Of a stretch of 64,000 nucleotides of DNA, positions 1 to 64,000 are shown in pieces; the stretch's first letter is position 1, and every line of letters begins with the position of its first letter. The notes beneath the pieces are model-generated. The model saw only the letters and a program-made list of their open reading frames with translations, did no database searches and was not told the origin of the DNA. Location of the stretch: the NCBI RefSeq assembly GCF_003124125.1, contig NZ_QCXQ01000001.1, forward strand, positions 292,855-356,854, read 5' to 3'. Origin of the DNA: Levilactobacillus bambusae (lineage in GTDB: Bacteria > Bacillota > Bacilli > Lactobacillales > Lactobacillaceae). A program made the position numbers and the translations under genes.

Positions 1-47
1 TTTGATGGATGCGCCTAATTTTACGTCCGCCACTTTGTCACAAAAAT

Positions 48-710
48 TTAGAGGTAGTCATCCTCTAACTGGTCAAGATCTAGCAGCGTTAAACGGCGAC
101 CCGACCGTCTAATGAGCTGATGACTCTCAAACCGGCGAAGTTGTCGCGATAGGGTTTCGGGGGTCGTTCCTAAAAACGTCGCGACGTCCTTTAATTTCAT
201 TGGTAAGTCGAAGGTTAACGAATCCTCACTTACCGAAAGGTCAACCAGAAATGTGGCTAGCCGTTCTTCAATTTTGGGCATGGTTAAAAATTGGGCCTGC
301 CGTTCTAACTGGATTAATCGATGCGCCATCACCCTCATCAGCTTAAAGTTGAGGTCGGGATAAGTCCGTAACACCTGCTGAAAATCAGATTGGGTTAGCC
401 GACAAACCACAGTGTTCGTCGTGGCGATCCCAAATCGGTTTTCATTAATTTCCCCGAAAAGCGCACTCTCACCTTCATACTCACCGGGGTGAACGATTGA
501 TATCAATTGTTCATGCCCCGTTGGCGTTAATTGGGTCACCTTCATCGCTCCGTTGGCCACAATAATGAGGGCGGCTTCTTGATCAGGAGCTAAAATTGTC
601 TCATCCTTTTGCACGGACTGGTGGGTGACTAATGCATCAATTTGGGCCTGTTCGGTTTCATTCAATTGGTCAAACAACGGAACTATTCCGACACAGTGAT
701 GGACATCCAT
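48..710 (-). CDS. flp: FLP-type Crp/Fnr family transcription regulator
   Basis: This 220-residue protein has the Crp/Fnr layout: an N-terminal cyclic-nucleotide-binding-like beta roll (about residues 10-125), a dimerisation helix (about 120-150) and a C-terminal winged HTH (about 160-215, with LKDVATFLGTTPETLSRQL as the recognition region). It lacks the cysteine cluster of oxygen-sensing FNR. It does have Cys6 and Cys103, matching the Cys5/Cys102 pair that forms a regulatory disulfide in Lactobacillus casei FLP. It is therefore likely a thiol-redox switch (known for the family, inferred here). It is the last gene of a four-gene operon with the Dps-like, metal-chaperone and P-type ATPase genes; the gap to the Dps gene is 14 bases. 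The start is supported by a GGGAGG ribosome site. A palindrome of FNR type lies upstream of the operon, so autoregulation is plausible. Confidence 0.85.
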   Translation of the reverse strand: MDVHHCVGIVPLFDQLNETEQAQIDALVTHQSVQKDETILAPDQEAALIIVANGAMKVTQLTPTGHEQLISIVHPGEYEGESALFGEINENRFGIATTNTVVCRLTQSDFQQVLRTYPDLNFKLMRVMAHRLIQLERQAQFLTMPKIEERLATFLVDLSVSEDSLTFDLPMKLKDVATFLGTTPETLSRQLRRFESHQLIRRSGRRLTLLDLDQLEDDYL

Positions 711-724
711 AACGTTAACCTCCC

Positions 725-1267
725 TTAATCTTCATCGTCTTCATCCATGGCTTCCTTAACGCTTTGACCCCGAATCTGCTGGTAAACCCGAATTTGATGT
801 CGTAACCAGCCGTCAAGCTCCTTTAGGGTTAATTCTAGACAACTTTGGCCTTCCCGTTCAGCCAGTTTAATCGCCCGGGTTACGAATAGGGTTTGGGTCA
901 CCAGATCATTTACCACAACACTTAGCTGATTAGCCGTGGATTCAAACTTCAAGGCTCCATCTTCTTCTAACATGGTATAACATTGAAATTCTGCGGTGGT
1001 GGTTGGGATGGCTTCACCCATATCGCTCATCACCCGAGAAATTCGATTCACCCAGTCGTGTTCCGCCTGTTCCTGTTCTAAAAATAACATGGAAAGGGTT
1101 CGACTCTCAAGTCCTTTCACACTCCCGACCAGTTGACGTAATTTCTGACTGTGAATCGTTAAATTGGCTAAGACGTGGCCGGTCATTGCTCCTGCCGTTG
1201 GAACATGATGGTCGTGATCGACCTGACTTTGCTCTGCTTGCCACTGGTCGCTTGCTGTTAATGTCAT
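725..1267 (-). CDS. Dps-like ferritin-superfamily protein
   Basis: This 180-residue, all-helical protein has an acidic tail (DEDDED). The N-terminal stretch DHHVPTAGAMTGHVLANL and the later YTMLEEDGALKFE and FVTRAIKLAE segments resemble the Lactobacillus Dps-like proteins found beside metal ATPases. Dps proteins store iron and protect DNA against peroxide. The usual ferroxidase tryptophan after the first long helix is not obvious here (the segment reads QLVGSVKG), so iron oxidation by this copy is uncertain. It sits between the metal-chaperone gene (gap 3 bases) and flp, and has a good AGGGAGG ribosome site. The family call is fairly safe; the activity is inferred. Confidence 0.65.
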   Translation of the reverse strand: MTLTASDQWQAEQSQVDHDHHVPTAGAMTGHVLANLTIHSQKLRQLVGSVKGLESRTLSMLFLEQEQAEHDWVNRISRVMSDMGEAIPTTTAEFQCYTMLEEDGALKFESTANQLSVVVNDLVTQTLFVTRAIKLAEREGQSCLELTLKELDGWLRHQIRVYQQIRGQSVKEAMDEDDED

Positions 1268-1270
1268 CTG

Positions 1271-1498
1271 TTAGACCTCCCTTACTTTAACGGATAAGAC
1301 TTCATAACCCTGATTTTTTACTGCATCGAAAAGTTGTTCCGAACTCGTTTGACCCTCATCAAAGTTAGCCTTCACTTTGCCAGCGTTAAACAAGACCTTT
1401 ACAGAATCCACCCCAGGTTCAGCTTCAACCGCTCTTTGAATTTTTTGGAGACAAGACGGACAGCTTAATTCATCTAGTTGCATAATTATTTTTTTCAT
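1271..1498 (-). CDS. Heavy-metal-associated (CopZ-like) metal chaperone
   Basis: This 75-residue single HMA-domain protein has the metal-binding CxxC motif as LSCPSC near residues 12-17. It should carry a soft metal ion to the ATPase encoded just upstream; that ATPase has no HMA domain of its own, so chaperone and pump appear to be split between two genes. The start codon follows the ATPase stop directly, with a ribosome site (AAGGAAGG) inside the end of the ATPase gene. The metal cannot be told from sequence; copper is the usual partner of this fold, but zinc or cadmium are possible. Confidence 0.75.
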   Translation of the reverse strand: MKKIIMQLDELSCPSCLQKIQRAVEAEPGVDSVKVLFNAGKVKANFDEGQTSSEQLFDAVKNQGYEVLSVKVREV

Positions 1499-3412
1499 TT
1501 AGTTTTTCCTTCCTTTCAGCTCCGTTACCTTAGATTGTACGGGTAGTTGTCGTGATCTTCCTTGATAATCGTCAAGTTTAGTTTGATATTTTAATAATCG
1601 CATACTATTCAGAATTACGAGTAGAATACTTAGTTCATGAATAAACATCCCACTCGCCATGTTAACCACTCCAATCAACAGGCCCACCAACAGTAAACCG
1701 ACTGTCCCGACCGCAATGCCAATATTTTCTGTTACATTGGCCATAGTTTTTTGGCTTAATCCATAAGCATGAACGAGACTATTAAAGTTTGCTGCCATCA
1801 ATACAATACCTGACGTTTCAATGGCAACATCGGTTCCACTCCCAATGGCAATTCCGACATCTGCTCGGGCTAACGATGGACTATCGTTAATCCCATCCCC
1901 TACAAATGCCACGTGTTGGCCACTTTCTTGATACTGACTGACTAACCGTTCCTTATCCTCAGGCAGCAGCCCGGCGTGGACTTCCTCAATTCCCAGTTGA
2001 TTTGCAATCGCTCCTGCAGTGGCTTGATTATCTCCCGTCATCATGACCAAGTTAGTTGCGCCAAGGCGCCGCAGTGCAGCTAAAGCTTGTGGAACATCCG
2101 GCCGGATTGGGTCAGTGATACCCATTAAGCCAGTTACTTGACCGTTTATAGCCACCCAAACGACCGTTTCCCCGTTTTTTTGCCAGTCCCGGCTTAAATC
2201 GATCTGACGTTGTGGTACCGTTATTTTCAACTGGGTCATTAACCTTTGATTACCTATGGCCACCTGCTCTGTGCCAACTTCGCCAGTAATTCCGGCTCCC
2301 TTAACAACGTTTACCTGATTGACCTCTTGATTTACAGGTTGAAAGGCCTCGATGAGTGCCTGGCCTAACGGATGGGTAGCCGTTTGTTCTAGGGTGGCCG
2401 CCAGTTTAAAGCCGTCATCGGCGTTGGGAACCAACCGGTCTACATTCACCACGCTAGGATGTCCCTCCGTGAGCGTCCCCGTTTTATCAAAAATAAACGT
2501 GGTGACCTGTCTAAACCGATCCATTTCCGCGCCACCCTTAACCAATATCCCATTTTTGGCACCATTTCCGATTCCAGCCACCATTGCAATTGGCACCCCG
2601 ATGACTAATGCACCAGGACATCCTAATACTAAGATAGTAATAGCTAAGTTAAGATTTTTCGTGATCACTCCCACTAAAATTCCTAGAATGAGAACGGCCG
2701 GCGTGTAATAGGTCGCAAAGCGATCGATGAATTGCTGCTGATCAGATTGACCGTCCTGGGCCTCTTCGACAAGTTCAATGATTTTGCCAAACGTAGTTTC
2801 TTCTCCAACTCGGTTAGCTACAATGGTCAGTTGACCGTTATCTAGAGTAGTTCCCGCAAAGACTGAATCCCCTTGAGTCCGTTTAACCAGATCCGATTCT
2901 CCCGTCACCGCCGACTGATCTAATAATCCGGTTCCGGATGTTATTTCACCATCTACCGGTACTCGTTGCCCCGCCTTAACTAAGAGGAGGTCTCCAACCT
3001 CCACCTCCTCAATATCGACTTCGTGCTGTTCTTGATCCGTCAAAAGGATGGCCGTCTGCGGAGCTAATTCAGTCAGTTCCTTAATGGCCGCACGAGTTTT
3101 CCCTAAGGTGGCCTTTTCCAACCAACCTCCAAACAAAAACAGGAGGGTAACAATCGCTGCTTCGTGATATTCACCAATAATAAATGCCCCAATTACTGCA
3201 ATACTTACTAGTAATTCAATACTAATGACCCGAACTCGTAATGCTTCGTATGCTGAAACGGCAATTGGGAGTTCTCCAATAATTCCTGCCGCAATGAGGC
3301 AAATGGCTGTCAGTTGTGACCAACCTGCAAGGTATCCGCTAAAACTAATCCCTAATAAAAATACTCCGCTGATCATTAGCTGAGTTTTATGTTGTGTTAT
3401 CCACCGTAACAT
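1499..3412 (-). CDS. P1B-type heavy-metal-translocating ATPase with CPG motif
   Basis: This 637-residue membrane pump has all P-type ATPase landmarks: TGES at about 170, the phosphorylation motif DKTGTLT at 309, the P1B-specific HP pair at 347-348, TGDN, and GDGINDSP in the hinge. The transmembrane metal motif reads GCPG (Cys265-Pro266-Gly267) instead of CPC, CPH or SPC, so the substrate is not predictable. There is no N-terminal metal-binding domain; the separate CxxC chaperone gene downstream probably supplies it. The protein should export a soft metal across the cytoplasmic membrane. It is the first gene of the operon with the chaperone, Dps-like and FLP genes. Its ribosome site is GGGAG, 8 bases before ATG. 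Confidence 0.85.
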   Translation of the reverse strand: MLRWITQHKTQLMISGVFLLGISFSGYLAGWSQLTAICLIAAGIIGELPIAVSAYEALRVRVISIELLVSIAVIGAFIIGEYHEAAIVTLLFLFGGWLEKATLGKTRAAIKELTELAPQTAILLTDQEQHEVDIEEVEVGDLLLVKAGQRVPVDGEITSGTGLLDQSAVTGESDLVKRTQGDSVFAGTTLDNGQLTIVANRVGEETTFGKIIELVEEAQDGQSDQQQFIDRFATYYTPAVLILGILVGVITKNLNLAITILVLGCPGALVIGVPIAMVAGIGNGAKNGILVKGGAEMDRFRQVTTFIFDKTGTLTEGHPSVVNVDRLVPNADDGFKLAATLEQTATHPLGQALIEAFQPVNQEVNQVNVVKGAGITGEVGTEQVAIGNQRLMTQLKITVPQRQIDLSRDWQKNGETVVWVAINGQVTGLMGITDPIRPDVPQALAALRRLGATNLVMMTGDNQATAGAIANQLGIEEVHAGLLPEDKERLVSQYQESGQHVAFVGDGINDSPSLARADVGIAIGSGTDVAIETSGIVLMAANFNSLVHAYGLSQKTMANVTENIGIAVGTVGLLLVGLLIGVVNMASGMFIHELSILLVILNSMRLLKYQTKLDDYQGRSRQLPVQSKVTELKGRKN

Positions 3413-3432
3413 TTAATCGTCTCCCTTCAAGA

Positions 3433-3487
3433 TAGACCTAGCATAACGAACCCCAATGAAAAAGGACTTGACCAACGTCAAGTCCTT
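3433..3487 (-). promoter_or_regulatory. Promoter with FNR/FLP-type box, also glpK terminator hairpin
   Basis: An 11-base perfect inverted repeat with a 4-base loop spans 3462-3487. Its core is TTGAC-N4-GTCAA (3468-3481), the 5-4-5 layout of FNR boxes (TTGAT-N4-ATCAA). On the minus strand a -10 hexamer TATGCT lies at 3445-3440 with no good -35. Placing the transcript start near 3433 puts the box centre at about -41.5, the position of a class II activator site. On the same strand the hairpin is followed by TTTTT, so it can also terminate glpK transcripts. The box is read as a site for FLP (inference). Confidence 0.55.
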
Positions 3488-3547
3488 AAAATTCTCTCAA
3501 AATTAATTTATACACGTTTTGAGACCGTTTTATTCAATTTTAATTCA

Positions 3548-5197
<1,650 letters not shown>

Positions 5198-5214
5198 CTA
5201 CCCCTACAACAAAC

Positions 5215-5257
5215 AAACCGTCATCAAAGCCTAATTTTTCGGCAATGATGACGGTTT
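5215..5257. terminator. Terminator hairpin between glpK and the tautomerase gene
   Basis: A 12-base perfect inverted repeat (5' arm AAACCGTCATCA, 3' arm TGATGACGGTTT) has a 19-base loop and T-rich sequence on both sides. It follows the minus-strand tautomerase gene. Confidence 0.7.
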
Positions 5258-5278
5258 AGTTTTTTATTAAAATTCGAG

Positions 5279-5467
5279 TTACTTTTCGTCGCTCTTCAGG
5301 ATTCCAGCAACGGCATAACGGTCCTTTTGCATTTCATTCAGAATCACATGAACGTGTTCCTTGGGTGCATCAACGTCTTTAGACACCGCGTCAGTAACGT
5401 CCTTGACAAGGGCCTTGAGTTGTTCTTGAGACCGCCCCTCAATTAAATCAATGTGGACAATTGGCAT
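5279..5467 (-). CDS. 4-oxalocrotonate tautomerase family protein
   Basis: This protein of 62 residues begins [13 protein letters not shown], so that Pro2 becomes the N-terminal catalytic base after Met removal, as in 4-oxalocrotonate tautomerases. The ATG at 5467 is preferred over a GTG three codons upstream because the family requires Pro next to the initiator Met. Residues 30-55 ([17 protein letters not shown]) form the second beta-alpha unit. The natural substrate of these small proteins in lactobacilli is unknown. It is a single gene with its own terminator. Confidence 0.85.
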
Positions 5468-5573
5468 TTTTTTCACCCCGCTTATTCAAACTATTCCTTA
5501 TTATACGCAATTCAATTACCAACTGCAATTTTACATTTTTTAAATATTTATACGCAATTATTCATTTTAATAG

Positions 5574-5632
5574 TTGCGGTAAATCCGAGAAGTGATTATA
5601 ATATCATTAACGCAAAATGATTTTTTAATGAT
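5574..5632 (+). promoter_or_regulatory. Promoter and palindrome upstream of the dipeptidase operon
   Basis: A -35 TTGCGG (5574-5579), a 17-base spacer and a perfect -10 TATAAT (5597-5602) are visible. Immediately downstream, around the expected transcript start, are inverted arms ATCATTAA (5603-5610) and TTAATGAT (5625-5632), which could be a repressor site or a 5' hairpin. The untranslated leader before the gene is about 100 bases. Confidence 0.6.
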
Positions 5633-5710
5633 AACTTTATCAGGGGTTCGGATTACTTTACGGTCTCCAGGTAATTGCACCAGACTATGTATAAAAAGGA
5701 AGGAATATAC

Positions 5711-7129
5711 ATGAACTATTCAGCCTGTACCAGCATCTTAATCGGCAAGGGCGCCACCGTTGACGGCTCCACCATTATCGGCCGCAATGAAGATTCACGT
5801 TCCGCCTGGCCCAAGCACATGGTGGTTCATCCCCACCGGACCTTTACTCAACCTCAAGAATTCCGGTCCAAGGATAACGGCTTTACCATGCCGTTGCCGC
5901 TTGAAGCGGCCAAATATACCGCTACGCCAGAGTGGACCGACCAATACGGCCTGTTTGAAGAGGACGGAATTAACGAATACGGCGTCGCAATGAGCGCTAC
6001 CGAAAGTACCTACTCAAATGACCGGGTTCTCGGTGCAGATCCACTCGTCAAGGATGGCATCGGCGAGGAAGCAATGGTTACCGTGGTTCTTCCCTACGTT
6101 AAAACCGCTCGTGAAGGGGTGAAACGATTAGGCCAGTTAATTGAAACCTACGGGACTAACGAATCAAATGGGATTCTGTTCAGTGACCAAGACGAAGCGT
6201 GGTACTTAGAAACGGGTGCTGGGCACTACTGGGTTGCCCAGCGGATTCCAGACAATGGCTACGCCGTAATTTCAAACCAAATGGCAATCGAGCGCGTTAA
6301 CTTTCAGGATTCGGATAATTTTATGTGGGCCACTCACCTTCAGGAATTCGTGACTGAAAATCATCTCGTTCGTCACCAGACGACTGATTTTAACTGGCGC
6401 GATACTTTCGGAACCCAAGACGCATCGGACCTCTACTATAATACGCCCCGGGTCTGGTACGGTCAGAAGTTATTTAACCCTCAGATCGATCAGGAACCCC
6501 AAAGCTTCAACTTACCGTTTATCCGCTACGCCGATCGACTCCTTTCGGTTGATGATGCACAATTTTACTTATCTTCCCACTACCAACAAACCCCTTATGA
6601 TCCCGTTGGGACAGGTTCCGAAACTGATAAAAAGAAGTTTCGGCCCGTTAGTTTAGCCAAGACCCAAGAATCCCACGTCTTACAAATCCGACCTGAGTTT
6701 GAACCGGGACTGGCGGGAATTCATTGGCTAGCGATGGGGGTCGCCGCTGAAAGTACCTACGTCCCATTCTTTGCGGGAATCACAACTACTCCCGCCGAGT
6801 ATCAGTTAGGCCAAAAAGATTACGATTCAAAATCAGCTTACTGGATCTTCAAGCACGCTTCCATCTTAGTGGATGCCCACTACAATACCTTCCTACCGGA
6901 CTTAGAGGCCGTTCAAAAAGAACTGCGAATTGCCTTTAAGCAGGAAGTTAAGCACGTCGATGAGGTGGCTAAGCACCTGCACGGAACTGAATTAGCCGAC
7001 TTTTTAACGGCGGAATCGGCCGCTGGCGCACTGGCAGCTCTTAAAGCTTACCAAAATTTAGCGGGGCTTCTCATCACTAAGGCCACCGACTTAAGCCCGC
7101 TAAACTATACCCAAGATATGAATCTTTAA
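5711..7129 (+). CDS. pepD: C69-family dipeptidase (PepD type)
   Basis: This 472-residue Ntn-hydrolase of peptidase family C69 cleaves dipeptides of broad specificity. The N-terminus MNYSACTSILIGKGATVDG carries Cys6, the residue that becomes the N-terminal nucleophile after removal of the first five residues in PepDA-type enzymes. DGSTIIGRNEDSR (residues 18-30) and the WYLETGAGHYWVAQRIPD block are typical. The start at 5711 is chosen because AGGAAGG precedes it and the nucleophile is then at position 6. It is followed after 32 bases by an amino-acid transporter gene, so the two are probably co-transcribed and act together in peptide use. Confidence 0.9.
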   Translation: MNYSACTSILIGKGATVDGSTIIGRNEDSRSAWPKHMVVHPHRTFTQPQEFRSKDNGFTMPLPLEAAKYTATPEWTDQYGLFEEDGINEYGVAMSATESTYSNDRVLGADPLVKDGIGEEAMVTVVLPYVKTAREGVKRLGQLIETYGTNESNGILFSDQDEAWYLETGAGHYWVAQRIPDNGYAVISNQMAIERVNFQDSDNFMWATHLQEFVTENHLVRHQTTDFNWRDTFGTQDASDLYYNTPRVWYGQKLFNPQIDQEPQSFNLPFIRYADRLLSVDDAQFYLSSHYQQTPYDPVGTGSETDKKKFRPVSLAKTQESHVLQIRPEFEPGLAGIHWLAMGVAAESTYVPFFAGITTTPAEYQLGQKDYDSKSAYWIFKHASILVDAHYNTFLPDLEAVQKELRIAFKQEVKHVDEVAKHLHGTELADFLTAESAAGALAALKAYQNLAGLLITKATDLSPLNYTQDMNL

Positions 7130-7161
7130 CCTAAATCAAATACGAGAGAAGTTTTTAATTT

Positions 7162-8673
7162 ATGGAAAAGAAAGAAAAAATTGGCCTCGTTGGCCTAATC
7201 CTCATGATTTTCAGTGCCATTTTCGGGTTTGCTAACACCACCGTTGCGTACGATCAAATGGGGTACGCGGCCATCATGTGGTACGTCCTAGCCGCCCTCC
7301 TTTTTTTCTTCCCAAGTGCTATGATGCTGGCCGAATACGGGGCCTCCTTCAAGGAAGCTAAGGGTGGAATTTATTCCTGGTTAGCGGGCTCTATCAGTGA
7401 AAAATGGGCCTTTATCGGGACCTTTATCTGGTTGTCTTCCTGGATCGTTTGGATGGTTTCAACCGCTTCAAAAATTTGGATTCCATTTTCAACCACCATT
7501 TCTGGAACCGATAAGACGGGGACGTGGTCCATTTTTGGGCTTACATCGACGCAGACCGTCGGGTTACTGGGAATTATTTTATTCCTGATTATTACCTACT
7601 TTGCAACGCGGGGCATGGACTCCATTAAACGAATCGCATCCGTTGGGGGCGTGTTTACCATGCTTCTCTTCGCGGCCTTCATCCTAGCTAGCCTCGTCAT
7701 TCTGTTTATTCACGGCGGCCGCTTAGCCGAACCCATCCAAGGGGCAAGCAGTTTTGTTCAATCACCTAACGGCGCCTTTTCCTCCCCCATTGCCGTCATG
7801 TCCTTTGTCGTATACGCAATCTTTGCGTATGCCGGGATGGAATCAATGGGGGGCGTGGTTGACAGCGTGGATAATCCCAGCAAAACCTTCCCCCGGGCGG
7901 TAATTATTGCGTCTCTCATCATGGCGGGTCTTTACAGTATTTCCATCTTTATGTGGGGAATTAGTACCAACTGGCATCAGATTCTCGGCGGAAACAACGT
8001 TAACCTAGGAAACATTACCTATGTTTTAATGAATAACTTGGGTTATGAACTGGGCAAGGGCCTAGGGTTAACCACCGCCGTTTCCATTCAATGCGGCATG
8101 TGGCTAGCTCGATTTACCGGGTTAAGTATGTTTCTCGGTTACTTAGGTTCCTTCTTCGTGCTAATCTACTCCCCGTTAAAATCATTTATTATGGGCTCTA
8201 ACCCTAGCCTCTGGCCCAAGAAAATGACCAAGCTGAATAAAGCGGGAATGCCCGCCTACGCAATGTGGATTCAGGCCATCATCGTTTGCTTATTCGTCTT
8301 CTTCATTTCATTTGGGGGCGCAAACGCCCAAACGTTCTACCTGATCCTCACTGATATGGCCAATATCTGTACCTGTTTCCCCTACGTTTTCCTAATCGGT
8401 GGATTTCCGTTCTTCAAACACCGGACCGACTTAGAACGTCCCTTCGTCTTCTATAAAACGAAGGCGTCAACTTATATTGTCACCGGAATCTGCATGACAG
8501 TTCTGATCTTAGGGATGGGCTTTACCGCCCTGGAACCAATTCTTGAGGGTGACTACCAGACCGCTTTTTGGACCATCTTTGGCCCCGTTTTCTTTGGAAT
8601 TGTTGCCTGGATCTTCTATAAGTGGTCGGGCCGCCACAGTGCCCACACTGTGATAGAAGTGAATGAAAAATAA
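7162..8673 (+). CDS. yjeM: YjeM-like amino acid/polyamine transporter, first copy
   Basis: This 503-residue APC-superfamily membrane protein has about 12 hydrophobic segments. The N-terminal LGLILMIFSAIFGFANT-like start, the EAKGGIYSW motif near residue 70, ISTNWHQ and NLGNITYVLMNNLG segments match the E. coli YjeM family, a relative of the glutamate/GABA antiporters; the substrate is not established. It follows the dipeptidase gene by 32 bases with only a weak ribosome site (GAGAG), and ends at a strong terminator. A close paralogue lies directly downstream. Confidence 0.85.
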   Translation: MEKKEKIGLVGLILMIFSAIFGFANTTVAYDQMGYAAIMWYVLAALLFFFPSAMMLAEYGASFKEAKGGIYSWLAGSISEKWAFIGTFIWLSSWIVWMVSTASKIWIPFSTTISGTDKTGTWSIFGLTSTQTVGLLGIILFLIITYFATRGMDSIKRIASVGGVFTMLLFAAFILASLVILFIHGGRLAEPIQGASSFVQSPNGAFSSPIAVMSFVVYAIFAYAGMESMGGVVDSVDNPSKTFPRAVIIASLIMAGLYSISIFMWGISTNWHQILGGNNVNLGNITYVLMNNLGYELGKGLGLTTAVSIQCGMWLARFTGLSMFLGYLGSFFVLIYSPLKSFIMGSNPSLWPKKMTKLNKAGMPAYAMWIQAIIVCLFVFFISFGGANAQTFYLILTDMANICTCFPYVFLIGGFPFFKHRTDLERPFVFYKTKASTYIVTGICMTVLILGMGFTALEPILEGDYQTAFWTIFGPVFFGIVAWIFYKWSGRHSAHTVIEVNEK

Positions 8674-8691
8674 ATCTTTTCTCATTTTTAG

Positions 8692-8724
8692 GGAGCTAAA
8701 TCTTCGGATTTAGTTCCTTTTTTT
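8692..8724 (+). terminator. Rho-independent terminator after first yjeM copy
   Basis: An 11-base stem (GGAGCTAAATC paired with GATTTAGTTCC, one G-U pair) is closed by a TTCG tetraloop and followed by eight T. Confidence 0.9.
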
Positions 8725-8741
8725 GGTGAAAAAGTTAAATT

Positions 8742-8840
8742 ATGAGAAAACCTTCTCATGCAACTTTCTTAACACCTTGGTATAATTTTTTCTAAATAAC
8801 GTTTTCTAAACGTTAATTAACTGACGGATTCTTCGTCAGT
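8742..8840 (+). promoter_or_regulatory. Promoter, operator-like palindrome and leader hairpin of second yjeM copy
   Basis: An extended -10 (TTGGTATAAT, hexamer at 8781-8786) lies downstream of a palindrome ATGAGAA-AACC-TTCTCAT (8742-8759) that covers the -35 position, so a regulator probably binds there. A 7-base hairpin (ACTGACG ... CGTCAGT, 8820-8840) lies in the leader. This promoter differs from the one driving the first copy. Confidence 0.5.
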
Positions 8841-8877
8841 TGTTTCACCAAAATTTAATAGGGAAGAAGTTACTTCT

Positions 8878-10362
8878 ATGGATACTAAGAAACAGATCAC
8901 GTTAGCCGGCCTAGTCCTCATGATCTTTAGTACGATCTACGGCTTCGCTAACACGACGATTGCGTTCGACCAAATGGGTTATGCAAGTATCATTTGGTAC
9001 GTATTTGCCGCCATCTTCTTCTTTCTTCCGGTTGCCATGATGTTTGCTGAGTATGGCTCAACCTTCAAGGAAGCAAAGGGAGGAATCTACACGTGGTTAT
9101 CCGAGTCCATCAGTGAAAAATGGGCCTTCATTGGAACCTTTATCTGGTTGGCTTCTTGGATTGTCTGGATGGTGTCAACCTCTTCAAAGGTTTGGATTCC
9201 ACTCTCAACCATGATCTTTGGTTCAGATAAAACCCAAACCTGGAGCTTGTTTGGTCTAAATTCCACCCAAACCATTGGGATTTTAGCCATTCTCTGGATC
9301 ATTCTGGTGACCTTCTCCGTCACACGTGGGGTGGATTCTATCAAACGGGTTACCTCCGTCGGCGGAACGTTTGTGATGGCCCTAACGATTATCTTTTGGC
9401 TCTCAAGTCTCCTCCTACTGGTTCTTAACCACGGGGCGCTTCAGCAACCAATCAATGGCCTTAACAGCTTTATTCAATCGCCAAATCCCGGCTTCCAATC
9501 ACCAATTGCCGTGATTTCCTTCGTGGTTTACGCCATTTTTGCCTACGCCGGGATGGAATCCATGGGGGGCGTCATTGACTCCATGAAGAACCCGGCCCGT
9601 GATTTTCCGCTGGGAATGTTAATCGCTACCGGGGTGATCACGGTGCTCTACTCCGTTTCCATCTTCTTTTGGGGGGTCAGCACCAATTGGCATCAGGTTT
9701 TGGGAGGCCACACCGTCAACCTCGGAAACATCACCTACGTCCTGATGAATAACCTAGGCTTTGAGGTTGGGCGAAGCATGGGTCTTTCCACTGCAGTAGC
9801 CGTTTCCATGGGTCAATGGATTGCCCGGTTTACTGGTTTAAGTATGTTTCTCGCTTACACCGGTTCGTTCTTCGTTCTGACTTACTCACCGCTGAAATCC
9901 TTCATCTTAGGAACCGATCCGAAACTCTGGCCGAAGAAAATGACCACCATCAATAAGAACGGGGTACCCGCATACGCAATGTGGCTCCAAGCCGTCGTTG
10001 TTGTTATCATCATCTTCTTTATCTCCTTCGGGGGATCTAACGCCCAAGGATTTTACCAGATCTTGACGGATATGGGAAACATCTCCACTTCCACTCCCTA
10101 CTTATTCTTAGTGGGTGCCTTTCCGTTCTTTAAACGGCGGCAAGATTTGGAACGGCCGTTTGTTTTCTACAAAACCCGTGGCTTAACCAACTCAATTGTC
10201 GCGATCGTCATGACCATTCTGATTTTAGGAATTGGGTTTACCATTCTTCAACCCGTCCTGGTTGGCGATTGGAAGACTGCCTTTTGGACCGTCATTGGGC
10301 CCGTCTTCTTCGGGGCAGTTGCTTGGATCTTCTATAACTGGTCCGAACGCCGCCGAGGGTAA
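8878..10362 (+). CDS. yjeM: YjeM-like amino acid/polyamine transporter, second copy
   Basis: This 494-residue APC-superfamily permease is collinear with the preceding paralogue over its whole length (shared blocks include GFANTT, EAKGGIY, AYAGMESMGGV and GNITYVLMNNLG). It has about 12 membrane spans and no signal peptide. The ribosome site GGGAAG lies 9 or more bases before ATG. It has its own promoter with an operator-like palindrome and its own terminator, so the two copies are probably expressed under different conditions. It most resembles E. coli YjeM; the substrate is unknown. Confidence 0.85.
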   Translation: MDTKKQITLAGLVLMIFSTIYGFANTTIAFDQMGYASIIWYVFAAIFFFLPVAMMFAEYGSTFKEAKGGIYTWLSESISEKWAFIGTFIWLASWIVWMVSTSSKVWIPLSTMIFGSDKTQTWSLFGLNSTQTIGILAILWIILVTFSVTRGVDSIKRVTSVGGTFVMALTIIFWLSSLLLLVLNHGALQQPINGLNSFIQSPNPGFQSPIAVISFVVYAIFAYAGMESMGGVIDSMKNPARDFPLGMLIATGVITVLYSVSIFFWGVSTNWHQVLGGHTVNLGNITYVLMNNLGFEVGRSMGLSTAVAVSMGQWIARFTGLSMFLAYTGSFFVLTYSPLKSFILGTDPKLWPKKMTTINKNGVPAYAMWLQAVVVVIIIFFISFGGSNAQGFYQILTDMGNISTSTPYLFLVGAFPFFKRRQDLERPFVFYKTRGLTNSIVAIVMTILILGIGFTILQPVLVGDWKTAFWTVIGPVFFGAVAWIFYNWSERRRG

Positions 10363-10403
10363 TAATAGTTTCAAAGACTGGAACGTATGACGTTTCTATA
10401 CCA

Positions 10404-10456
10404 ATAAGGGAGACGCCCAAATTCGATTTTTGTCGGATTTGGGCGTCTCCCTTATT
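10404..10456. terminator. Strong terminator after second yjeM copy
   Basis: A long inverted repeat (arms of about 17 bases, AAGGGAGACGCCCAAAT and its complement) is followed by TTATTTT. It ends transcription before the ABC transporter operon. Confidence 0.9.
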
Positions 10457-10575
10457 TTAGTGTGGTCGACCTATTCCCTATTTTACCGTCTGCACTTTCA
10501 TTGACCCGATGGCTGACCTTCGCCATAATGTCACTACTCACACGGCCGAGACCACGTTTTTAGTTGACCCGATAG

Positions 10576-10607
10576 TCGTTGACCGGTCAGTCAACGATTG
10601 CTATACT
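10576..10607 (+). promoter_or_regulatory. Promoter overlapped by a TetR-type operator
   Basis: A -35 TTGACC (10579-10584), a 17-base spacer and a -10 TATACT (10602-10607) drive the ABC transporter operon. Inverted arms TCGTTGAC (10576-10583) and GTCAACGA (10590-10597) around CGGTCA overlap the -35 and spacer. The last gene of the operon encodes a TetR repressor, the obvious candidate ligand (inference). Confidence 0.65.
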
Positions 10608-10636
10608 CACGTTAATTACTAAAGGAGGTCTTGTCA

Positions 10637-11545
10637 TTGACAGATCCGGTTGTTTCAATTCAACATTTACAGAAACGGTTTGGCCACACTCAAGCTTTAA
10701 GCGACGTTTCGTTTGACCTTTATCCCGGCGAAGTTTTCGGGTTTATTGGCCCAAACGGAGCGGGAAAATCAACGACGATTCGAATCCTGCTTGGGATGCT
10801 ACGGGCATCTGGTGGAACAGCCACCGTTTTTAAAAAGAACGTTTGGCGCGACGACGTTGCCATCCATAAGCAGGTCGCCTACGTTCCGGGAGACGTCTTC
10901 TTATGGCCTAATCTAACCGGCGGTGAAATCATTGACTTCTTGTTACGCCTTAATCATCAAAGTCATTCAGCCCGAACGGACGACCTGATTAAACAGTTTA
11001 ACTTAGATCCCAGAAAGAAAGCTCGTACCTATTCGAAGGGGAACCGCCAAAAAGTCGCTTTAATTGCTGCCTTTTCGCTGGACGTTGCCCTCTACATTTT
11101 TGATGAGCCGACATCGGGGCTAGACCCCTTAAACGAAGAGGTATTCCAACAAAATTTACTTCACCTAAAGCAGCAGGGTAAAACCGTCCTGCTATCAAGC
11201 CACATTTTATCCGAAGTGGAACGCGCGTGTGACCACGTGGGGGTCATTAAGGCGGGCCGGATTATTAAAACGGGAACGCTGGCTGATTTACGGCAGTTAA
11301 CCTCAACTAAGGTCCAGGTTCAAACGGTTCAGCCACTCACGGACCTGGCTAACCAACCCGTTTCAAACCTCAAATTAAGCGGACATGATACTCAGGCTAC
11401 CTTTACCGTGGCCACTAATCACTTAGGGACCGTTATGGACCAACTGGCCAATCATCAAATTGTCACCCTTGAAAGTACTCCCCCAACCCTTGAAGACCTT
11501 TTCCTTCACTACTACGACAACCCGGGAGATGATCAACATGCATGA
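10637..11545 (+). CDS. ABC exporter ATP-binding protein
   Basis: This 302-residue ATPase has Walker A GPNGAGKST near residue 40, a divergent signature YSKGNRQK in place of LSGGQ, and Walker B LYIFDEPTSGLDP. The C-terminal 80 residues are typical of drug/antibiotic exporters of the tetronasin- and bacitracin-resistance type. The TTG at 10637 is chosen because it lies 8 bases after AAGGAGG; a TTG six bases earlier would be too close. It overlaps the permease gene by 8 bases, implying translational coupling. The pump probably exports a hydrophobic toxic compound; the substrate is unknown. Confidence 0.88.
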   Translation: MTDPVVSIQHLQKRFGHTQALSDVSFDLYPGEVFGFIGPNGAGKSTTIRILLGMLRASGGTATVFKKNVWRDDVAIHKQVAYVPGDVFLWPNLTGGEIIDFLLRLNHQSHSARTDDLIKQFNLDPRKKARTYSKGNRQKVALIAAFSLDVALYIFDEPTSGLDPLNEEVFQQNLLHLKQQGKTVLLSSHILSEVERACDHVGVIKAGRIIKTGTLADLRQLTSTKVQVQTVQPLTDLANQPVSNLKLSGHDTQATFTVATNHLGTVMDQLANHQIVTLESTPPTLEDLFLHYYDNPGDDQHA

Positions 11546-13148
11546 TCGACAGACTTGGCGGTTAACCCGTTTTAATCTTCGCCATGATTGGCAACTCATC
11601 ATTTTGTGGTTACTCATGATCGTGGGACTGACCGGCGCCGCGGCTGGTAAATTTAACGGTTTATACGGTGATTCGGCCAGCATTACTAGTATCGTGAAGG
11701 TATTAAAAATGCCCGCCATGACTGCAATCCTTGGCCGGTTCTCTGGGCACAGTCCCTTTACGACGGCCGACATTTTTGCTAACGAAATGATGGTCTTTCT
11801 GGGGCTTTTTGTTGCCATGATGATGATTTTCTTTGCCGTTCGAAATAGCCGGCAGGAAGAAAGTAATGGCGAACTGGAATTAATCCGTTCCCGTTCCGTT
11901 AGCAGGGTCAGTCCCCTCCTAGCGGCCGCCCTAGAATTGCTGATTATTGCGATTACCTTAGGGGGACTCCTCTTCGTCAGCTTACAAGCTTCCGGCATGC
12001 ATGGGATGACTCGCCAAGGTAATTTACTCATGAGTTTCAGCCTCGCGGGATTTGGTTGGGCGTTCGGGACGCTGGTACTCGTCCTGGCACAATTCAGCGA
12101 ATCCCCGAAAACCGTTACCGGTTTAAGTTACCTGGTACTAGGAATCAGCTATCTTGTTCGTATGTTAACGGATATTAAGGCACCTAAACTGTCCCTTTAT
12201 ACCCCACTTGGCTGGTTAGAAAAGCTTTCGCCCTACCACCATAACTATTTTGGACCAGTTTGGGTAACCCTCGGGATTGGCCTCATCTGTTTGATTCTAG
12301 CCGTCCTTCTGGTTGGTCAACGAGATTTGGGTGCCGGTTTTATTAATCCCCACCTAGGTCGGGCAACTGCTTCGCCATTTCTTCGGGGACCATTTTCCTT
12401 ACTGTGGCGGCTCACCAAGTTTAGTTCGGCCGCCTGGCTCATTGGGTTATTTATCCTGGGGATGGCCTATGGCTCCATTTTTAACTCCATTGGCAACCTC
12501 TTTAAATCCAACCCAGAATTAGCAAAAATTATGGGTCACGCTGCGGTTTCGGCTGCCAATCAAACGTTAATTTTACAATTTATCGCCCTGTTAATGATTG
12601 TCTTTGCCACCTTAGCCACGATTCCAGCCCTTCAGGTTCTCCTCCGTCTAAACACAGACGAAGCTAAGGGACAATTAGAACTCTTACACGCGACGGCAAC
12701 TCCGCGGCGCCGGTTTTACCTCTCCGCCGTATTCATGAGCCTTTTAATTGGAACCTTCGTTTTAGTGGGTGCTCTCCTTGGGCTCGATACCGCAAATCTC
12801 ATGGTACTGGCGCATCCCATCCACCAACATGACTTTATATGGGCTGTGATTGCCTACCTGCCACCGATTTATACGACCTTGGGGTTGAGCGCCCTCCTTG
12901 TCGGGCTACTTCCCCGGTGGCAATGGATAAGCTGGTTAATCCCAGCCTACGGATTCATTTCCCTGTATTTAGGCCGCCTCTTAGACTTACCGACCTGGGC
13001 CAAACGGTTGACTCCGTATGGTTGGATTAACGAGGTGCCCGTCAAGGAACCCCAGATAGCCACTCTTTTAGTTCTCTTGCTAATTGCTGGAGCGGCCTTT
13101 CTGATCGGAGGTCTGGCCTACTGTCACCGCGACCTCATCGAAAATTAA
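11538..13148 (+). CDS. ABC exporter permease (polyketide-antibiotic exporter type)
   Basis: This 536-residue membrane protein has two similar halves of about six hydrophobic segments each, as in COG3559-type exporters of polyketide antibiotics (tetronasin type). Recognisable blocks are FFAVRNSRQEESNGELELIRS in the first half and LLRLNTDEAKGQLELLHATATPRR in the second, the paired coupling segments after the first spans of each half. The start at 11538 follows GGGAG by 9 bases and overlaps the ATPase gene by 8 bases. A TetR gene follows after 10 bases. Confidence 0.85.
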   Translation: MHDRQTWRLTRFNLRHDWQLIILWLLMIVGLTGAAAGKFNGLYGDSASITSIVKVLKMPAMTAILGRFSGHSPFTTADIFANEMMVFLGLFVAMMMIFFAVRNSRQEESNGELELIRSRSVSRVSPLLAAALELLIIAITLGGLLFVSLQASGMHGMTRQGNLLMSFSLAGFGWAFGTLVLVLAQFSESPKTVTGLSYLVLGISYLVRMLTDIKAPKLSLYTPLGWLEKLSPYHHNYFGPVWVTLGIGLICLILAVLLVGQRDLGAGFINPHLGRATASPFLRGPFSLLWRLTKFSSAAWLIGLFILGMAYGSIFNSIGNLFKSNPELAKIMGHAAVSAANQTLILQFIALLMIVFATLATIPALQVLLRLNTDEAKGQLELLHATATPRRRFYLSAVFMSLLIGTFVLVGALLGLDTANLMVLAHPIHQHDFIWAVIAYLPPIYTTLGLSALLVGLLPRWQWISWLIPAYGFISLYLGRLLDLPTWAKRLTPYGWINEVPVKEPQIATLLVLLLIAGAAFLIGGLAYCHRDLIEN

Positions 13149-13158
13149 GGAGGCCGAT

Positions 13159-13791
13159 ATGACCCGCGAAAAAATTGACCCGAAAAAACAAACCCAAATG
13201 TTATTGAGCGCCCTTCACCAATTCGCACAGGTTAAATTTCACGATGCCAAAACGGAAGTCATTGCCAAAGAGGCGCACGTTTCAAAGGGGCTATTATTTC
13301 ATTATTACCACAATAAGGCTGATCTCTATGCAGCCACCGTGCAATTTGCCATCAATAGGATTCAAACGGTTGCCGACTTTCAGGTATGGACCAGCGCCCA
13401 TAGTTTGCACGAGATGATTGAACGAGCAGCTGCCTATAAAATCCAGCTCCAAATTCAGTACCCGGATGAATTTAAGGTTTTGTTGGATGCCTACGCCGAA
13501 ATGACGAGTGCCCCACACGACTTACAGGTCCAAGTCAAGGCGGCCTTGACCTGCGTAACGGTTCCCACTATTGAACAACTATTAACCCCAGTTTTAGATC
13601 AGTTACCGATCAAGAAAACCGTTACCCGCCAGACCATTATGGGCCTAATGAACGGGATTATGCTTCAGGTTAGCCAAGAAACCCATAACTTTATGTTGAA
13701 CCATCCCAACGCTACGATGGCTGATTTCCAACCCATCATTAACCAGGCTCGGCAATACGTTTTGATTATCGAAAACGGCTTTTTAGACTAA
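13159..13791 (+). CDS. TetR/AcrR family regulator of the ABC exporter
   Basis: This 210-residue protein has an N-terminal HTH (EVIAKEAHVSKGLLFHYYHNKADLY, about residues 33-58) characteristic of TetR, followed by an alpha-helical ligand domain with no family-level match that I recognise. It is the third gene of the exporter operon (AAGGAGG ribosome site, 10-base gap) and probably represses the operon at the palindrome 10576-10597 until the exporter's substrate binds. Confidence 0.85.
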   Translation: MTREKIDPKKQTQMLLSALHQFAQVKFHDAKTEVIAKEAHVSKGLLFHYYHNKADLYAATVQFAINRIQTVADFQVWTSAHSLHEMIERAAAYKIQLQIQYPDEFKVLLDAYAEMTSAPHDLQVQVKAALTCVTVPTIEQLLTPVLDQLPIKKTVTRQTIMGLMNGIMLQVSQETHNFMLNHPNATMADFQPIINQARQYVLIIENGFLD

Positions 13792-13840
13792 AAAAGACTT
13801 CCCGAAAACAGAGATTACTCTGCTTAGGGAAGTCTTTTTT
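13791..13840. terminator. Bidirectional terminator between TetR and rplS
   Basis: Arms AAAAAGACTTCCC and GGGAAGTCTTTTTT with T-runs on both strands serve the convergent TetR (plus) and rplS (minus) genes. Confidence 0.9.
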
Positions 13841-13858
13841 AATCCTTTTAGTCGGCGC

Positions 13859-14221
13859 CTACTTACGAGGACGGCGGCTTTCTGGAATCCGAGCTGCCTT
13901 ACCAGTAAGGTCACGGAGGTAGTACAGCTTAGCCCGACGGACACGACCATGACGAATAACGTCAATGGAAGCAACCCGTGGTGAGTTAACTGGGAAGGTC
14001 CGTTCAACCCCAACCCCGTTACTTACCTTACGAACAGTATAGGTAGCTTGAATACCGCTACCCTTACGACGAATAACAACCCCTTCGAAGAGTTGGATCC
14101 GTTCGCGAGTTCCTTCAACAACCTTGGCGTGGACACGAATTGTGTCACCGGCCCGGAAGTCAGGAATATCGGTCCGAATTTGATCTGCGTTAATCTTAGC
14201 AATTAATTCATTTTGTCTCAT
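13859..14221 (-). CDS. rplS: 50S ribosomal protein L19
   Basis: This protein of 120 residues is full length for L19, a structural protein at the 30S-50S interface. The N-terminal [19 protein letters not shown] and the internal [20 protein letters not shown] are diagnostic. It ends at the bidirectional terminator. Although trmD-rplS is often one operon, here it has a separate promoter and leader, and a YxeA-like gene intervenes between it and trmD. Confidence 0.98.
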
Positions 14222-14332
14222 GAATTTTCATCCTTTCGCCAACATTCATCCCCGGTTCCGACAGCGGAATGTTGTTTATCCGGCTGATTTCAGCCAATAA
14301 CTAGTGTAGCATACCTTTAACCTCAGTGTAAA
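14222..14332 (-). promoter_or_regulatory. rplS promoter and structured leader (L19-leader type)
   Basis: On the minus strand, -35 TTTACA (14332-14327) and -10 TACACT (14308-14303) are 18 bases apart. The leader folds into an AACATTC ... GAATGTT stem enclosing CCG-CTGT-CGG and GGAACCGGGG. The position and shape fit the L19 autoregulatory leader described in Firmicutes; the assignment was not tested against a covariance model. Confidence 0.5.
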
Positions 14333-14367
14333 GACTGACAAGCTTTTTTTCTTGACATTCGTACCGA

Positions 14368-14751
14368 CTAGCTAAGTTTCAACGATTCCTTAACGTTGGA
14401 TGGTAACTGTGTCACCGACGTATAGGTGGGCTGAGTAGCAACCCGGCTTTTTGAAATCTTAGCTTGAATCACAGCGTTGGGTTTAAGCGGCTTAGGCGTC
14501 TTGCCCATGAGCTCATAATCCATCGTTACTTTTTGACCGTTGGCCTTTACAAACTGTAGTTGGTACTGGTATGACTTGGAGTCTGCGACTGCCTTACCAC
14601 TATCATCCTTGGTTTGCGTTCGGACTGGAACTTGTTTTGGAACCACGGCGTAGGCCGTTTGGGTTTGATAGGTATTTTGATAGTATTTGGTCCCTAAAAC
14701 CCCTAATAAAATGACGACAACCCCGACACTCACTAAAATAATTTTTTTCAT
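14368..14751 (-). CDS. YxeA/DUF1093-like exported or membrane-anchored protein
   Basis: This small protein of 127 residues has one N-terminal hydrophobic segment (about 3-22) followed by TKYYQNTYQ and a beta-rich domain. The pattern PVRTQTKDDSGK ... YQYQLQFVKANGQ ... AVIQAKISKS ... PSNVKESLKL fits the YxeA (DUF1093) family of secreted proteins of unknown function. It lies alone between trmD and rplS with its own upstream region, interrupting the usual trmD-rplS pair. Confidence 0.6.
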   Translation of the reverse strand: MKKIILVSVGVVVILLGVLGTKYYQNTYQTQTAYAVVPKQVPVRTQTKDDSGKAVADSKSYQYQLQFVKANGQKVTMDYELMGKTPKPLKPNAVIQAKISKSRVATQPTYTSVTQLPSNVKESLKLS

Positions 14752-14865
14752 CGCTTGATTCCTCCCCTTGGTAAACGATTGCTGTATTATAGCACGCTAC
14801 CACTGAAAAAAAGACCAAGCAACCAAGCATTTATTGAGTCCTTAAACATTTTAGAAATATATTAA

Positions 14866-15612
14866 TTATTCCTCTTCAATCCGAACGTCGGCCAATAACC
14901 GTTTTTGTAAGTCCGTTAATTTCGAATGGTCAATCAAATCCGGACGTCGCAAGTAGGTGCGCCGTAAGGCCTCTTTTTGGCGCCATTCATCAATTTTTTG
15001 GTGATTGCCACTGGTTAAGACGTCTGGAACCTTCATCCCCCGGAAGTCAGCGGGGCGGGTATATTGAGGGTACTCTAAGAGCCCGCTTGAAAACGAATCT
15101 CCTGGTGCGCTTTCGGCGTTGCCTAACACCCCTGGTAATAACCGAACCGTTGCATCAATCATGACCATTGCGGGTAGCTCACCACCCGTTAACACAAAGT
15201 CACCCAGAGACACCTCGTCCGTAATTAGCGATCGAATTCGTTCGTCGTAGCCTTCGTAATGGCCGCACAAAAAGGTTAGGTGGTCTTCCCCCGCAAATTC
15301 TTCGGCCATCGACTGGTTAAACCGTTGCCCAGCGGGATCCATTAAGATTACCCGGCCCCGGTCAACCCCATCAGCTGCCGCCCGTTCTTGAACGTCAGCC
15401 ATTGCGTCAAAGATTGGTTGGGGTTGAAGTAGCATTCCCGCACCGCCACCAAAGGGATAATCGTCCACTTTATGGTGTTTGTCCGTTGTATAATCCCGGA
15501 AATCGGTGACATGCACGGTAAGTTTATCATGCTCAATGGCCTTGCCCATAATGGAATCGTTCATGGGTCCGGTAAACATATCGGGAAACAGACTTAAGAT
15601 ATCAATCCGCAT
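14866..15612 (-). CDS. trmD: tRNA (guanine-N1)-methyltransferase
   Basis: This protein of 248 residues belongs to the SPOUT family and methylates G37 of tRNAs reading CNN and related codons. The start [25 protein letters not shown] and [16 protein letters not shown] motifs (the knotted SAM site) are clear. The ATG at 15612 overlaps the rimM stop codon (TGATG), so the two are translationally coupled. Confidence 0.97.
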
Positions 15613-16130
15613 CAATCCAACCCCTCCATTAATTCAACCACAACCTGTTTTTGGGGTAAGTCAACCTGCTTAACTACCTGTTTAATGACGGGTAACAGCA
15701 GGTCAGATTCACCTGGCCGACTGACCACCCATACGTCATTGGCTCCGGGTGAAAGGATTTCCTTAATCCGGCCAATTTCTTCGCCGGCCACCGTCTTCAC
15801 GGATAAGCCAATAATCTGGTGGTAGTAGTACTCACCGTCTTCAAGTTCATTTGCATTCAGGTCAGCCTCAGCGACCTTGAGGGTCCAACCCTTATACTTT
15901 TCAACGTCGTTAATGGATGGCAAATCGGCAAACTTAACGAGAATGGTTCCCTTGTGTTCCCGAGCACTTTCCACCATTAAGCCAACGGACTGTGCAGTTT
16001 CTTCTTTAAACGCGTATAACAGGCTGCCCTTTTTGAATCGTTCCTTTGGAAAATCCGTTGATGGAACCACCTTTAGCTCCCCACGGATGCCATGGGTATT
16101 CACTATCTTGCCAACCGTATAGTACTTCAT
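15612..16130 (-). CDS. rimM: Ribosome maturation factor RimM
   Basis: This 172-residue protein assists 30S assembly at the S19 region. The N-terminal [16 protein letters not shown] and the PRC-barrel part with YYYHQIIGL are diagnostic. The ATG at 16130 is chosen since it gives the family N-terminus and stands 8 bases from GGGAGG; an ATG six bases upstream is too close to that site. It is followed directly by trmD. A terminator hairpin separates it from khpA, so expression may be partial read-through. Confidence 0.95.
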
Positions 16131-16160
16131 CGTCATAACCTCCCAAATTAATTTGGCTAA

Positions 16161-16207
16161 TAAAAAGACTCCCGTGTGAAACATCACTGTCTCACTCGAG
16201 AGTCTTT
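16161..16207 (-). terminator. Terminator built into the 3' end of khpA
   Basis: On the minus strand the 5' arm AAAGACTC lies within the last codons of khpA, the stop codon lies in the loop region, and the 3' arm GAGTCTTTTT ends in a T-run just before the rimM ribosome site. An inner GTGA ... TCAC stem extends the hairpin. Confidence 0.7.
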
Positions 16208-16452
16208 GCCGGTCCATCATTAATAATGAGTCGAACCCGCTTGTTACCATCCACCCGGCTGCTATAAACAACCGTCCGAATGGCCTGAGCCACGTGCCCC
16301 TGTTTACCGATGACACGCCCCACATCAGCCGGATCAACGGTTAAATGATATTCATAAAACCGATCCGTTTCAGTCTGGTCAATGTCAATCGCTTCGGGAT
16401 GTGATACTAATGGCTCAACGATAGCTTTGATGAGTGCTTTAAAATCAATCAT
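16192..16452 (-). CDS. khpA: KH-domain RNA-binding protein KhpA (YlqC)
   Basis: This protein is a single KH domain of 86 residues with the RNA-contacting GxxG loop as GKQG (about residues 48-51) within DVGRVIGKQGHVAQAI. KhpA works with KhpB/EloR in controlling cell elongation and small-RNA function in Gram-positives. It follows rpsP by 13 bases. Its last codons form part of a terminator stem. Confidence 0.93.
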   Translation of the reverse strand: MIDFKALIKAIVEPLVSHPEAIDIDQTETDRFYEYHLTVDPADVGRVIGKQGHVAQAIRTVVYSSRVDGNKRVRLIINDGPAKTLE

Positions 16453-16465
16453 CAGTGATCACGCT

Positions 16466-16741
16466 TTACTTTTTGGCGTACTTAGCTTCATGGTACTGCT
16501 TCATGATACCAGCATCAGAAAGCAAGTTCTTAACAGTATCTGAAGGTTGCGCACCATTGTTCAACCAGCTCATGATAACGTCGTTTTCAAGGGTAACAGT
16601 TGCTGGGTTGGTTAATGGGTTATAAGTACCGACTTCTTCGATAAAACGACCATCACGAGGACTCCGTGAGTCGGCAACCACGATACGGTAGAATGGGCGC
16701 TTCTTAGAACCCATCCGCTTCAAACGAATCTTGACTGACAT
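16466..16741 (-). CDS. rpsP: 30S ribosomal protein S16
   Basis: This 91-residue protein starts [31 protein letters not shown], diagnostic for S16. The ATG at 16741 is supported by AGGAGG 8 bases upstream. It has its own promoter, consistent with the MoxR-VWA module having separated it from ffh. Confidence 0.98.
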
Positions 16742-16776
16742 GCAAAACACCTCCTGTATTTCTTTCAACGAATAAT

Positions 16777-16805
16777 AATATACCAGTAATTCGTGAAGAT
16801 GTAAA
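16777..16805 (-). promoter_or_regulatory. rpsP promoter
   Basis: On the minus strand -35 TTTACA (16805-16800), a 17-base spacer and -10 TATATT (16782-16777) are visible. The -35 lies in a small TGTAAAG ... CTTTACA hairpin after the preceding gene. Confidence 0.65.
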
Positions 16806-16829
16806 GAGATTTTTCTTTACACCCGAAAT

Positions 16830-17129
16830 TTATTCAAACGGTGCCCGCAACCAGGCAATATCTTGACCCGTTAACCACGATTGTTGCCGCTGAATGTAGG
16901 CCTGCACCGACTCATACTCATCAAACTCAATTTGGGTCGACAAATCCGGTAAGTTCTGCTTCAACCGCTTGGCGTAGGCCAAATCTGCCACCGTTATTTG
17001 GGGAACCTGGAAGGCTTCCGATCCCGCTTGATCCGCAAAGCTGCCCCGTAAAATTCCGATGGCCCGTTTTAGCCGGTAATCCTGTTCAATCAGGGACCGC
17101 AAATCAGCGGCGGATAATCTCTCTACCAT
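16830..17129 (-). CDS. Unrecognised small protein coupled to the VWA gene
   Basis: This 99-residue protein is mostly helical and has no membrane segment or motif that I recognise. It starts inside the last codons of the VWA gene (7-base overlap), so it is co-translated with the MoxR-VWA pair and may be a partner of that module. The sequence has Gln- and Asp-rich surface features (YIQRQQSWLTGQDIAWL). Function unknown. Confidence 0.6.
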   Translation of the reverse strand: MVERLSAADLRSLIEQDYRLKRAIGILRGSFADQAGSEAFQVPQITVADLAYAKRLKQNLPDLSTQIEFDEYESVQAYIQRQQSWLTGQDIAWLRAPFE

Positions 17130-18412
17130 TTTTCAACATCCTCCTTTGGTAATTCGACCACACGGCCAACGATAGGATTTAACGAAAATTTTTCGATCGG
17201 CTGCGTTAATAGCCAAATCACGTTGACCATCCCATAGGTTTTAACCTCTGACTCTCCGTAGCCATCCGTTAGGATCACGGCTAGGGTATTCGCCCGGTTA
17301 GCCTGGTGGTGATGTAAGTCGTCGAAGACAGATTGAAACCGAGTGCCGCCTCCGCCAACCCGGTGCTTGGGCAACTGAAATTTTTGGGTGACCGCTAATT
17401 CCTGGTGGACCCGGGTGTCAAACGGAATTACCGTAATTTTTGCCGGATACTGCCGCAAGAGACCGGACAGTTCACCAATTACTCGGCTAATTTCTTCGTT
17501 GCCCATCGATCCTGATTCGTCAACGTAGACTCGAACGTTGATCAATGTCTTCGTGGTTTGACCCGGTAAATCCATCCGGTAGGGTTGCCGCCGGTTGAAC
17601 CGACTCCACGACTCCTGCTTACCCGCGGGAACTTGACCCGCACCAAACCGAATAATTCGGCGCCAATCAACGGGCTGCGTTGGGTCAAGCCGCTTCAATT
17701 CACTGGATACCTGCCCCGGCAAAGTGCCCCGATTTTTCTTCGGGGTCGCCTGCCACGCCGCCTTTAAGAGCTGGGTCAATTCCTGGTCGCTTGATTGGTG
17801 ACGCTGGTTCCATTTCTGATGATCATCTAGGTTGCTCTTTTTCAAAATGGAATCAAGGGCTTTTGACGCCGTCTGGGACTGTGTTTGGCTGGCCGATGCT
17901 GACTGGTCGGATCGTTGGGCTTTTTGGTTGCCCCGGGTGGGCTGCCAGTCCCTTAGCTGCATCAAATAGGCGTTTGAATCCTGATCAGGCAAAAATTTAA
18001 GGCCGGTTTGATCACTTAATTTTTGGCGGGTCAGCGCCGTAGCCGGTAAATCCGTTAGGTATTGATTAATCGCAATATCGGTTGCGGCATCAATGAGCGA
18101 TTGCTGACTACTACTGGCCCCATAACGTTCTGGGTGCCGCCAGACGAGGTGCAAAACGAGGTGTTTTAACCCGGCAAGTAAGTTTTCAGCTGACCATCCG
18201 CTCTGGCTTAGCTGATGATTGTCCAGTAACAGTCCCTGGCTCGTTAAGCCTAACGGAGCCGTTAAGGTGGCCGCTTGTTTAGGCAACCGGGCTAAGACTT
18301 CCCCGTAAAACCGATCGGTACGTAAAAGTTCCACCGTTGCCAGGCTCAAAATTTGGTCCCCCGCACCCTGACTACCATCATTGTGTGCTAGCGCTTGTTC
18401 TAGACCGGTCAC
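17123..18412 (-). CDS. VWA-domain protein (cobalt-chelatase/DUF2201-like)
   Basis: This 429-residue protein has a C-terminal von Willebrand A-type domain (about residues 285-429) with the metal-binding MIDAS start VYVDESGSMG (DxSxS). The N-terminal half (about 45-140) resembles the putative metallopeptidase region of DUF2201 proteins but no HExxH is seen. A Gln/Ser-rich linker (residues 165-185) joins the two. MoxR ATPases and VWA proteins act as pairs in the assembly or metal loading of target proteins. It overlaps the 99-residue gene and is 2 bases from the MoxR gene. The target here is unknown. Confidence 0.8.
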   Translation of the reverse strand: MTGLEQALAHNDGSQGAGDQILSLATVELLRTDRFYGEVLARLPKQAATLTAPLGLTSQGLLLDNHQLSQSGWSAENLLAGLKHLVLHLVWRHPERYGASSSQQSLIDAATDIAINQYLTDLPATALTRQKLSDQTGLKFLPDQDSNAYLMQLRDWQPTRGNQKAQRSDQSASASQTQSQTASKALDSILKKSNLDDHQKWNQRHQSSDQELTQLLKAAWQATPKKNRGTLPGQVSSELKRLDPTQPVDWRRIIRFGAGQVPAGKQESWSRFNRRQPYRMDLPGQTTKTLINVRVYVDESGSMGNEEISRVIGELSGLLRQYPAKITVIPFDTRVHQELAVTQKFQLPKHRVGGGGTRFQSVFDDLHHHQANRANTLAVILTDGYGESEVKTYGMVNVIWLLTQPIEKFSLNPIVGRVVELPKEDVEKW

Positions 18413-18414
18413 GC

Positions 18415-19560
18415 TTACGCCTCCAATCCCTGACTCCCGATTTCAGTTAACCGTTGGTAAAGTTTGGCCACACTAGGCTGATCGTTAGCCGCCTGGTTCA
18501 GGATTTCTAATTCATCCGGTTGTTCAGCTAACTTAAGTGCTACGGCATACTGGCCGTCAAGCGGCAGCTGTTGAAGGCCAAAAAGAAACCGCGCCGCCGT
18601 TTGATCTTGAGTTAACGGCCAAACAGGATCCGTCAGGGCTAGTTCTAAGACGTGCTGTTGCGAACTTGGGCTGAGTGTTTTTAGTGTAGCAAGCACCACG
18701 GACTCGGGCTGCGTATAGAACTGTTTCACGGTTAAGCCTGGCTGCCGGGTGTGGACGAAACCATAGAACGCTTGGCCAACCGTCACCCCCAGATTTCCCG
18801 TTATTAAATCGGGTAACACCGTTTCCTGTTCGGCAACCGTTAATTCGGTTGTTTGATTTAAAATATCTGATACCCGCTCCCATGCCCGGGGAGTCGGATA
18901 TAGGTCTTCATCATGATCCGTTGGCATCAAGTCACCCGGGGTTTGTTCGAGGTATTCCTTCACCAATCCATTAATGTGATCGCCCGCCCAAGTTAACCAA
19001 CTGGTTGAATCCGCCGTGAGAACCAACCGGACCGTACGATCATTAATGGCAGCATCCCCGGGAGTAACCCCGTATGCGGTTTGCTCAAATCCCGTCATGG
19101 ACGCATCGGGGTTTTCCGCTAAAATCAGCTGAACCTGATCCGGCAGCTTCAACGTATTAATTTGGCGCTGCAGCACTAAGTTCATCAGTTCGCTTTGAAC
19201 CGCTTGGGTCCCCCGGTTAAATTCATCTAAAAACCAAATAATAGGTTGATCCGGGTGCCTTTCGGCCGCTTCGATAATTTCAATTAGGGTGTGGGAGTAA
19301 CCGTAAGCCACGTCCGCTAATCGCCCGTACCTTTGGGTGTCAATAAACGCGGCATCCGTTAGCGGCGGAACTGGAATGGCTAGGTCCCCCTTTTCGCTTA
19401 AACTAACGACCGTGGTAAAAAGCTGGGCCCCCCGATCAGCCGCCACTTCCCTTACCAGCGCTGATTTTCCGATTCCGGCATCCCCCACGATCGCCGGAAC
19501 GTTTCCCGAATTCAACACGATGTTTACCGCTAACTTCATTTCTGGAAAGGTTAATGCCAT
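18415..19560 (-). CDS. MoxR-family AAA+ ATPase
   Basis: This 381-residue AAA+ protein has Walker A GDAGIGKSALV near residue 22, Walker B IIWFLDEFNRG near 107, and a sensor region with ILAENPD. It resembles the MoxR/YehL group of chaperone-like ATPases that work with VWA proteins. It lies directly before the VWA gene with a GGAGG ribosome site and after a terminator-like hairpin following ffh, so the module may be expressed at a low level by read-through. Confidence 0.82.
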   Translation of the reverse strand: MALTFPEMKLAVNIVLNSGNVPAIVGDAGIGKSALVREVAADRGAQLFTTVVSLSEKGDLAIPVPPLTDAAFIDTQRYGRLADVAYGYSHTLIEIIEAAERHPDQPIIWFLDEFNRGTQAVQSELMNLVLQRQINTLKLPDQVQLILAENPDASMTGFEQTAYGVTPGDAAINDRTVRLVLTADSTSWLTWAGDHINGLVKEYLEQTPGDLMPTDHDEDLYPTPRAWERVSDILNQTTELTVAEQETVLPDLITGNLGVTVGQAFYGFVHTRQPGLTVKQFYTQPESVVLATLKTLSPSSQQHVLELALTDPVWPLTQDQTAARFLFGLQQLPLDGQYAVALKLAEQPDELEILNQAANDQPSVAKLYQRLTEIGSQGLEA

Positions 19561-19583
19561 TTCATTTCCTCCTTAAAATGCCA

Positions 19584-19620
19584 AAAAGGCCATGCCGCTT
19601 CGAAGTTTGGCATGACCTTG
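19584..19620 (-). terminator. Terminator after ffh
   Basis: On the minus strand AAGGTCATGCC and GGCATGGCCTT form a stem followed by TTTTT. It separates ffh from the inserted MoxR-VWA module. Confidence 0.75.
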
Positions 19621-19627
19621 GAAGCTG

Positions 19628-21079
19628 TTACCGCTTCTTATTTTTTTTAATTCGCTTGCGCTTATTCTTTTTAATCCGCCGGGACATTTGGTTCATCGCC
19701 AACTTTTGCATCCGGCCGCCTAATCCAGAACCTGAGCCACCACCCATGGCACCCATCATCTGTTCCATGCCGCCCATGTTTCCGTTTGAAATTTGATTCA
19801 TCATTTTCTTCATTTGGTTAAATTGTTTAACCATTCGATTAACTTCTTGTACGGGACGGCCAGAACCCGCCGCAATCCGACGCTTCCGGGAGGGATTCAA
19901 TACGTCTGAATCAATCCGTTCCTGTTCCGTCATCGAATAGACAATGGCCTTTAAGTGTTCCATATCCTTAGGATCCATATTAACGTTAGCTAAGGCCGGG
20001 TTATTGGCCATTCCTGGAATCATCTTCATAATCTGATCCAGGGGCCCCATCTTTTGGATCTGTTCCAGTTGATCCAGAAAATCGTTAAAATTAAACGTAT
20101 TTTCCTGCATCTTTTGGGCCATTTCCTGCGCGTGTTTTTCATCAACGTCGCGCTGGGTCTTTTCAATCAGGGTGAGCATGTCACCCATCCCTAAAATCCG
20201 GGACGCCATCCGGTCGGGGTGGAAGACGTCTAAGTCCGTCATTTTTTCGCCTTCACCGACAAACTTAATTGGCTTTCCCGTCACCGCCCGAATGGACAGG
20301 GCTGCCCCGCCACGGGTATCCCCGTCTAACTTAGTCAATACAATCCCGGTCACGTCCAGCTTATCATTAAATCCTTCGGCAGTGGCCACCGCATTTTGAC
20401 CGGTCATCGCATCAACCGTCAGCAGAATTTCATCAGGGTTAGCCAATTCCTTAATGTTGGCTAATTCGTCCATTAACTGCTCATCAATCTGCAAGCGGCC
20501 CGCCGTATCGATTAGGACGTAGTCGTTATGATCCGCCTTAGCCTGGGCTAACCCTTCCCGAACAATCTCGACCGGATCAATATCGGTTCCGCGTTCAAAT
20601 ACGGGAACCCCAATTTGTTCGCCCACTTGAACTAATTGATCAACGGCGGCTGGCCGATAAACATCGGCAGCAATCATTAATGGTCGAGCATTATTATCCG
20701 TTTTTAACCGGTTGGCTAACTTTCCGGCCGTCGTCGTTTTACCGGCCCCTTGAAGCCCAACCATCATGATAATGGTTGGAATTCGTTCGGATTTATTTAA
20801 CGGAACATCCTGTTCCCCCATCATTTCGGTTAATTCTTCATCAACAATCTTCACGATCTGCTGAGCCGGATTTAAACCTTCCATGACATCAGAACCCGAG
20901 GCCCGGTCACTGACCTTCTTGACAAAGTCCTTAACCACCTTAAAGTTAACGTCGGCTTCTAGCAGGGCCAGCCGAATTTCACGCATCGTTTCACGCAGGT
21001 CGTTTTCAGAGATTTTGCCCTTTCCCCGAAGTTTCCTCATGGTATTTTGTAATCGTTCTGTTAAACCTTCAAACGCCAT
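19628..21079 (-). CDS. ffh: Signal recognition particle protein Ffh (SRP54)
   Basis: This 483-residue GTPase binds signal peptides and 4.5S/6S RNA for co-translational targeting to the membrane. It shows the NG domain (P-loop GLQGAGKTTT near 107, DTAGR, TKLDGDTRGG) and a Met-rich M domain from about 300 on, ending in a basic tail (KKNKRKR). The start MAFEGLTERL at 21079 is chosen over an upstream in-frame Met because of family length and the GGTGG site. It forms a transcription unit with ylxM. Confidence 0.98.
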   Translation of the reverse strand: MAFEGLTERLQNTMRKLRGKGKISENDLRETMREIRLALLEADVNFKVVKDFVKKVSDRASGSDVMEGLNPAQQIVKIVDEELTEMMGEQDVPLNKSERIPTIIMMVGLQGAGKTTTAGKLANRLKTDNNARPLMIAADVYRPAAVDQLVQVGEQIGVPVFERGTDIDPVEIVREGLAQAKADHNDYVLIDTAGRLQIDEQLMDELANIKELANPDEILLTVDAMTGQNAVATAEGFNDKLDVTGIVLTKLDGDTRGGAALSIRAVTGKPIKFVGEGEKMTDLDVFHPDRMASRILGMGDMLTLIEKTQRDVDEKHAQEMAQKMQENTFNFNDFLDQLEQIQKMGPLDQIMKMIPGMANNPALANVNMDPKDMEHLKAIVYSMTEQERIDSDVLNPSRKRRIAAGSGRPVQEVNRMVKQFNQMKKMMNQISNGNMGGMEQMMGAMGGGSGSGLGGRMQKLAMNQMSRRIKKNKRKRIKKNKKR

Positions 21080-21110
21080 TTCTTTACCACCCAACTTTGA
21101 TTTCTATTAC

Positions 21111-21452
21111 TTATTCAGCCTCTAAATTTTCAAGTCCAGCGACGAGCCGATTTAATTCTACATCGTCCGGGTAGTGGCCCTTAACGTAAGATTGAATTTC
21201 ATCTGCCTGCTCATTTTTGGACGTAAATTGGTCGTAGAGGTGCAATTTGCTTTCATATTCTTCAAGAATTTTTTCCGTCCGCCTCAAATTGTCGTAGACG
21301 GCTTGGCGACTCACATTAAATTCTTCAGCTATTTCGCCTAAGGAGTAATCATCACCATAGTAAAGTTGCATATAGTGATTTTGTTTGTCGGTCAACAAGG
21401 ACTGATAAAACTCAAACAACGAGTTAATGCGATAGTTTTTTTCTAAATCCAA
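21111..21452 (-). CDS. ylxM: YlxM/p13-like DNA-binding protein
   Basis: This 113-residue protein has a sigma-70 region-4-like HTH ([31 protein letters not shown], about residues 38-68). YlxM accompanies ffh in Firmicutes and modulates SRP assembly in streptococci. The start is read as TTG at 21452, 6 bases after GAGGAGGG, giving (M)DLEKNYRIN, rather than an ATG 24 bases upstream which lacks a ribosome site. Confidence 0.92.
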
Positions 21453-21484
21453 ATTGATCCCTCCTCGGTTTCGCATACCCTCTT

Positions 21485-21513
21485 AGGATACCGATATTTA
21501 GGGTGTTAGTCAA
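21485..21513 (-). promoter_or_regulatory. ylxM-ffh promoter
   Basis: On the minus strand -35 TTGACT (21513-21508), a 17-base spacer and -10 TATCCT (21490-21485) are visible, just downstream of the ftsY terminator. Confidence 0.7.
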
Positions 21514-21522
21514 TTAACCGGA

Positions 21523-21578
21523 CAAAAAAACGGTGGGGTTAAAATTTGCGCAAACCTGCTCAAATTTTAGCTCCACCA
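21523..21578 (-). terminator. Terminator after ftsY
   Basis: A long stem (GGTGGAGCTAAAATTTG pairing, with few mismatches, with CAAATTTTAACCCCACC) is followed by seven T on the minus strand. It ends the rnc-smc-ftsY unit. Confidence 0.9.
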
Positions 21579-21607
21579 ATTAATAATAATGGTAATCATT
21601 CCACCTG

Positions 21608-23044
21608 TTAGAGGGTATCAACATCAATGAGGCCCTTAAATAGGCCGTAAACGAATTCGTTAGGGTCAAACGCCCGTAAATCACCAACTTGTTCACCAAG
21701 TCCCGCAAATTTAACGGGCACGTGAAGTTCGTTGCGAATGGCCAACACAATTCCACCACGCGCCGTCCCGTCTAGCTTGGTTAACACAATTCCAGTGACG
21801 TCCGTGGAATCCTTAAACATTTTAGCTTGGTTTAACGCATTCTGCCCGGTAGTTGCATCGAGTACCAGTAGAACTTCATGTGGGGCTTCTGGGATTTCAC
21901 GGGTAATAATCCGTTTCATCTTTTCCAGCTCATTCATCAGGTTAACCTTATTCTGCAAGCGGCCCGCCGTGTCGATGAATAAGATATCATAATTCTCTTC
22001 TTTAGCCTTCTTAACCCCATCAAACACCACGGCCGCAGGATCACTTTGCGGTTTCCCCACCACAATGTCTACCCCGTCCCGTTTGGCCCAAACATCCAGC
22101 TGTTCCGTTGCGCCAGCCCGAAAGGTATCAGCCGCTGCCAGGAGCACTTTCTTGCCCTGCTTCTTATAGCGCGCCGCCATTTTACCAATGGTGGTCGTTT
22201 TTCCCACGCCGTTAACCCCAACAAATAGGATCACAGTCGGACCATCCTTAGCAAAGTGGACTTCCGTTGACTCACCGTTTCCGGATTCATCATAGATTTC
22301 AACTAATTTTTCAACAATGACGCTTTGAACTTCCTTCGGATTTTTAGCGTTCTTCAATTTAACTTCATCCCGAAGCTCATCGCTAATTCTCATCGCAGCG
22401 TCATAGCCGACGTCCGCTTCAATCAACGTTTCCTCTAAATCATCAAAGAAGCTCTCATCCACGCGCCGAAACTTAGCTAAGAAGGAGTTAAGCCGATCTC
22501 CGAACGAGGTTCTAGATTTCTCAAGACCCCGGTCATAAAGTTCCGCGGTTGAAGTGTCCTCATCGCCATCCTCAGATGACGCCACCGCTTCCTCGTGTGC
22601 CTGAACTTCGGCCGATTCACTGAGTGTAGCTTGCTCTTCTGAAACGGTGACCGCCGCGGAACTTTCAGAGCTCGCTTCCTGAATCTCAACCGGTTCTGAA
22701 TCGGTTGCTGTCACCACTTCTGATTCAGAGTGGGAGGACCCGACAAAATCAGATGGGGCTGACGATTCAAGTTGGGCTTCCTCCGCAGCCGAACTCGACG
22801 TGGCGCTTGTCACCTCTGGTTGGGCAGGCTGGGCATCAGATCCAGCAGCTGAACTTTCAGTCTTCTGATCAGATGTTGCTTCGCTTGACGATGTCGTTAG
22901 TGACTCGTCAGAGTCGCTGCCGGCAGTCGGTACCGCTGAATCCGCACTCGCTGACGTCGCCGCTGTACTATTCGTTACGGGCTCCTCACTGTTAGCTTCC
23001 TCATCCCGTTTCGAACGCCGCTTAAAGATATCGAATAATCCCAT
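21608..23044 (-). CDS. ftsY: Signal recognition particle receptor FtsY
   Basis: This protein of 478 residues is a GTPase that receives SRP-ribosome complexes at the membrane. The NG domain (about residues 175-478) has P-loop GVNGVGKTTTIGKMA, DTFRAGATEQL, DTAGRLQNK and TKLDGTARGG. The N-terminus (MGLFDIFKRR) is followed by a long A domain of about 150 residues made almost only of Ser, Ala, Glu, Asp and Thr, acidic and low-complexity, longer than in Bacillus. It follows smc by 17 bases. Confidence 0.97.
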   Translation of the reverse strand: MGLFDIFKRRSKRDEEANSEEPVTNSTAATSASADSAVPTAGSDSDESLTTSSSEATSDQKTESSAAGSDAQPAQPEVTSATSSSAAEEAQLESSAPSDFVGSSHSESEVVTATDSEPVEIQEASSESSAAVTVSEEQATLSESAEVQAHEEAVASSEDGDEDTSTAELYDRGLEKSRTSFGDRLNSFLAKFRRVDESFFDDLEETLIEADVGYDAAMRISDELRDEVKLKNAKNPKEVQSVIVEKLVEIYDESGNGESTEVHFAKDGPTVILFVGVNGVGKTTTIGKMAARYKKQGKKVLLAAADTFRAGATEQLDVWAKRDGVDIVVGKPQSDPAAVVFDGVKKAKEENYDILFIDTAGRLQNKVNLMNELEKMKRIITREIPEAPHEVLLVLDATTGQNALNQAKMFKDSTDVTGIVLTKLDGTARGGIVLAIRNELHVPVKFAGLGEQVGDLRAFDPNEFVYGLFKGLIDVDTL

Positions 23045-23061
23045 ATTAATCCGTCCTTTCG

Positions 23062-26000
23062 TTATGCCCGGTTAGTTGTTCGTAAATCCTCAAGGTCCAC
23101 GGAAACGACCTTGGAAACCCCCGATTCCTGCATGGTAACCCCATAGAGGGTGTCCGCATGTTCCATCGTTTGCTTTCGGTGGGTAATCACAATGAACTGG
23201 GTTTGATCATGAAAATGGTTGATATAATGCGCATACCGGTCGGCATTAGCTGGGTCGAGGGCCGCATCCGTTTCGTCTAGGATCGCAAACGGAACGGGCC
23301 GAACCTGTAAAATGGCAAACAGCAGTGTAATTGCTGTCAGCGTACGTTCACCACCCGAAAGTAGGCTCATCTTCTTCTGCGTCTTTCCGGGCGGTTCAGC
23401 CATAATATCAATTCCGGTGGTCAGTAAATGATTGGGATCGGTCAGTTTAAGTGCTGCGGTTCCGCCCCCAAACATTCGTTTAAACGTGGTCGTAAAGGCA
23501 TCCGCCACCGCATTAAACGCCACTTCAAATCGATCAATGACCTCTTGATCAGCCGTTGACATCGTGTCCGTTAACTGCTGCTTTGCAGTTAACAAATCAT
23601 CCCGCTGCTTAATTAGGAAGTCATACCGTTCAGACACCTGCTTAAACTCATCGATCGCGCCTAAATTAACGGACCCAATCTCGTCTAACCCCTTCTTAAG
23701 CAGCTTTAGCTGGGTGGCCAGTGCCTGATCATCCAGCTCGCTTAAATTGCGGTTAGCTCCCTCAACGGTAACATGGTACCTCTGATTTAATTCCAGGGTC
23801 CACTGTTCCATCTGGGTGGTGAGCGTTGCTTGGTTAACTTGGGCCTGGTGCCAATCATCATTTGCGGCTTGCAGTAAACCAGCAATTCGATTCGTTTCCC
23901 CGTCTGTGTTCGCTAGTTCGTCGTTCACCGTTACGAGAGCTTGATCCGTTTCTTTTAACGCCGCTTCAGAAACCATTCGGGTCTGCTGAGCCCGTTCAAT
24001 CGCCCGCTTTAAATTCTTGGGGGTCTCAGGGGTTGAGTTGGCCATTTCCTGCAACTGGTCATATTCTCCCGCCACGTTTCGTCGTTCCTGTTCAAGGGTT
24101 GCCAGCTCGCTTTGGGCCGCCTGCTGGTTCGCCTTCGTTTGGGCTAAACGTTCCTTGGCCGCTGCCAACCACTCCCGCTTGCTAGTTAACGCTTCTTGCT
24201 GGTCGTTCCGGTTAGCGTTCAGAGCCCTTAACCGGTCCGTTTCGTCGCTCGTCTGTGTCTTAATGTTTGCAACAACGGTCTCTAAATCAGCCGCTTTTTG
24301 TTCTAACAGTTGTTTTTCGGTGTTAAATTCAGCTTGAGTGCGACCCTCAATTGTCGCTTGCGCAGCCGCTGTCTGCCGGGAAAACTGGTCACAGTCCGTT
24401 TTGGCGGATGCTGTTTTCGCAGCCGCTTCGCGAACCCGGTCCTCTAACTCCCGAAAGACTTCCGTGACTTGTCCAGACCGCATTTCGTTGGCCTCTAACT
24501 TTTGCTGTAACGACTTGACTTCGGCCTCAGTAGTAGCCAATTTTTGGTCCATGAGGCCAATGTTTTCCCGGAGCTTTTTCAGTTCATCCTGTTGCTGAAG
24601 CAAGCCGGATCGCGACTGCCGATTTTGCCCCCCGGTAATGGATCCACTCCCGCTCACAATGTCGCCCGCTAGTGTAACAACCCGAAATTTCCGGTGCCCG
24701 GCCCGGCTAATTGCCGTCGCATGGTCTAAATTATCGGCAAACACCGTGGTCCCCAAAAGGTAAGCCAAGATGTTTTCGTAACCCGAGTGAATTCCGATCA
24801 ATTCCGAACCGACCCCTAAGTAACCCGGCATCGTTTTAACCCCATTCACCAACGGGTCTGCCAGTTCTCGGCTGCGAATGCTAGTTTGAGGCAAGAAAGT
24901 TGCCCGGCCGCCCCGCTGCTGCTTAAGGAAAGCTACGGCTTGTTTAGCCGCCGTTTCATCCGTGGTAACAATTTGTTGAAGCTGGGCACCAAGGGCAAAC
25001 TCGACGGCCGTTGTATAGTCGCTAGGAACCTGAAGTAACTCGGAAACGGCCCCAACAATTCCATCAAGCGACTGACGGTGCTTTAAAATTACCCGGACCC
25101 CCTGGTAAAAACCGTTATAGTCGTCACTTGCAGCGGCGAGATTTTTCGCCTGGGTCTTAGCCCGCTGGTCAATATCCAGTGCGGATAACCACGCCTGACG
25201 AACCTGTTGATGCTTCTGCGTCAAAGAATCGTGTTCCGCCGCCAATTGATCCAACACTTGCCGCTGTTCTTGGTATCGTGTCGTTAGCTGGGTTTCAGTG
25301 GTCTGAGCTGCTTGATACGCCGCATGTGCCACCGCTGCCTGCTCATTAAGCTGGGCTAACTGCTTAGTCGCCGTTGCATGCCGTTCTCGATCCGCTTCAT
25401 AGGATTTGACGAGGTATTTTTCATCATTATGAATATCCGCTAATTCCTGCATGCGATCCATGTAGCTGGCCCGTAACTCCTCAATGTGCTGCTCAATTTG
25501 TTTTACTCGCTTGGGATCGTTGACCGCCCGAAGATCCTCAATTTCAGTTGAAACCCGCTTGATTTCTGCGGACTGACTGGTTACTGCGACCTTGGCGGTT
25601 GCCAGCTGGTCCACCAACCGTTTCCGATCCAGTTCTAGCGTCGCCCGCTTAGTATCTAGCTCAGCGAGAGTCCTATCCCGGTTGCTTAACCGCTCGGACG
25701 TTAATTGCAGCTGTCCGGACAGCTTTTCAACGGTTTCACTGGCCGCCAACAATTGGGCCTGAATTTGGTCCTTCTTAGCTAATAACTCCGTCTGTTTGGT
25801 TTTTAGCTCTTGATTAGCTTGCGAACGCTGCCAATCATCCTGCTGATACTTGGTCACCAGCGCCTGCTTTGTAGTTACAGCTTGATCAACGGTCTTTTTT
25901 TGTTCCTTCGCTTGGATGAGGCAGCGAACAAGCCGGGTTCTATCTAGACGTTCGTACTGCCCCTTCTGTTCCAAGTAGTCGGTAGCCAAACTGCTCTGTT

Positions 26001-26619
26001 CCTCTAAGGGCCCCAGTCGGTCGGACAATTCGCTAATGATATCGTTTACCCGATCTAAATAATCCACGGTCTCCGTCAATTGGGTTTCAGCTTGCTGCTT
26101 TTGTTTTTTAAACTTGGAAACCCCGGCAACCTGTTCAATGATGGTTCGGCGGTCCTCCGGCTTACTATTAAACACCGATTCCACTTGCCCCTGTGAAAGT
26201 ACCGAGAAGGAATCTTGGCCCAGACCGGTATCTAAAAAGAGGTTCGTAATATCCCGCAACCGGCAGTCTTGCCCGTTTAATTCATACTGACTTTTTCCGT
26301 TACGAAACAGTACCCGTTTAATCGTGACTTCAGCGTAGTCCGTTTTAAGGTAGTGATCAGCGTTATCAAACGTCATTTCAACTGCGGCACGATTCAGCGG
26401 TGCCCGATCTTCTGAGCCCGCAAAAATAATATCCGGCATCCGGCTCCCACGTAAACTCTTGGCACTTTGTTCACCAAGAACCCACCGAATGGCCTCCGTA
26501 ATATTACTTTTTCCGCTTCCGTTTGGTCCAACAACCCCCGTCATTCCGGGTTTAAATTTAATGGTGGTCTTATCAGCGAAGGATTTAAATCCGCTAATGG
26601 TTAAAGACTTTAATCGCAT
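23062..26619 (-). CDS. smc: Chromosome segregation protein SMC
   Basis: This 1185-residue condensin ATPase is full length. It has Walker A GPNGSGKSN near residue 33, two long coiled coils (about 170-500 and 670-1010), a hinge domain (about 505-665) with GFYQGVRVIL ... GRATFLP, and C-terminal signature LSGGERTLTA plus Walker B AILDETDAALDPAN. It partners with ScpA and ScpB, not in the window. It lies between rnc and ftsY, as in Bacillus. Confidence 0.98.
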   Translation of the reverse strand: MRLKSLTISGFKSFADKTTIKFKPGMTGVVGPNGSGKSNITEAIRWVLGEQSAKSLRGSRMPDIIFAGSEDRAPLNRAAVEMTFDNADHYLKTDYAEVTIKRVLFRNGKSQYELNGQDCRLRDITNLFLDTGLGQDSFSVLSQGQVESVFNSKPEDRRTIIEQVAGVSKFKKQKQQAETQLTETVDYLDRVNDIISELSDRLGPLEEQSSLATDYLEQKGQYERLDRTRLVRCLIQAKEQKKTVDQAVTTKQALVTKYQQDDWQRSQANQELKTKQTELLAKKDQIQAQLLAASETVEKLSGQLQLTSERLSNRDRTLAELDTKRATLELDRKRLVDQLATAKVAVTSQSAEIKRVSTEIEDLRAVNDPKRVKQIEQHIEELRASYMDRMQELADIHNDEKYLVKSYEADRERHATATKQLAQLNEQAAVAHAAYQAAQTTETQLTTRYQEQRQVLDQLAAEHDSLTQKHQQVRQAWLSALDIDQRAKTQAKNLAAASDDYNGFYQGVRVILKHRQSLDGIVGAVSELLQVPSDYTTAVEFALGAQLQQIVTTDETAAKQAVAFLKQQRGGRATFLPQTSIRSRELADPLVNGVKTMPGYLGVGSELIGIHSGYENILAYLLGTTVFADNLDHATAISRAGHRKFRVVTLAGDIVSGSGSITGGQNRQSRSGLLQQQDELKKLRENIGLMDQKLATTEAEVKSLQQKLEANEMRSGQVTEVFRELEDRVREAAAKTASAKTDCDQFSRQTAAAQATIEGRTQAEFNTEKQLLEQKAADLETVVANIKTQTSDETDRLRALNANRNDQQEALTSKREWLAAAKERLAQTKANQQAAQSELATLEQERRNVAGEYDQLQEMANSTPETPKNLKRAIERAQQTRMVSEAALKETDQALVTVNDELANTDGETNRIAGLLQAANDDWHQAQVNQATLTTQMEQWTLELNQRYHVTVEGANRNLSELDDQALATQLKLLKKGLDEIGSVNLGAIDEFKQVSERYDFLIKQRDDLLTAKQQLTDTMSTADQEVIDRFEVAFNAVADAFTTTFKRMFGGGTAALKLTDPNHLLTTGIDIMAEPPGKTQKKMSLLSGGERTLTAITLLFAILQVRPVPFAILDETDAALDPANADRYAHYINHFHDQTQFIVITHRKQTMEHADTLYGVTMQESGVSKVVSVDLEDLRTTNRA

Positions 26620-26626
26620 TCGCTCA

Positions 26627-27328
26627 TCATCCTTGTTGAGATTTTAGCTGACTAAGTGCTACTCGAGCAGCCGTTTGTTCCGCCGCCTTCTTTGAGTGTC
26701 CAACCCCTTCGCCCAGTTTCGTCCCGTCAATAGTAACTGCCACCCGGAAAGTCCGATCATTATCCGGTCCATCTTCCGATTCCAATTCGTAGTCAATAGT
26801 CACGGGACCATTTTGCTGTGCGACCTCTTGCAATTCGGTCTTATGGTCAAAAAATTCATCAAACCGACCTTCATCAAGCTTTGGGAAAATCACTTGGTCG
26901 GCAAACGTAATCACTGCCGTTACGCCTTGATCCATATACAAGGCTCCCACGAAGGATTCAAAAATATCACAGAGAAGGGAATCCCGTTGCCGCGCATTCG
27001 CTTTCTCCTCCCCCTTACCCAACCGAATAAAATGGTCAAAATCACATTCCCGGGCAAAACTGGCAAAACTTTGTTCATTTACCATGGCCGCCCGAAGTCG
27101 GGTTAACCGACCCTGGGGAAGTTTGGGATACCGTTTGAAAATGTACTCTGAAACCACAAATTGGAGTACGGCGTCCCCGAGGAACTCAATCCGTTCATAA
27201 TATTTAAGGTTCTTACCCGGATGTTCATTAACGTACGAAGCCTGGGTAAAGGCTTCATCGAGTAAACTTTCATTTTTAAAGGTGATATTAAAGGCATCCT
27301 TTAGATGCGCATTTAACCCTTCGATCAT
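26627..27328 (-). CDS. rnc: Ribonuclease III
   Basis: This 233-residue enzyme cleaves double-stranded RNA, including rRNA precursors and sense/antisense duplexes. The RNase III signature ERIEFLGDAVLQ (about residues 44-55) and catalytic CDIFESFVGALYMD are present, followed by a dsRNA-binding domain (about 160-230). Ribosome site GAAAGGAAG. In this genome it would be the expected enzyme for any type I toxin-antitoxin RNA duplex. Confidence 0.97.
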   Translation of the reverse strand: MIEGLNAHLKDAFNITFKNESLLDEAFTQASYVNEHPGKNLKYYERIEFLGDAVLQFVVSEYIFKRYPKLPQGRLTRLRAAMVNEQSFASFARECDFDHFIRLGKGEEKANARQRDSLLCDIFESFVGALYMDQGVTAVITFADQVIFPKLDEGRFDEFFDHKTELQEVAQQNGPVTIDYELESEDGPDNDRTFRVAVTIDGTKLGEGVGHSKKAAEQTAARVALSQLKSQQG

Positions 27329-27349
27329 CTTGTAACTTCCTTTCGTGAA

Positions 27350-27386
27350 AAAACAAAAGTCCGGGCTCCTTAACGGCCCGGACCTT
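27350..27386 (-). terminator. Terminator after acpP
   Basis: Arms AAGGTCCGGGC and GCCCGGACTT are followed on the minus strand by TTTGTTTTTT. Downstream rnc probably receives read-through. Confidence 0.85.
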
Positions 27387-27390
27387 GCAA

Positions 27391-27639
27391 TTATTCTTGA
27401 CTACCGTGTGCCATTACAAAGTCCACGGCTTGGCCAATCGTATTTAATTTTTCGGCATCCTCATCGTTAATCTCCGCCCCAAAGGTGTCCTCTAACTCAA
27501 GGACAAACTCCACAAAATCGATTGAGTCAGCGTTTAGATCCTGCTTAAAATTAAGGTTTTCGGTAATAGTGTCACGTTCTACTTCAAAACGGTCGGCAAT
27601 AATGTCGGCAATTTTATTAAATGTTTCTTGTCTATCCAT
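27391..27639 (-). CDS. acpP: Acyl carrier protein
   Basis: This protein of 82 residues carries the phosphopantetheine attachment serine in the DSIDFVEFVLELED motif (Ser about 40; the family usually reads DSLD). It carries acyl chains for phospholipid synthesis. It sits next to plsX, the acyl-ACP:phosphate acyltransferase, as in many Firmicutes. Confidence 0.95.
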   Translation of the reverse strand: MDRQETFNKIADIIADRFEVERDTITENLNFKQDLNADSIDFVEFVLELEDTFGAEINDEDAEKLNTIGQAVDFVMAHGSQE

Positions 27640-27719
27640 GTCTATAATCCCTCGTTAACTTTTTCGTTTCAATTGTCAGTTTAACCGTTTTAACACGGGT
27701 TGTCTAGCCATTTTAAACC

Positions 27720-28754
27720 CTACTTCAGTTTATCCTTTAGGGCTGCCATATCATCAGAGTGAGTTTCAAAGTAGGTATTCACGTCTTTGACGCTTCCACC
27801 ATCCACCATTGCCTTAATTTGGGCGATGGTATTCTTAATCGTTTTAGCCTTGCTTGACCCGTGCGTTTTGACCACGGGAGCCTGCAACCCTAATAGGACG
27901 GCCCCCCCGTACTGGGAGTAATCCATTTGGTGTCCCACGCTTCGGAAGGTATCCTTTAACATTAACGCCCCTAACTTGGACTTCATGCCCCCGGCCATAA
28001 TCCCATCTTTAATCGTTGACAGCATCGTTAACGCCGTCCCTTCAATTGCTTTTAACGTTGCGTTACCCGTAAAGCCATCGGTAACTACCACATCAGCAGG
28101 TCCATTTAAAAGGTCCCGTGATTCAACGTTACCCACGAAGTTAATGTCCGTTAAACCGGCCAAAGCGTCATACGTTGCCCGGTGAGCCCGGTCGCCCTTA
28201 TCTGATTCCGTTCCGTTATTGAGTAGCCCAATCCGGGGGTTAGCCACGTGCATCACGGATTCAGCGTACGACTTGCCCATAATGGCATACTGAACTAAGT
28301 TAAACGGTTTGTAATCGGCATTAGCACCAACATCAAGCATGACAAACTGGTTGGCCGTCTCACTTCCAATAATTGGCATCGTTGTCGTTAACCCTGGCCG
28401 ATCAATCCCCTTAATCCGACCGACGATAAAGAGGCCGGCAGCTAGAACCGCCCCGGTGTTTCCGGCAGAAAAGAAGGCGTCGGCTTCTCCATCCTTTACC
28501 GCTTGGGCCGCTAAAACAATACTGGAGTTCTTCTTTCGCCGGACCGCACGAACCGGCTCATCCTCCATCGTAATAACTTCATCAGCGTTTTTAACGCTGA
28601 TTCGCGTCATGTTTGTAACCAGTGGGGTTACCCGCTCTGCCTGCCCAAACACCAAAAACTCAATGTCTGGGTAGGCGTCCCGGGCCTGCTCAACCCCTTT
28701 AATGACTTCCTCGGGGGCATAGTCGCCACCCATTGCATCAACTGCCAGTTTCAC
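27720..28754 (-). CDS. plsX: Phosphate acyltransferase PlsX
   Basis: This 344-residue enzyme makes acyl-phosphate from acyl-ACP, the first step of phosphatidic acid synthesis with PlsY. The start MKLAVDAMGGDYAPEEVIKG and internal GNVESRDLLNGPADVVVTDGFTGN are diagnostic. It lies between recG and acpP. Confidence 0.97.
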   Translation of the reverse strand: MKLAVDAMGGDYAPEEVIKGVEQARDAYPDIEFLVFGQAERVTPLVTNMTRISVKNADEVITMEDEPVRAVRRKKNSSIVLAAQAVKDGEADAFFSAGNTGAVLAAGLFIVGRIKGIDRPGLTTTMPIIGSETANQFVMLDVGANADYKPFNLVQYAIMGKSYAESVMHVANPRIGLLNNGTESDKGDRAHRATYDALAGLTDINFVGNVESRDLLNGPADVVVTDGFTGNATLKAIEGTALTMLSTIKDGIMAGGMKSKLGALMLKDTFRSVGHQMDYSQYGGAVLLGLQAPVVKTHGSSKAKTIKNTIAQIKAMVDGGSVKDVNTYFETHSDDMAALKDKLK

Positions 28755-28769
28755 AACGTTTCCTCCTTA

Positions 28770-30815
28770 TTAATCCATCGTACTAACCTGATGAGCCGTA
28801 AAACTCAAAAAGGCAGCCAATGCTTGGTTTTCGGGTAAATCCGCCCAGTTTGGTTCATCCACAACCCGGTGAGCCTGCTCTTGAGCGGCACTTAAAGTTG
28901 GTAAATCCGCCACGGGGTCGCCAACCTGAAAGTCGGGTAGCCCAGACTGTTTTTTACCGAGAACGTCCCCAGGCCCCCGTAATTCTAGGTCCTTTTGTGA
29001 GAGAATAAATCCGTCGGTCGTTTTAACCATGGTTTCCAGCCGCTCAACCGCCAGTTGGTTCTTAGGATCCGCGACCAGAATACAGGCGGACGCTTTATTG
29101 CCACGACCTACCCGGCCCCGTAATTGGTGAAGTTGGGCCAACCCGAAGTGATCGGCATCGTAAATCATCATGATCGTGGCGTTTTTGACGTCAACCCCTA
29201 CCTCAATCACCGTTGTAGCAACTAAAACCTGAAATTCGTTAGCTTGGAATGCCGCCATTGCCGCGTTTTTTTCGTCATTGCTCATCCGACCGTGGAGCAG
29301 CCCCACTTTGAATTGCGGTTCAAACGTCTGCTTAAACCGCTCATAAATCGCTTCAGCGTTCTTCATATCCACCGCTTCCGACTCTTCAATTAACGGCGTC
29401 ACAACGTAGGCTTGGGAACCGTCCTTTAACTGCTGTTCGACATATTCCAGGGCGTGATCCACTTGGTTGCTTCTGACCCACGTTGTGGTAACGGGTTGCC
29501 GGCCAGCTGGCAATTGATCAATAACTGAAACGTCCATCTCTCCGTACGCCGTAATGGCTAACGTCCGGGGAATCGGGGTGGCGGTCATAGCCAGCACGTC
29601 AGGTTGATTACCCTTTTCTCGTAATGCTTGGCGCTGATTAACCCCAAATCGATGCTGTTCGTCAATCACAACTAAGCCCAGCCGATGGTAATCCACGTCC
29701 GCTTGAATCAAAGCGTGGGTCCCAACGACAAGGTCAACGTCCCCGTTCGACAGTGCAGCCAATAATTGACGCCGGGCCTTTGGCTTCGTATCACCCGTTA
29801 ATAGGGCAACGTTAACGGGCAGGCCCTTAAATAATTGAGCCAGGTTATTGGCATGCTGCTCCGCTAAGATTTCGGTTGGTGCCATTAATGCCGTTTGATA
29901 TCCAGCCGTTATGGCGGCGTACACGGCAATTGCAGCTACAACCGTTTTACCGCTCCCAACGTCACCCTGAAGCAACCGGTTCATATGAATTGGTCGTTTT
30001 AAATCATAACAAATTTCATTAACCACCTTTTTTTGGGCAGACGTAAGCTCAAAGGGCAGCTGACTAATAAAAGTTCTTAACCGGTCGTTATCATATTGAA
30101 GGGTGGTCCCATGCAAGGTATGATCCTGCTGTTTTACAATCGACAACCGCATTTCAAAAATAAAGAACTCCTCAAATTTAGCGGTTCGCCGGGCTAGCTT
30201 AGCGGACTGCATATCAGCTGGAAAATGCATATCGTGAATCATTTGTTGGCGAGATTCTAGCCGGTAGGCTTGTCGAATGGGAGCCGGAATAATATCAACA
30301 ATGGTTTCCTGATAGGCGTCATATGCTTGCTCAACTAACTGTCTGATGGTATTTTGCCGGATTGATTTGCTGGCGGGATAGATGGAGCCCATCGAGTCCC
30401 CTGATTCACTCGTCAGAACTTTCATGCCGGCTAGGCTGATCCGTTTGGCATCAAACCGACCGTAAACCGCGATTTCATCCCCCGTGTGAATTTTATCCTT
30501 CAGCCAGGGTTGGTTAAAGAAGGTGACCATGACAAGATTATGTTCGTCCACCATCAGCCGAAAGTTTAACCGGGTCTTTTTTCGACCGAACCGAGAAATG
30601 ACCGCGTCTGCCGCAACGGTTCCCTTTAACGTGACCTTCTCTTGATCCGCAATTTCGCCTAAGTCCTTAGCTGCCAAATCATCGTAACGAAACGGGTAGT
30701 ACGTTAAAAGATCATTCACCGTTTCAATTCCGAGTCCAGCTAAACTAGCAACGCGTTTAGGCCCTACGCCCTTTAACGAACTAATAGGATCCGCTAAACT
30801 TAGCATCGCGTTCAC
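28770..30815 (-). CDS. recG: ATP-dependent DNA helicase RecG
   Basis: This protein of 681 residues is a replication-fork-reversal helicase. It has an N-terminal wedge/OB region (about 1-180), Walker A GDVGSGKTVVA near 288, Walker B VVIDEQHRFGV, and the C-terminal motifs with QLRGRVGRG and the TRG-type segment GDVLGKKQSGLPDFQ. Full length. It is the first gene before plsX, 15 bases away. Confidence 0.97.
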   Translation of the reverse strand: MNAMLSLADPISSLKGVGPKRVASLAGLGIETVNDLLTYYPFRYDDLAAKDLGEIADQEKVTLKGTVAADAVISRFGRKKTRLNFRLMVDEHNLVMVTFFNQPWLKDKIHTGDEIAVYGRFDAKRISLAGMKVLTSESGDSMGSIYPASKSIRQNTIRQLVEQAYDAYQETIVDIIPAPIRQAYRLESRQQMIHDMHFPADMQSAKLARRTAKFEEFFIFEMRLSIVKQQDHTLHGTTLQYDNDRLRTFISQLPFELTSAQKKVVNEICYDLKRPIHMNRLLQGDVGSGKTVVAAIAVYAAITAGYQTALMAPTEILAEQHANNLAQLFKGLPVNVALLTGDTKPKARRQLLAALSNGDVDLVVGTHALIQADVDYHRLGLVVIDEQHRFGVNQRQALREKGNQPDVLAMTATPIPRTLAITAYGEMDVSVIDQLPAGRQPVTTTWVRSNQVDHALEYVEQQLKDGSQAYVVTPLIEESEAVDMKNAEAIYERFKQTFEPQFKVGLLHGRMSNDEKNAAMAAFQANEFQVLVATTVIEVGVDVKNATIMMIYDADHFGLAQLHQLRGRVGRGNKASACILVADPKNQLAVERLETMVKTTDGFILSQKDLELRGPGDVLGKKQSGLPDFQVGDPVADLPTLSAAQEQAHRVVDEPNWADLPENQALAAFLSFTAHQVSTMD

Positions 30816-30848
30816 CTCCTTTTGGATTCACCTGACCGATCTAATAGT

Positions 30849-30880
30849 AAAAAAGGGAGGCACTGGATAATTCCAGTCCC
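30849..30880 (-). terminator. Terminator after fakA
   Basis: On the minus strand GGGACTGG and CCAGTGCCTCCC form a stem followed by six T, between fakA and recG. Confidence 0.8.
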
Positions 30881-30894
30881 AACCTTTAAAGAAA

Positions 30895-32598
30895 TTATTC
30901 TACGGAAATTAAATAAGGATAGACCGGTTGATCTCCTTCATGAACTTCAACTTCTAATTCATCATCAACCGCCAAAATTGCATCGGATAATGCCTGGGCG
31001 GAATCAGCGCTTGCACCATCACCATAAATAACAGTCACAATTTCACTATCTTCATCCAGCATGTCCTTAACCATTGCAATCGTTGTATCGTTTAAATCTT
31101 GACCCGTAACCGCAATTTTTCCGTTAACGAGGCCCATAAAATCGCCCGTCTTGATGGAAAAACCATCTAGTTCGGTATCCCGAATGGCGTTCGTGACCTG
31201 TCCCGTTTGAACGGTATCTAAGTTATCTGCCATTGCTGCCGCATTGTCCTCGAAGCTATTGTCTGCTTCAAACCCAAGCATGGCGGTCATTCCCTGGGAG
31301 ACCGACTTACTGTGAACAATTTTAGTCGGGATATCCGCCACATCTGCTGCCTGTTCAGCCGCCATAAAAATATTCTTATTGTTTGGCAGAACAATTGCCT
31401 GTTTAGCTTGTGAGGCGTTAATGGCATCCACGATATCCTGGGTACTTGGATTCATGGTTTGCCCTCCGCTGATAACGTGGGTTACGCCTAAGCTCTTGAA
31501 GAGTTCCGCAACTCCCTTGCCGGCTGCCACCGCAATGATGGCAGTATCCGGGTTCGTCATCGCATCCGCGGTGTTACTAGCTACTGCCCCAGCTTGATCT
31601 TCCGATTCATGATCTTCATCAATAATGGTTTCCTGTTGGTAAACCATGTTATCAATTTTAATTGTTGCTAAATCCCCAAATTGTTGACCCCAAGCCAATA
31701 CCTTTCCGGGATGTTCCGTATGCACGTGAACCTTAACGACTTCGTCATCGTTAATAACCAGGAGTGAATCACCCAGATCGGTTAAGTAATTATAAAAGGT
31801 GTCATAATCAAACTCTTGTTGAACTTGTTTTCCCTTGCCAATTCGCACCATCATTTGCGTACAGTAACTGAACTTGATGTCTGCAGGATCTAAATCCACT
31901 TGAACTGCCCGGTGATGTTCGGCATCAATCATTTCAGTCATTTCGGCTTCGTCCGGTTGATAATCAGCATCTTCCGTTACCCGACCGTTTAATGAATCAT
32001 TAAACGCTTGGAGGACAAAGACCAACCCCTGACCACCAGAATCAACAACCCCCACCTGTTTTAAAACGGGTAGTAAATCGGGGGTCGTTTGTAATGCCTT
32101 GTCAGCAGCGGTATAGATGTCATCCATGACCACCAAAACATCGTCCGACTTTTTAGCGGCTTGTAATCCCGCCTTAGCACCCTCACGAATAACGGTCAGA
32201 ATGGTTCCCTCTGTAGGCTTCATCACGGCCTTGTACGCCGTTTCAGCTCCCGCAGCAAAACCATCTGCCAGATCCTGAGCCGTCAAGTTATCGAGGTTTT
32301 CTAACCGTTTAGAAAATCCCCGGAAAATTTGGGATAGGATAACCCCGGAGTTGCCCCGAGCACCCATTAAGAGGCCCTTAGCTAAAGCAACGGTTAACTC
32401 CCCGACTGCAGTCGTACTAGCTTCGCGTTCATACTTGGCCCCACTTGCCAGTGACAAACTCATATTCGTTCCTGTGTCACCATCAGGAACCGGAAAAACG
32501 TTTAATTTATTAATGAAATCCGCATGGTGGTTTAAGTTTGCCGAAGCAGCTTGAACCATTTTTCCGAATTCCAGGCTTGTAATTTCTGTTACTTTCAA
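30895..32598 (-). CDS. fakA: Fatty acid kinase subunit FakA (YloV, DAK2 domain)
   Basis: This 567-residue protein has an N-terminal DAK2/DhaL ATP-binding domain (VFPVPDGDTGTNMSLS near residue 35, GARGNSGVILSQ near 85), a middle domain, and a C-terminal domain of the YloV type. FakA phosphorylates fatty acids presented by FakB. Start: TTG at 32598, 8 bases after AAGGAGG, giving (M)KVTEITSLEFGKM; no closer ATG fits. The Asp23 gene lies upstream, as usual. Confidence 0.92.
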   Translation of the reverse strand: MKVTEITSLEFGKMVQAASANLNHHADFINKLNVFPVPDGDTGTNMSLSLASGAKYEREASTTAVGELTVALAKGLLMGARGNSGVILSQIFRGFSKRLENLDNLTAQDLADGFAAGAETAYKAVMKPTEGTILTVIREGAKAGLQAAKKSDDVLVVMDDIYTAADKALQTTPDLLPVLKQVGVVDSGGQGLVFVLQAFNDSLNGRVTEDADYQPDEAEMTEMIDAEHHRAVQVDLDPADIKFSYCTQMMVRIGKGKQVQQEFDYDTFYNYLTDLGDSLLVINDDEVVKVHVHTEHPGKVLAWGQQFGDLATIKIDNMVYQQETIIDEDHESEDQAGAVASNTADAMTNPDTAIIAVAAGKGVAELFKSLGVTHVISGGQTMNPSTQDIVDAINASQAKQAIVLPNNKNIFMAAEQAADVADIPTKIVHSKSVSQGMTAMLGFEADNSFEDNAAAMADNLDTVQTGQVTNAIRDTELDGFSIKTGDFMGLVNGKIAVTGQDLNDTTIAMVKDMLDEDSEIVTVIYGDGASADSAQALSDAILAVDDELEVEVHEGDQPVYPYLISVE

Positions 32599-32632
32599 CC
32601 TAAATATCCTCCTTGGTTTCCGCAAGCCGTTT

Positions 32633-32995
32633 CTAGTCGCCTAGAACACGGACTCCCTGAACAATTACGTTCACCGAATTTGCAGTCACGCCAAGCATGT
32701 TTTGCAGGTTGTACTTAACCTTAGACTGGACGTTTCTGGAAACTTCAGAAATTTTAGTTCCGTAGCTAACGATAATATAAACGTCAACGGAAATATCATT
32801 ATTTTCCTGACGAACTACCACACCGCGGGAATAATTATCACGGCCCAAAATTTCGTTGAAGTTATCTCGAAGTTGATTTTTACTTGCCATACCAACAACC
32901 CCATAGTTATCAGTTGCGGCGCCACCAACTACCGTTGCAATGACATCATTCGTAATATCGATCATCCCATGCTGGGTCTTGATTTTTACGGCCAT
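32633..32995 (-). CDS. yloU: Asp23/Gls24 family protein (YloU)
   Basis: This protein of 120 residues has the Asp23 fold (TNDVIATVVGGAATDNYGVVGM, VRQENNDISVDVYIIVSYG, VNVIVQGVRV). These cytoplasmic or membrane-associated proteins are linked to envelope stress. It precedes fakA by 34 bases, the conserved yloU-yloV pair. Confidence 0.93.
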   Translation of the reverse strand: MAVKIKTQHGMIDITNDVIATVVGGAATDNYGVVGMASKNQLRDNFNEILGRDNYSRGVVVRQENNDISVDVYIIVSYGTKISEVSRNVQSKVKYNLQNMLGVTANSVNVIVQGVRVLGD

Positions 32996-33236
32996 GCTTA
33001 ACAGCCTCCTTGTCTGACTTCAATCTATCAAAATTTAATTTTACCACATTCCCTATTAAAAGAGAACTCACCTTACAAACAGGGTGCAATGAAAGCATGC
33101 CACGATGGGAAATAGGTGTCAAGTAGTATTCCTTGAAAGAAAACCATTGCGTCATCGGGTAGAATATGTTAAATTATTTTAGTGAGTAAAAAGCACTGCT
33201 TTTTTAAGTTAAATCCGTAAAGGAGGATCTATAGCC

Positions 33237-33422
33237 ATGGCAAAAGATTTTATCAGCGGCAAGCGGACACACTTTGGTAACAAGCGTTCCCACGCCCTCA
33301 ATTCAAGTCGTCGTCAATGGAAGCCAAACCTTCAAAAGGTTCGTATTCTCGTTGATGGCAAGCCTAAGAAAGTTTGGGTTTCAGCTCGGACTTTACGTTC
33401 AGGCAAAGTCACTCGTGTTTAG
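33237..33422 (+). CDS. rpmB: 50S ribosomal protein L28
   Basis: This 61-residue protein shows [27 protein letters not shown], typical of L28. It has no zinc-binding cysteines, so it is the zinc-independent form. It is monocistronic, transcribed away from the yloU-fakA unit, with GGAGG 8-9 bases before ATG and a terminator directly after it. Confidence 0.98.
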
Positions 33423-33430
33423 TGATATTT

Positions 33431-33466
33431 GAGTTCTCGCAAAGCGCTTTGCGAGGACTCTTTTTT
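33431..33466 (+). terminator. Terminator after rpmB
   Basis: Arms GAGTTCTCGCAAAGC and GCTTTGCGAGGACTC (one mismatch pair), followed by six T. Confidence 0.93.
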
Positions 33467-33504
33467 AACCCCGATTTCCTACAGGCTAGCGTCCAAGGCC
33501 CGCC

Positions 33505-33565
33505 AAAATAAGCCGCCTAATCACTTTGATTGCATCGTAATCAAAGTGATTAGGCGGCTTATTTT
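33505..33565. terminator. 27-base perfect inverted repeat, bidirectional terminator
   Basis: Two 27-base arms (33505-33531 and 33539-33565) are exact complements around a 7-base loop, with A-runs and T-runs at the ends on both strands. It lies between convergent rpmB and the NlpC/P60 gene. It is much longer than a normal terminator stem and follows a complete rpmB terminator. Confidence 0.75.
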
Positions 33566-33614
33566 ATGGTAGTTAGTCTAAGCAAGGTATCGCCAGATAT
33601 CCCACCAGTATTAA

Positions 33615-34511
33615 TTATACCAACGATTCCCAATATCGGTTAGCCTGGATAAATTGGCCAAATAGCGTCGAATGGCTAAAACTTTCCTGCTGGATACTTC
33701 CCCCGGTTCGCGAAGCCCGGATAAGTTGGTCATAACCTAAGTAAATGGCGACCTGAACCGCCTCCGCTTGATCTTGACCCGCAAAGAAAAGTAAATCTCC
33801 GGGTAATAACTCGGCCTGGTTAACTGGTTGACCCGCTAAAATTTGATGGCTAACGTTTCGGGGAATGGTAATCCCAACCTGCCGGTGAAGGGCATAGGCT
33901 AAGCCAGAACCATCAAAACCATACGGCGTGGTGCCACCCCAAAGGTAACGTAAACCAAGAAATTCCCTGCCTAGGTTTGCTAAACGCTCACCGTTGGTCG
34001 CCCCCACTAGCCGTGGCGTCAACGCTGATTGCCGGAGATAACCAATCTCACCGTTTGGCTGTCTAATTTGGGCCCACTGCTCATTCACGTCGGCCCCATC
34101 TAACTGTGTGCCCATAACAATTGGCCAACGGGGCTGCTGGTTATCGTCATAAAGTTCAGCAAACGTTTCAGCAACCGTCACTGGACTTCCAACCGGGTCC
34201 ACATCCGCACTCGTTTGAAGTTCTGGCAGCCAGCCCGACACAAACTCAGTGGGCCGATCTGTCGGCTGTGAAAGTGTCTGAACAAGCAACCAGTTGTTTT
34301 GACGGTCCATCACGGCCACCCGTTCATTATAAAGAACTTGGGTGGTTATCAGGTCTGATTCCGCAATTTCCGCTAGTTCCGTGTCGTTTTGTCCGTCCAG
34401 CCAGGTCCGTAAATTTGCCCGCTTGGTTAAAATTGCGTGGTCAATCGGGCGAAGTTGTTTGGGATCAGACCATAGGGTTGCCACTGGTACGATAATTCTA
34501 CGATATTCCAT
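33615..34511 (-). CDS. NlpC/P60-family protein lacking the catalytic residues
   Basis: This 298-residue protein has SH3b-like regions (about residues 1-165) and a C-terminal NlpC/P60 domain (about 170-298). In active members (YkfC type) the motif reads GFDCSG, with later His residues in HVAIYLG and in the H-A-P/S-R-T-G-G segment. Here these are GFDGSG (Gly201, codon GGT at 33911-33909), VQVAIYLG (Gln253) and RASRTGG (Arg265). All three catalytic positions are changed while the fold motifs (YLWGGTTPYGFD, LLPGDLLFF) are kept and the frame is open, so it is likely a non-catalytic peptide- or wall-binding protein rather than a decaying gene. No signal peptide. The promoter is its own. Confidence 0.8.
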   Translation of the reverse strand: MEYRRIIVPVATLWSDPKQLRPIDHAILTKRANLRTWLDGQNDTELAEIAESDLITTQVLYNERVAVMDRQNNWLLVQTLSQPTDRPTEFVSGWLPELQTSADVDPVGSPVTVAETFAELYDDNQQPRWPIVMGTQLDGADVNEQWAQIRQPNGEIGYLRQSALTPRLVGATNGERLANLGREFLGLRYLWGGTTPYGFDGSGLAYALHRQVGITIPRNVSHQILAGQPVNQAELLPGDLLFFAGQDQAEAVQVAIYLGYDQLIRASRTGGSIQQESFSHSTLFGQFIQANRYWESLV

Positions 34512-34564
34512 TCATTGCCGTCCCTTTCATTAAGTAAAGCGTCTAAACGAGATCTACTGATTTA

Positions 34565-34593
34565 ATTATAGTCTTTTTCGTCCCCTGCTGGAA
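34565..34593 (-). promoter_or_regulatory. Promoter of the NlpC/P60-like gene
   Basis: On the minus strand -10 TATAAT (34570-34565) with a weak -35 TTCCAG 17 bases upstream (34593-34588). Confidence 0.5.
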
Positions 34594-34602
34594 TCCCAAC
34601 TG

Positions 34603-34662
34603 AAACAGGGACCATTACCGATCCGATTAGCGTTCAATCGAATCTGGTAATGGTCCCTGTTT
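34603..34662. terminator. Long hairpin after thiN
   Basis: Perfect 17-base arms (AAACAGGGACCATTACC and its complement) enclose a 26-base loop that can pair further (GATCCGAT with ATCGAATC). No strong T-run follows on the minus strand, so it may be a terminator, a processing site or a leader of the downstream gene. Confidence 0.5.
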
Positions 34663-34709
34663 GGCAATTAGCTCCGCCCATTTCAAACTAATCGCCTATT
34701 TTCATTTAA

Positions 34710-35384
34710 CTAATCTTCTGCCCCCATGGGTTGTAAATCATTGCTTTGGATGACACAAAGTAGTCCGGTATCGAAGGAAAAAGTACCCCGATCGCCTAAA
34801 AATTCGTTTGAGGCGAACGAAATGGGGAATGGAATGGGTTCCTGCTGAAGGGTATACTTTTCGTCCGGTAAAGTTAAGTGATCAATCGCAGTCAACGGAA
34901 TAAAGGCGAGGTATTTTTTGTCGGGTTCCTTAGCAATTTCGTATTCCCCCGGTAAATAAAAACTGATGGTATTCTGCCTGTCGATAAACCGAATATGGGG
35001 GGCATATTTTTTGTACCGGGGTTTTAACACCATAAACAAGTTTGCTAATTCATGGTCTAAACGTCCCCCCGTTGCCCCATAAATATCTAAGCGGTCCGCC
35101 GCAAATTCATTAATGGCAATCGTCACGCCCAGTTCGGTATCCGTTTCATCCTTCTCCGGAACGGACTGCCGAATATCCGTAATGTGCCGGCGCACCCGAT
35201 CAAGTTCCCCGGGTCGTAATGAGTCAAAATCGCCAACTGCAACTGCCGGAGTGACCCCATGATCTAATAACCGCAAAGTCCCCCGGTCTACTCCAATCCA
35301 CGGTCCCTTCACCGCATGATGTTTCAGTGAATCCGGCCACAAGACCGTGGGACCACCGACCAGCATATTAACGATTGTTGTCAT
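34710..35384 (-). CDS. thiN: Thiamine pyrophosphokinase
   Basis: This protein of 224 residues transfers pyrophosphate from ATP to thiamine. AVAVGDFDSL, PEKDETDTELGVTIA and YGATGGRLDHELANL are the family motifs. Its start overlaps the rpe stop codon (TAATG). It is the last gene of the priA-thiN block; no TPP riboswitch is seen near it. Confidence 0.95.
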   Translation of the reverse strand: MTTIVNMLVGGPTVLWPDSLKHHAVKGPWIGVDRGTLRLLDHGVTPAVAVGDFDSLRPGELDRVRRHITDIRQSVPEKDETDTELGVTIAINEFAADRLDIYGATGGRLDHELANLFMVLKPRYKKYAPHIRFIDRQNTISFYLPGEYEIAKEPDKKYLAFIPLTAIDHLTLPDEKYTLQQEPIPFPISFASNEFLGDRGTFSFDTGLLCVIQSNDLQPMGAED

Positions 35385-36037
35385 TATTTAGTGGCGTCCT
35401 TAATTGCGTTAATCCGTTCTGCGGGATCTTCCGCGTTGAAAACGTATGATCCTGCAACCGCAACGGTGGCTCCCGCTTCATACGCGGCCTTAACGGTTTC
35501 GTTATTTACCCCACCGTCAATTTCAATGTCGAAATCGAAGCCTTCGCTCTTCTTTAAGTCAGCTAGTTCCTTAATTTTTTCAACGGTTTCAGGTAGGAAC
35601 TTTTGTCCACCAAATCCAGGGTTAACGGTCATGACAAGAACTTGGTCAACCATGTAAAGAACGGGTTTAATCATTTCAACCGGGGTTCCTGGATTAATGA
35701 CAACCTCAGCCTTGGCTCCTGCGTTCTTAATCATCTGGAGGGCCCGGTGAATATGCTGGGTTGCTTCCACTTGAACCCCAACAATATCGGCACCGGCTTC
35801 GACAAATTGTTCGACATAACGTTCTGGTTCTTCCACCATTAAGTGAACGTCTAACACCATGTTGGTAATTGGCCGAATTGCCTTAACCCAACCTGGACCA
35901 TAAGAAATTGCGGGAACAAACATCCCGTCCATAACATCAATATGCAGGTATTCTGCACCAGCCTTATCAACCTTTTCGATGTCTTTTTGTAAGTTAACGT
36001 AATCTGCGCTTAAAATTGAAGGTGCTACTTTAATCAT
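35384..36037 (-). CDS. rpe: Ribulose-phosphate 3-epimerase
   Basis: This 217-residue TIM-barrel enzyme interconverts ribulose 5-phosphate and xylulose 5-phosphate, feeding phosphoketolase in heterofermenters. Motifs: APSILSADYVNL, HIDVMDGMFVP, VLVMTVNPGFGGQKF, IDGGVN. It lies between rsgA and thiN. Confidence 0.98.
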   Translation of the reverse strand: MIKVAPSILSADYVNLQKDIEKVDKAGAEYLHIDVMDGMFVPAISYGPGWVKAIRPITNMVLDVHLMVEEPERYVEQFVEAGADIVGVQVEATQHIHRALQMIKNAGAKAEVVINPGTPVEMIKPVLYMVDQVLVMTVNPGFGGQKFLPETVEKIKELADLKKSEGFDFDIEIDGGVNNETVKAAYEAGATVAVAGSYVFNAEDPAERINAIKDATK

Positions 36038-36046
36038 ATGATTGCC

Positions 36047-36949
36047 TCATTTCTTTTTTTTATAAACAGGTTTTTTATCCTTTATCAATTGATAAAGTTG
36101 TAAATAATTATCATACCGGCTTTGCATAAAGGTCCCATCGGCAACTAGGGGTTTAACCGCACACCCAGGTTCATTGATGTGAACGCACCCCCGAAACTTA
36201 CAATCTACCGCCGCCCGGCGAAATTCGGGGAAGTAATCAGCCAAATCTTTGGCCTCGATATCAAGGGTTTCATAGGATGAAAATCCCGGGGTATCCGCCA
36301 CTAAACCATCGGCAATTTCAAGCAGCCCCACCTTTCTTGTGGTGTGCCGGCCACGGTTTAACGCCGTCGAAATTTCTCCGGTGGCCAAATTAAGGTCAGG
36401 GGAAACATGGTTTAACAGGGTTGATTTTCCAGCCCCAGTTTGACCCATAATTACCGTTTCCTTCCCCTTAAAATGTCGTTTTAGATCAGCTAACCCATTC
36501 GGACTAAATGGTTCCCGACTAAGCAACACGGGGTACCCAATTGATCGATACCCCTGCGCCAGAGTTTCAAACTTAGCGAATTGGTCGTCACTAATCAGAT
36601 CCGTCTTAGTAAAGTAAATAATGGGGTCAATGTTCGCGACCTCCAACGCAATTAACTGGCGATCAAGTAGATTCGTTGAAAATTCCGGTTGAGCTACTGC
36701 AGAAGCCACCACTCCCTGATCCACGTTAGCCACTGGTGGTCGTACCAAAGAGTTACGCCGTGGATGAATGGCCAATATGTACCCTTCCGTTGCCGTTGAG
36801 CTTTCGTAGGTCACATGGTCCCCAACTAGGGGCGTTATTTTTCGCTTACGGAAATTCCCGCGGGCCCGGGTCCGGTAAATTTTGCCGTCCTGGTCATCCG
36901 CAACATCATAAAACCCACTTAAAGATTGCCGAATTTGTCCTTCACTCAT
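36047..36949 (-). CDS. rsgA: Ribosome small subunit-dependent GTPase RsgA
   Basis: This 300-residue circularly permuted GTPase assists 30S maturation. It shows an N-terminal OB fold, then G4 (TKTDL, about 115), G1 ([12 protein letters not shown], about 173) and G3 (DTPGF) in permuted order, and a C-terminal zinc motif ([14 protein letters not shown]). Ribosome site GGGGGTGAG. Confidence 0.98.
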
Positions 36950-36967
36950 CCTCTCACCCCCTTTGCT

Positions 36968-37018
36968 AAAAAAAGACGCTTAGTTCCCTTCTCATTATAA
37001 AGGAAATTAAGCGCCAAA
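36968..37018 (-). terminator. Terminator between prkC and rsgA
   Basis: On the minus strand GGCGCTTA and TAAGCGTC arms (with an inner CCTTT/AGAAGG pairing) are followed by seven T. Confidence 0.75.
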
Positions 37019-37047
37019 ACGATAATTTTTAACTTTTTAAATGGCGG

Positions 37048-39063
37048 CTAGTGCGAATCAGCCGTCAAGTTATTATCCTGCATCACGGTTTTGCCGTCCC
37101 GGACAATTTTATAGCCCGCAGTTTTACCGGTTGCCACCGTATAGGGAATAGAAACTTCCGTGGCCTTTGAAATGGTTAATTGCCGGTACACCGAGTTCAT
37201 TGAGTGATCGGAATCACGGATATAAACTTGGACGACATTTTCGGAACTGGAAGCCGCGTTGCTCCCCGAAGAGGTCGAGCTAGAAGAAGTCTCGTTTGCC
37301 GAAAACGGCACCGTCACGTTAACGGTAAAACTATCCGTTTTATCGTCCTTCTTCTGGACCCCCTTCGAAATCACAACGGCCAACTCTCCGCCCTCCCTGA
37401 CGACCGCTTCCGAACCGGGTTTTTGTGAAATCACCCGATCCTTTTCAACGTCCGAGGAATATTGGTACTGATAAGTGATATTAAGGGCGTTTTGATCCGC
37501 AAACTGTTGGGCTTCGGACTTTGTCTTACCGCTTAAATCCGGAAGTGTAATTTCTTTATATCCGGAAGAAACGGTAAAATGGACGGTCGTTTTCTTTGGA
37601 AAAACGCGTTTGCCATCCGGAACATCCTGCTGAATAATTCGGCCCGCTGCCACTGTCGAGGAACTTAATAATTCACGATCAACAGTAACTCCCTCAGCTT
37701 CGAGTTCCGCCGCTACCATCGCATAGTTTTTACCAATGTAATTAGCCAACTTGATTTTCTTAGGGCCGCTGCTAAGCCAAATTCCAACGGTGGTGTCCTG
37801 GCGTAATTCGGTTCCAGACACGGGTTCCGTTTTAATAATTCGGCCCTTAGCTACTTTTTCGTTGGTTAGATAGTGAATTTTTCCCGTCCTTAAGTGCTGA
37901 TTTTCCAGCTGGTGCTTGGCCGTAGTTAAGGAAGCCCCGTTAACTTCAGGAACCGTCCCCATTTGCGGACGGGACAACGCTAGTCCAATGACGACCCCGC
38001 AAAACAGAAAAAACAGGACGCCAACGAAAATGGCAAACCGGCGCCGACGTGGATGTCGGTTGGGCCGTTTCTTTTTTTTGTGGTTTTGGCGGGTGTCATC
38101 CCGGCTTATTTCCGCCGAATCAGCTATGGAAGCTCCCGACTGCCTGAATCGACTTAACTCTTCCGTAATCGCCGCCGATGAGATCACCTTTGTTTCGCCA
38201 TCGTCATTTGGTTGCGGCCGGTACTTAGGTTCGTCACTCCGCGATGGCGCTAGTGCCGAGCTTAAATCGTCCGCCATGTCTTCGACTGATTCATATCGGT
38301 CACTCGGCTGCTTAGCGGTCGCTTTTAGGACAACATTTTCCAACGCTTGTGGAATTCGCCGATCAAATTCACGAACTGACGGAACCTCATTTTTAAAGTG
38401 TTTGAGGGCAATGGAGACCGCCGTTTCCCCCTCAAAGGGTACGGAGCCCGTCAGCATTTCATACAAAATAATCCCTAAGGAATAGATATCGGACTGGCAC
38501 GTGGCCATTCCTCCCCGTGCCTGTTCCGGCGAAAGATAGTGAACGGAACCCAATACGGTATTCGTTTGGGTTAAGGCATGTTCAGATAGGGCAATGGCAA
38601 TTCCAAAATCGGTAATTTTAACCAATCCAGTTCGGTTAATTAAAATATTCTGAGGCTTTAAATCACGGTGAATAATTCCTTGCCGGTGGGCGGCTTTCAC
38701 CCCCGCCAAGATTTGTTCCATGATGTTAATGACTTCTTGATAGGGAATCGGAAAATGTTTTTTAATGTACTGCTTTAAATCCGTTCCGTTCACGTATTCC
38801 ATGACCAAAAACTGGGTTCCATTTTCTTCACCAGCGTCTAATACGGCGACAATGTTATCGCTAATTAACTCGCTAGCCGCCTTAGCTTCCCGGTGGAATC
38901 GCTTAATGGTATGGGGATCGTCCCGTAAGTCCAACCGTAACAATTTGACCGAAACGTCCCGATCCAAAATTCGATCATGGGCTAAGTAAACGTTCGCCAT
39001 TCCCCCTTCACCAAGCGCCCGAATAATCTGATATCGACCTCCGAGGATGTATCCGGGTTGCAT
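37048..39063 (-). CDS. prkC: Ser/Thr protein kinase with PASTA domains
   Basis: This 671-residue membrane kinase senses wall fragments. Kinase domain residues 10-270: glycine loop GEGGMANVY, Lys40, HRDLKPQN (132-139), DFG (152-154). One transmembrane helix lies at about 343-364 after a basic segment (KKKKRPNRHPRRRR). Three extracellular PASTA repeats follow (about 370-436, 437-504, 505-571), then a Ser-rich linker and a beta-rich tail ending at 671. It overlaps the phosphatase gene stp (TGATG), the usual stp-prkC pair. Confidence 0.97.
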   Translation of the reverse strand: MQPGYILGGRYQIIRALGEGGMANVYLAHDRILDRDVSVKLLRLDLRDDPHTIKRFHREAKAASELISDNIVAVLDAGEENGTQFLVMEYVNGTDLKQYIKKHFPIPYQEVINIMEQILAGVKAAHRQGIIHRDLKPQNILINRTGLVKITDFGIAIALSEHALTQTNTVLGSVHYLSPEQARGGMATCQSDIYSLGIILYEMLTGSVPFEGETAVSIALKHFKNEVPSVREFDRRIPQALENVVLKATAKQPSDRYESVEDMADDLSSALAPSRSDEPKYRPQPNDDGETKVISSAAITEELSRFRQSGASIADSAEISRDDTRQNHKKKKRPNRHPRRRRFAIFVGVLFFLFCGVVIGLALSRPQMGTVPEVNGASLTTAKHQLENQHLRTGKIHYLTNEKVAKGRIIKTEPVSGTELRQDTTVGIWLSSGPKKIKLANYIGKNYAMVAAELEAEGVTVDRELLSSSTVAAGRIIQQDVPDGKRVFPKKTTVHFTVSSGYKEITLPDLSGKTKSEAQQFADQNALNITYQYQYSSDVEKDRVISQKPGSEAVVREGGELAVVISKGVQKKDDKTDSFTVNVTVPFSANETSSSSTSSGSNAASSSENVVQVYIRDSDHSMNSVYRQLTISKATEVSIPYTVATGKTAGYKIVRDGKTVMQDNNLTADSH

Positions 39064-39812
39064 CAGCCTGCCACCTCCCCGTCTTCATTCACAAAACCGA
39101 GGAGCACCGTAATGTTATCCAGGCCGCCTGCTTCATTGGCTAACGTCACTAAACGTTGGCACTTCGCCTGAACGTCAGTGTGGGCCGTTAAAACGTTTAT
39201 AATTTCATCATCGGAAACCATATTGGTTAAGCCATCCGTACACAACAACAGTTGATCACCAATGGCTAACGGGTACTTGTTCGAATCGAAGGTGGCATCA
39301 TCCGAGATCCCCAGTGATTTCACAATAATGTTTTTATGGGGGTGGTGTTTTGCATCCGCCTTTGAAATTTCACCGCGTTTTACCAGTTCATTAACTAACG
39401 AATGGTCCTCCGTTAGCTGACGTAGTTTATGGTCCCGCAGTAAGTAAGCCCGTGAATCACCGATGTTTGCAATAATAAATTCCTTTTCAAACAGAATGGC
39501 GGCGACTAAGGTTGTTCCCATCCCGTCCAAATCCGCAAACTGGTGGGATTTATCAATGATGGATTGATTTTCAACGGAAATGACCTGGGACAGCCATTGG
39601 TTTGCTGAAGTAACATCTGAAAACGTGGTTTTTTCAAATCGATACCCAAGGTGTGAAACCGCCATTTCTGACGCAACATCTCCGCCCCGGTTGCCCCCAA
39701 TACCGTCCGCAATAATGGCAAATGAGAGGCCGGCCTGATTTGAAAAGACCCCCACGTAATCTTGATTTTCAGTTCGTTGTTTGCCCACGGACGTTTGATA
39801 GGCTACTTCCAT
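39063..39812 (-). CDS. stp: PP2C-family Ser/Thr phosphatase
   Basis: This protein of 249 residues reverses PrkC phosphorylation. Motifs: RTENQDYVGVF (metal-binding start), IIADGIGGNRGGDVAS, ANIGDSRAYLLRD, LLLCTDGLTNMVSD, GGLDNITVLL. It overlaps prkC and follows rsmB by 22 bases. Confidence 0.97.
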   Translation of the reverse strand: MEVAYQTSVGKQRTENQDYVGVFSNQAGLSFAIIADGIGGNRGGDVASEMAVSHLGYRFEKTTFSDVTSANQWLSQVISVENQSIIDKSHQFADLDGMGTTLVAAILFEKEFIIANIGDSRAYLLRDHKLRQLTEDHSLVNELVKRGEISKADAKHHPHKNIIVKSLGISDDATFDSNKYPLAIGDQLLLCTDGLTNMVSDDEIINVLTAHTDVQAKCQRLVTLANEAGGLDNITVLLGFVNEDGEVAG

Positions 39813-39834
39813 TTAAATTGCACCTTCCTATTCC

Positions 39835-41172
39835 TTAGGAACGACGCCTAAAGGCACTAACAAAGAATCCATCCGAACCAAAATCATCGGGATAAATTGT
39901 TAGACTGTCGGTCTGTCGATCCGCTTTTAAGTGGTGAGCCGTTTCGACTCGGACACTTTCAAAGTCGGGATGTGATGTAAGAAAATCTGTCACTACCGCT
40001 TCATTTTCCTGCTCTAAAATCGTGCAGGTGCTGTACACCATTATACCGTTTTTCTTAAGCTTCGGCGCCACCCGATCCAGGATTGTTCGTTGAATTTGGC
40101 TTAAGTTTTCGGAATCCTGGAGCGTCTTCTCATACCGAATTTCAGGTTTCCGCCGTACCAGCCCAAACCCTGAACAGGGTGCGTCCACTAAAATTCGATC
40201 AAAGGACTCATCGGCAAATTTTTCGTCTACTTTTCGTGCATCTAAGGCCATCGCGGTCACCCGATCGTTAACGTGCAACCGTTTGGCATTGGCCTTAATT
40301 AACTTCACTTTAGCGGGATGCAAATCTAACGCCGTTACCTGACCACCATCAATCATAGCCGCCATTTGGGTGGTTTTGCCCCCTGGTGCTGCACAGGCAT
40401 CAAGAATTTGGAGCTGGCCCTGAATGTCAAGTGCTTCGGCCGGTAACATGGCACTTTCATCTTGAATGGTCATAAACCCTTCCGAAAAGAGGTCACTCAT
40501 ATTGGCGGGTTTACCATGAACTAGCAGGGCATCGGCGGCCACTTCGGATGCTGTCACTTCGTAACCTTCCGCTTCTAACGCCGTTTTTACCCGGTTAACA
40601 TCGGTCACAGCGAGGTTAGCCCGAACGGATTGATTTGCGGGTTGGTTAATCACCTCTAAAATACTCTCGCATTTTTCTGGGCCAAATTGGGTAGTCATTT
40701 CTTGGATCAGCCAGACGGGAACCGAAAACGTAACGGCTAACCGTTCATCACGATCCTTGATTTGATCAACATCGGGTAACCCCTGTCGATCAATGGCGTG
40801 TAACACACCGGTCACAAACCGACGGACCCCTTCGTGCCCCCGAAATTTGGCAATATTAATGGTTTCGTTAAATACCGCCCGCTTAGGAACCCGATCGAGA
40901 TACACAATTTGATAAACTGCCGTTTGCAGCAGGGCATGAACCCACGGTTGAACCTTTTGCGGTCGTTTAATGAATGGGGCTAAGTAGTAGTCCAGGGTCA
41001 TCTTGTGTTGAATGGTACCATACACGATGGTTGTTAATAGGCCCCGATCACGGGCAGATAAATGGTGTTTTTCCAGCATCTGATCTAACTGCAGGTTAGA
41101 ATAAGCCCCGTTTTGGATCCGTTCTAATGCGGTCACCGCTAAGCTGCGGGGATTCTCCGTTTGTTCACTCAT
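39835..41172 (-). CDS. rsmB: 16S rRNA (cytosine-C5)-methyltransferase RsmB
   Basis: This 445-residue enzyme has an N-terminal NusB-like domain (about 5-130) and a C-terminal SAM methyltransferase domain with DACAAPGGKTTQMA, VDAPCSGFGLVRRKPEIR (catalytic Cys) and YSTCTILEQENE. It methylates C967 (E. coli numbering). It overlaps fmt by 4 bases. Confidence 0.97.
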   Translation of the reverse strand: MSEQTENPRSLAVTALERIQNGAYSNLQLDQMLEKHHLSARDRGLLTTIVYGTIQHKMTLDYYLAPFIKRPQKVQPWVHALLQTAVYQIVYLDRVPKRAVFNETINIAKFRGHEGVRRFVTGVLHAIDRQGLPDVDQIKDRDERLAVTFSVPVWLIQEMTTQFGPEKCESILEVINQPANQSVRANLAVTDVNRVKTALEAEGYEVTASEVAADALLVHGKPANMSDLFSEGFMTIQDESAMLPAEALDIQGQLQILDACAAPGGKTTQMAAMIDGGQVTALDLHPAKVKLIKANAKRLHVNDRVTAMALDARKVDEKFADESFDRILVDAPCSGFGLVRRKPEIRYEKTLQDSENLSQIQRTILDRVAPKLKKNGIMVYSTCTILEQENEAVVTDFLTSHPDFESVRVETAHHLKADRQTDSLTIYPDDFGSDGFFVSAFRRRS

Positions 41173-42116
41173 AAATCAATCACCTGCTCACCCACGGCCA
41201 ATTGGTCGGCCGTTCCATTTAAATAGTCTGTGATACTCATCTGGGGTTTACCAGCCGGTTGAATGCGGTTAAGTCCGATCACCGTTCCGTTCCCCGCCGA
41301 CAGTAAAAGCTGGTGCTTCGTTTTAGCAACCACCTTCCCTGGGGTTAACATTGTTGACTGGTCCATGACGCTCACGTCCCATAGCTTCGTTCGTTTACCG
41401 TCAAGTACCACGTAGGAAGTCGGAAACGGTCGTAATCCACGAACCTGATTGTCGATTTGTTCGGCAGTATGATTAAAGTCGACGTGTTCTTCTTCGGGCT
41501 TAATCGTGGGTGAAAAGGTGACTTGAGCTTCATCTTGAACAACCGGGTTGACCTTTCCAGCAATTAAATCTGGGAGCGTGGCTAACAATAAATCCCGGCC
41601 AAGGTCGCTGAGCTTTTCAAACATGGTCCCAACGTCATCCGTTTTTTCAATTGGTAACGTCGCCTGAGCAATCACATCCCCCGCATCCATCTGTTTCACC
41701 ATGTACATAATGGATACGCCGGTTTCTGCGTCGCCATTCATTATTGCGTAGTGGACGGGTGCCCCACCCCGGTACTTTGGCAGTAGTGACGCATGAACGT
41801 TGATTGCAGCAATCTTCGCCGCATTAAGCAATTTAGTGGGTAAAAATTGGCCGTAAGCCGCCGTAATAATTAGATCCGGGGCGAGTTCAATTGCCCGGGC
41901 CAATTCAGGACTCCCCGATAATTTTTCGGGTTGTAACACTTCAATCTCATTCTCGACGGCCACCTGTTTGACGGGTGATGGCGTTAAAACGTGTTTCCGC
42001 CCCACCGGACGGTCAGGCTGAGTGACAACGGCCACCACATCGTAATGGTGATCAATTAACGCCTGTAAAATTGGGGCCGAAAATTCCGGGGTCCCCATAA
42101 ATATAACGGATGTCAT
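41169..42116 (-). CDS. fmt: Methionyl-tRNA formyltransferase
   Basis: This 315-residue enzyme formylates initiator Met-tRNA. Motifs: VIFMGTPEFSAPIL, INVHASLLPKYRGGAPVHYAI (catalytic region), TGVSIMYMVKQMDAGD. It is translationally coupled to rsmB and follows priA by 24 bases. Confidence 0.98.
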   Translation of the reverse strand: MTSVIFMGTPEFSAPILQALIDHHYDVVAVVTQPDRPVGRKHVLTPSPVKQVAVENEIEVLQPEKLSGSPELARAIELAPDLIITAAYGQFLPTKLLNAAKIAAINVHASLLPKYRGGAPVHYAIMNGDAETGVSIMYMVKQMDAGDVIAQATLPIEKTDDVGTMFEKLSDLGRDLLLATLPDLIAGKVNPVVQDEAQVTFSPTIKPEEEHVDFNHTAEQIDNQVRGLRPFPTSYVVLDGKRTKLWDVSVMDQSTMLTPGKVVAKTKHQLLLSAGNGTVIGLNRIQPAGKPQMSITDYLNGTADQLAVGEQVIDL

Positions 42117-42140
42117 GGATAAAACCTACTTTCTAACGAG

Positions 42141-44549
42141 TTAAATAAAGTTATACGGATCTGGATCGATGGCAATTTTTAAGCCCCGACGTTCCGGGGA
42201 CTGGGTGGATTGTAAGATATCTGTTAACGTTGCCTTTAGCGCAGCCTCATGCTTATATTTCACGACCACCTGATAGAAGTACCGACGCTTAACGCGAGCA
42301 ATTGCCTTCGGGGTTGGTCCCAAGATAATGGTCTCAGGCGACAATCGACGTTGTAGTTCCCCCGTAATTTCATACATGGCCTTAGCTGCTACGGCTTCAT
42401 CTTCGTGACTCGCTGTAATTTGAGCCGTGTAAAAGTATGGTGGGTAGTCCCCTTGATGTCGAATTCGCATTTCGACCCCGTAAAACCGTTCGTAATCTTG
42501 CTGGGCCGCCAATTGAATGGCGTAATTATCCGGGTTGAAAGTTTGAATCAGGACCTCGCCCGGCTTTTCAGCCCGGCCTGCCCGGCCCGCAACCTGCGTT
42601 AACAGTTCAAACGTTCGTTCACTTGCCCGAAAATCGGGGAGGCCCAACGCGGTATCTGCGTTTAATACGCCAACCAAGGTCACATCAGGAAAGTCCAAGC
42701 CCTTCGCAATCATTTGGGTGCCCAGTAAGATATCGGCCTCATGGTTGCCGAACTGGGTCAGAATTCGTTCAAACGCCCCTTTTTTCCGGGTCGTATCCGC
42801 ATCCATTCGCAAAACCCGGGCTTCGGGGAGCTTTTCACGCAGTTCCTGTTCAACCTTTTCCGTTCCCGTTCCGTAATAACGAATTTTATGCCCCCCGCAA
42901 TTGGGACAAATTTTGGGGATCCCTTCTTCATGTCCACAATAGTGGCATTTCATGGTGTGGGTGTCCATATGCAACGTTAATGAAATATCACAGTTAGGAC
43001 ATTTAAGCACAAAGCCGCAGTCCCGACACATGACAAACGATGAAAATCCCCGGCGGTTGAGCATCAACACAACCTGTTCGTGGCGATCCAACCGTTCGTT
43101 AATGGCAGTTTTTAACGCGTCCGAAAAGTTAGTTTCCTGCCCGTTTGCTAGTTGATCCCGCATATCCACAATTTGAACCGTGGGGAGTTGCTGATGAATC
43201 CGATGCGGTAACATGAGCCGCTCATAGAGTCCCTTTTGGGATCGCGCCCGCGTTTCTAAGGACGGGGTTGCACTGCCTAAAACGACGGGGCATTGATGAT
43301 ACTCACCCCGCCACAGGGCAACCTCACGCGCATGGTACCGGGGCATTTCATCCTGCTTATAGCTGGTTTCATGTTCTTCATCCATAATGATGATCCCTAA
43401 GTTGTCGAGGGGAGCAAAAACTGCGGACCGCGCTCCTACCACTACTTGAGCCTCGTGACGTTCGATCCGGCGCCATTCATCATACTTCTCACCAGTCGAT
43501 AGTCCACTGTGCAGTACCGCAACCTTTGATCCAAAGCGTGACTTAACCCGATTCACCATCTGGGGGGTTAAGGAAATTTCAGGGACCAACATGAGGGCAG
43601 TTCGGCCAATGGCTAGGGCTTGAGCCATGGTCTGCAAATAAACCTCAGTTTTACCCGATCCCGTTACCCCCTCCAATAGGAAGTTATGGGCTTGCCGTCC
43701 CTGAATGGCCTCGTCAATCCGATTGACTGCCACTTGCTGTTCATCATTTAAGGCTAGCGGCTCCGTCCGGGTAACTTCATGGGTTGGATCCCGGTACGTT
43801 TCAAGCGCCACCTTTTTCAGCCAGCCCCTTTGCGCCCCCATACTAATGACCGCTGCCGAAATTCCAGTTTCTGTAATGACCTGATGCTGAGAAACGGTTT
43901 GTCCTTGAATGGTCCCTAAGTAGTTCAATAGGTCAATTTGCCGTTTGGCGTTTGGTTTTACATTTTGCCGTTCATTGGCTAACTCGGTGGGCGTCATTAA
44001 TGGCGTGATGGTCAACTGTGTCTTGGCCTTCGCCTGATTTTTAACGTGATAATCCATTTCAATCTGACCAGCAGCCCGTAACCGGAGTAACTCGCTAACA
44101 TCCTGTGCCGGCATCTTTTCCGGATCATAAATAATTTCTTCCTGATCCCCAAATAGCCGGTCTTGAACGTCTTGCGGAACATCCCCCGTCATGCGAACCG
44201 TCTTTTCATATTTAGCGCGCATCACACTAGGCAGCATCGTTTCCATGCAGGAGATTTTAAACGCATAGGTCGTTTCCGCTAGCCAATCCGATAGTTTTAA
44301 TAACTCCGGATTTAATACGGGTGCTAAGTCCATAACCGACAAAACGGCCTTTAATTTGCCATCATAGTCCGTTTCTTCTTGAAGTCCCACGACCATCCCT
44401 AAGACTAGCCGAGAACCCCTACCGAATGGCACAACGACCCGCATACCAACTTCAATTTGATTTTGAAGATCCGTTGGAATGACATACGAATAGGGATCGT
44501 TGGTTTGCATGGTTGGAACGTCCACAATAATTAAAGCAATTTGTGCCAA
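42141..44549 (-). CDS. priA: Primosomal protein N' (PriA helicase)
   Basis: This 802-residue replication-restart helicase has an N-terminal DNA-binding domain, Walker A GVTGSGKTEVY, DEEH box (IIIMDEEHETSYKQ), two zinc clusters (CRDCGFVLKCPNCD and CHYCGHEEGIPKICPNCG) and a QVAGRAGRAEKPG motif. Full length. It lies between coaBC and fmt. Confidence 0.98.
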   Translation of the reverse strand: MAQIALIIVDVPTMQTNDPYSYVIPTDLQNQIEVGMRVVVPFGRGSRLVLGMVVGLQEETDYDGKLKAVLSVMDLAPVLNPELLKLSDWLAETTYAFKISCMETMLPSVMRAKYEKTVRMTGDVPQDVQDRLFGDQEEIIYDPEKMPAQDVSELLRLRAAGQIEMDYHVKNQAKAKTQLTITPLMTPTELANERQNVKPNAKRQIDLLNYLGTIQGQTVSQHQVITETGISAAVISMGAQRGWLKKVALETYRDPTHEVTRTEPLALNDEQQVAVNRIDEAIQGRQAHNFLLEGVTGSGKTEVYLQTMAQALAIGRTALMLVPEISLTPQMVNRVKSRFGSKVAVLHSGLSTGEKYDEWRRIERHEAQVVVGARSAVFAPLDNLGIIIMDEEHETSYKQDEMPRYHAREVALWRGEYHQCPVVLGSATPSLETRARSQKGLYERLMLPHRIHQQLPTVQIVDMRDQLANGQETNFSDALKTAINERLDRHEQVVLMLNRRGFSSFVMCRDCGFVLKCPNCDISLTLHMDTHTMKCHYCGHEEGIPKICPNCGGHKIRYYGTGTEKVEQELREKLPEARVLRMDADTTRKKGAFERILTQFGNHEADILLGTQMIAKGLDFPDVTLVGVLNADTALGLPDFRASERTFELLTQVAGRAGRAEKPGEVLIQTFNPDNYAIQLAAQQDYERFYGVEMRIRHQGDYPPYFYTAQITASHEDEAVAAKAMYEITGELQRRLSPETIILGPTPKAIARVKRRYFYQVVVKYKHEAALKATLTDILQSTQSPERRGLKIAIDPDPYNFI

Positions 44550-44567
44550 TCTAATCCCCCTCCAGGT

Positions 44568-45794
44568 TTACACGGTCCACACATCATTAATCTTAGTCAT
44601 AATTAGTTTTGCAATTGCCGTCTTCGTCAGAACTGGCGTTTTTTGGGGTGCTTGATCCGGTAATAAAAAGGTCACCTGGTTTTGGTCGCCGTTAAAACCA
44701 ATTCCGGCCTGACTGACATCATTAGCCACCAACATGTTAACTCCCTTATCCATTAACTTTTGGTTAGCAAACGCCAATAAGTTTTGGGTTTCGGCCGCAA
44801 ATCCAACGGTAAACTGACCGGGCTGTTTCACTTTCGCTACCGCCTTCAAAATATCCGGAGTTTTAACTAGGTCGACTTGTAACCGATCGTTATCCGCTGA
44901 TTTCTTAATTTTTTGATCAGCCACCGCCACGGGACGAAAATCTGCGGGAGCTGCAGCCATTACTAGTACGTCACTACGTTGAAAGGCTGAAACCACTGCA
45001 TCCCGCATCTCTTCCGTTGACTCAACTGGGATCACCTCAGCTTCAGCTGGCGGCGTCAATCGGGTAGGTGCTGAGACGAGGGTGACATACGCCCCCATAT
45101 TAACCGCAGCTTGAGCAATGGCATACCCCATTTTCCCCGAGGATTCATTGCCAATGTAGCGGACCGGGTCTAAATGTTCCCGGGTGCCCCCAGCGGTCAC
45201 AACCACCCGTTTTCCCGCCAACTTATTATCGGTGGTTAACGGCTCATCGGCCACCTCAGATATCCGGGTTACAATTGTTTCAGGCTCCGGCATTCGGCCT
45301 AAGCCTTCGTACCCTTCCGCTAAGAAACCCGCTTCTGGCGCCAGTAAGTAAACGCGATCGGCTTCCAATTGGGCCAGGTTGCGTTGCGTTGCCGGATTTT
45401 CTAACATATGGGTATTCATCGTTGGTGCAACAAATTTAGCTCCCGTTGTGGCCAACCAGGTTAGACTAGCTGCATCATTAGCCAGTCCATTGGCAATTTG
45501 GGCAATGAAATTAGCCGTAGCCGGGGCCGCAATTGCAATATCAGTCCAATCCGCTAATTCAATGTGCTCAATCTGGGCCGGATGGTCCAAGGTGAACGTT
45601 GTTGTGAGAACCGAGGCCTTCGTTAAACTTTCAAACGTCAGCGGTGTCACTAACTCTGCGGCCGCCTCGGTCTCAACAACCCGAACGTTTGCGCCAGCCT
45701 TAATAAGCAGCCGGGCCAAGAACGCCGCCTTGTACGCTGCAATACTTCCCGTAACGTAAAGCGCCACGTTTTGATGTGCCAATTGCATTTGCAA
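44568..45794 (-). CDS. coaBC: Bifunctional phosphopantothenoylcysteine decarboxylase/synthetase
   Basis: This 408-residue bifunctional enzyme of coenzyme A synthesis has an N-terminal flavin decarboxylase (about 1-190: VTGSIAAYKAAFLARLL, APATANFIAQIANGLANDA, APTMNTHML) and a C-terminal CTP-dependent synthetase (about 200-408: VVTAGGTREHLDPVRYIGNESSGKMG, GFAAET). Start after GGGAGG. A terminator separates it from rpoZ. Confidence 0.97.
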   Translation of the reverse strand: MQMQLAHQNVALYVTGSIAAYKAAFLARLLIKAGANVRVVETEAAAELVTPLTFESLTKASVLTTTFTLDHPAQIEHIELADWTDIAIAAPATANFIAQIANGLANDAASLTWLATTGAKFVAPTMNTHMLENPATQRNLAQLEADRVYLLAPEAGFLAEGYEGLGRMPEPETIVTRISEVADEPLTTDNKLAGKRVVVTAGGTREHLDPVRYIGNESSGKMGYAIAQAAVNMGAYVTLVSAPTRLTPPAEAEVIPVESTEEMRDAVVSAFQRSDVLVMAAAPADFRPVAVADQKIKKSADNDRLQVDLVKTPDILKAVAKVKQPGQFTVGFAAETQNLLAFANQKLMDKGVNMLVANDVSQAGIGFNGDQNQVTFLLPDQAPQKTPVLTKTAIAKLIMTKINDVWTV

Positions 45795-45868
45795 AACCTC
45801 CCAAACCCGTTTAGGTCTATTGTAACAAGATCACAGGTAAAAAGCCCCTGACCTCATCAATTGACAAT

Positions 45869-45910
45869 AAAAAAACTGAACCCAGACGTCAACAACGCCA
45901 GCTGGTTCAG
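45869..45910 (-). terminator. Terminator after rpoZ
   Basis: On the minus strand CTGAACCAG and CTGGGTTCAG arms are followed by seven T. Confidence 0.9.
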
Positions 45911-45918
45911 TCCTCGGT

Positions 45919-46134
45919 TTAGTTATCTAAATCTTTTTCATCGGGATCAATCATCAATACCCCGGCAGCCACTTCTTCAAGTGCCCGGCCAATGGTCTTT
46001 GGTGACTTATAGTCGGCAAGTAACGGCTTCGCTCCAGCTTCTAATTCGTGTGCCCGTTTGGAAGCGAGCATAATAAGCGAGTAGCGAGAGTTGACCCGGT
46101 CAAGTAAATCATCGACTGATGGATAGAGTAACAT
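45919..46134 (-). CDS. rpoZ: RNA polymerase omega subunit
   Basis: This protein of 71 residues has [28 protein letters not shown], typical of omega. It starts one base after the gmk stop, the conserved gmk-rpoZ pair, and is closed by a strong terminator. Confidence 0.96.
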
Positions 46135-46749
46135 TTAATCGTCTCCTAACATGGATTCATATTCCGGCATTACACGGGTAACCCGTAGCCGTTCACTTTT
46201 AATAATGGTTTTAATGGCTTCAACGGCGTTATCAACTTGATCGTTAACCACCGCGTAGTCATAGTTTCGCATCATCCGAATTTCAGTAGCGGCCTGCTTG
46301 ATGCGTTTATCAATAACTGACATATCATCAGTTCCCCGGCCAATTAACCGATGCTTTAATTCAATCAAGTCCGGTGGCGTCAAAAAGACAAACACGGCAT
46401 CGGGGGCAACGGCACGAACTTGCATGGCACCGTTCACTTCAATCTCCAAGAAGACGTCTTGACCGGATTCAAGTGTTTGATTAACGTACTTGAGTGGCGT
46501 TCCATAGTAGTTGTCCACGTACTTTGCGTACTCTAACATTTCGCCGTTGCGAATATTTTCCTCAAACTCTTCTTTACTAACAAAGTAATAATCAATACCG
46601 TCACGTTCACCTGGTCGCGGCTGACGAGTCGTCATTGAAATCGAGTATGAGAAATCAGCATCTGGTTCCTCAAATAACGCTTTACGCACGGTCCCCTTAC
46701 CGACGCCAGACGGCCCGGATAAGACGATCAGCATTCCTTTTTTTACCAT
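46135..46749 (-). CDS. gmk: Guanylate kinase
   Basis: This 204-residue enzyme phosphorylates GMP to GDP. P-loop [14 protein letters not shown] near residue 11, [10 protein letters not shown]-like [21 protein letters not shown] and the lid segment are present. First gene of gmk-rpoZ. Confidence 0.97.
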
Positions 46750-46828
46750 AGTCTACTGAATCCCTTCGTTACGATAATACTTCTATATTGCACTACTTTT
46801 CCCCATTTGGCAAGGCCCAAAATTTATC

Positions 46829-46878
46829 TTGCTATTTCAAACGCATGTTCGTATAATGGACTTACAAACACATGTTCG
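46829..46878 (+). promoter_or_regulatory. Promoter with two SOS/LexA-like boxes
   Basis: A -35 TTGCTA (46829-46834), a 17-base spacer and a perfect -10 TATAAT (46852-46857) are visible. Two near-identical motifs, CAAAC-GCAT-GTTCG (46838-46851) and CAAAC-ACAT-GTTCG (46865-46878), flank the -10. They differ by one base in the left half from the Gram-positive LexA consensus CGAAC-N4-GTTCG. LexA control is inferred. Confidence 0.6.
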
Positions 46879-46891
46879 AGGTGGATAAATA

Positions 46892-47227
46892 ATGGACAAT
46901 CAACGAACGGCCGCTTCATTTAAGCGTCTTGGCAATGAAGCAACAACCCTGTACCACGATCTCTTTGATGATATTCAGATTAACCAACACCCGGTACCCG
47001 TTGCTATGCCAACGTTTCAGGTCCGGTTATTTCTGGCACAGGCCTTGGCAAACCAGTATAGTTTAGCCGTTACCTTTCTAGATCTCACTGGCCAACCGGT
47101 CACACAAATCGGAATTTTAATCAAGGATTACCACGGGCGGTACGTCTTACAGACCCCCCAACCAGGGTTGACCGTTTTAATCTGTCCCGAACAAGTTCAC
47201 TACGTGAGTCGTCTCTTGGCCCGGTAG
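46892..47227 (+). CDS. Putative YolD-like protein, probably SOS-induced
   Basis: This 111-residue protein is the only plus-strand gene in a long run of minus-strand genes. The C-terminal half (about residues 50-110: LANQYSLAVTFLD ... GILIKDYHGRYVLQ ... GLTVLICPEQVHYVSRL) has the beta-strand pattern of YolD-like domains, which often accompany UmuC/DinB-type polymerases in Firmicutes. The resemblance is by eye only. It has a good ribosome site (CGAGGTGG) and a promoter with two LexA-like boxes. No polymerase gene is adjacent. Confidence 0.5.
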   Translation: MDNQRTAASFKRLGNEATTLYHDLFDDIQINQHPVPVAMPTFQVRLFLAQALANQYSLAVTFLDLTGQPVTQIGILIKDYHGRYVLQTPQPGLTVLICPEQVHYVSRLLAR

Positions 47228-47275
47228 ATTAAGTATGATTGGCAAGCTCCGTTAAGCAAGGTTGCCTCATCAATT

Positions 47276-47314
47276 AAGCCGCTAGCTGCTGTAATTGCAG
47301 TTAGCGGCTTTTTG
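47276..47314. terminator. Bidirectional terminator between YolD-like gene and recN
   Basis: Arms AAGCCGCTAGCTGC and GCAGTTAGCGGCTT (one mismatch) with T-rich flanks on the plus strand and A-rich flanks serving the minus strand. Confidence 0.85.
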
Positions 47315-47317
47315 GTC

Positions 47318-49024
47318 TTAAGTGGATTGACCCTGTTTTTGCTTCACTTGTTCCGCCATATCTAATAACTCCTGGGCGTGTTCCAACGCGAGCTTAGTAA
47401 CTTGAGTTCCTGCGGACATCCGGGCGATTTCTGCCGGTCGGTCCGCCATCTCGAGCCGAGTTAGACTCGTTTCAGTTCGTTTGCCAACAATGGTTTTAGC
47501 AATAAAGTAGTGGTGATCAGCCATTGCAGCAACTTGAGGTAAATGAGTAATCACTAATACCTGTGATCCGGCCGCGATGTCACTAATCTTTTCAGCAATC
47601 GCTTGGGCGACCCGGCCGCTGACCCCCGTATCGACTTCGTCAAAAATAATTGAAGTCACGCCCTGAGCGTGAGAGAAAATGGTTTTTAAGGCGAGCATGA
47701 TTCGGGAGAGTTCACCACCGGAAGCCGTTTTAGCTAATGGTCGCATTTCCTCACCGGGGTTCGTTTGCAGCCAGAATTCAACGTCGTCAATTCCCGTGGC
47801 CGTTAATTTTTGGTGGTTGGGATTAAACCGAACCTCAAACACCGTTTTGGCCATGTAAAGGTCCGCTAATTGGTGGTGAATATCCGTTTCAAGACGTTTA
47901 GCTGCGGACTGGCGTTCCTGTGACAGTTGTCGGGCAACCGTTAAGGCCTTGGATTTTGCGGTTGTTAACTCCGCATCTAAGTCTTCATCCGTTGAATTGC
48001 TTTCTTCCATACCAGCAAGTTCCACTTGAATTTTATGGTAGTAATCTAAAATCTCAGCTTCGGTATCCCCATATTTTCGTTTTAACTCCGAAATTAATTC
48101 TAACCGTTTTTCAATGTCGTTTAACCGTTCATCGTCCCATTCTAATAAGTCAATCTGATTCGAAATATCGCCCTCAGCGTCTTGCAGCCCGTAGTAGGCA
48201 GCCTCCACACTGTTAGATAGTTCACGAAATGCCGGATCAAAATCCGCGATTGACTGTAAGCTGGACATGGCCTGACCAACAATATCCACGGCGCCCGGGG
48301 TATCCTCGCCCGCTAGCGCAAGGTAACTCTCCTGGAGCGAATCGTTGATTTTTTGAAAATTATCTAGTCGATCACGTTCGGTGGTGAGACTCTCTTCTTC
48401 CCCGGACTTTAAATCGGCTTCCCCGATTTCCTTGACTTGAAACCGAAGCATATCTAACCGTTGAGCCCATTCCTGCTCATTGTCATGCTTTTCCCTTACC
48501 AGATGATCCAAGTGCTGATAGTTTTGGTACAACTCTTCATAGGTGGTCCGTAACTCAGCTACTTTGCCGTCTGCAAACTCATCCAGCATACCAAGGTGCT
48601 TTTCCGGCTGCATCAATTCCTGATGTTCGTTTTGACCGTGAATATCAACGGCCGTTTCACCAATCCGTTTTAAAGTGGTGGTGTTGACCAGCATTCCGTT
48701 CACCCGGCAAACGTTTCGGCCGCTCTTATAAATTTCCCGCTGCAGGATCACCGTCCCATCTTCGTGGTCAATGCCTAATTCATCAAGCACCCGGTAGGTC
48801 ACCCCGTGCTTTGGAAACGAGAAACTTCCCTGAATAACCGCCTTATCTGCTCCCGTCCGGATAAAGTGGACGGAGCCGCGACCACCTGCCAGCAGTCCAA
48901 CCGCATCAATAATAATAGATTTTCCGGCCCCCGTTTCCCCCGTTAGGACCGTCATGCCCTTTGAGAACTCAACGTCTAAATGATCAATAATGGCAAAGTT
49001 TCGAATTGATAATTCCTCTAACAT
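47318..49024 (-). CDS. recN: DNA repair protein RecN
   Basis: This 568-residue SMC-like repair ATPase has Walker A GETGAGKSIIIDAVGLL near residue 30, a coiled coil in the middle (about 150-350), signature ASGGELSRIMLA and Walker B IIFDEVDTGVSG. It follows argR, the conserved argR-recN order. Confidence 0.97.
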   Translation of the reverse strand: MLEELSIRNFAIIDHLDVEFSKGMTVLTGETGAGKSIIIDAVGLLAGGRGSVHFIRTGADKAVIQGSFSFPKHGVTYRVLDELGIDHEDGTVILQREIYKSGRNVCRVNGMLVNTTTLKRIGETAVDIHGQNEHQELMQPEKHLGMLDEFADGKVAELRTTYEELYQNYQHLDHLVREKHDNEQEWAQRLDMLRFQVKEIGEADLKSGEEESLTTERDRLDNFQKINDSLQESYLALAGEDTPGAVDIVGQAMSSLQSIADFDPAFRELSNSVEAAYYGLQDAEGDISNQIDLLEWDDERLNDIEKRLELISELKRKYGDTEAEILDYYHKIQVELAGMEESNSTDEDLDAELTTAKSKALTVARQLSQERQSAAKRLETDIHHQLADLYMAKTVFEVRFNPNHQKLTATGIDDVEFWLQTNPGEEMRPLAKTASGGELSRIMLALKTIFSHAQGVTSIIFDEVDTGVSGRVAQAIAEKISDIAAGSQVLVITHLPQVAAMADHHYFIAKTIVGKRTETSLTRLEMADRPAEIARMSAGTQVTKLALEHAQELLDMAEQVKQKQGQST

Positions 49025-49044
49025 GGTTGTCGCCTCCCTCTAAA

Positions 49045-49075
49045 TAAAAAAGGGCGCGTCATCCACTGCCCCTTT
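49045..49075 (-). terminator. Attenuator-like hairpin between argR and recN
   Basis: On the minus strand AAGGGGC and GCCCTTTTTT form a short stem with a T-run, just upstream of the recN ribosome site. Confidence 0.55.
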
Positions 49076-49080
49076 ACCTT

Positions 49081-49530
49081 TTATTCTGCTATCGTTTTAA
49101 TGTTGTTAGCAAGCTGGGTTGCACTATAGGTGGTCTTACAAATGATTAACACGGTATTATCATCGCCTAGCGTACCAAATATCGCATTATCATTAATTTG
49201 ATCTACCAAGCTAGCTAGTGCTGGCCCGTTACCCGGCAAAACCTTAATCAGCACGTTTTTATCCTGGTGATCAATTGAAACGTAGGCCGTCCGTAAGGTA
49301 TGCTCAAACTTCAACTGGGCATCCAACCGTTTTTGGGCCGGTTCAGCGTACCGAAACCCACCTTCCGCGGGAACCTTCACGAGCTGCATCTCACTAATGT
49401 CACGTGAAACGGTGGCTTGCGTCACCTCAATTCCTTGTTCCGCCAGTAAGTTAACAAAATCAGTCTGCTTTGAAACGGTGGTGACTTTCATCAAGTGTCG
49501 CATTAGTTGTTGTCGCTCTCGCTTATTCAT
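49081..49530 (-). CDS. argR: Arginine repressor-type regulator ArgR/AhrC
   Basis: This protein of 149 residues has an N-terminal winged helix (DFVNLLAEQGIEVTQATVSRDISEMQLVKV, about residues 20-50) and a C-terminal hexamerisation/arginine-binding domain (LPGNGPALASLVDQINDNAIFGTLGDDNTVLIIC). In the argR-recN context it is the broadly conserved chromosomal copy. An AATAAT-GAGCT-ATTATT palindrome upstream (minus strand, around 49560-49580) may be an ARG-box-like site; this is weak. Confidence 0.95.
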   Translation of the reverse strand: MNKRERQQLMRHLMKVTTVSKQTDFVNLLAEQGIEVTQATVSRDISEMQLVKVPAEGGFRYAEPAQKRLDAQLKFEHTLRTAYVSIDHQDKNVLIKVLPGNGPALASLVDQINDNAIFGTLGDDNTVLIICKTTYSATQLANNIKTIAE

Positions 49531-49596
49531 AGTTCCCCTCCTGACGAGTACTATCTTACTTAATAATAGCTCATTATTCGGAAATTTTACAGCTGC

Positions 49597-50418
49597 TTAT
49601 AGAACTTGGTTCAGATTTTCGTACGCCGCCGCCATGGTTTTTTCAATGGACACGTTGGGCATAACTTCAGCGTCCGAAGCCACGTTACGCAACTGGGCTA
49701 GAAACTCAATGTTCCCGGAGCCCCCCTTAATTGGGGAGAAATCAAGTCCAATAATGCTGTATCCTGTTGTCACCGCAAAATTCAGAATTTTTTCTAAAAC
49801 TGCTTGATGAACCTTTTTATCCCGGACAATTCCGTGTTTACCAACGTTTTCCTTTCCCGCTTCAAACTGGGGTTTGATTAATACGACCACGTCCGAACCG
49901 ACTTTTAAAATGGGTTTTAGGGGTGGCAAAATCAATTCTAACGAAATAAAGGAAACGTCCGTACAGGCAAAATCAGGTTGACCAAGCGTAAAGTCATCTG
50001 GCTGACTGTAACGAAAATTAGTGTTTTCCATTACGGTAACCCGGGGATCGGACCTTAGCTTCCACACTAATTGATTCGTTCCAACGTCTAACGCATAAGC
50101 CATTTTGGCGCCCCGTTGTAGGACAACATCCGTGAATCCACCGGTTGACGAACCAATGTCCAGAACCGTTTTCCCCGTGACGTCAATGTGAAAAACATCG
50201 AGCGCCTTCTCTAACTTTAACCCGCCCCGCGAAACGTAGGGCATGGGCTTGCCCTTTAAATGAAGTTCCGTATCAACCGGAATTTTTTGGCCCGGTTTAT
50301 CGAGCCGTTCTTCGTTCTTACCTAAAATTTCGCCAGCCATAACGGCCCGCTTTGCTTTCTCACGCGTATCAAACAACCCTTGTTCAACCGCGAGTACATC
50401 TACCCGTTTTTTTTCCAT
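49597..50418 (-). CDS. tlyA: TlyA-family rRNA methyltransferase (YqxC)
   Basis: This 273-residue protein has an N-terminal S4 RNA-binding domain (KKRVDVLAVEQGLFDTREKAKRAVMAG) and an FtsJ-like SAM domain (VLDIGSSTGGFTDVVLQRGAK, DVSFISLELILPPL). TlyA methylates the 2'-hydroxyl of ribose in 16S/23S rRNA. It sits in the usual ispA-tlyA-argR order. Confidence 0.94.
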   Translation of the reverse strand: MEKKRVDVLAVEQGLFDTREKAKRAVMAGEILGKNEERLDKPGQKIPVDTELHLKGKPMPYVSRGGLKLEKALDVFHIDVTGKTVLDIGSSTGGFTDVVLQRGAKMAYALDVGTNQLVWKLRSDPRVTVMENTNFRYSQPDDFTLGQPDFACTDVSFISLELILPPLKPILKVGSDVVVLIKPQFEAGKENVGKHGIVRDKKVHQAVLEKILNFAVTTGYSIIGLDFSPIKGGSGNIEFLAQLRNVASDAEVMPNVSIEKTMAAAYENLNQVL

Positions 50419-50427
50419 AGTGCCATC

Positions 50428-51318
50428 CTAACCAAAATAACTTAAAAATGCCAGTAACAAATCAGGCGAAAATCCAAAGGTCGCTGCAGTTTCAATCAAA
50501 TGTTCCTTCGCCCGTGAAACCGTGTCATCAAGCAGCTCCTGACTCTCTGCTAGTCCAACTAAACTTGGATACGTATTCTTTTCTTCGGCCGCATCCTTTT
50601 GGGTGGCCTTCCCCATTTTCTCAGGCGAACTGGTCACGTCCAAAATATCGTCGTAAATTTGAAAGGCTAACCCAAAGTCGTCAGCGTACGCTAACAACCC
50701 ATCTCGAACACTAGGTGCCGTTTCAGCTAAGATGGTCCCAGCCTCGACCGCATAGTGAATAAGGGCGCCCGTTTTTTCCCGGTGGAGGGTCCGCAACTCG
50801 GGTAAGGTTAACCGGTGATGCGTATTTTCAACGTCCAAGGCCTGACCCGCTACCATGCCTGAAGGACCCGCAGCCCGAGTTAACGCCTGAACCAACTGAA
50901 TTTTTTTATCTGTGGAAACGTCTGAGTCGCTTAACCACTGAAAGGCTAACGTCAAGAGTCCGTCGCCGGCTAACGTTGCCATGCCCGGCCCAAATTTCAC
51001 GTGATTGGTGGGTTCGCCCCGCCGCAGTGCATCGTCATCCATCGCAGGTAAATCATCGTGAATTAAGGAATAGGTATGCAAGAGCTCTAAGGCACAGATG
51101 GCCCGCAATTCAGCTTCCGTTGGGGCCTGACCAAAAGTAGTTAAAACGGCAAGTGATAACAACGGCCGCAGCCGTTTGCCACCTGCATCGACAGAGTAAC
51201 TCATCGCCTCTGCAAGGGTTGATTCATTCACGTCCCTTGGGATATTATCATGCAGATAGGCATTAATTTGAGGCCGGAACACAGCTTCAAACTCGGCCAA
51301 TTCGTTATTCTGCGTCAT
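50428..51318 (-). CDS. ispA: Polyprenyl (farnesyl) diphosphate synthase
   Basis: This 296-residue isoprenoid chain-elongation enzyme has the two Asp-rich motifs: [17 protein letters not shown] (first) and [11 protein letters not shown] (second). The start at 51318 ([12 protein letters not shown]) overlaps the end of xseB by 14 bases and follows GGTG; a longer upstream frame has no ribosome site. Confidence 0.95.
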
Positions 51319-51556
51319 CCACGTCACCTTCGTTAGATACTTCAAAGGCCTCTTCTTTTCCCTGATCATCCATAATCGTGGCCAGCGTTTTTTCGGCGCT
51401 ATCAAGGGTCTCCTGGAGTTGTTTGGACAGTTTAACTCCCGTTTGAAACTGATCTAACGCTTCTTCTAAGGGAACGTTCCCTTGTTCTAGGTGGGTAACA
51501 ATTTCTTCTAACGACGTTAAGTTTTCCTCAAACGTCGGCTGTTTAGCTTCGCTCAT
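51305..51556 (-). CDS. xseB: Exodeoxyribonuclease VII small subunit
   Basis: This 83-residue protein shows [38 protein letters not shown], the family signature. The start MSEAKQ at 51556 is preceded by GAGGAGG. It lies 4 bases after xseA and overlaps ispA. Confidence 0.95.
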
Positions 51557-51560
51557 TTTA

Positions 51561-52901
51561 CTATTCCTCCTCATGTGGTTTCACCGTCTCAACGGTAGCC
51601 GTTGCCAACCCATCAGCAAAGTGCAAATCAATTTTGGTTCCCGGGTGCAACTGCTTGATGGATGTCATCACCTCATCGTCCGCCGTTGTATACGTAAATC
51701 CGCGCCCCATAATTTTAAGGGGGCTCAATTGATCTAACGACTGGACAGCTCGTTCCATTCGTTGCCGTTTAGTCTGCAAACTTTGTTGGATGGCACGGTT
51801 CAGAAAATCTGTATCCCGGCTCACCCGGGCCTGATCATCGTGGGTCAGCCGTGTCGGTGACTCCGCCAGCAATCGCTGCCGAACCAATTGAAGCCGTTGT
51901 TCTAGATCAGTCACCCCGGTTGTCATGACCTGGTTCAAATGACGACTGGCAGTATCCAATCGCTGCAAATAAGCCTCGTACAATCTTTGTGGCTGTTGGA
52001 ACACGTAGGATTGCCGAATCCGATTCAGCTGGTTTTGGCGGTTCTTCACTAGGTTTGACGTTGCTAAGTAGAGTCGATTCTGTTCCTTTAAAATTTCCGC
52101 CAGCACGTCAGATAACACGGGAACGGCTAATTCTGCCGCTGCCGTTGGTGTTGCTGCCCGAACATCCGCAACTAAATCTGCGATCGTTGTATCCGTTTCA
52201 TGGCCCACGGACGAAATCACGGGAAGTTGGCTTTCCGCAATCGCCCGGGCCACACTCTCTTCGTTAAAGGGCCATAAATCTTCAATCGAGCCCCCGCCCC
52301 GGCCAATAATTAACGTATCAAAACTGCCGATTTGGTTAGCCCGCTTAATTTGGCGGGTAATATCTTGAGCTGCCTCCTGGCCTTGAACTAAGGCCGGAAA
52401 AAGCACAATTTGGGCGATGGGGAACCGCCGCCGGACCGTCGTAATAATATCCCGAATCACAGCCCCACTAGGACTGGTTACGACCGCAATCCGCTTTGGA
52501 AAGCGTGGCAACGGGCGTTTGGGCCGGCTAAATAATCCCTCATCCGCCAGCTTACGTTTTAACTGTTCGTAAGCTTCAAAAAGCTGTCCTACGCCGTCTG
52601 GCTCCATCCGATCAACGTAAATTTGATACTCTCCGGTTCGTTCGTACAGGGATACCCGGCCGGTGACGAGGACTTTCATCCCGGTTTCCGGCTGAAACTT
52701 CAGCTTTTGAAAACTGGATTTGAACATAATCGCGTTAATTTTAGCGTTATCATCCTTTAAGCTAAAGTACTGGTGAGCATTCGGCCGCAACCGAAAGTTA
52801 GAAATTTCGCCGGTCAAAAAAACCTTTCCTAAGTAAGGGTCAACATCAAATTTACGTTTTAGATACTGCGTTAACGCTGAAACACTTAAATAATCTGCCA
52901 T
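51561..52901 (-). CDS. xseA: Exodeoxyribonuclease VII large subunit
   Basis: This 446-residue subunit has an N-terminal OB fold ([20 protein letters not shown]), the catalytic domain ([66 protein letters not shown]) and a long coiled-coil C-terminus. Starts immediately after folD. Confidence 0.97.
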
Positions 52902-53765
52902 TTACCGTTCCTCGTGCCATTCTGCTAAGTCAACGGTCTGCTTCATCAGGGTTGCGATTGTCATCGGACCCACGCCACCCGGAACGGGGCTGATTGCCCG
53001 GACCTTTTTTTCAACCTCGAAATAATCGACGTCACCAGCCAGCTTTCCATCAGGATCCCGGTCCATTCCAACGTCAATCACCGTTGCTCCAGGCTTAACC
53101 ATATCAGCCGTAATGAGATGGTAAATCCCCGTTGCGACAATTAAGATATCGGCATTCCGAGTATAGACCGGTAAAACATCGGCTGGGGTATATCGGTGGG
53201 CAATCGTTACCGTCGCATCCGCCCGTAAAAGCAACGCCGACATCGGCCGACCAACAATTTTACTTCGACCGACAACGACGGCGTTCTGACCCTTTAACGG
53301 GGTCTTGACTGACTCCAGCATTGTCATAATCCCCTGTGGCGTACAGGCAACTGGAAAGGATCCATGATCGCCCTCAAATAGCCGGCCTAAGTTGTCCGGG
53401 TGGAAGCCATCCACGTCCTTTTCTGGCAGGATGGTTCTGGTTACTTCAACCTCGTCTAAGTGAGCGGGCAAGGGAAACTGAACGAGAATGCCATCAATGG
53501 CGGGCGCCATGTTCAATTCATTAACCTGATCCAAAAGTTCACGCTGGGTTGTTGATTCAGGCAACCGAATGACTTCAGAGTGAATTCCAAGCTTTTTGGC
53601 GGTCCGTTCCTTGTTTTGAACATAAATTTGACTTGCATGATCGTTGCCAACTAATACCACCGCTAATCCGGGAACCCTGCCCCGCTTTGACATTTCAACG
53701 ACCCGGTTTAACGTGGTTTCATTAACCTGGTTTGCCAGCGCCGTTCCATCAATCTTAATTGCCAC
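52902..53765 (-). CDS. folD: Methylenetetrahydrofolate dehydrogenase/cyclohydrolase
   Basis: This 287-residue bifunctional folate enzyme has YVQNKERTAKKLGI (catalytic Lys), DGILVQFPLP, DVDGFHPDNLGRL and VVGRSKIVGRP. The initiation codon is GTG at 53765 (no in-frame ATG nearby), with AGGGA about 12 bases upstream. First gene of the folD-xseA-xseB-ispA run. Confidence 0.96.
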   Translation of the reverse strand: MAIKIDGTALANQVNETTLNRVVEMSKRGRVPGLAVVLVGNDHASQIYVQNKERTAKKLGIHSEVIRLPESTTQRELLDQVNELNMAPAIDGILVQFPLPAHLDEVEVTRTILPEKDVDGFHPDNLGRLFEGDHGSFPVACTPQGIMTMLESVKTPLKGQNAVVVGRSKIVGRPMSALLLRADATVTIAHRYTPADVLPVYTRNADILIVATGIYHLITADMVKPGATVIDVGMDRDPDGKLAGDVDYFEVEKKVRAISPVPGGVGPMTIATLMKQTVDLAEWHEER

Positions 53766-53872
53766 TCATTGGTCATCCCTTCTCATCGTCTATGTCCTAC
53801 TATTAGAGTTAATTTTAGCATAACCCAGGGGGTGACACCATGTTCCATACGGAAATATCTTATCATGCAAAA

Positions 53873-53912
53873 CAAAAAATCGACCAACAACCAGAGGATG
53901 TCAATCGATTTC
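53873..53912 (-). terminator. Terminator after nusB
   Basis: On the minus strand AAATCGATTGAC pairs with GTTGGTCGATTT (three G-U pairs) and a T-run follows. Confidence 0.7.
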
Positions 53913-53927
53913 TTTAAGGTTTAAAAG

Positions 53928-54341
53928 CTACTCATTTTCAAGTGCGTGACTAAGGACCCCGTTAATAAACCGGCGTGATTTTTCATCACTATATTCCTTA
54001 GCTAATTGAAGGGATTCATTAACCGCTACTCGGTTTGGTGTATCAGCGACTTGGTTAATCTCGTAGGTCGCTAACCGCAACAGAATCAAATCCGTTTTGT
54101 TAATCCGACTCATGGTCCAGCCAGACTTCAGGTAGGGCTTGATTTGTGCGTCTAGCTCTTCCTCGTGGTCAAGGACGCCGTCAACTAATTCTTGCAAGTA
54201 TGGCGGAACCGGAACGGCCTGAATCGGATCGTCCGTTAGAACCTGTTGAATCAACGCATCTTTATCCCCATCAGGGTTTGCGTTCAGGGCAAACAAGACC
54301 TGAAAGGCCCGTTCCCGTACTTGATGTCGTGTTAAGGCCAC
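53928..54341 (-). CDS. nusB: Transcription antitermination factor NusB
   Basis: This all-helical protein of 137 residues binds boxA in rRNA antitermination. RHQVRERAFQVLFALN at the start and RLATYEINQVADTPNRVAVNESLQLAKEYSDEKSRRFINGVL at the end are diagnostic. Its start overlaps the yqhY stop by one base. Confidence 0.97.
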   Translation of the reverse strand: MALTRHQVRERAFQVLFALNANPDGDKDALIQQVLTDDPIQAVPVPPYLQELVDGVLDHEEELDAQIKPYLKSGWTMSRINKTDLILLRLATYEINQVADTPNRVAVNESLQLAKEYSDEKSRRFINGVLSHALENE

Positions 54342-54787
54342 TACTGCTCACTGTCTCCTTCGTTATTGTCCTCATCGTCAAACAAGTTATTCGGGTCAAC
54401 GCCAGTGTCAACCTTTTCAGGAATAACTCCTTCCACGTGAACGTCAACATCACGCAGCTTCAGTTCGGTCATAAACAGCAGTTGCTGCTTAACATTATCC
54501 TGAATCTGAAGGGCAACGTGAGGAACTGAAACACCGTAATTAAGGTATACATAGACATCAACGGAGAGTTCGTCTTCGTCAAACGTCAGCTTAACACCCT
54601 TCCCGTGTTCCCTTTTCCGACCAAATAATTCGGTTACGCTATTAGCAAGCGAGCCGCGCATCCGCGCAACTCCCTCAGTTTGTGAGGCAGCGATGCCCGC
54701 AATAATTTCCAGAACTTGGGGGGCGACTTCAATGTGCCCCATTGCTGGTTCTTTAGATTCAAGAATAATATTGGTATTTTCAGCCAA
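54341..54787 (-). CDS. yqhY: Asp23 family protein YqhY
   Basis: This 148-residue Asp23/Gls24 family protein (HIEVAPQVLEIIAGIAASQTEGVARM, LSVDVYVYLNYGVSVPHVALQIQDNVKQQ, VDVHVEGVIP) is linked in other Firmicutes to control of fatty-acid synthesis. It is placed between efp and nusB, and is the second Asp23 paralogue in the window. Confidence 0.92.
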   Translation of the reverse strand: MAENTNIILESKEPAMGHIEVAPQVLEIIAGIAASQTEGVARMRGSLANSVTELFGRKREHGKGVKLTFDEDELSVDVYVYLNYGVSVPHVALQIQDNVKQQLLFMTELKLRDVDVHVEGVIPEKVDTGVDPNNLFDDEDNNEGDSEQ

Positions 54788-54828
54788 TGGAAGAACCTCC
54801 CTTACTCATCTGCGTTAATAATTAGAAG

Positions 54829-55389
54829 TTAGGCACGTGAAATGTATGAACCATCTTGAGTGTTAACGGTTAGTTTATCACCAACGTTAACAAAGAATGG
54901 CACCTGTACAACCAAACCGGTCGTCATGGTTGCAGGTTTTGAACCACCAGAAGCAGTGCTTCCTTTGATTCCTGGTTCCGTTTCAGCCACTTCAAGATCA
55001 ACAGTGTTTGGTACTTCAACCCCCAGGATTTCATTACCAAATGACGTCATCGAAACAACCATATTTTCTTGCAAATACTTCGCTTCATTCTTGACGTTTT
55101 CTGCAGGAACCGCAACTTGTTCGTAAGTGTCAACGTCCATAAAGATGTAATCAGTACCATCGTTGTACAGGTACGTCATCGTCCGGGAATCAATCTGGGC
55201 TTGTTCCATCTTAGCACCGGCACGGAATGTTTTTTCTTGAACGGCACCCGTCCGTAAGTTCTTTAACTTCGTCCGAACAAAGGCTCCACCCTTACCAGGC
55301 TTAACGTGTTGGAACTCAATAATGCGCCAAATAGCGTTGTCGACTTCAATGGTTAAGCCGTTTTTAAAGTTTGCAGTAGAAATAGCCAT
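54829..55389 (-). CDS. efp: Elongation factor P
   Basis: This protein of 186 residues relieves ribosome stalling at polyproline. N-terminal KOW domain ([41 protein letters not shown]) with the loop lysine in PGKGGA, then two OB domains ending [12 protein letters not shown]. Ribosome site AGGAGGG. Confidence 0.98.
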
Positions 55390-55419
55390 GCTATAACCCT
55401 CCTAAAATATTTCTTCTCT

Positions 55420-55449
55420 ATCATATCAAGTTTAACCCACTCTTGGCAA
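55420..55449 (-). promoter_or_regulatory. efp promoter
   Basis: On the minus strand -35 TTGCCA (55449-55444), an 18-base spacer and -10 TATGAT (55425-55420). Confidence 0.6.
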
Positions 55450-55488
55450 GACTTCTCTAAGGTTCCGATTTCGTCTTAGCCCAAAAAG

Positions 55489-55527
55489 AAAAGCCCGAAT
55501 ACGAAACTAAATTTCGCTCGGGCTTTT
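55489..55527 (-). terminator. Terminator after rpmA
   Basis: AAAAGCCCGA and TCGGGCTTTT arms with an inner CGAAA/TTTCG stem; ends the rplU-prp-rpmA operon. Confidence 0.9.
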
Positions 55528-55549
55528 CTGAAATGAACGATTTTAATCG

Positions 55550-55849
55550 TTACTTAGCAGCTGCTTCAGCTACTGGGTATACTGAAACTTGACGCTTGTC
55601 ACGGCCAAGACGTTCAAAACGAACGACACCGTCTGCGACAGCGAACAACGTATCATCTCCACCACGGCGAACGTTCTTGCCTGGGTAGATGTGGGTACCG
55701 CGTTGGCGGTATAAGATTGAACCGCTGGTAACAGTTGAGCCATCAGCAGCCTTCGTCCCAAGACGACGACCAGCTGAGTCACGACCGTTAGAAGTCGATC
55801 CACCCCCCTTATGGTGAGAGAAGAACTGTAAATTCATGTTCATCAGCAT
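55550..55849 (-). CDS. rpmA: 50S ribosomal protein L27 with cleavable N-terminus
   Basis: This 99-residue protein has the N-terminal extension [10 protein letters not shown] followed by [15 protein letters not shown]. In Firmicutes that lack an L27 with an exposed N-terminus, the protease Prp removes the segment ending in LQFF; the protease gene is directly upstream. The start at 55849 follows GGAGG by 9 bases. Confidence 0.97.
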
Positions 55850-55871
55850 GTTTGTGCACCTCCATCGCTGT

Positions 55872-56213
55872 TTAATTGGATACTTGTGTCATCGTAATAT
55901 AATCTGAGTAATTGGCAGCTACATCGTGCAACCCGTCTTCAAACGATTGAAGGAGGGTTTGTCCACGATCCTCACGAGTTGAATCGTTTGTTGGCAACAG
56001 TGTGACCCGTAAGTACCCGCCCTCGGTGTCGTTACTATCAACATCCAGGTCGAGTTGGGCAACCCGTTGCAGGCCGTTAACCGTACTAATTGATAGTACA
56101 GAAACCGCCGCACAAACGATATCATGTCCGTAATCGCCAGAATCGGCGTGACCGGTAAGTTTAAAGGCACTGATTTGAGAATCAGCGTTCCGAAAAAACG
56201 TTGCGTGAATCAT
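55872..56213 (-). CDS. prp: L27-processing cysteine protease Prp (YsxB)
   Basis: This protein of 113 residues has His22 in [11 protein letters not shown] and Cys34 in [10 protein letters not shown], the catalytic pair. It cleaves the N-terminal extension of L27 encoded by the next gene. Always found between rplU and rpmA in Firmicutes. Confidence 0.95.
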
Positions 56214-56232
56214 AACAGCCTCGCCTCACTGA

Positions 56233-56541
56233 TTAAGCGTTGATGGCATCAATAACAACCTTCGTGTAAGGTTGACGGTGACCCTTCTTAGTATGTTGAC
56301 CCTTCTTGGCCTTGTACTTAAAAGTGACAACCTTCTTTTCCCGGCCCTGCTTTTCAACAGTTCCAGTAACCGTTGCGCCATCAACAGTTGGCGTTCCGAT
56401 CTTGGTTGTATCACCACCGACAAAGACAACTTGATCAAAGGTAACCTTGTCGCCTGCTTCAACGTTGAGCTTTTCGACGTAAACAGCATCGCCCGCTTGG
56501 ACTTTGTATTGCTTACCGCCAGTAACAATAATTGCGTACAT
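56233..56541 (-). CDS. rplU: 50S ribosomal protein L21
   Basis: This 102-residue protein starts [18 protein letters not shown] and ends [18 protein letters not shown], as L21 does. The ATG at 56541 follows AAGGAGG; a longer upstream frame covers the untranslated leader and is discarded. First gene of the operon. Confidence 0.98.
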
Positions 56542-56692
56542 GAATGTGCACCTCCTTAAAATAGTTAAACTTAGACTCGCCAGAATCGAGTGCTGACTAA
56601 TCAGGCTTAATTGCTCGTTCTGTGCGGTTGCAGCTGTGGAAGTCCACATATACAACAGCTACCAGTATACCCAACTCCGTTAAATCAGTCAA
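56542..56692 (-). promoter_or_regulatory. rplU promoter and L21-type leader
   Basis: On the minus strand -35 TTGACT (56692-56687), a 17-base spacer and -10 TATACT (56669-56664) precede a leader of about 115 bases with several short stems (for example GTGGACTTCCAC). Position and size fit the L21 autoregulatory leader of Firmicutes; not tested with a model. Confidence 0.6.
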
Positions 56693-56705
56693 GATTTAAT
56701 CGACA

Positions 56706-57338
56706 TTAATCCGCACTAAACCAATCGGCCACAATTAACTGGGTTAACTCACGGTGAGTTAGTGACTGGAAGGCTTCATCAACAAAATGGGGGGCGTACA
56801 TCGTATTAACCTCTAACCAATGTGAGGTGATTCCCCGAAATGCAGAGGTTAAAAACGCGGCCTGTAAATCAATTGGGACCGTTAGTTCACCGATCTCTGA
56901 CTGGAGCTGCTGATAAAACTGTTTGACGCCCAACGTTAACCGTTCAGATAGTTGCTTTCGAAACTGAAAGAAATGTTCATTTCGAATTAATAATAAAAAG
57001 AGGTCCCGGCGTTCAGCGACAAACTGTAAGGCCCTAATTAACGAAAAACGTTCGATCTCACCGCTAGCCGTCATTTGCCATTTAACCGGGTCCGTTGCTA
57101 CTAAATTCGCACGTACCCGTGCGCTTTCCAGCCATTCATCGAGCGTCCTTGACATGAGTTGTTGAATAAAGTCATTCTTATCCTGGTAGTGCAGGTAGAA
57201 GGTTCCGCGGGTCACATGCGCTCGGGTGGTTAACTTCTGCACCGAGATTTTCTCCAATGGTGCTTCGTTCATTAAATCAATCAAGGCAGCGGTCAGTTTC
57301 TCTCGGGTTTTCGTCACTCGTGCGTCTAAAGCATTCAT
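56706..57338 (-). CDS. TetR/AcrR family regulator
   Basis: This 210-residue protein has an N-terminal HTH (ALIDLMNEAPLEKISVQKLTTRAHVTRGTFYLHYQDKNDFI, about residues 17-57) and a C-terminal domain of the TetR_C_7/YbiH-like kind (residues 130-205). It lies downstream of the unknown three-gene operon but is separated by a terminator, so it need not control it. Ligand and target are unknown. Confidence 0.82.
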   Translation of the reverse strand: MNALDARVTKTREKLTAALIDLMNEAPLEKISVQKLTTRAHVTRGTFYLHYQDKNDFIQQLMSRTLDEWLESARVRANLVATDPVKWQMTASGEIERFSLIRALQFVAERRDLFLLLIRNEHFFQFRKQLSERLTLGVKQFYQQLQSEIGELTVPIDLQAAFLTSAFRGITSHWLEVNTMYAPHFVDEAFQSLTHRELTQLIVADWFSAD

Positions 57339-57367
57339 TCCAATACCCCCATTATTAAAATTAATGT

Positions 57368-57412
57368 AAAAGCGAAGCCGGTCAGAATCATTTGATCCGT
57401 CCCGCTTCGCTT
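57368..57412 (-). terminator. Terminator after the unknown three-gene operon
   Basis: On the minus strand AAGCGAAGCGGG and CCGGCTTCGCTT arms followed by TT and T-rich sequence. Confidence 0.75.
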
Positions 57413-57424
57413 CTATTATGGCAT

Positions 57425-57916
57425 CTAACCTTGGTTTACCTGTTCCATTTGTGCCTCGAAGGCTTCCCTAATAGCAGTCTCAGATAGCTTTAAGTCTACA
57501 AGCCCAAACTTTAGGTAGAGTCGCCAGGCATGACGAAAATCATCTTGCCGATGTTCAAAATAGCTGTTAAAAATCAGACGTTTAGTAATTAAATAGTGTT
57601 CGTCCCAATCAGAACTGACCTTTGTCTTTAATAACCGTTGATAATCATCCGGCTTCATGACAATCACCTGCGACCAAGTCTGCTTCGCTGCAATCAGCAA
57701 AAAGCCAATTAGACCGGCGGCATAGCGCTGACTTATCTCAGAGACGTTCGCCTCATTGGATAAGTCGGCCGTCGACCTCAGATTAGCTAGAGCCGTATCA
57801 CACTGGACGTACGCCCGCTCCTTACCCTGCTGACCGGATAGCGTCACTTGATGGTTCGCTTTAAACGCATTATCCGCAATAATCGTTTGCTGCAGCATTT
57901 TTGCTAAGTCTAGCAT
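57425..57916 (-). CDS. Unrecognised protein, third gene of unknown operon
   Basis: This protein of 163 residues is soluble and alpha-rich, with no signal peptide or membrane segment. The N-terminal 35 residues (MLQQTIIADNAFKANHQ) and a C-terminal helix (ETAIREAFEAQMEQVNQ) flank a compact middle part with SQRYAAGLIGFLLIAAKQ. I do not recognise the family. It follows the 317-residue gene by 17 bases and is the last gene before a terminator. Confidence 0.6.
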   Translation of the reverse strand: MLDLAKMLQQTIIADNAFKANHQVTLSGQQGKERAYVQCDTALANLRSTADLSNEANVSEISQRYAAGLIGFLLIAAKQTWSQVIVMKPDDYQRLLKTKVSSDWDEHYLITKRLIFNSYFEHRQDDFRHAWRLYLKFGLVDLKLSETAIREAFEAQMEQVNQG

Positions 57917-57933
57917 TCTTTACTCGGTCCCTT

Positions 57934-58887
57934 CTACGTAAACATGAGTGGATCGGATTTAATTTCCAACTGACCAAGGTTGTTCAGGTACCAGTTGCGC
58001 ATAAATTCATATCTCAGAATTACGTCAAACCAGGAAACGGCTTGGTTGGGGTCGTTTACAGCAATTGCCCATTCAGGCGTCCCATCCTTTTGGTTGTCAA
58101 ATACCGTCACAACCACGTCGTCAGGTAGTTGCAGCACTGCTCCCCGGCCCCGATCGGTATTTTGCAGCATATAGCCATTTTCAGCCGCACTCACAAATAA
58201 TTTATCCACGATTTCAGCGCTTAGCTGGGCGTCCTTAACCGGGTAAATTTGGGCGTTAGCCGTATCCAAAATGTTAAAGTCCACGGAAAAGCCGTAATCC
58301 CGTTTTAGATAGGTTCCAAAATCAATCAGCACTTGTAAGGCCGTTTTAATCGTTTGTTCCGGAACGTCTCCTCTGTAATCGATAATAAACAACTGGGTCA
58401 GGGCGTGACTGTTAAACCGCATCATATGTTTTTCTAAGTTCAAGTAGAATAACCGTTGACCAGAAGCTTGCTCTTCGTAAAACACACCGCCGCCCTCATT
58501 ATTCTCCATAATGAAGTCAAACGAACCCCGATCACCTAAACTTGTTAACTGCTGCGATAGTTCTTCACGATGGGGAACCGAATGTAAAATCACCTGTTTG
58601 CCCTGATCGTGAAGTTCTAGTAAACGGCTCATAAATAACAGGTAGTAGTCGGCATTACTATATTGATGAGGGAAAGTCACAAAATCTGAATTTAGCCTAA
58701 AACCGGCCAACTGAGTGGCGGCGGATACCAATTCATCCGGGTTAGCCGTATTGATCAGTTGATCCATCAGCTTAGTAAAGGAAATTCCCTTTTCAAGGCC
58801 GCTTTTAATGGCGTTATTATAGTTCGTCAGTCGCCCACTGGTTGTGAGGGTTGAGACGTCCTTGGACTGTGTTTCATCGTTAGTCAT
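57934..58887 (-). CDS. Unrecognised protein, second gene of unknown operon
   Basis: This 317-residue soluble protein has no signal peptide. A low-complexity start is followed by a mixed alpha/beta body; segments such as FIMENNEGGGVFYEEQASGQRLFYLN and GYMLQNTDRGRGAVLQLPDDVVVTVFDNQ suggest a beta-rich C-terminal half. No catalytic signature is evident. The start overlaps the preceding gene by 8 bases, so translation is coupled. Function unknown. Confidence 0.6.
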   Translation of the reverse strand: MTNDETQSKDVSTLTTSGRLTNYNNAIKSGLEKGISFTKLMDQLINTANPDELVSAATQLAGFRLNSDFVTFPHQYSNADYYLLFMSRLLELHDQGKQVILHSVPHREELSQQLTSLGDRGSFDFIMENNEGGGVFYEEQASGQRLFYLNLEKHMMRFNSHALTQLFIIDYRGDVPEQTIKTALQVLIDFGTYLKRDYGFSVDFNILDTANAQIYPVKDAQLSAEIVDKLFVSAAENGYMLQNTDRGRGAVLQLPDDVVVTVFDNQKDGTPEWAIAVNDPNQAVSWFDVILRYEFMRNWYLNNLGQLEIKSDPLMFT

Positions 58888-59755
58888 TAGACTTCACCCC
58901 CGCTCCAAAGAGGCTGTTCAGATAATCAACGTAAAGGCTTTGATTGTGGGCCTGGAACTTATTAAAGTCGCCAAAGGTCCCCTCAACACTCTGCTTTTCG
59001 TATTCCATAATGGTGTTTTCCTTGGACAAAGCTAGAATTCGATCATCATTTTCCTTAATGGTCTTATTCGAGTTCAATGCCCGCTCGTCTTCATCGGCCA
59101 AGTCGCTGAGTTGATCAATCAACTGTTGCCGTTCTTCTTTGACCTTACCGGAATCCCATGGCATCGTGCTCTTCTGGCTGTTTTCCTTCATCTGAGAACG
59201 AAGAGCCGCCTTTTTCGCATCACGTTCATCCTGTTGATCAATCAAATCCTGCAACTGTTCACTTTCTGCACTGATCTCATCAATCTTATCAGAATTAAGC
59301 CGTTTACCAGACCGAGCCAATTCAAACGTCTGCTGTAACTTATTAAATTCATCTGAATCAAAGTTAAACGCGACGTTTAACACGTCAAGCGAACCGAACA
59401 AGCGCCGATCCCACCAGTTACCGAAGTAAATATGAAACTGACCGAGGGCAAACTCATCGTAGTAGAAAAATGGGTAGGTGTGGCCAAGATAATCAATCAG
59501 CTTTTCACTTAAATAGTGGCTTAATTCGGCATGACTATCCGCAACCAACTGAGCATTTGCCGTTGGCTGAGCTTCAGAGTTGTTTCTAATTTCTTGATCG
59601 TATCGTTGCTGATCCAACAATTCATAGACTTTACGATCATCCTGATTTTGAATGGCGGTTTGTAGGGCTTGTAAGTAACTCAGCTTATTCGCGATAACCG
59701 TATTCAAATTATTATCAGAAGGTTCCGTCGTATGTACATTTTCTTGATTTTCCAT
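58880..59755 (-). CDS. Unrecognised coiled-coil protein, first gene of unknown operon
   Basis: This 291-residue acidic protein has a helical N-terminus, a central conserved-looking aromatic patch (YPFFYYDEFALGQFHIYFGNWWDRR, about residues 93-117) and a long charged coiled coil (about 140-255, with repeated Glu-Gln-Leu-Asp). No Walker motif is present, so labels such as SbcC-like ATPase would not be supported. It opens a three-gene operon whose members overlap or nearly touch. Function unknown. Confidence 0.6.
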   Translation of the reverse strand: MENQENVHTTEPSDNNLNTVIANKLSYLQALQTAIQNQDDRKVYELLDQQRYDQEIRNNSEAQPTANAQLVADSHAELSHYLSEKLIDYLGHTYPFFYYDEFALGQFHIYFGNWWDRRLFGSLDVLNVAFNFDSDEFNKLQQTFELARSGKRLNSDKIDEISAESEQLQDLIDQQDERDAKKAALRSQMKENSQKSTMPWDSGKVKEERQQLIDQLSDLADEDERALNSNKTIKENDDRILALSKENTIMEYEKQSVEGTFGDFNKFQAHNQSLYVDYLNSLFGAGVKSND

Positions 59756-59995
59756 TTATATCCCTCATTCGCATGTTTTACATCCATGAAATGTTATTTA
59801 TACTAGATTAATGTTACCGAAAAAACGCCTAAAGATAAAGCCAAATGGCTAAAATTTCCCGAATCTACAAAAAAAACGCATCCTTTTCTCCCTATTTTGG
59901 GCTCCAATCGTTAAATTTCCCAATTCTCAAGCGAATTAGTATAATTAAGTTGAAACAATTCACAATAATTTATTGAAGATAAGGGAGGTTTTTAT
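59756..59995. promoter_or_regulatory. Divergent intergenic region with DUF805 promoter
   Basis: Between the divergent unknown operon (minus) and the DUF805 gene (plus). A perfect plus-strand -10 TATAAT lies at 59940-59945 with a weak -35; on the minus strand a TATAAA at about 59800 may serve the operon. AT-rich, no further genes seen. Confidence 0.45.
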
Positions 59996-60364
59996 ATGAT
60001 TGAAGCCTACAGAGATTTCTGGAATAATATTCTGAATTTTTCGGGGACTGCAAATCGGCCCCAGTACTGGTGGCCAATTATTATTAACTATATTTTAGGC
60101 GGTCTGATTATTGCCCTGCTTCAAACGACGTTGGGTCATCCCCTTAACGACATTTACAGTTGGCAAGACCTTAGCGTAAATTCCATTGTTCAAGTGGTTG
60201 CAATTATTGTGTGGTTAGGGACCTTATCACTTCGGATTCGCCGGCTCCATGATTCTGATCATTCTGGCTGGTGGGTCTTAATTGATATCATTCCAATTCT
60301 CGGAACGATTTGGTTCTTCATCTTAATGATTTTACCATCCCGGCCAAACCGTTGGGAAATGTAA
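59996..60364 (+). CDS. DUF805 family membrane protein
   Basis: This protein of 122 residues has the family start (YRDFWNNILNFSGTANRPQYWW) and about four hydrophobic segments, with SLRIRRLHDSDHSGWWVLIDIIPILG near residue 80-105, the DUF805 signature. Related proteins (YhaH and others) are inner-membrane proteins of unknown function. AGGGAGG ribosome site. It shares a bidirectional terminator with the glnA remnant. Confidence 0.9.
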   Translation: MIEAYRDFWNNILNFSGTANRPQYWWPIIINYILGGLIIALLQTTLGHPLNDIYSWQDLSVNSIVQVVAIIVWLGTLSLRIRRLHDSDHSGWWVLIDIIPILGTIWFFILMILPSRPNRWEM

Positions 60365-60388
60365 GCAAGGGTTAATCATGGAACCTGT

Positions 60389-60437
60389 AAAAAAGCCTTG
60401 AAACAACTGAATTCCAGTTGTCTCAGGGCTTTTTTGA
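60389..60437. terminator. Bidirectional terminator between DUF805 gene and glnA remnant
   Basis: A nearly perfect inverted repeat (AAAAAAGCC-TTGA-ACAACTG type arms) with A-run and T-run at its ends serves both strands. Confidence 0.9.
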
Positions 60438-60447
60438 TTTATATGTT

Positions 60448-60534
60448 AATACAATTCCAAATACTGATCCCGTTCCCACTGGGAAACTTGGGTGCGGTAC
60501 GAGTTGTATTCCATGTTTTTGGCGGAAATAATTT
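60448..60534 (-). pseudogene. glnA: 3'-end remnant of glutamine synthetase, probable attachment site
   Basis: On the minus strand 28 codons in frame end at a stop: they include SAKNMEYNSYRTQVSQ and WERDQYLELY. This matches the C-terminus of GlnA (Bacillus-type enzymes end in FRTQVHPWEREQY-like sequence). Upstream in frame a stop (60537-60535) breaks the reading frame and the sequence becomes AT-rich phage-like DNA. The terminator beyond the remnant is intact. The natural reading is that a prophage inserted in the 3' end of glnA, the full-length gene being restored at the other end by phage-borne sequence outside the window. Confidence 0.75.
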
Positions 60535-60617
60535 AACGTTTCATAACTTCTCATTAGGACTTAGAATACTTATTTTTAGCTAACTTTCCTTATTCATGTT
60601 TCGCTAGTCCTTGTTAT

Positions 60618-60647
60618 TTCCCACAGAATTGTGGGAAGTTTGTGGGA
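60618..60647. repeat. Inverted and direct TGTGGGA repeats near the junction
   Basis: TTCCCACA (60618-60625), GAAT, TGTGGGAA (60630-60637) form a perfect inverted repeat, followed after 3 bases by a further TGTGGGA (60641-60647). Placed about 90 bases inside the glnA junction, they could be integrase arm-type sites. Confidence 0.4.
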
Positions 60648-60800
60648 CGTAATATATAAATGCTAATTAGGTATATTATTTGTCTTTTGCGGTTTATCCA
60701 GAAAACTAATTGATATCAGAAAAAAGAACAAGAACGGACAACGAGGTAACTAATACAAGAAATAACATCCTTACAATGGTAAATCCATCCATTAAGCAAT

Positions 60801-61010
60801 CTATCTGTTTCGTGGGTCATGTTCACCAGTGGCCGCTTCCATTCCTTCAGCAGTGACAACGATTTGTTTGCCAAATACACGATATGTTCCTTTAGGCCAC
60901 TTTTCAGGAGTATGGTAAATCGATGTACGAACATAAGCGTCATTTTTACCCCATATCTGCGCCGCTTCCTTTGCGCTCAAAATATTAGGATCATTTAAAT
61001 CAATGTGCAT
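60801..61010 (-). CDS. Small helix-turn-helix protein
   Basis: This 69-residue protein has LSAKEAAQIWGKNDAYVRTSIYHTPEKWPKG (about residues 11-41), an excisionase/HTH_59-like helix-turn-helix with a wing (TYRVFGKQIVVTAEGMEAATGE). Such small proteins are common on mobile elements of lactobacilli and streptococci. The ATG at 61010 follows AGGTG; it lies 5 bases after the 27-residue peptide gene, so the two are coupled. It could be the regulator of the operators at 61323-61358 (inference). Confidence 0.75.
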   Translation of the reverse strand: MHIDLNDPNILSAKEAAQIWGKNDAYVRTSIYHTPEKWPKGTYRVFGKQIVVTAEGMEAATGEHDPRNR

Positions 61011-61015
61011 AGTTA

Positions 61016-61099
61016 TCACCTCATCATATTGTAGATTGCTAAAAGTAGTGCCAGAATCGCTAAGATTAATCCGATATTAATTTTGGTAGAATTTTTCAT
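61016..61099 (-). CDS. 27-residue single-span membrane peptide
   Basis: The peptide has a polar start (MKNSTKIN) followed by an uninterrupted hydrophobic span (IGLILAILALLLAIY) and NMMR at the end. The ribosome site is GAGGTG, 6 bases before ATG. It is separated from the 40-residue gene by a hairpin (61132-61160, AAGGGT ... ACCCTT) and ends 5 bases before the HTH start codon. Length and position suggest a membrane-active or regulatory peptide; function unknown. Confidence 0.5.
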   Translation of the reverse strand: MKNSTKINIGLILAILALLLAIYNMMR

Positions 61100-61166
61100 T
61101 TTAATCACCTCATGATATAATATACGGAAATAAGGGTTTGAGTTTATCACTCTTACCCTTTTCCGA

Positions 61167-61289
61167 TTAGCGTTTGAAGATAGTGGTTATCACATTGAGT
61201 AAGAATGACAGGACTCCAATCCAAAACGTCACGCTTGCTTTCACCTCATCTTTTGAACGCTTTTTCTTGTGCTTCGGTTTATGGCTCAT
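61167..61289 (-). CDS. 40-residue cationic membrane peptide
   Basis: The peptide has a strongly basic N-terminus (MSHKPKHKKKRSKDE) and one hydrophobic segment (VTFWIGVLSFLLNVITTIF) ending in KR. It has an excellent ribosome site (AAGGGAGGTG) and a promoter with a -35 TTGATT and 17-base spacer just upstream. Prophage-borne holin-like toxins have this shape, but no family is assigned. Confidence 0.6.
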   Translation of the reverse strand: MSHKPKHKKKRSKDEVKASVTFWIGVLSFLLNVITTIFKR

Positions 61290-61316
61290 GGTTATCACCT
61301 CCCTTAGCACACTTTT

Positions 61317-61358
61317 ATAATAACACGGTATAGTGTTATAATCAACACTTTATCGTGT
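61317..61358 (-). promoter_or_regulatory. Operator-controlled promoter of the small-peptide/HTH operon
   Basis: On the minus strand -35 TTGATT (61345-61340), a 17-base spacer and -10 TATTAT (61322-61317). Two copies of ACAC-N6-GTGT occur, at 61323-61336 (inside the spacer) and 61345-61358 (over the -35), their centres 22 bases apart, two helical turns. A dimeric repressor binding cooperatively would shut this promoter. Confidence 0.7.
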
Positions 61359-61371
61359 AATTATTGCAATA

Positions 61372-61521
61372 AAATAACCCCCACCCGAAATTAATCGAGT
61401 GAGGGATTAATATATGTAGGCCTCTTGGCGACCAAGCACAAGAGGGCACAGAAAAGCTACCAAGACAATCTATTAGCCTAATAGATTTATGTGAAGAAGC
61501 CAATCTCCACAAATCTCTCTA
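61372..61521 (-). ncRNA. Candidate antitoxin small RNA, about 150 bases
   Basis: On the minus strand -35 TTGATT (61555-61550), a 16-base spacer and perfect -10 TATAAT (61533-61528) predict a start near 61521. The RNA has no convincing reading frame. It contains a perfect 9-base hairpin (61467-61487), a second hairpin with 7-base stem and 11-base loop (61421-61445), and ends at a terminator (61378-61406; 11-base stem, loop TTAATT, then T-rich). Its 5' part reads GAGAGATTTGT, the exact complement of 61706-61716 in the peptide gene. Confidence 0.6.
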
Positions 61522-61629
61522 ACTGTTATTATAAGGTACCATATTTTAAAATCAACTGATTATCTCAATTTGTAATAAAATTAATAGTTCAATGATTTGT
61601 CAACTCATTTATTTTAATATTTTTTCTGT

Positions 61630-61700
61630 TACAATATGAACAGGCGACATTTTCAATCGCCTTGCCAGCGAAATGGTCGCCTAGAAGGAGCCTCTCTTCG
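61630..61700 (+). promoter_or_regulatory. Promoter and structured leader of candidate toxin
   Basis: A -10 TACAAT (61630-61635) with a weak -35 predicts a start near 61642. The leader forms a stem between GGCGAC-ATTT (61643-61652) and AAATGGTCGCC (61671-61681) and then presents the ribosome site GAAGGAG (61684-61690). Such 5' stems that slow translation are common in type I toxin mRNAs. Confidence 0.5.
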
Positions 61701-61781
61701 TTGAAACAAATCTCTCGTTTCATCTTTTTATACGTAATATTACCACTCGTAATTAATTACGTCTCATCTGTTCTTTTTTAG
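61701..61781 (+). CDS. Candidate type I toxin, 26-residue hydrophobic peptide
   Basis: The reading frame starts with TTG, 10 bases after GAAGGAG, and encodes a short basic start (MKQISR) followed by an uninterrupted hydrophobic span (FIFLYVILPLVINYVSSVLF). The pattern VILPLVINY recalls the VIAPIFVG core of Fst/Ldr toxins but is not a clear match. Codons 2-6 contain ACAAATCTCTC, repeated in the antisense-directed small RNA gene at 61509-61519. A terminator follows at 61821. Confidence 0.5.
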   Translation: MKQISRFIFLYVILPLVINYVSSVLF

Positions 61782-61820
61782 GATAGCATGACAAACTATA
61801 GGACGCAACCGATGCGTTCG

Positions 61821-61856
61821 GCCCCCGGAACTTAGCCAGTTTAGGGGGCTCTTTTA
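61821..61856 (+). terminator. Terminator of the candidate toxin mRNA
   Basis: GCCCCCGGAAC (61821-61831) and GTTTAGGGGGC (61839-61849) form a stem with one mismatch, followed by TCTTTT. Confidence 0.8.
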
Positions 61857-61861
61857 ATTAC

Positions 61862-61979
61862 AGCAAAAAGCCCCCCACTCAAAATTAATCGAGTGAGGGG
61901 CTTTAGTATGATGGATCAAGAGAGTTTTGCTACTTATTGAGAGAACATGAACGTATCTACGTGATTGCGCCATAGGTAC
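61862..61979 (-). ncRNA. Second candidate small RNA ending in a copy of the antitoxin terminator
   Basis: On the minus strand -35 TTGTTC (62014-62009), a 17-base spacer and -10 TACTAT (61991-61986) could start an RNA near 61979. It ends at 61867-61902, a hairpin nearly identical to the terminator of the first small RNA (shared core ATTAATCGAGTGAGGG on the plus strand) followed by TTTTT on the minus strand. It would converge on the toxin mRNA. No coding capacity is evident. Confidence 0.4.
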
Positions 61980-62040
61980 ACTCATATAGTACTTCGATTT
62001 CATTTTCTGAACAACTATTTAGACTCATTTTTAATAACAA

Positions 62041-62080
62041 AAAACAAAGCAGCCCTCACGTCCTGTGAGAACCACTTTGT
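62041..62080 (-). terminator. Terminator of the phage structural operon
   Basis: ACAAAG ... CTCAC and GTGAG ... CTTTGT arms form a long imperfect stem followed on the minus strand by six T. The 100 bases between it and the BppU stop codon show no gene. Confidence 0.8.
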
Positions 62081-62182
62081 CCTATAACCATCAACATGAA
62101 AAGATAATCGATAAAACTTGGATTTCGCTTCCTAACAATAACATTCTATCTTTAATCTCTTGTGTCAGGCAAGCATATAGAC

Positions 62183-63496
62183 TTACTCTTTTTCAGCAGC
62201 GCCTAAAGTGATAGCGTCTGCTTTAGTAATGGCGCCGATCTGGTACATCTTCATGACAAAGTCCGATGACGTACCGCCGACTGGTGCGCCAGTAGTAGCT
62301 TGGCAACCGGTATAGTCTAGATCATCTCCAGGCCGCAACGGGTTACCGATAGTGATGTTTCCCCAGTTAGGTGTGACATCTACTGTCGAGGCCTTTAAAA
62401 CGTTGATTTTTAGCGTTCCAATCGAAAGCATAAGCACTGTTTGAGGCCAACCTAGGCCATACGAAATCGGCTGACCACTGTAGACGTTATACCCACTACC
62501 GTAGCCAAAACCACCTTCGCTTACCGTGTTGGCGGTATTTATAAGGGTTGCTCCATTATCAAAACGCGCTACCCATGGGTTACCACTTCGATCTAGTGAA
62601 AAGGAGCTCGGCGCACGTGTTGGTTTGGTTGATGGTTTTAAACTATCCAGCCAGTCTTGCTCTGTACCTGTGAATCCGTTCGCTACGGCGATATCATACG
62701 CTGACTTACCATCTTGTCCAGATATCCCTTGAGTTCCCTGAATACCCTGTAAGCCTTGGGGGCCTTGAAGTCCCGTTGCCCCAGAGAAGTCCGTCAAGAA
62801 GTTAAAACTAGATCCGTTCCAACTAAAAAGCTTCGAGTTGTCAGTGTCCTCAACATCCGATGAGATCATGACGAGGTCGCCGTCTGTCAAGCCAGCACCA
62901 GCGCTAGCCGTCATCTCTGCTATAGAAGAAAAGGTTTTAGTGATAGACATGGCCTTTCCTTGTGGCCCTTGTTCGCCTTGGATGCCTTGTGGGCCTTGAG
63001 CGCCTGTTTCACCCTTTGGCCCAGCATCCCCGGTGTCACCTTTCAGTCCGTGAACCGAGTTGGCAAGAAAATCTGCGACTGTTTGACTGGTTTCATTTTT
63101 CAGCTTCTCAAACTCTTGGATAAACGCTTCGAGGGTCAGTGACGAGATGACACTACCGCTGATCCCCATTGAGTTCGCATTGATACTAAGGGAGATAAAT
63201 CCCCGATCGGGAAAGATAGATTCACCGGTACGGCTAGTGATCCATAGCTCTAAGTCGTACATCCCCGGTGGTAGTTGGGTTAAGCTACCAGTGGAAAAAG
63301 TGAAGCTGTTGGATTTGTCATCAAAACTGGCCGGATACCGGCCCACAAAGCCATCGCTATTTTTGAGTTTTACCTCGGCAGACTGTCCATCAGTTAAAAC
63401 AACCTGCATTCCATTTTCGATTGCACTAAGTTCGATACTCGTCGCTGTGTCACCGAATTTAACGCTTTCGCCTGTAAGTAAGCTGAGAATTTTCAT
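62183..63496 (-). CDS. BppU-like phage baseplate protein with collagen-like repeats
   Basis: This 437-residue protein has an N-terminal domain (about residues 1-110: KILSLLTGESVKFGDTATSI, LPPGMYDLELWITSRTGESIFPDRGFISLSIN) of the BppU/baseplate upper-protein type of lactobacillus phages, two collagen-like Gly-X-Y stretches (about 150-181 and 239-263), the segment KSAYDIAVANGFTGTEQDWLDSL common in tail-fibre proteins, and a beta-rich C-terminus (300-437) that may bind the host surface. The ATG at 63496 follows AGGGGGTGG; a longer upstream frame has no ribosome site. Confidence 0.85.
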   Translation of the reverse strand: MKILSLLTGESVKFGDTATSIELSAIENGMQVVLTDGQSAEVKLKNSDGFVGRYPASFDDKSNSFTFSTGSLTQLPPGMYDLELWITSRTGESIFPDRGFISLSINANSMGISGSVISSLTLEAFIQEFEKLKNETSQTVADFLANSVHGLKGDTGDAGPKGETGAQGPQGIQGEQGPQGKAMSITKTFSSIAEMTASAGAGLTDGDLVMISSDVEDTDNSKLFSWNGSSFNFLTDFSGATGLQGPQGLQGIQGTQGISGQDGKSAYDIAVANGFTGTEQDWLDSLKPSTKPTRAPSSFSLDRSGNPWVARFDNGATLINTANTVSEGGFGYGSGYNVYSGQPISYGLGWPQTVLMLSIGTLKINVLKASTVDVTPNWGNITIGNPLRPGDDLDYTGCQATTGAPVGGTSSDFVMKMYQIGAITKADAITLGAAEKE

Positions 63497-63905
63497 CTCT
63501 ACCACCCCCTTTATTTTGTGTGTCCAGTTGCTCCAGTAGCTCGTTAATTCGACCCTTAAGCTCACCGATTTGCTTAGTAAGCTTGTCAATCACGCCGGAC
63601 TGCTCCTTTATGGTCTTGGATTGCTCCTTGATCTGCTGCGACTGGGCTGTGATCTGACTGGTTTGGATTTTGATTTGAGCCGACATAGTGGAGATTTTAG
63701 TATCCTTCTCCCCAATCAAGTCGAGGTTCTTACGTGCTTCATCCTGCATATCTTGCACGGTTTTAATCATATCTTGAAGCTGGCTAAAAATTAGGGACTG
63801 ATTGCTAGTATCAGCAGTTTGGCTCTTCTGTTCATAAGTAAACCAACCGGCAATTACACCACCGGCTACAGTCAAGAAGGTCGTGATGATACTAGTCCAC
63901 TCCAT
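63459..63905 (-). CDS. Membrane-anchored coiled-coil phage protein
   Basis: This 148-residue protein has one N-terminal hydrophobic segment (IITTFLTVAGGVIAGWFTY, about residues 5-23) and then a long coiled coil rich in Gln, Lys and Ile (about 40-125; repeated SQQIKEQSKTIKEQ). The start at 63905 follows GGAGGTGAG; it overlaps the next upstream gene by 14 bases and the BppU gene by 38 bases. Topology resembles small lysis or tail accessory proteins, but no family is recognised. Confidence 0.7.
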   Translation of the reverse strand: MEWTSIITTFLTVAGGVIAGWFTYEQKSQTADTSNQSLIFSQLQDMIKTVQDMQDEARKNLDLIGEKDTKISTMSAQIKIQTSQITAQSQQIKEQSKTIKEQSGVIDKLTKQIGELKGRINELLEQLDTQNKGGGRDENSQLTYRRKR

Positions 63906-64000
63906 CTGGCTCACCTCCTGCCCATGCTTCAAGTGCGATTCGAATCGTTACCACTAGCATGAGATACGTCAAAAGGTTTACATGACCATGAATTTCATAG
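63892..64000 (-). CDS. Partial phage gene at the window edge (C-terminal end only)
   Basis: An open frame enters from the right edge on the minus strand and stops at 63892. The visible 35 residues include a hydrophobic stretch (NLLTYLMLVVTIRIALEAWAG) and end in GGEPDGVD. It overlaps the 148-residue gene by 14 bases, as expected inside a compact phage operon. Identity unknown; a small membrane protein such as a holin is possible. Confidence 0.5.
   Translation of the reverse strand, partial: YEIHGHVNLLTYLMLVVTIRIALEAWAGGEPDGVD

Follow-up and report, generated by a model that had tools for sequence, protein, structure and literature searches.

Organization of the locus at the prophage end

The window, that is, the whole 64,000-nucleotide stretch of DNA analysed here, comes from contig C1 in a genome of 1.97 Mb. 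Its gene content suggests the Lactobacillaceae, and the Lpt-like toxins found in the genus hint at Lacticaseibacillus. A prophage has inserted at the 3' end of glnA: the last 22 glnA codons are repeated at 60446-60514, and the intact glnA is found about 46 kb away, past the integrase. The duplicated glnA 3' end marks the prophage attachment site. Genes that we read as terminase, capsid, tail and endolysin-type genes lie between the two glnA copies, and the prophage in glnA, with the cassette described below at its end, is apparently complete.

The cassette consists of a candidate toxin gene and a small RNA gene pointing away from it. It is flanked by a tail fibre gene (62183-63589) on one side and by an excisionase-like gene (60801-61019) on the other. 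Two small membrane-peptide frames with good ribosome sites, 61016-61099 and 61167-61289 on the minus strand, are located upstream of the excisionase-like gene. The layout of these two frames is resembled, by eye, in the prophages L034, L042 and L043. In L042, a syntenic prophage end from another genome, the small-peptide stretch is followed nearly directly by a gene read, by eye, as a tail fibre gene, and the cassette is absent, which gives the pair the look of a separable insert. No megablast match in the phage collection was obtained for the 20-kb stretches L031 and L032.

The antitoxin-like small RNA, about 140-150 nt in length, is predicted to start near 61521 and to be read from the minus strand (61372..61521). 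Its promoter (TTGATT-16-TATAAT, 61555-61528) and its terminator (61405-61378, hereafter T1), both of which had been read from the sequence in the earlier note, were found by the promoter and terminator scan. The promoter agrees with the consensus at 10 of 12 bases. Sites of this kind are frequent in the region scanned (8 found, against 6.0 expected). The fold z-score of the small RNA was -4.32 with the terminator and -1.81 without it, and the latter, unremarkable value was counted against a type I pair. An Rfam search of 56000-64000 returned within 61370-61860 only NsiR1 (61370-61426), scoring 23.4 bits where the gathering score is 39, which was taken as a chance match to the terminator hairpin.

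The predicted toxin mRNA is 216 nt long (61642..61857, plus strand), and its fold z-score was -5.22, or -2.49 without the terminator. The promoter that had been proposed for it holds in part. An extended -10 element, TGTTACAAT, was read by eye at 61627..61635 (plus strand), but the -35 element is poor and the promoter is absent from the scan hits. The weakness of this promoter and the TTG start codon of the frame were both counted against a type I pair. The mRNA ends in a predicted terminator hairpin at 61820..61850 (plus strand; -18.5 kcal/mol with flanks) followed by the tail CTCTTTTAAT; it was seen in the fold and is absent from the terminator scan hits.

The 5' stem of the mRNA, which like the terminator had been noticed earlier, was recovered in the predicted folds. 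The stem, AGGCGAC/GTCGCCT, is located at the extreme 5' end (61642..61682, plus strand), as is the 5'-UH of par. It has 6 pairs in the full-length MFE structure, 7 in the centroid structure and 7 when the terminator is left off; it is retained in the cofold and appears in every fold of the 5' part of the mRNA. The Shine-Dalgarno (SD) sequence AAGGAG is seen at 61685-61690 (plus strand). A predicted hairpin enclosing it, GAAGG-AGCCTC-TCTTC (61684..61699, plus strand), resembles the 5'-SL of par, and forms both in the MFE structure without the terminator and in the start region folded alone. In the full-length MFE structure this hairpin is absent and the SD pairs with the 3' tail of the mRNA instead. 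In both versions of the predicted fold the ribosome site is paired inside the mRNA. A further predicted hairpin (61702..61722, plus strand) carries an open 9-nt loop, AAATCTCTC (61708-61716), the probability of which to be unpaired (0.86) ranks 2nd among the 208 9-mers of the mRNA.

The toxin-like frame MKQISRFIFLYVILPLVINYVSSVLF (61701..61781, plus strand) has 26 codons, is hydrophobic and is preceded by a ribosome site, as had been claimed; it forms the 3' part of an ORF listed from 61662. Small frames were sought by criteria of our own: a length of 18-45 codons, one of the listed SD hexamers lying 4-11 nt upstream of the start codon and, for hydrophobic frames, a mean hydropathy over 16 residues of 1.8 or more. 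In the window, 18 such frames have a ribosome site; the 6 hydrophobic ones among them fall at four places. The toxin-like frame is one of these four places, and two others are the neighbouring prophage peptides. When the mRNA segment was shuffled 2000 times, the combination of an SD and a hydrophobic small frame never arose, the threshold having been chosen with the frame in view. Directly after the toxin stop there is a 15-codon frame, MTNYRTQPMRSAPGT (61788-61835), with AGGA a few bases 5' of its ATG. This frame may be translated after the toxin.

Predicted antisense pairing at the start of the candidate toxin

An exact 11-base direct repeat, ACAAATCTCTC, is present at 61509-61519 and 61706-61716, and the two copies are complementary when read from opposite strands. 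The core of this match is the open AAATCTCTC loop. A match of at least 11 bases was obtained in 6 of 1000 dinucleotide-shuffled pairs of whole transcripts and in 0 of 1000 pairs without terminators. The earlier note had described this match as an exact complement of toxin codons 2-6. The match is indeed exact, but the pairing is larger than described and includes the ribosome site. The 11-base match alone is weak evidence, and is one end of a longer pairing.

The full pairing was computed by folding the first 42 bases of the small RNA against the toxin start region, the duplex prediction for which the earlier note had called. It comprises 25 bp between small RNA nt 3-29 (minus strand, 61519-61493; direct-repeat copy 1) and the toxin mRNA from the SD to codon 6 (plus strand, 61684-61716; direct-repeat copy 2), with a predicted duplex energy of -35.8 kcal/mol. 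The duplex is built of three blocks. Block 1, GAAGGAGCC, lies on the ribosome site with 9 pairs, one of them G-U; block 2, UCUUC, has 5 pairs, again with one G-U; and block 3, ACAAAUCUCUC, covers codons 2-6 with 11 pairs, the longest continuous helix in the pair. Between blocks 2 and 3, a 6-base bulge, GUUGAA, includes the start codon, which is looped out. The match is thus positioned over the ribosome site and the opening codons of the frame next to it, and its register is right. Two shorter complementary patches that had been listed in addition, GGCGAC/GTCGCC and GCCTCT/AGAGGC, do exist, but they are out of order for a single duplex and are not needed for it.

A duplex as good was found in 1 of 5000 shuffled pairs and in 0 of 3000 when the target alone was shuffled. 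Since the start region was picked after the 11-base match was known, these figures are somewhat generous, and a scan of the whole window (45-nt windows, step 3, both strands, with plus-strand windows on the small RNA's own first 42 bases excluded) is the fairer test. Among 42,610 windows the best target of the small RNA was the toxin start; the four windows at or below -35.8 kcal/mol all overlap it. The next unrelated site, 22480-22527, was about 3.5 kcal/mol worse (-32.5).

When the folds of the two RNAs themselves were taken into account, the net cofold gain was -16.9 kcal/mol, with 3 of 1000 shuffles as good, and on short segments -15.4, with 14 of 2000 as good. By single-helix accessibility, a stricter score, the whole transcripts gave no significant result: 27 of 200 shuffles did as well, as did 21 of 300 once the terminators were removed. 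At the start region it was modest (score -6.2; 4 of 300 shuffles as good), and the par control L071 scored more strongly than the window pair, with -8.64 at the start and -10.38 at the terminator.

Terminator repeats, relatives and the par loci of the genus

T1 has a second copy, hereafter T2, just past the toxin terminator (61857..61899), which was not among the elements listed in the earlier note. T1 in its full extent (61363-61405) and T2 are 43-nt direct repeats with 81% identity that bracket the pair. Their 17-base core occurs at these two sites only in the genome, with up to 2 mismatches allowed; a weaker likeness at C1:244369-244395 is another terminator, by eye. With gaps, the homology covers 61353-61416 and 61850-61913 and then ends, and extensions beyond the terminator were no better than shuffles (399/500 and 426/500). 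By eye, the shape of T2 (an A-run, a G+C stem and TTT) is like that of the shared par terminators of the genus. T1 on the minus strand is complementary to T2 on the plus strand, loops included. A toxin mRNA reading through its own terminator would therefore carry a par-like terminator contact.

Beyond the pair, a further short RNA may be read from the minus strand of 61866-61984; it would end at T2, and a weak promoter-like sequence for it can be made out by eye. This second, convergent small RNA (61984-61866) was considered as a par-type antitoxin and rejected; its z-score without the terminator was -0.16, and it showed no favourable pairing with the toxin mRNA.

No relatives of the pair were found in searches of family genomes, phages and plasmids. 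The peptide matched 0 Pfam families at E <=1 and no NCBIfam or PHROGs family. Fifty-nine relatives searched with the cassette DNA gave just 3 weak non-self matches of 23-25 nt. In 397 family genomes there were 34 non-self places at E <=0.01, of which 31 fall inside the AT-rich stretch between the two RNAs; two of the 34, L096 and L090, were inspected and are unrelated. The peptide gave 23 weak non-self matches in the same 397 genomes, with a best E of 0.04. For thirteen of these 23 (L009, L010, L012, L013, L017, L018, L019-L023, L025 and L026) the matching strand was translated, and none except L018 held a comparable framed peptide. L018 is equal in length and stop, but it runs antisense within a 608-codon gene and has neither a repeat at its start nor a terminator, and was therefore taken as chance. 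Phages and plasmids yielded only weak DNA matches of 28-49 nt (12 and 2 records, respectively) and no tblastn match. Pattern scans gave 0 and 0 in viral records, and in genomes 0 and then 2 exact 19-mers, in records titled Ruminococcus and Flavonifractor; simple counting predicts about two such matches.

A Fst/Lpt-like toxin query matched 28 places in 17 of 36 genus genomes, and none in the window's own genome. Twenty-six of the 28 loci, all except L131 and L133, were given to the repeat finder. By our tally, 19 of the 26 have a direct repeat across the toxin start with a second copy 172-204 nt downstream, which is the convergent par layout. The other 7 showed no such repeat at the settings of the tool; L111 (the same place as L076) shows one by eye. 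A canonical convergent Fst/Lpt-like pair (MIQYFFAPLAVALLSAWFAHWLDRHDCK, with a 22-nt repeat) was also observed in a genus relative at L057:2757-2962, about 1.05 kb from an excisionase-like gene.

These loci served as yardsticks for the pairing. By the same folding, convergent RNA II against the toxin start gave -41.7 for L106, -40.8 for L074 and -19.4 for L073, and extra copies located upstream of the toxin in three loci gave -19.4, -20.3 and -24.4. The window duplex of -35.8 is nearer to the two strong convergent pairs than to the third or to the upstream copies. The net gains were -30.2, -23.6 and -7.3 for the convergent pairs and -6.2, -13.1 and -13.7 for the upstream copies; the -15.4 of the window pair is much weaker than two of the convergent controls and slightly stronger than the extra copies at -13.1 and -13.7.

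Some of these par loci have unusual layouts. L106 has a terminator and RNA II on both sides of the toxin (1205-1323 and 1632-1748, about 426 nt apart), and its upstream RNA II is divergent from the toxin, with a TATACT -10-like site. L073 (the same place as L112) carries a terminator, a repeat and TATAAT upstream of the toxin, and its terminator repeats are 325 nt apart. Of the two RNA II copies of L073, the upstream one is the better fit to the toxin start (-24.4 vs -19.4; -22.3 vs -15.0 on slightly different segments). In L074 (the same place as L109) the repeat occurs a third time, upstream, with no obvious promoter. Apparent tandem units of a par-like toxin and terminator, about 201-208 nt apart, were observed in L127, L128 and L129. 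Because of these layouts, the step from convergent to divergent order has visible intermediates in the genus. The extra upstream RNA II in two genus par loci suggests how the divergent order may have originated.

Relation to known systems and interpretation

The pair resembles the par-type systems. Lpt/RNAII, from plasmids of Lactobacillus rhamnosus and L. paracasei, has a 29-residue hydrophobic peptide, a 5' helix, a stem-loop on the ribosome site and an antitoxin RNA complementary across the toxin start over 24 nt (PMC5608710). The present pair shares the hydrophobic peptide (26 residues), the 5' helix, the ribosome site paired in the predicted folds and the complementarity across the toxin start, here 27 vs 33 nt with a 6-nt gap. 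In contrast to Lpt/RNAII, in which the RNAs converge, the RNAs diverge here. In a comparison with Lpt-like peptides of the genus, the peptide shows no kinship with these. With par of pAD1 (Fst/RNA II; PMC7472228) the pair has in common direct repeats that span the toxin start and are transcribed from opposite strands, the 5'-UH in predicted folds and a ribosome site paired within the mRNA. Like both par and Lpt, it combines a predicted 5' stem with an antitoxin promoter stronger than that of the toxin. Two par features are absent: an Fst-family toxin (PF13955) and convergent promoters with a shared bidirectional terminator. In par of pAD1, the promoters converge on one shared terminator, whereas here the promoters are divergent and the terminator is present in two copies; the review PMC7472228 calls convergent promoters with a bidirectional terminator highly conserved in par-like loci. 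Unlike pAD1 par, the window's genome gave no match to the Fst profile, PF13955, at E <=1; the profile is a weak one, since 0 of 36 genus genomes pass its cut-off despite clear Fst-like peptides. A frameshifted Fst toxin was considered and rejected, as the T-run in the other frames (by eye) has no charged tail and there is no Fst similarity.

In its divergent antitoxin gene, the small RNA and limited pairing, the pair resembles zorO-orzO, shoB-ohsC, tisB-istR and dinQ-agrB of E. coli (PMC4147584, PMC3919570). The pairing of OrzO is located at the 5' end of the small RNA (same sources). The antitoxins of these systems, however, pair in a long 5' UTR, off the start site and coding sequence (PMC4147584); the small RNA found here covers the SD and codons 2-6. 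The pairing length also differs. The E. coli divergent systems pair over 18-21 nt, and in ZorO-OrzO a continuous helix of 15 bp was enough while one of 12 bp was not (PMC3919570); the 11 continuous bp here are under the roughly 15 needed there. As to the toxins, the peptide has no Pfam, NCBIfam or PHROGs match. Since the pair lacks two par features and two features of the E. coli divergent systems, we call it a type I variant that is par-like in its control. The literature searched, which lacked most subscription papers, describes type I pairs of divergent order from E. coli; a par-like pair of that order was not found in it.

The computed evidence, namely the start-covering antisense match, the 5' stem and the paired ribosome site, supports a divergent par-like type I pair at the level of sequence and folding, as the earlier note had proposed. 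The best explanation, which we consider likely, is a type I toxin-antitoxin pair carried by the prophage, with control like that of par/Lpt and a permuted gene order. Several results weigh against it: the searches above gave no relatives, the whole-transcript accessibility scores lie within the shuffle range, the net gain on short segments falls short of two convergent controls, the next unrelated site in the window is only about 3.5 kcal/mol worse as a target, the longest continuous helix has 11 bp, and the SD hairpin is missing from the full-length MFE structure. From the sequence elements, the predicted folds and the antisense match with its specificity, the following mode of action may be proposed, in which transcription, the block of translation, toxicity and the role in prophage maintenance are all putative. 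The weak promoter would give an mRNA for a 26-residue membrane peptide. This mRNA would start closed, with the stem holding its 5' end and the ribosome site paired internally. The stronger promoter, pointing away, would give the antisense RNA, the first 29 bases of which would pair with the mRNA over the ribosome site and onward through codon 6, preventing translation of the peptide. The first contact may be made by loops, either AGCC against GGCU or the open AAATCTCTC loop against the 5' end of the small RNA. Upon loss of the prophage or decay of the antitoxin RNA, the peptide would be made and would harm the membrane; such harm after prophage loss would keep the prophage in the population.

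A narrower form of this explanation is that the cassette is a circularly permuted par locus, in which the par control scheme governs a toxin of a new family and the antitoxin gene has moved from downstream to upstream of the toxin. In its strict version, a convergent pair was duplicated, the upstream antitoxin and the downstream toxin were kept between the terminator copies, and the toxin diverged past recognition. The direct repeats T1 and T2 bracketing the pair, with a core unique in the genome and, by eye, the par-terminator shape of T2, agree with such a rearrangement, as do the similar layouts of L106 and of L073, where the upstream RNA II fits better. Against it, the T1/T2 homology ends at the terminator, no recognisable RNA II remnant is found past T2, the toxin has its own terminator ahead of T2, and the similarity of the peptide to four Fst-like peptides of the genus is at the level of shuffled peptides (173 to 805 of 2000). 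We hold the permuted locus as a tentative reading and would give the strict rearrangement somewhat less than an even chance.

Two other readings depart further from a toxin-antitoxin pair. The peptide could be real and no toxin, for instance a superinfection-exclusion or membrane peptide, with the small RNA an ordinary antisense regulator. Because the frames at 61016-61099 and 61167-61289, with their ribosome sites, adjoin the cassette, this prophage end carries several membrane peptides, as such a reading would have it; a closed mRNA with an antisense RNA on its start site, however, is the design of a par toxin mRNA (PMC7472228), and we regard a non-toxin peptide as unlikely. It could also be argued that two unrelated transcripts lie side by side with a chance match in AT-rich DNA and that the frame is non-coding, given that no homologues were found and that the whole-transcript accessibility scores lie inside the shuffle range. 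Such a coincidence would have to place the pairing on the ribosome site and the first codons in the right register, at a quality reached in 1 of 5000 shuffles, and is very improbable.

A prophage-borne pair with par-like control would add a candidate peptide toxin without a known family. If the permuted par locus is true, the control scheme would need the direct repeats alone and no converging transcripts, and the duplicated par loci of the genus would give rise to such forms. A Lacticaseibacillus survey sought converging antitoxin RNAs and reports Lptlike2 toxins with none predictable (PMC8003834). If divergent par-like pairs exist, they can escape surveys of this kind, and the RNA II copies located upstream of toxins in the genus would be candidates for working antitoxins.
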